From: Nitrospinota bacterium
Lineage (GTDB): Bacteria > Tectomicrobia > Entotheonellia > J063
Assembly: GCA_003696125.1 (NCBI GenBank)
Contig: RFHZ01000270.1
Location: forward strand, 1-16,385
DNA length: 16,385 nt
Direction of reading: 5' to 3'
Below the pieces are notes generated by a model. That model had not been told where the DNA came from, did not search any database, and saw only the letters and a list, made by a program, of their open reading frames with translations. Positions 1-16,385 of the stretch are shown piece by piece. Numbering within the stretch: the stretch's first letter is position 1; every line of letters starts with the position of its first letter. The translations under genes were made by a program, and so were the position numbers.

Positions 1-185
1 ATGCCGAACCCCAAAAACCTGCCGCTCGCTCCGAAGAGAAAGGCGAGGATCGCCACCAGAAACCCGACCAGGCTGACCAGGTTCGGATGGACTCGCATCC
101 TTTGCAGGGTCGCTATCACCGGTCGGGCGATGATGCGGAGCGCATTGACCCACTGTTCAGGCCAGATAGGACTCTTTTGACTCAT
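1..185 (-). CDS. CDP-alcohol phosphatidyltransferase family protein, N-terminal part (runs off window)
   Basis: Only the first 61 residues are in the window. The frame opens with ATG at 183-185, with AGGAG six bases upstream, and stays open to base 1. After a basic amphipathic N-terminus comes RVHPNLVSLVGF and then a hydrophobic segment. The His-Pro-Asn entry into the first membrane helix is typical of CDP-alcohol phosphatidyltransferases (PgsA/PssA-like), integral inner-membrane enzymes that transfer a phosphatidyl group from CDP-diacylglycerol to an alcohol. The diagnostic DGxxARxxxxxxxxGxxxDxxxD motif would lie beyond base 1, so the family call rests on the N-terminus only and the substrate alcohol cannot be told. 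It lies 39 bases downstream of uppP on the same strand, and the two are probably co-transcribed as an envelope-lipid operon. Confidence 0.6.
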   Translation of the reverse strand, partial: MSQKSPIWPEQWVNALRIIARPVIATLQRMRVHPNLVSLVGFLVAILAFLFGASGRFLGFG

Positions 186-224
186 ACGCTACTCCTGGCT
201 TGGTATTTCCCTCCATCCCCGTTT

Positions 225-1025
225 CTACCACCAGATGCTGATCAACAATCCCAGGAGTCCCACCACCCAGCAGTAGACGGCAAAAGGGTGGAGGCTGTGC
301 CGCTGGACATAGCGGAGAAGGAAGTGAATGCTCAGATAACCACTCACAAAGGCGGTAAGAAACCCGAGCAGCAGCATTCCTCCCCCTCCCTGGCTTCCCC
401 ACTCCCGCAATTGTAGCACCCCTGCTCCCAGGATGATCGGTACAGATAAGAGAAAAGAGAAGCGGGTGGCCGCCTCTCGCTGGAGGCCGATGACGAGACC
501 GGCCGCGATGGTGGCCCCGGAGCGGGAGATTCCAGGAGCAATGGCCATCGCCTGTCCCAGTCCGATCAGTAACGCCCCTGTCCAGCGCATCTGGGCCAGG
601 GAGTCGGTGCGGCGACCAAGGTATTCGGCTCCCCAGAGCAACAGGCCGGTCCCCATCAGACAGAGGGCCACGAGTTGCGGTTCACGAAACAGGCTGGTAA
701 AAAAATCCTTGAACAGCACACCGGCTACCCCGGCCGGAATCGTCCCGAGCAGAATCAACCAGGCCAGCCGCCGTTGAGGGTCGGAGGAGAACTCGCCTTT
801 CCGAATGCCGAGGAGCCCTGCCCGCAGCAAAGCCCACAGGTCACGGTGGAAGTAGATGACAACGGCGGCCAGGGTACCCCAGTGGACAAAGATGTCGAAG
901 GTGAGCTCTGGGGGCTGCCAGCGTAAAACCCAGGGGACTAAGACCAGATGACCAGAACTACTGATCGGAAGAAACTCGGTGGCCCCCTGTACCACACCCA
1001 GCACCAGCGCTTGCATCAGATCCAT
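225..1025 (-). CDS. uppP: Undecaprenyl-diphosphatase UppP (BacA)
   Basis: 266 residues, the usual length for the family. UppP is a polytopic inner-membrane enzyme that dephosphorylates undecaprenyl diphosphate, recycling the lipid carrier for peptidoglycan and other cell-wall polymers; overexpression gives bacitracin resistance. The sequence has both family signatures. The N-terminal one contains QGATEFLPISSSGH (residues 13-26, with the Q-xxx-E pair and conserved Ser/His). The second is PGISRSG at 164-170, with the catalytic Arg at 168. About seven to eight hydrophobic segments fill the rest, ending in Trp-Trp. The start MDLMQALVLG is the canonical UppP N-terminus; the ribosome site upstream (GGGATGAGAC) is only moderate. 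It is the first gene of a leftward operon, with a candidate promoter at 1154-1183 and a roughly 120-base leader. A phosphatidyltransferase gene follows. Confidence 0.96.
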   Translation of the reverse strand: MDLMQALVLGVVQGATEFLPISSSGHLVLVPWVLRWQPPELTFDIFVHWGTLAAVVIYFHRDLWALLRAGLLGIRKGEFSSDPQRRLAWLILLGTIPAGVAGVLFKDFFTSLFREPQLVALCLMGTGLLLWGAEYLGRRTDSLAQMRWTGALLIGLGQAMAIAPGISRSGATIAAGLVIGLQREAATRFSFLLSVPIILGAGVLQLREWGSQGGGGMLLLGFLTAFVSGYLSIHFLLRYVQRHSLHPFAVYCWVVGLLGLLISIWW

Positions 1026-1089
1026 GTCTCATCCCTTGCCCCAATACCTTCATCATCCTTCTCCGCTTGCCCTCTGTCCATCCCCCTAT

Positions 1090-1117
1090 CTCCACGGACA
1101 GGATATCTCCCGTGGAG
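1090..1117 (-). promoter_or_regulatory. Hairpin in the uppP 5' leader
   Basis: A perfect 8-bp inverted repeat, CTCCACGG / CCGTGGAG, with a 12-base loop lies between the candidate uppP promoter and its start codon. No T-run follows it on the minus strand, so it is not an intrinsic terminator. It could be an mRNA-stabilising leader hairpin or a protein-binding site. The structure is seen; the function is unknown. Confidence 0.35.
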
Positions 1118-1153
1118 AAATCCTGGGAGCACAACCTAAAGCGAAATTGCTTT

Positions 1154-1183
1154 ACAGTAGCAAAATCTTCTCACCTCTGTCAA
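1154..1183 (-). promoter_or_regulatory. Candidate sigma70-type promoter for uppP
   Basis: On the minus strand a perfect -35 TTGACA (1178-1183) is followed by an 18-bp spacer and TACTGT (1154-1159) as a moderate -10. Transcription would begin near 1147. The -10 overlaps a small inverted repeat, TTGCT-7-AGCAA. An 11-bp direct repeat (GAGAAATCCTG at 1115-1125 and 1186-1196, plus-strand reading) brackets the promoter. Together with the plus-strand promoter at 1228-1256 it makes 1026-1319 a divergent control region. I see no gene in that interval. Confidence 0.5.
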
Positions 1184-1227
1184 GAGAGAAATCCTGAGCG
1201 CGCGGAGGAAAGGGAGTGACTTTCCTC

Positions 1228-1256
1228 TTGTTGAACGCGCTCTCTCCGTGTATACT
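1228..1256 (+). promoter_or_regulatory. Candidate sigma70-type promoter for the peptide ABC transporter operon
   Basis: TTGTTG (1228-1233), a 17-bp spacer, then TATACT (1251-1256). Transcription would start near 1263, leaving a leader of about 57 bases before the ATG at 1320. The -10 lies inside an imperfect palindrome, GTATACTGTGCATAC (1250-1264; arms match 5 of 6), which could be a repressor operator. Spacing and position are good. The operator idea is inference. Confidence 0.6.
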
Positions 1257-1319
1257 GTGCATACGCAACAGGAGGAGTTGGTGAGGAACGTTAACCGCTT
1301 TGTAAAGGAGGGTGCAACG

Positions 1320-2897
1320 ATGAGGCGTATTCTCTTCTTCGGCATGATAGTCTCTATCCTTTCCGTGGGATTGTTGATGGTTCCGGCCCTCTCCTGGGGG
1401 GGAGGACGGGCCGATACGCTGGTGATCGGCATGAACACCGGTGACGCCGTCTCCCTGGATCCGGCCCGGGCCTATGAGTTTTCCTCGGTTACCATCGTGG
1501 AACAGCTCTACGATCGCCTGGTCGAGTTCCTGGGAGGAGATTTTACCAAGGTGCAGCCTGGATTGGCCGAATCATGGGATGTGGAAGGGGATCTCTGGAC
1601 TTTCCATCTGCGCAAAGGACTCCGCTTCCCAAGCGGCACCCCGATCAACGCCGAGGCGGTGGCCTTCTCTTTAGGCCGGGTAGCCACTCTCAAGCAGACC
1701 GCTTCCTGGCTGGTCACCCAGTTCGGTATCAACGATAAAACGATCAAGGTGGTGGATGACCACACCGTGCAGATCAAGGTCAACGGACGCTATGCCCCCG
1801 GCCTCTTCCTCTCTACCCTCGCCTTTACCACCGGCTCCATTGTCGATCCGGTGGTGGTCAAACAACACGAGCAGAACGGGGATCTGGGGAGTGCCTGGAT
1901 GACCGATCACTCGGCCGGCTCTGGTCCCTATTCCCTGGAGAAGTGGGAACGGAACGCGGTGGTGATCCTGCGGGCAAATGAGCAGTACTGGCGGGGCGCC
2001 CCCAAGCTGAAGCGCATCATCATCCGGGATATCCCGGAGCCGACCAACCAGCAGATCCTGCTGGAGAAGGGGGATATCGATGTGGCCTGGAACCTGCTGG
2101 CCGATCAGGTCAAGGCGATTGAGGGAAAACCGGGGATCAAGATCGCCAAAGGGCCGACCTTCCGTCTCATGTACGTCGGCATGAACGTGGGGGTGAAACC
2201 GCTCTCCGATAACCGGGTGCGTAACGCGATCCGTTACGCCATCGACTATGACGGGATCGTAAACAATATCCTTAAAGGATCGGCGATCAAGGTGCAGACC
2301 TTCATCCCCAAGGGGTTGATGGGGTATAATCCGGCCCTCCCCTATGAGAAGGATATCGCCAGGGCCAGGCAACTGCTGGCCGAAGCCGGCTATCCGGACG
2401 GATTTGAGATCGAGCTGACCACCCCTCCGATCCCTCCCTTTGTCGATATCGCCACCAAGATCCAGTCCGATCTGGCCGAGGCAGGGATCAAGGCCAAGGT
2501 CGTGCAGATGGTGGCTTCCCAGATGTACGAGAAGTACCGGGCCCAGGGACTGCAACTCGTGCTGGCCCAGTGGGGGGTCGATTACGCCGATCCGGATGCC
2601 AATGCCAAGCCGTTTGCCCACTGTAACAGCATCGGACCGGATGCCAAGATCAAGCAGCTCGCCTGGCGCAACAAGTACCTGAACCTGGAGACGTCGGCCC
2701 TGGTGGAGAAGGCTGCCCAGGAGCTGGATGTGGAGAAGCGGAAGGCGTACTATAAGAAGCTGACCGACATCATCCTCCGCGAAGGCCCGTATGCCATCTT
2801 TGCCCAACCGCTTTTGCAGATCGCGTACCGGGAGAATGTGCATGGGGTGATGGCCCTCCCCCTGGCCTACCATCTCAACACCTGGAGCAAGGAGTAG
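1320..2897 (+). CDS. dppA: Periplasmic dipeptide/oligopeptide-binding protein (SBP family 5, DppA/OppA-like)
   Basis: 525 residues. This is the extracytoplasmic solute receptor of the ABC importer encoded by the next four genes. Residues 1-27 form a Sec signal peptide (RR, hydrophobic core, then PALSWG). There is no lipobox Cys, so the mature protein should be soluble in the periplasm. The mature chain opens with DTLVIGMNTGDAVSLDPA, followed by LAESW (83-87), TFHLRKGLRFPSGTP, SGPYSLEKW (201-209) and VRNAIRYAIDYDGI, all standard class-C binding-protein segments, and then WGVDYADPDAN near 418-428. I chose ATG 1320 because AAAGGAGGGT (1304-1313) sits at ideal spacing and it gives a normal signal peptide. 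An in-frame GTG at 1281 with its own GGAGGAG would add 13 residues and is less likely. The ligand is inferred to be a peptide, but nickel, opine or glutathione relatives cannot be excluded. Confidence 0.9.
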   Translation: MRRILFFGMIVSILSVGLLMVPALSWGGGRADTLVIGMNTGDAVSLDPARAYEFSSVTIVEQLYDRLVEFLGGDFTKVQPGLAESWDVEGDLWTFHLRKGLRFPSGTPINAEAVAFSLGRVATLKQTASWLVTQFGINDKTIKVVDDHTVQIKVNGRYAPGLFLSTLAFTTGSIVDPVVVKQHEQNGDLGSAWMTDHSAGSGPYSLEKWERNAVVILRANEQYWRGAPKLKRIIIRDIPEPTNQQILLEKGDIDVAWNLLADQVKAIEGKPGIKIAKGPTFRLMYVGMNVGVKPLSDNRVRNAIRYAIDYDGIVNNILKGSAIKVQTFIPKGLMGYNPALPYEKDIARARQLLAEAGYPDGFEIELTTPPIPPFVDIATKIQSDLAEAGIKAKVVQMVASQMYEKYRAQGLQLVLAQWGVDYADPDANAKPFAHCNSIGPDAKIKQLAWRNKYLNLETSALVEKAAQELDVEKRKAYYKKLTDIILREGPYAIFAQPLLQIAYRENVHGVMALPLAYHLNTWSKE

Positions 2898-2909
2898 GGT
2901 CGGCGTCTC

Positions 2910-3923
2910 ATGCACTTCTACGCCTACATCGTCAAACGCCTCTTATTGATGCTGGGGACCATCTCGGGGGTGCTGGTCATCACCTTTGTCATCTCGCACC
3001 TGATCCCGGCCGATCCTATTTCGGCCGTGCTCGGTCCCCAGGCTCCACCCGAGTTGATCGAGAGTGTGCGGCATGAGTGGGGGTTTGACCGGCCGATCCC
3101 CGAGCAGTTTGCCATCTATGTCTGGAACATCCTGCACGGTAACCTGGGGAAGTCGCTCCGTACCAACCGGGGCGTTGCCGACGACCTCCGGCAGTTTTTC
3201 CCGGCCACCCTGGAGCTGGCCACGGCAGCGATTATCATCGGCATCTTCCTGGGGATTCCCCTGGGTATCCTCTCTGCCGTGCATCGAGATCGGCTGACCG
3301 ACCATGTGGCCAGGCTCTTCTCCCTTTTCGGCCTCTCCATGCCGGTCTTCTGGCTCGGCCTGGTCCTTCTCTTCCTCTTCTACTATCGACTGGGTATTTT
3401 GCCTGGCCCGGGTCAGCTCGATGTCTACCTGATTCCTCCCCCGCGGGTGACCGGCGTGTTAACCATCGATAGCCTGCTGGCCGGGGATACGGAGGTGTTT
3501 GTCGATGCGCTGCGCCACCTGATCCTCCCCGCCTTTGTGCTCGGCTACTTCTCCACCGCTTCCATCGTGCGCATCACCCGGGCCAGCATGCTGGAGGTCC
3601 TCCGGCAGGAGTACATCAAGACGGCCCGGGTCAAGGGGCTGCGCGAACGGGTGGTTATCCTCCGGCATGCCCTGAAAAATGCCCTGATTCCGACCGTTAC
3701 CGTGGTCGGTTTGACTTACGGTAGCCTCCTGGAAGGAGCGGTGTTGACAGAGACGATCTTTGCCTGGCCGGGACTGGGACGCTATATGACCTCGGCCTTT
3801 ATCGCGCTCGATTTTGCGGCCATCATGGGGGGAACCCTGCTCATCGCCCTGACCTATTCCCTGGCCAATCTCCTGGTCGATATTACTTATGCCTTTCTCA
3901 ATCCGAAGATTCGCTATGGCTGA
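2910..3923 (+). CDS. dppB: Peptide ABC transporter permease, DppB/OppB type
   Basis: 337 residues, the usual DppB length. It is an inner-membrane subunit that forms half of the translocation pore. The N-terminus has the family pattern of a basic segment and a first membrane helix at about 8-30, then a periplasmic region including LGPQAPPELIESVRHEWGFDRP. This is followed by a helical core with GLSMPVFWLGL (141-151) and a C-terminal NPKIRYG tail. The cytoplasmic EAA coupling loop is EYIKTARVKGL followed by HALKNALIP (about 234-261); it docks onto the ATPases. The start lies 12 bases after the dppA stop. The only AAGGAG is inside the dppA end, about 15 bases upstream, which suggests coupled translation. 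Confidence 0.93.
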   Translation: MHFYAYIVKRLLLMLGTISGVLVITFVISHLIPADPISAVLGPQAPPELIESVRHEWGFDRPIPEQFAIYVWNILHGNLGKSLRTNRGVADDLRQFFPATLELATAAIIIGIFLGIPLGILSAVHRDRLTDHVARLFSLFGLSMPVFWLGLVLLFLFYYRLGILPGPGQLDVYLIPPPRVTGVLTIDSLLAGDTEVFVDALRHLILPAFVLGYFSTASIVRITRASMLEVLRQEYIKTARVKGLRERVVILRHALKNALIPTVTVVGLTYGSLLEGAVLTETIFAWPGLGRYMTSAFIALDFAAIMGGTLLIALTYSLANLLVDITYAFLNPKIRYG

Positions 3924-4821
3924 AAGAGTGCTCTCCGCATCAAACGGTTTACGTGCCTGGATCGATATGCATCTCACCTTCCTCAAGGAGTGGCGGGATA
4001 TCTGGGTGCTGTTGCGTCGCAATCCGCTCTCTTTGCTCGGGCTGAGTCTTATCCTCCTGCTGGTGCTGACCGCCATCTTTGCCCCCCTGCTCGCCCCCTT
4101 TGATCCGATTCATCAGGAACTCGGGGATCGCTTACACCCGCCGGGAGGGAAGTACCTGCTCGGTACCGATCAACTGGGACGGGATATTTTTAGCCGTATC
4201 ATCTATGGGAGTCGGATCTCGCTAAAGATCGCCTTCATCGTGGCCGGTGTGGCCGGGAGCATCGGCTTGATCCTGGGAGCCATCTCCGGGTATGCAGGAG
4301 GGGTGGTGGATGAGGTGCTGATGCGGATCACCGACATGTTTCTGGCCTTCCCTCGTTTGATCCTGGCCATGGCGATTGCCGCCGCCCTGGGACCCAATCT
4401 GACCAACACGGTGGTGGCCATCTCCCTGGTCGCCTGGCCGGTCTATGCCCGGTTAGCACGGGGAGAGACGCTGGCGATCCGGGAGAACGATTATATCCAT
4501 GCGGTCCGGTTGCTGGGAGCGAGCAGGACGCGGATCCTCTTCCGGCATATCCTCCCCCTCTGCCTCAACCCGATCATCGTCCAGATGACGCTCGATATGG
4601 GGGGGATCATCCTGATTGCGGCCGGTCTCGGCTTTATCGGCTTTGGTGCCCAACCTCCCACCCCGGAGTGGGGGGTCATGGTCAGTGATGGGAGGAACTT
4701 CATCGTGAAAGAGTGGTGGGTGTCTACCTTTCCCGGATGCGCCATCTTCCTTACCGTGCTGGGGTTTAACCTGTTGGGAGACGGGATCCGGGACATCCTG
4801 GACCCCCGGCAGAGGCACTAG
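3916..4821 (+). CDS. dppC: Peptide ABC transporter permease, DppC/OppC type
   Basis: 301 residues. This is the second pore subunit of the importer. The order is typical: a cytoplasmic N-terminus with LLRRNPLSLLGLS (32-44), a first membrane helix, PFDP and HPPGGKYLLGTDQLGRDIFSR (74-94, the DppC/OppC signature), then the core helices. The EAA loop is ENDYIHAVRLLGAS followed by HILPLCLNPI (about 190-220). The end, GDGIRDILDPR, is the family C-terminus. I chose ATG 3916, which overlaps the dppB stop by eight bases (ATGGCTGA) and fits translational coupling. An upstream in-frame ATG at 3889 would overlap dppB by 35 bases. The ribosome site is weak, which also points to coupling. Confidence 0.9.
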   Translation: MAERVLSASNGLRAWIDMHLTFLKEWRDIWVLLRRNPLSLLGLSLILLLVLTAIFAPLLAPFDPIHQELGDRLHPPGGKYLLGTDQLGRDIFSRIIYGSRISLKIAFIVAGVAGSIGLILGAISGYAGGVVDEVLMRITDMFLAFPRLILAMAIAAALGPNLTNTVVAISLVAWPVYARLARGETLAIRENDYIHAVRLLGASRTRILFRHILPLCLNPIIVQMTLDMGGIILIAAGLGFIGFGAQPPTPEWGVMVSDGRNFIVKEWWVSTFPGCAIFLTVLGFNLLGDGIRDILDPRQRH

Positions 4822-4823
4822 GC

Positions 4824-5804
4824 ATGGACCTGTTACTCTCGGTACGTAATCTGAAGACCTATTTCTACACCTATCGCGGGGTGGTGAAGGCACTGGATGG
4901 GGTTTATCTGGATCTGGCGCAGGAATCGACGCTCGGGCTGGTGGGCGAGACCGGGTGTGGAAAGTCGGTGACTTCGCTCTCCATCCTGCGTCTCATCGAG
5001 CCACCGGGAAAGATCGTGGGGGGAGAGATCTGGTTTGCCGGAAGAGATCTCCTTACCCTCTCCCCGCAGGAGATGCGGCGCATCCGGGGGGCCGAGATCG
5101 CCATGATCATGCAGGAACCTAAAGTCTCTTTGAATCCGGTCTTTCCCGTAGGCTTTCAGATTGCCGAGGCCATCGCCGCCCAGCGGAAGATTGGCAAGCG
5201 GGCGGCGCGGAAAGAGGCCGTAGAAATGCTGCGCCGGGTCAGGATCGCCGAACCGGATAAGGTGGCCAATCAGTATCCGCACGAACTCTCAGGGGGGATG
5301 GCGCAACGGGCGATGATCGCCATGATGCTCTCCACCAGGCCCAAGCTCTTGATTGCCGATGAACCGACATCGGCTCTCGATGTCACCACGCAGGCACAGA
5401 TCTTAGAACTTTTGCGTGACCTGGTGCGGGAGGTGCGAGCCTCTGTGCTCCTCATCACCCACGATCTCGGTGTGGTGGCCGAAGCCTGTGAGCGCGTCGC
5501 CGTGATGTACGCTGGCCGGGTGGTCGAGGAAGGGTCGGTGCGGCAGGTGTTAAAGGAGGCTCGTCACCCTTATACGGTTGGGCTTTTGCAGACCATTCCC
5601 CGGCCTGGTGATCCTCGAGAGGAGTTGACCACGATCGAGGGGAGCGTCCCAGACCTGATCCATCCACCCTCCGGCTGTCGCTTCCACCCGCGCTGTCCAG
5701 AGGCGATGGAGATCTGTCGCCTCCATATCCCTGCTGCCGTTGAGGTGGCCCCCGGGCACCGGGTAGCCTGTCATTTGTATGCAGAGACACCAGGAGAGGA
5801 GTAG
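4824..5804 (+). CDS. dppD: Peptide ABC transporter ATP-binding protein DppD
   Basis: 326 residues. It is one of the two ATPases that power the importer on the cytoplasmic face. Walker A is GETGCGKS (41-48), the Q-loop Gln is at 97, the ABC signature is LSGGMAQR (155-162), Walker B is LLIADEP (175-181) and the switch His is 213 (THD). After the nucleotide domain comes the oligopeptide/dipeptide C-terminal region with Cys 285, 291, 298 and 316 (CRFHPRC core). In a structurally studied DppD this four-Cys arrangement holds a 4Fe-4S cluster. It begins two bases after the dppC stop with no strong ribosome site, so coupled translation is likely. It pairs with the next ATPase. Confidence 0.95.
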   Translation: MDLLLSVRNLKTYFYTYRGVVKALDGVYLDLAQESTLGLVGETGCGKSVTSLSILRLIEPPGKIVGGEIWFAGRDLLTLSPQEMRRIRGAEIAMIMQEPKVSLNPVFPVGFQIAEAIAAQRKIGKRAARKEAVEMLRRVRIAEPDKVANQYPHELSGGMAQRAMIAMMLSTRPKLLIADEPTSALDVTTQAQILELLRDLVREVRASVLLITHDLGVVAEACERVAVMYAGRVVEEGSVRQVLKEARHPYTVGLLQTIPRPGDPREELTTIEGSVPDLIHPPSGCRFHPRCPEAMEICRLHIPAAVEVAPGHRVACHLYAETPGEE

Positions 5805-5807
5805 AAG

Positions 5808-6803
5808 ATGAGTGCATCCCCCTCCCCCCTGCTGCAGGTCGAGAACCTGACCAAGTATTATCCTTACCAGCCAGGGGTTTTACGCTCTTCTCGGGTCTGG
5901 ATCAAAGCGCTGGACGGGGTGAGCTTTACCATCCAGCCAGGAGAGGTGTTGGGACTGGTGGGGGAGTCCGGGTGTGGGAAGACGACCCTGGCGCGTAGCC
6001 TTGTCCGCCTGGTGGAACCGACCTCTGGCCGCATCCTCTTTCAGGGGGAGAATATCCTGGAGCGACCGGTATCGTTGATGAAGGGTGTGTACCGCGACAT
6101 GCAGATGGTCTTTCAGGACCCTTACTCTTCCCTGCATCCCAAGCAGATGGTGATCGATCTGGTGGGGGAGGGGCTGCGGATTCATCGGCTCGCCAGGAAG
6201 CGGGAATTGCGGGATCGGGTCCTGGAGGTCCTGGAACTGGTTGGCCTGCACCAGGATCATCTCTACCGTTTCCCGCACGAATTCAGCGGGGGACAACGCC
6301 AGCGGATCGCCATTGCCCGCGCTCTCATCCTGCGACCCAAATTTCTCATCCTGGATGAGCCGACCTCGGCCCTCGATGTGTCGGTACAGGCCCAGATTCT
6401 CAACCTGCTGAAGCGATTACGCCGGGAGCTTGGTCTGACCTACCTCTTTATCTCCCATGACCTGTCGGTGATCGAGCACATGAGCGATCGGGTCGGCGTG
6501 ATGTACCTCGGCCATCTGGTCGAGCTGGGGAAACGAGAGGCGTTGTTTCGCCGTCCCCTTCACCCCTATGCCCAGATTTTGCTTCAGGCCATTCCGGTGC
6601 CCGATCCTGATCGGATTCCCCCTCGCATCTCGCTAACTGGGGAGGTCCCCAGTCCCATCGATCCCCCGGCCGGGTGTCCCTTCCATCCCCGCTGTCCGCT
6701 GACCGTGGATCGGTGTCGGGAAGAGATCCCGCGCTGGCAGGAGATAGAGGCCGAGCATTGGGTGGCGTGTCATCTGGCTACAGAAGGAGGAAAAACCGGT
6801 TGA
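5808..6803 (+). CDS. dppF: Peptide ABC transporter ATP-binding protein DppF
   Basis: 331 residues. It is the partner ATPase of DppD. Walker A is GESGCGKTT (52-60), the Q-loop Gln is 103 (FQDP), the signature is FSGGQRQR (159-166), Walker B is FLILDEP (179-185) and the switch His is 217 (SHD). An early insertion with SSRVWIKALDGVSF is typical of DppF/OppF. The C-terminal region repeats the four-Cys pattern (290, 296, 303, 321), so both ATPases may carry an iron-sulfur cluster. AGGAG lies just before the start, three bases past the dppD stop. Its stop codon TGA is embedded in the -35 element of the next promoter. Confidence 0.95.
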   Translation: MSASPSPLLQVENLTKYYPYQPGVLRSSRVWIKALDGVSFTIQPGEVLGLVGESGCGKTTLARSLVRLVEPTSGRILFQGENILERPVSLMKGVYRDMQMVFQDPYSSLHPKQMVIDLVGEGLRIHRLARKRELRDRVLEVLELVGLHQDHLYRFPHEFSGGQRQRIAIARALILRPKFLILDEPTSALDVSVQAQILNLLKRLRRELGLTYLFISHDLSVIEHMSDRVGVMYLGHLVELGKREALFRRPLHPYAQILLQAIPVPDPDRIPPRISLTGEVPSPIDPPAGCPFHPRCPLTVDRCREEIPRWQEIEAEHWVACHLATEGGKTG

Positions 6804-6828
6804 CAAATCCCTCCCCTCTTCGTAAACT
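6800..6828 (+). promoter_or_regulatory. Strong candidate promoter for the thiolase-DUF35 gene
   Basis: A perfect -35 TTGACA (6800-6805), a 17-bp spacer and TAAACT (6823-6828). The -35 contains the dppF stop codon. Transcription would start near 6835, giving a leader of about 93 bases to the ATG at 6928. The leader holds an inverted repeat, GAGACT-12-AGTCTC (6855-6878), that might be an operator. The thiolase cluster is therefore probably its own unit, although read-through from dpp is possible because I see no terminator between them. Confidence 0.62.
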
Positions 6829-6927
6829 TAGCAGCAGAGAGGCATGGTTGTAGAGAGACTTTCCCGGTGACCAGTCTCCCAGAGAGCGTTTGCCTTTGGG
6901 AAGAAGCCAAGCAGAGAGGAATGAGCG

Positions 6928-8565
6928 ATGAATGGGGTCTATATCGCCGGTGTGGGGATGACCCGTTTTGGCAAGACACAGGATTCCCTCCGTACCCTTC
7001 TGACTCGGGCGGCACAGCAGGCGGTAGGAGATCCAGACCGGTTTGCCACCATCGATGCCGTCTATGTTGGGGTCATGAACGCCGAGGAGTTTACGGGGGA
7101 AGGAAACATCGCCACCGCCATAGTCGATCATCTCGGGCTGTATGGGGTGCCCGCCTTCCGTATCGAGACCGCTTCCTCCACAGGAGCCGCTGCCCTGCAT
7201 GCCGCCTTTTATGCCCTGACCTCGGGACATTTCCGCAATATCCTGGTGCTGGCCGGTGAGAAGATGACCCACCTGCACACGGCCAGGACGACCAAGATCC
7301 TGGCCGAGGTGATCGAGTTGTATGAGCGTAACTGTGGTGCCTCTATGCCGGCACTGGCCGCGATGATTACCCAGCGGTATATGAGTCAGTACAAGATCTC
7401 CCTCCCCCATATGCAGCGCATCCTTTCCGCCGTAGCCATCAAGAACCATTACAACGGGAGCCTCAATCCCTACGCCCAGTTTCAGAAGGAGATTACCCGG
7501 GAGAAGTATCTGGAGAGCCGGGAGATCTCTTCCCCGCTGCGCCTGTACGACTGCGCCCCTATCACCGATGGGGCGGCTGCCGTGGTCCTGACGACGGATA
7601 AGACCGATATTCGTATCATCGGGGTAGGCCAGGGGACTGATACCCTGGGGATCCGCTTCCGGGATTCCTTCACCTCGTTCCGCTCCACCCAGCTGGCGGC
7701 GAAAAGGGCCTACTCCATGGCCCAGATTACTCCCAAGGAGGTCGATTTTGCCGAGGTCCATGACGCCTTTACCACCTTTGAGATCATCGGGACGGAAGAC
7801 CTGGGGTTCTTTCCCCCTGGTAAAGGGGGGCGGGCGGTAGAAAAGGGGCTGACCGCGCTGGATGGGGAGTTGCCGATCAACGCTTCTGGCGGCCTGAAAG
7901 CCCGGGGACACCCGGTCGGAGCCTCGGGACTGGCGCAGATTGTCGAGATCGTCTGGCAGATGCGGGGCGAGGTGGACGAGCGACGGCAACTGAAGAAGAC
8001 CAACGTGGGATTGGCCCAGAGCATCGGTGGACTGGGGAACAACAACTTCGTCACCATCTTGGAGCGGACGGATCGGCAGAAGGTTCAGGTGCAGGGCTGG
8101 GAGAACGCCTATCCCTTCCCCCTGGAACTTCCCCCCCGTCCCAAGCGGGACCCGGAGAGTGCGACCAAAGAGGGACGGCTGGAGACCTTTACCATCCTCT
8201 ACACCACCCCTGAGGGGTTCCCCTCCCCTTTGCAGATAGGGCTGGTCGAGGATGATGAAGGCCATGTGCTGCTGGCCCGCTCCCGCCGGGTGGAGAACCT
8301 GAAGGTCGGTACCCGGGTCATCATCACCAAGATCGGGGATACCTACTACTACTTTACCCGCAGTAGTTTTGATAAGTTCCGTATCATCGGGAAGAAGAAG
8401 TTCCGTGATCTCACCCACAATGAGCTGGTGCGGAGTTTTCAAAGCAAAGTGCGCAGTGATTTGCGGCGGTTGAAACGCGAGCTGTGGGATTACAGGCAAA
8501 GCCGCAGATTACAGGGAGGACCGGAAGGCGAACTCACGGTGGAGGAGAAGGATGCATGCAAGTGA
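6928..8565 (+). CDS. SCP2-type thiolase-like protein fused to a C-terminal DUF35 OB-fold domain, catalytic cysteines absent
   Basis: 545 residues in three parts. Residues 1-380 are an SCP2/archaeal-type thiolase fold: VYIAGVGMTRFGK at the start, YDCAPITDGAAA (207-218), EVHDAF (276-281), NASGGLKARGHPVGASG (318-334). Residues about 415-478 match a DUF35 OB-fold (PLQIGLVEDDEGHVLLA, then LKVGTRVIITKIGD). The Cys-rich zinc ribbon that often precedes such domains is absent. Residues 479-545 are a Lys/Arg-rich helical tail. In ordinary family members the nucleophile Cys lies in an EAACASG-like motif; here the motif is ETASSTG, with Ser83. The HDCF Cys is Ala280. His278 and His328 remain. A standard thiolase reaction is therefore doubtful. 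A C-C lyase (aldolase-like) or acyl-CoA binding role is inferred. AGAGGA lies seven bases before ATG. Separate thiolase and DUF35 partners are common; one chain is less usual. Confidence 0.85.
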   Translation: MNGVYIAGVGMTRFGKTQDSLRTLLTRAAQQAVGDPDRFATIDAVYVGVMNAEEFTGEGNIATAIVDHLGLYGVPAFRIETASSTGAAALHAAFYALTSGHFRNILVLAGEKMTHLHTARTTKILAEVIELYERNCGASMPALAAMITQRYMSQYKISLPHMQRILSAVAIKNHYNGSLNPYAQFQKEITREKYLESREISSPLRLYDCAPITDGAAAVVLTTDKTDIRIIGVGQGTDTLGIRFRDSFTSFRSTQLAAKRAYSMAQITPKEVDFAEVHDAFTTFEIIGTEDLGFFPPGKGGRAVEKGLTALDGELPINASGGLKARGHPVGASGLAQIVEIVWQMRGEVDERRQLKKTNVGLAQSIGGLGNNNFVTILERTDRQKVQVQGWENAYPFPLELPPRPKRDPESATKEGRLETFTILYTTPEGFPSPLQIGLVEDDEGHVLLARSRRVENLKVGTRVIITKIGDTYYYFTRSSFDKFRIIGKKKFRDLTHNELVRSFQSKVRSDLRRLKRELWDYRQSRRLQGGPEGELTVEEKDACK

Positions 8566-8969
8566 GGTGCGCTTTTTACGGCCTGGCCAACCAAGCTGGC
8601 AAAACTGAACTCCTCATCGAAGAAGAATGCCTGCGGGTGGGAGAACGCCTGCAATATAACGGAGAGCTCTATGTGATCCTCTCTGTCTGCACTGAAGGGG
8701 ACAGGTTTCACGCCAACGTGGCTTTAGAGAGTAGCCGGCGGGCTCCGCTGGCAGGGCAGAGGCAGGTTGTCTGGTCAGATGGGGTGCGTCGTCCTTCCTG
8801 GGGGAGGAGAGGCGAGAGAGGACAAGGGGAGGGGGAGCGGAGGACAGAGGAGTTGCGTGAACAGCTTTTGCAGGCGGAGGAGCGCCTTCAAGCGTTGCTG
8901 GCAGAGCGGGAGGAGTACGCAGAGCGTCTGGAAAAGCTGATTCAGCAGCTTGAGAGCCTCCACGAATAG
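8556..8969 (+). CDS. Hypothetical protein with a small N-terminal domain and C-terminal coiled coil
   Basis: 137 residues; I do not recognise the family. I chose ATG 8556 because it overlaps the thiolase-DUF35 stop by ten bases and follows GGAGGAGAAGG (8541-8551). Starting at 8484 in the same frame would give a longer overlap and an atypical Arg-rich lead. Residues 1-60 look like a compact beta-rich domain (RCAFYGL, GERLQYNGELYVILSVCTEG, HANVALES) with three Cys that form no obvious metal site. Residues 62-92 are a basic, Gly/Arg-rich linker. Residues 93-136 are a strong coiled coil with Leu at heptad positions (LREQLLQAEERLQALLAERE and onward). There is no signal peptide, so it is cytoplasmic. 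Its coupling to the fusion gene suggests a partner or scaffold role, which is inference only. Confidence 0.7.
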   Translation: MQVRCAFYGLANQAGKTELLIEEECLRVGERLQYNGELYVILSVCTEGDRFHANVALESSRRAPLAGQRQVVWSDGVRRPSWGRRGERGQGEGERRTEELREQLLQAEERLQALLAEREEYAERLEKLIQQLESLHE

Positions 8970-9038
8970 CGCAAAGCTTGGGTAATGAAGAGGGCTCCTT
9001 TCCCCAAGAGAGGTGAAGGAGAGGGTAGGGAGAGAGTG

Positions 9039-9524
9039 ATGTTTTCACAAAAGTTTCAGGAGCTAGAAGAGAAGATCAAGAAGACGGCAGAACTGGTTTC
9101 CCGCCTCAAGCAGGAAAAGCGGGAGTTAGAGAGGAAGCTGCAGGCTGCCGAACAGAAGATCGTAGAGCTCGAAGCAGAGATCAGACGTCTCCACTATGAG
9201 GCAGAAAGGCGTGCCTCTGTCAGCCCTATGTCCCAGCCTTCCCAGACGCGGAACGATGACCAGCCGCATCAAGAGATCCGCCGACTCCAGGAGCGTATTG
9301 CCCGGGAGAGTGGAAACTATCGTGCCTATTTTGACCTGGGAGCTCTCTACGAGAAGCTGGGCTTCTATGAGAAGGCGATCCAGGAATATCGGAAAGCCTT
9401 ACAGATCAACCCGGACTTCCTGGAGGCTACCGAGCATCTCGCTTTTCTCCTGGAAAAGCTCAATCGTGATCACGAAGCTTCTCCTCTCTGGGATCGTATC
9501 CTCTCCCTCAAAAAGCGCCTCTGA
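9039..9524 (+). CDS. ZapB-like coiled coil / TPR protein
   Basis: 161 residues from ATG 9039. That start follows a long purine-rich ribosome site (GGTAGGGAGAGAG) and begins directly with a coiled coil, MFSQKFQELEEKI, like small ZapB-type cell-division proteins. An in-frame ATG at 8985 would add 18 Arg/Lys-rich residues that look like translated Shine-Dalgarno sequence, so I reject it. Residues 1-57 are coiled coil with repeating Leu/Ile. Residues 58-78 are a polar linker. Residues 94-161 are two TPR repeats: AYFDLGALYEKLGFYEKAI and onward with the NPDF end, then EATEHLAFLLEKL. The protein is cytoplasmic, likely an oligomerising adaptor. It lies 69 bases after the preceding coiled-coil gene on the same strand and is probably the last gene of that unit. 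The function is unknown. Confidence 0.78.
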   Translation: MFSQKFQELEEKIKKTAELVSRLKQEKRELERKLQAAEQKIVELEAEIRRLHYEAERRASVSPMSQPSQTRNDDQPHQEIRRLQERIARESGNYRAYFDLGALYEKLGFYEKAIQEYRKALQINPDFLEATEHLAFLLEKLNRDHEASPLWDRILSLKKRL

Positions 9525-9553
9525 GAGAGGGGTACCGGTCTCCTCCGGTCGTC

Positions 9554-10210
9554 TCACTTCTCCTGGGAAGAGGCAGAGGGTTGAGCCTGGGCAAAGGTTG
9601 CCAGGAGGTCTTGTGCCGCCTGCTCCGGGTCAGGGGCGGCCATAACAGCCGAGATCACGGCAAACCCCTCTACTCCGGTCGCCGCTATGGAACCGACATT
9701 GTGAACCTTTATCCCCCCGATGGCGTAGAGCGGGATCGAGATGGCTCTGTGGACCTCCTGCAAGGCCTCTATCCCTACCGGTTTCCCGTACCGGGCTTTG
9801 GAGGGAGTAAAGAAGACCGGGCCGAACAGGAGAAAGTCGGCTCCTTCTGCTTGAGCTGCCCGGGCTTCGGCCAGAGAGTGGGTAGAGACCCCGATCAGCT
9901 TGTGGGGACCGATGAGCCTTCTGGCTACAGCCGGCGGCAGGCTATGCCCCCCGAGATGGACGCCGTCTGCCTCCACGGCCAGGGCAATATCGATCCGATC
10001 GTTGACCAGGAGAAGGGCCTGATAGCGGGAAGTAAGTGCCCGCAGTTGTACGGCTAACCGGTACAGCTCCCGGCTGCTGAGGTCCTTTTCCCGCAACTGA
10101 ACCGCCCGCACTCCCCCTTGCAAGGCCGGTTCTACGACCTGGACCAGTTCCCGTCCTTGCGTTTGCCTGCGATCCGTTACCAGGTAGAGGGGGGAGGGTA
10201 GAGCAGGCAT
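9554..10210 (-). CDS. thiE: Thiamine-phosphate synthase ThiE
   Basis: 218 residues. ThiE couples hydroxymethylpyrimidine diphosphate with thiazole phosphate to give thiamine phosphate and pyrophosphate in the cytosol. The TIM-barrel motifs are all present in order: LYLVTDRR (8-15), VQLREKDLS (37-45), LLVNDR (67-72), DGVHLGG (82-88), IGVSTHS (106-112), FGPVFFTPSK (129-138) and YAIGGI (162-167). The start is ATG 10208-10210, with GAAGG about ten bases upstream and 19 bases after the thiG stop. It is the last gene of the TPP-riboswitch operon thiS-thiG-thiE. The last dozen residues are a loose Gln/Ser/Ala-rich tail. Its 3' end faces the TPR gene across 29 bases with no obvious T-run terminator. 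Confidence 0.96.
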   Translation of the reverse strand: MPALPSPLYLVTDRRQTQGRELVQVVEPALQGGVRAVQLREKDLSSRELYRLAVQLRALTSRYQALLLVNDRIDIALAVEADGVHLGGHSLPPAVARRLIGPHKLIGVSTHSLAEARAAQAEGADFLLFGPVFFTPSKARYGKPVGIEALQEVHRAISIPLYAIGGIKVHNVGSIAATGVEGFAVISAVMAAPDPEQAAQDLLATFAQAQPSASSQEK

Positions 10211-10229
10211 GAAAGCACCTTCTCCCTTC

Positions 10230-11024
<795 letters not shown>

Positions 11025-11225
11025 TTATCCCCCCTGGACCGGATGGACGATCTCAATCGTATCCCCTTCCTGGATGGTTGTGGTGAGATACGCCGTTTTG
11101 GGGACGATCTCTCTGTTCACGGCAACAGCGATAAAGGGGGATCGGATGCCGAGGTCCTCCAGCAACTCGGTAATGGTGATATTCTCCCGAACCTCCTGCA
11201 TTTCCCCATTAATCCGTACCTTCAT
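11025..11225 (-). CDS. thiS: Sulfur carrier protein ThiS
   Basis: 66 residues. A ubiquitin-like beta-grasp protein that ends in Gly-Gly (65-66), the tail that is adenylated and turned into a thiocarboxylate to donate sulfur to ThiG. The start MKVRINGEMQEV, the core ITITELLEDLGI and the end EGDTIEIVHPVQGG are typical. An AGGGGG-like ribosome site lies about eight bases before ATG. It is the first gene after the TPP riboswitch and its terminator. The adenylating enzyme ThiF is not present in the window and must be elsewhere or replaced by another E1-like enzyme. Confidence 0.96.
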   Translation of the reverse strand: MKVRINGEMQEVRENITITELLEDLGIRSPFIAVAVNREIVPKTAYLTTTIQEGDTIEIVHPVQGG

Positions 11226-11257
11226 GCCGCGATACCCCCTTTTCCTCTTTCTCTGCG

Positions 11258-11296
11258 AAAAAAGGCCGTCCCCTTGTCCATGGGTGACGGCCTTTT
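11258..11296 (-). terminator. Rho-independent terminator: expression platform of the TPP riboswitch
   Basis: On the minus strand, AAAAGGCCGTC (11286-11296) pairs perfectly with GACGGCCTTTT (11260-11270), and the stem can extend inward by CCC/GGG around a bulged A. The 3' arm runs into six T (11258-11263). It sits between the riboswitch and thiS, 33 bases before the ATG, so it should stop transcription when TPP is bound. A competing hairpin, CTTTTC-GGAA-GAAAAG (plus positions 11292-11307), uses the foot of the terminator's 5' arm and may be part of the antitermination state. Confidence 0.9.
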
Positions 11297-11343
11297 CTTC
11301 CGAAAAGAGAACGCTCTGGAATACACAATAGAGATCGTTCCTG

Positions 11344-11435
11344 CCGCTTTCCCTACGCTGGTATTACCCAGATCAGGTTCAAGGGGTTACCACTACCCTG
11401 TGTAGTTGGTTCTCAGAGATCCACTCCCCCAGCGG
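11344..11435 (-). ncRNA. TPP riboswitch (THI element)
   Basis: The minus strand carries the conserved core: CTGAGA (plus 11411-11416), then CTTGAACCTGATCTGG, then GTAATACCAGCGTAGGGAA. The ends CCGCT (11431-11435) and AGCGG (11344-11348) close helix P1. A variable P3 arm (CTACACAGGGTAG) lies between the two core halves. The element binds thiamine diphosphate. Here it lies downstream of a good promoter and upstream of an intrinsic terminator before thiS, so it should act by transcription termination. Confidence 0.95.
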
Positions 11436-11469
11436 ACTTTTTTCGTATTCTGTCTGGTCACTCCATTAC

Positions 11470-11498
11470 ATGATACCTGTTTCCGGGGGAGAGGTCAA
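11470..11498 (-). promoter_or_regulatory. Promoter of the thiS-thiG-thiE operon
   Basis: On the minus strand TTGACC (11493-11498) is followed by a 17-bp spacer and TATCAT (11470-11475). Transcription would begin near 11463, about 28 bases before the riboswitch P1 helix, exactly where a riboswitch promoter is expected. Confidence 0.72.
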
Positions 11499-11531
11499 GA
11501 GAATTCCTGTCTGGGCATTGCTCTCCCCTCG

Positions 11532-11540
11532 TGTTATAAT
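11532..11540 (+). promoter_or_regulatory. Candidate upstream promoter (extended -10) for the RNase E/G operon
   Basis: TGTTATAAT is a perfect -10 (TATAAT, 11535-11540) with an upstream TG as in extended -10 promoters. No convincing -35 lies 16-18 bases upstream. It would give a leader of about 200 bases. It lies divergent to the thi promoter. Confidence 0.4.
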
Positions 11541-11617
11541 ATGGACGAAGAGGTTTGAGATCCGAACTCTTGAGCAAGGTGAGGGGGGAATCGGCAGCTT
11601 TAGTATAGGGCATAGAC

Positions 11618-11647
11618 TTGCAGCAAGGGGAGTTTTGTGTATATAAT
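11618..11647 (+). promoter_or_regulatory. Candidate proximal promoter for the RNase E/G operon
   Basis: TTGCAG (11618-11623), an 18-bp spacer and a perfect TATAAT (11642-11647). Transcription would start near 11654, leaving a structured leader of about 95 bases before the ATG at 11749. The 300 or so bases between the riboswitch and this gene hold only regulatory sequence; I see no gene there. Confidence 0.58.
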
Positions 11648-11674
11648 AGCCAGAAACAGGCTGCTTGCGAGATA

Positions 11675-11704
11675 TTTGGTCACCAGGGAGTGGTGGATGC
11701 CAAA
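11675..11704 (+). promoter_or_regulatory. Hairpin in the RNase E/G gene leader
   Basis: A two-part stem: TTTGG pairs with CCAAA, and inside it CACCA pairs with TGGTG around a GGGAG loop. The left strand contains GGTCACCA, which recurs at 11737-11744 overlapping the probable ribosome site (AGAGG). The TGGTG strand could therefore pair with either copy. Leader hairpins mediate feedback control of rne in Escherichia coli; the same role here is inference. Confidence 0.4.
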
Positions 11705-11748
11705 ATACACTCTCCCATCCTTAACCAGTGTGTAGAGGTCACCATATT

Positions 11749-13458
11749 ATGCCGAAGAAAAAGATGCTTATCAATGCCCTAGAGGCCGAAGAGAGCCGTG
11801 TCGCCATCGTCGTCGATGGGGTACTCCAGGAGTTTGGTCTCCAGACATGCACCAAAGAGCAGATAAAAGGGAACATTTACAAGGGGGTTGTGGTCAAGGT
11901 GGAGCCTTCCCTGCAGGCCGCGTTTGTCGATTATGGGGGACAGCGAGCCGGTTTTCTGCCCCTGGATGAGGTGCATCCCCAGTACTACCCGGAGGGGATC
12001 GGCAAGGGGACCAAACGCAGGAAGGTGCGCATTCAGGACGTCTTGCAGAAGAATCAACACCTCCTGGTGCAGGTGGTCAAGGAGGAGATCGGGAGCAAAG
12101 GAGCCGGCCTGAGTACCTATATCTCCCTCCCCGGTCGCTACCTGGTGCTGATGCCTGGCAATGACAAGACCGGGGTCTCGCGTAAGATCGAGGATGAAGC
12201 CCAGCGCAAACGCCTGAAGGAGATCGTCTCGCAACTGGCTCCCCCGGCCGGCATGGGGGTGATTGTCCGTACCGCTGGAGAGAAGCGGAAAAAGAGTGAG
12301 CTGGCCCGTGACCTGAACTACCTGCTCCGCCTCTGGGAGAGCATCCAGGAGAAGAGCCAAGCCCAACCCGCCCCTTCCCTGATCTATCAGGAGAGCGACC
12401 TCGTTATTCAGACCATCCGCGACTATTTTACCCCGGATATCGAAGAAGTCCTGGTCGATAATCGAGAGATCTACCGCAAGGCCAAGGAGTTCTTCCGGCA
12501 GGTCATGCCCCACTACCAGCGACGGGTAAAGCTCTATCGAGAGCGGCGTCCCATCTTCTCCAAATATCAACTGGAAGAGCAGATTGAAACCATCTACCAG
12601 AACCGGGTGACCCTGAAATCGGGTGCCTATCTGGTCATCGACCCGACCGAAGCCTTGGTGGCCATCGATGTGAACTCTGGCCGCTCAACCAAGGAGAAGG
12701 ATGTGGAAGAGACCGCCTTCCGTACCAACCTGGAGGCGGCAGAGGAGATTGCCCGCCAGTTGCGTCTGCGCGACCTGGGGGGGCTGGTGGTCATCGACTT
12801 TATCGATATGAAAGAGCAGAAACACCGGCGGGAAGTGGAGAAGGTGTTGAAGAACGCCCTGAAAGAGGATAAGGCCCGCGTAAAGCTCTCCCGGATCTCG
12901 AGCTTCGGCCTGCTGGAACTCTCCCGCCAGCGCCTCCGCTCTGCCATTGTGGAGGGAACCTTTCGTCCCTGCCCGTACTGTGAAGGGAGCGGCATGGTAA
13001 AATCTACGGTCTCTTTTGCCCTCAGCATCCTGCGCAAGATGCAGGCGGGAGCGGTGCGGGGCAATACCATTGCCATTAAGGCGGTTCTCCCACTCGACGT
13101 GGCCACCTACCTCCTCAACCAGAAACGGGAGGCTTTGCTTAACCTGGAACGTACCTACCACCTGTCTATCTATGTCACGGCCCACCCCGGAATGACGAGT
13201 AACGCCTACGAACTCGAGTTTATCAAGAAAGAATCGACAGAGAAGGAGAGCAAAGGGAAGAAGGAGTCCCCTGCTCCCCTGCAACCTACGGAGAATGGCC
13301 AGGGGGAAGCGGTGCAGGTAGTCAAGCAACTGGTTCTCTATACCGAGGATGAAATCAAAAAACCGCAGGGAGCCGATGCCGACCAGATCTCTGCTCCGGC
13401 AGAGCCTCCTCTTGACCCGACCCCTCTGGACGAGGAGAGAGAGGAGGTCAAGGGGTAG
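11749..13458 (+). CDS. rng: Ribonuclease E/G family endoribonuclease
   Basis: 569 residues from ATG 11749; AGAGG lies about ten bases upstream. An in-frame ATG at 11728 would add seven residues and ignores that site. RNase E/G cleaves single-stranded RNA with a preference for 5'-monophosphate ends in mRNA decay and rRNA maturation. An S1 domain lies near 38-125 (GNIYKGVVVKVEPSLQAAFVDYG). The DNase-I-like catalytic part has VAIDVNSG with Asp307 and VVIDFIDM with Asp350, the two metal ligands. The zinc-link Cys408 and Cys411 (CPYCEGSG) join two protomers. Residues 493-569 form a Lys/Glu/Pro-rich tail longer than that of E. coli RNase G but far shorter than the E. coli RNase E scaffold. It precedes a protease gene by 64 bases. 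RNase G versus short RNase E cannot be settled. Confidence 0.93.
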   Translation: MPKKKMLINALEAEESRVAIVVDGVLQEFGLQTCTKEQIKGNIYKGVVVKVEPSLQAAFVDYGGQRAGFLPLDEVHPQYYPEGIGKGTKRRKVRIQDVLQKNQHLLVQVVKEEIGSKGAGLSTYISLPGRYLVLMPGNDKTGVSRKIEDEAQRKRLKEIVSQLAPPAGMGVIVRTAGEKRKKSELARDLNYLLRLWESIQEKSQAQPAPSLIYQESDLVIQTIRDYFTPDIEEVLVDNREIYRKAKEFFRQVMPHYQRRVKLYRERRPIFSKYQLEEQIETIYQNRVTLKSGAYLVIDPTEALVAIDVNSGRSTKEKDVEETAFRTNLEAAEEIARQLRLRDLGGLVVIDFIDMKEQKHRREVEKVLKNALKEDKARVKLSRISSFGLLELSRQRLRSAIVEGTFRPCPYCEGSGMVKSTVSFALSILRKMQAGAVRGNTIAIKAVLPLDVATYLLNQKREALLNLERTYHLSIYVTAHPGMTSNAYELEFIKKESTEKESKGKKESPAPLQPTENGQGEAVQVVKQLVLYTEDEIKKPQGADADQISAPAEPPLDPTPLDEEREEVKG

Positions 13459-13522
13459 AGCAAGGGGGGACGGCGGAAGCGACTGCTAGAGACGCCGTAC
13501 AGGGTGGTGTAAGGAGGAAGGG

Positions 13523-14533
13523 ATGTGGGGAGGAAGGAGACCATACCGGAGAGCAGGGCTCATCCTGGTCCTGCTGTTAGGAATCGGCTGGTGGCTTCCC
13601 CGGGCAGAAGGAGCGGTGAACATCTTTAGCGAGTCCCGCGAGCGTGCCTGGGGGAAAGAGGCCCATGCCGAAGTCCTGAAGACATACACCCCCTATGATA
13701 ATCCGGCCCTGCAACGCTACGTCAGCCAGGTGGGAGAGCGCATCGTCCGTAGCTCAGGCCGGGGCAGCTTCCGCTACCAGTTCCTGGTCCTCGATGATCC
13801 GAGCATCAACGCCTTTGCCCTCCCCGGTGGCTATGTTTACGTCATGCGGGGACTCCTGACCGAGTTGTCCAATGAGGCGGAACTGGCCGGAGTGCTTGCC
13901 CATGAGGTCGGACACGCCGCTTTGCATCATGCGGCCAAACAGTATACCCGGCTTTTGGGCTATAACTTCCTGACCCTGGGAGCTGCCGTAGCCGGCTCAG
14001 CCGCCGGCGGGGAAGGGGGGAAGATTGCGGTGGCGGCCTCCTCCCTCTTCCAGCAGATCCTGCTCGGGTACAGCCGGGAGTTTGAGTTGGAGGCGGATGA
14101 GTTTGCCCTGTTCGCCCTGCACCGGGCCGGCTATGACCCCCGTGCCTTCATCGATTTCATGCGGCACCTGCGCCTCAAGAACCGCCTGGAGGGTGTTGCT
14201 TACCACGGGTTTCAATCGACCCATCCTTCCATCCTGGAACGGATCGTCCAGGCAGAAACCCTGGCCAGCATCCTGGTCAGCAAAGGGGGAAGGTTAGAGA
14301 GGCGAAGCGAGGAGTACCTGGCTCATATCGATGGGTTAAAGTACGGCCAGAGCCGTGACCGCAGGTACCTCAAAATCTATACGGTGCAGGCCGGAGAGAC
14401 CTTGCAGGATATTGCCCAGAAGACGTTGGGAGATCGCCAGAAGACCTGGGAGATCGCTTTTGTGAATCGCTTGGAGGAGGACACTCCTCTCCAGGAAGGG
14501 GAGAAGTTGAAAGTGGTGCTACAGAAGGAGTGA
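13523..14533 (+). CDS. Periplasmic M48-family metalloprotease with a C-terminal LysM-like segment
   Basis: 336 residues. Residues 1-30 are a signal peptide (basic start, LILVLLLGIGWW, then RAEGA). The zinc site is HEVGH (127-131), with the third ligand Glu188 in ELEAD. NAFALPGGYVYVMRGLL (96-112) and STHPSILERI (232-241) are typical of BepA/LoiP/YggG-type proteases, which degrade misfolded outer-membrane proteins in the periplasm. Instead of the TPR domain of BepA, residues 284-332 resemble LysM: KIYTVQAGETLQDIA ... LQEGEKLKVV. This suggests peptidoglycan tethering, with moderate support. There is no lipobox. AAGGAGG lies five bases before ATG. The gene follows rng by 64 bases and ends three bases before the next start, so translation of the two is probably coupled. 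Confidence 0.9.
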   Translation: MWGGRRPYRRAGLILVLLLGIGWWLPRAEGAVNIFSESRERAWGKEAHAEVLKTYTPYDNPALQRYVSQVGERIVRSSGRGSFRYQFLVLDDPSINAFALPGGYVYVMRGLLTELSNEAELAGVLAHEVGHAALHHAAKQYTRLLGYNFLTLGAAVAGSAAGGEGGKIAVAASSLFQQILLGYSREFELEADEFALFALHRAGYDPRAFIDFMRHLRLKNRLEGVAYHGFQSTHPSILERIVQAETLASILVSKGGRLERRSEEYLAHIDGLKYGQSRDRRYLKIYTVQAGETLQDIAQKTLGDRQKTWEIAFVNRLEEDTPLQEGEKLKVVLQKE

Positions 14534-14536
14534 TCT

Positions 14537-15787
14537 ATGGCAAAGCAGGCCGATGTCCTGATCATTGGGGGAGGAGTGATCGGTGTTTGCGCCGCCTATT
14601 ATCTGGTGGAGCGGGGGAGGTCGGTCACCCTGGTGGAAAAGGGGGAGATCTGTTCCGGGAGTTCCTATGGGAACGCAGGGCTGATCGTGCCGAGTCACAG
14701 CGTGCCCTTGGCCGCTCCCGGTGTCATCAAAAAGGGACTCCGCTGGATGTTCAACCCGGAGAGCCCTTTTTATATCAAGTTTCGACTCGATCCCGCTCTC
14801 TGGCGCTGGCTCTGGCGGTTTCGGGCCGCCTGCAACACGACCCACATGCACCGGGCGATGCCGGTAATCCGGGACCTCAGTCTCTCTAGCATCGCCTTAT
14901 ACGAAGAGCTGGCCGCTTTAGAAGGACTGGAGTTCGGCTACCAGCGCAGGGGATCACTCTACCTCTTCCGGACCCAGGCGGGCTATGCAGAAGGGAAAGA
15001 GGAGGCGCATCTCCTCGAGCAGATCGGTGTGACCGTGAAGATATTAGAGGGGAGTGCCTTGCGAGAGCTGGAGCCAGAGATAGAATCTACGGCCATCGGG
15101 GGGATCTATTTCCCGGACGATGCCCATCTGAACCCGGCCTCTTTTGTGCGAGGGTTGGCCACCTTTGTGGCTCAAAAAGGGGGAACCCTTTGGGAACAGA
15201 CCGAAGTGCTGGGGTTTGAAACCCACGACCGCCGTATCGTCAGGGTACAGACGACACGAGGAGACTTCTCTCCCCAGCAGGTAGTGCTGGCCGGAGGCTC
15301 CTGGTCTCCGCTCCTGGCCAGAGACCTCCACTTCTCCCTCCCTATTCAACCGGCGAAAGGCTATAGCATCACGGTGAAGCGTCCCACGCCTTGCCCGGGC
15401 ATCCCCCTGATGCTGAGCGAGGCCAAGGTGGCCGTAACGCCGCTGGGGGAGATGCTCCGCTTTGCCGGAACCCTGGAGCTGGCCGGACTCGATCTCTCCA
15501 TCAATCGCCGGCGGGTGTCTGCCATCCTGCGGGCCATTCCCCAGTACCTCCCGCAGTGGAAGGAGTTCGAGATCCTCGAGATCTGGCGGGGACTGCGTCC
15601 CTGTACCCCTGACGGCCTCCCCTGTATCGGCCCCGCTCCCACTTGCGAAAACCTGATCGTTGCCGCCGGCCATGCCATGATCGGCATCTCTCTGGGACCT
15701 ATCACCGGAAAGCTCGTGGCCCAGCTCCTTACCGGCGAGACCCCGGACTTTGACCTGGCTCCCCTGCGTGTCGAGCGTTTTGCCTGA
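14537..15787 (+). CDS. FAD-dependent D-amino-acid dehydrogenase-like oxidoreductase (DadA family)
   Basis: 416 residues. The N-terminal Rossmann motif is IIGGGVIG (9-16), ending in VEKG at 33-36. SSYGNAGLIVPSH (42-54) matches the DadA pattern GNAG-x-I-x-P. FNPESPFYIKFRLDP, the later WRGLRPCTPDGLPCIG (350-365) and GHAMIGISLGPITG (378-391) are the substrate and C-terminal flavin regions of the DAO superfamily. DadA oxidises D-amino acids to 2-oxo acids and ammonia, passing electrons to the respiratory chain. The length fits DadA (about 415-435) better than the glycine oxidase ThiO (about 370). Relatives acting on hydroxyproline or sarcosine cannot be excluded. AAGGAG lies inside the end of the M48 gene; the gap is three bases. 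It ends seven bases from the convergent SDR gene. Confidence 0.85.
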   Translation: MAKQADVLIIGGGVIGVCAAYYLVERGRSVTLVEKGEICSGSSYGNAGLIVPSHSVPLAAPGVIKKGLRWMFNPESPFYIKFRLDPALWRWLWRFRAACNTTHMHRAMPVIRDLSLSSIALYEELAALEGLEFGYQRRGSLYLFRTQAGYAEGKEEAHLLEQIGVTVKILEGSALRELEPEIESTAIGGIYFPDDAHLNPASFVRGLATFVAQKGGTLWEQTEVLGFETHDRRIVRVQTTRGDFSPQQVVLAGGSWSPLLARDLHFSLPIQPAKGYSITVKRPTPCPGIPLMLSEAKVAVTPLGEMLRFAGTLELAGLDLSINRRRVSAILRAIPQYLPQWKEFEILEIWRGLRPCTPDGLPCIGPAPTCENLIVAAGHAMIGISLGPITGKLVAQLLTGETPDFDLAPLRVERFA

Positions 15788-15794
15788 GGCCGGG

Positions 15795-16385
15795 CTAACG
15801 GATGGTATACCCGCCATCGACCACCAGGGAGATGCCGGTGATCCAGGAGGCATCGTCTGAAGCCAGGAAGAGAACCGCCTTGGCAATGTCTTCCGGCTTG
15901 CCCAGCCGACCGAGCGGGTAATCCTTCACCCATTCCGGCACCTTATCCTCCCAGCGCTCTCCCGGCTTGAGCCGGCTCAAGGGCATCGGGGTTTCTACCA
16001 GACCGGGACAGACACAGTTGACCCGGATTCCATAGGGAGCATAGTCGAGGGCCATGCTCTTGGTCAAGGTGATGATGGCGCCTTTAGAGGCGTGATAGGA
16101 GGCGTTGTTCGGTGCGGCGACAAAGCCGGAGATGGAAGAGTTGTTGATGATGCTCCCCCCTCCGGCTTTGATCATCTGGGGAATGGCAAAGCGGGAGACG
16201 AGAAAGGTTCCCTTCAGATTGGTCTCGATGACCCGATCCCAGTCGGCAATCGTCGTATCGGTGAGGTTGGTCCGATCGATCACCCCGGCGTTGTTGAAGA
16301 GGATATCCAAACGCCCAAACGCCTCTACGGTTGCCTGGACCAGCCGTTCTGCCTCTGCTTCTCTCCGCACATCGGTGGGAACGGC
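15795..16385 (-). CDS. Short-chain dehydrogenase/reductase (SDR), start outside the window
   Basis: 196 C-terminal residues are visible; the frame is open to the last base and continues past it, so the N-terminal GxxxGxG nucleotide motif and the true start lie outside. The visible part is a classical SDR: DILFNNAG (27-34), ETNLKGTF with the catalytic Asn, Ser84 in NNSSISG, the YHASK pair (Tyr97, Lys101), VNCVCPGLVETPM and the end PEDIAKAVLFLASDDASWITGISLVVDGGY. It uses NAD(P)H to interconvert an alcohol and a carbonyl. The family resembles 3-oxoacyl-ACP reductase/glucose dehydrogenase types; the substrate cannot be deduced. It converges on the dadA-like gene with a seven-base gap. Confidence 0.93.
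   Translation of the reverse strand, partial: AVPTDVRREAEAERLVQATVEAFGRLDILFNNAGVIDRTNLTDTTIADWDRVIETNLKGTFLVSRFAIPQMIKAGGGSIINNSSISGFVAAPNNASYHASKGAIITLTKSMALDYAPYGIRVNCVCPGLVETPMPLSRLKPGERWEDKVPEWVKDYPLGRLGKPEDIAKAVLFLASDDASWITGISLVVDGGYTIR

Follow-up and report, generated by a model that had tools for sequence, protein, structure and literature searches.

The 545-aa protein encoded on the forward strand at positions 6928-8565 of the window (the whole 16,385-nt stretch of contig RFHZ01000270.1 analysed here) lacks both catalytic cysteines of thiolases and very probably belongs to a distinct family of non-thiolase enzymes. The explanation that we tentatively prefer as a whole is that both cysteines were lost once in an ancient branch of archaeal-type thiolases and that this branch has since been maintained as an enzyme of a different kind, one acting on CoA thioesters without a nucleophile. 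The gene, its domains and the positions discussed below are as follows.

6928..8565 (+), gene encoding the thiolase-OB fusion that lacks the catalytic cysteines, 545 aa (ORF, Pfam)
6928..8073 (+), thiolase domain, residues 1-382 (Pfam; model against 6esq_A, Z 60.6)
8074..8163 (+), linker without cysteines, residues 383-412 (opposite the zinc ribbon when aligned with DUF35 partners that are not fused)
8164..8361 (+), OB-fold domain (DUF35/PF01796), residues 413-478 (Pfam; fold matches to 6esq_E, 6ok1_D and 9myr_B)
8362..8562 (+), C-terminal tail, helical and basic, residues 479-545 (count of K/R against D/E; model confidence is lower here)
7174..7176 (+), Ser83, codon TCC, at the position of the nucleophilic Cys (alignment)
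7759..7761 (+), His278 of the HDAF motif, kept in all Cys-less rows (alignment)
7765..7767 (+), Ala280, at the position of the HDCF Cys (alignment)
7909..7911 (+), His328 of the GHP motif, kept in all Cys-less rows (alignment)
8020..8022 (+), Ser365, which covaries with position 83 in the clade (tree and alignment)
8038..8046 (+), Asn371-Asn373, a loop rich in Asn that typifies the Cys-less clade (alignment)

The reading frame is complete, starts with ATG and is preceded by a ribosome-binding-like GAGAGGA at 6914-6920. Pfam recognizes Thiolase_N, Thiolase_C_1 (234-380, E 3e-44) and OB_ChsH2_C (413-464) in the protein, all above their cut-offs, the last with 28.5 bits against a cut-off of 27.1. 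The best NCBIfam model, PRK06064, scores 392 bits, under its cut-off of 420, so that curated annotation ends short of a named function. A pseudogene or a sequencing artefact was rejected, since the frame is intact and the substitutions recur throughout the clade. An antisense ORF of 573 aa (6778-8499, reverse strand) spans nearly the whole gene; it probably mirrors the coding strand, as GC-rich homologues have similar antisense ORFs. At the other end, a small forward-strand ORF without a Pfam match (8556-8969) overlaps the end of the thiolase gene by 10 bases and is followed by the gene of a TPR protein (8985-9524, forward strand), with co-translation a possibility.

In phmmer alignments, residues 1-380 align with 7yvy, 4yzo, 6esq and SCP2 thiolases. 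Ser83 falls on the Cys of the EAACASG motif of 7yvy, 6esq and SCP2 thiolases and Ala280 on the Cys of HDCF, as the sequence-only reading had proposed, and the two histidines which it had described as retained (His278 and, in GHP, His328) occur in every Cys-less row. The two cysteine changes do not carry the same weight: the Pyrococcus protein 7yvy also reads HDAF, yet retains the nucleophile Cys, so that, of the two changes, only replacement of the nucleophile is diagnostic by itself. Cys136 and Cys209, named at the outset as residues that might instead occupy the nucleophile position, were both rejected as substitute nucleophiles, since neither is conserved in the clade; at position 209, for instance, the other Cys-less proteins have Phe, Thr or Tyr.

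More than 70 relatives were gathered by tblastn over named genomes and further genome sets. Fused relatives, approximately 47-60% identical, were found in Syntrophaceae, Desulfarculaceae (including Desulfocarbo indianensis), 'Deltaproteobacteria' bins and one small phylum in which all nine genomes examined carry the gene. Unfused relatives accompanied by a separate DUF35 gene were found in Thermoplasmatales (55-56% identical) and in another small phylum (three of three genomes examined). Both cysteines are absent from all of these fused and unfused relatives, and the Sulfolobus protein ST0096 (4yzo) falls in the same Cys-less clade, as do Thermoplasmatota members. In a quick tree of 102 rows, all these Cys-less relatives and 4yzo make up a 33-row branch (SH-aLRT 99), which also takes in one long-branched Bathyarchaeota row. 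In a careful tree of 60 rows, for which the trait positions 83, 280 and 371-373 were masked, 25 Cys-less rows (including 4yzo) form one side of a split that has every Cys row on the other (UFBoot 99 / SH-aLRT 94), and only two changes between Cys and non-Cys occur, the second of them in the unrelated L024. The loss of both cysteines is thus real, the same pattern recurring across a supported clade, and, judged from alignment and tree, it is a trait of the family and not decay.

Two further groups of sequences were noted alongside this clade. L024 (1474-2598, reverse strand) encodes a further thiolase-like protein that is independent of the clade and placed outside it; here, too, the nucleophile site is occupied by Ser and the other motif reads HDAF. 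In genomes of the window's own class (L019, L020 and L021) there is a divergent fused relative (33%) reading DTASSSG and HDPF, which adjoins an NFACT gene in two of the three.

Within the Cys-less branch, 31 rows share His278, Asp279, His328, Asn318 and Asp214 without exception, and His174 likewise does not vary. Positions 83 and 365 are paired as Ser/Ser in 27 rows and as Pro/Asn in five (n = 32), with two switches on the tree, while Cys-bearing relatives mostly have Cys/Asn. Position 365, as placed by motif, would be the site of the second Cys in classical thiolases; the coupling, which with two independent transitions is statistically unproven, suggests a constrained pocket.

The AlphaFold2 model of the protein (pLDDT 91, pTM 0.86) was used for a fold search, in which the thiolase part came closest to 6esq_A (Z 60.6, rmsd 1.4, 376 residues aligned), with weaker matches to 4yzo (Z 54.3) and to the steroid aldolases 9myr (46.3) and 6ok1 (46.0). 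Folded alone, the OB part reached a pLDDT of 77, and its top three matches were the DUF35 chains 6esq_E, 6ok1_D and 9myr_B (Z 8.6-9.0). Ribosomal OB folds scored only slightly lower (8.5), and the DUF35 identity of the domain therefore rests also on Pfam and on the fact that it aligns directly with the DUF35 genes lying beside unfused relatives. A phmmer search of the C-terminal 155 residues against the PDB gave no meaningful match, whereas the fold search did find the DUF35 chains. Four zinc-ribbon cysteines are kept in the unfused DUF35 partners and none in the fused proteins. The protein had been described as a single-chain thiolase-DUF35 fusion: the single chain and the OB half are confirmed by Pfam, fold and alignment, and it is only this half that is fused, the zinc ribbon having been lost. 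Fusions of DUF35 with thiolases as such have already been noted (PMC2954200). From residue 478 onwards the tail contains 19 K/R against 11 D/E, and its net charge is +5 to +11 in all 15 fused members (14 of them related fusions) outside the divergent L019-L021.

Among known systems, ST0096 of Sulfolobus tokodaii resembles the protein in lacking both cysteines (SGSG, HDMA), in having Ser/Ser at 83/365 and in belonging to the same clade, but is a stand-alone thiolase chain, about 40% identical; no description of its function was found in the literature searched, in which its single mention is that of a structural neighbour of PhlC. The acetoacetyl-CoA thiolase of 6esq, from the archaeal thiolase/HMG-CoA synthase/DUF35 complex, has the closest fold, an OB partner of the same family and both histidines, but possesses Cys85 and HDCF, and its partner is a separate zinc-ribbon protein. 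Trypanosoma brucei SLP and Mycobacterium smegmatis TLP1 likewise have no nucleophilic Cys; however, they carry YDCF or YSCF instead of HDAF, TLP1 has no GHP, and both are distant matches only.

Three observations support the suggestion of the sequence-only reading that the protein is not a normal thiolase and may be another CoA-ester enzyme: the whole clade has lost both cysteines, His278, Asp279 and His328 are conserved, and the thiolase fold is closest to that of 6esq. In thiolases, the oxyanion hole for the enolate is formed by two His or by Asn and His (PMC3406046). In the Cys-less branch, a thioester of CoA (or of a carrier) would bind next to the OB domain, and its enolate would be stabilised by an oxyanion hole of His278 and His328, without a covalent acyl-enzyme. 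The enolate would most likely arise from C-C cleavage, because the Cys for alpha-proton abstraction is gone too and C-C cleavage needs neither an acyl-accepting Cys nor an alpha-proton base. Our first choice for such a reaction would be decarboxylation of a malonyl- or methylmalonyl-type thioester, by analogy with the ketosynthase-like decarboxylases KSS and KSQ. These are polyketide synthase domains that work on ACP-bound units and have no DUF35; they share with the window protein the thiolase-superfamily fold and a replaced nucleophile Cys (Ser or Gln), and the window protein, too, retains the active-site histidines. KSS domains, in which Cys has changed to Ser, and KSQ domains catalyse decarboxylation, while their condensation activity is reduced or lost (PMC12843615). 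A free malonyl-CoA decarboxylase would, however, be wasteful unless its substrate is special, and a decarboxylase specifically, argued from this analogy, seems possible but doubtful.

The genomic neighbourhood, compared in about 25 loci, offers two recurring settings, recR/fab and propionyl-CoA carboxylase, each confined to one lineage. In the bacterial phylum of G025, the Cys-less gene is located between recR and yceD-plsX-fabH-fabK-fabG-fabF-like genes, which serve fatty-acid synthesis. In Thermoplasmatales (three loci, from close relatives), the thiolase-DUF35 pair adjoins genes for a carboxyltransferase, a biotin carboxylase, a biotin-carrier protein, an epimerase-like glyoxalase and methylmalonyl-CoA mutase. 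Other lineages have era-like, NFACT or ALAD genes as neighbours, and in the window the fusion gene comes after a dipeptide-type ABC transporter operon. The propionyl-CoA carboxylase/mutase and fab neighbours lend weak support to the proposed decarboxylase and could be coincidence, as the neighbours vary by lineage and are mostly housekeeping genes. In L132 (8819-10371) and L133, a Cys-less thiolase with Pro at position 83 has genes for molybdenum hydroxylase and an FdrA/AllF-like CoA ligase in its vicinity; L132 also holds a zinc-ribbon DUF35 gene as well as AllG and a cyclase, a setting reminiscent of purine or allantoin breakdown.

Invariance of His278, Asp279 and His328 over great distances, together with the coupled positions 83 and 365, fits catalysis better than it fits a non-catalytic CoA- or acyl-CoA-binding scaffold working via partner proteins, and a partner thiolase is usually absent beside the gene. 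A scaffold is thus unlikely, even if both cysteines are gone, the basic tail suggests interaction, and one DUF35 complex does contain a thiolase-superfamily subunit, PhlA, that is inactive (PMC2954200).

The protein had also been proposed to be a self-contained aldolase, that is, a retro-aldolase or aldolase acting on 3-hydroxyacyl-CoA in one chain with its OB domain. It does share the thiolase fold and the type of OB partner with Ltp2-ChsH2 (6ok1) and Sal-Shy (9myr), and loss of the nucleophile is common to Sal (PMC12329534); these aldolases differ from it in having Gly at the nucleophile site, a Tyr base, a zinc finger and two chains. In proven acyl-CoA retro-aldolases the base is a Tyr (YDHF in Ltp2, YDCY in Sal) and the acid is a second Tyr or the motif Cys, the catalytic residues being Tyr294 and Tyr344 in Ltp2 and Tyr302 and Cys304 in Sal (PMC12329534). 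The window protein possesses His278 and Ala280 where Sal has Tyr302 and Cys304, and a retro-aldolase by residue match was rejected because the Tyr base is missing. The zinc finger that shapes the substrate is missing as well, and steroid or side-chain genes were not found near the gene in the window. Moreover, the tree separates the protein from the YDxF proteins of its own genome. The aldolase proposal is therefore not supported, and a version with a His-based mechanism is distinctly unlikely. The same genome does encode thiolase-like proteins with YDSF and YDAF (L003 and L004), both near DUF35 genes (L113 and L114). L003 matches Sal at E 5e-63 and Ltp2 at 4e-57 and also resembles 4u4e, which makes it a candidate aldolase.

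The presence of Ser at the exact nucleophile position, at a predicted helix start and in 27 of 32 rows, could mean that Ser83 is the true nucleophile of an acyltransferase or thioesterase with a Ser-His-Asp triad, like DpsC-type ketosynthases, DpsC being proof that Ser can serve in a thiolase fold (PMC12664062). We consider this improbable: the five rows with Pro at 83 include the close Thermoplasmatales relatives, whose other motifs are intact, which argues against an essential Ser nucleophile, and the C88S substitution kills the related acyltransferase PhlC (PMC6392133). An ordinary but slow thiolase using Ser as nucleophile, which the overall identity of 35-43% to archaeal thiolases might suggest, is highly improbable, given that both catalytic cysteines are missing clade-wide and that Cys-type thiolases are encoded separately in the window's genome, as they are in Thermoplasmatales.

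The nucleophile-free CoA-thioester enzyme can be extended to a widespread, as yet unnamed bacterial and archaeal family, in which a Cys-less thiolase became a decarboxylase or lyase acting on (methyl)malonyl-type CoA thioesters, was later fused to the OB domain and took on a housekeeping role in several candidate phyla; in this full form the proposal is rather unlikely. Databases label such proteins thiolases or acetyl-CoA acetyltransferases, and a whole conserved branch, including the solved 4yzo, cannot use the thiolase mechanism. If these proteins have an activity of their own, the metabolism reconstructed for Desulfarculaceae, Syntrophaceae, Thermoplasmatales and a number of candidate phyla would contain miscounted thiolase steps and lack a real reaction, and the branch would represent another thiolase fold, beside KSQ domains and steroid aldolases, that works without the nucleophile but with part of the oxyanion hole.
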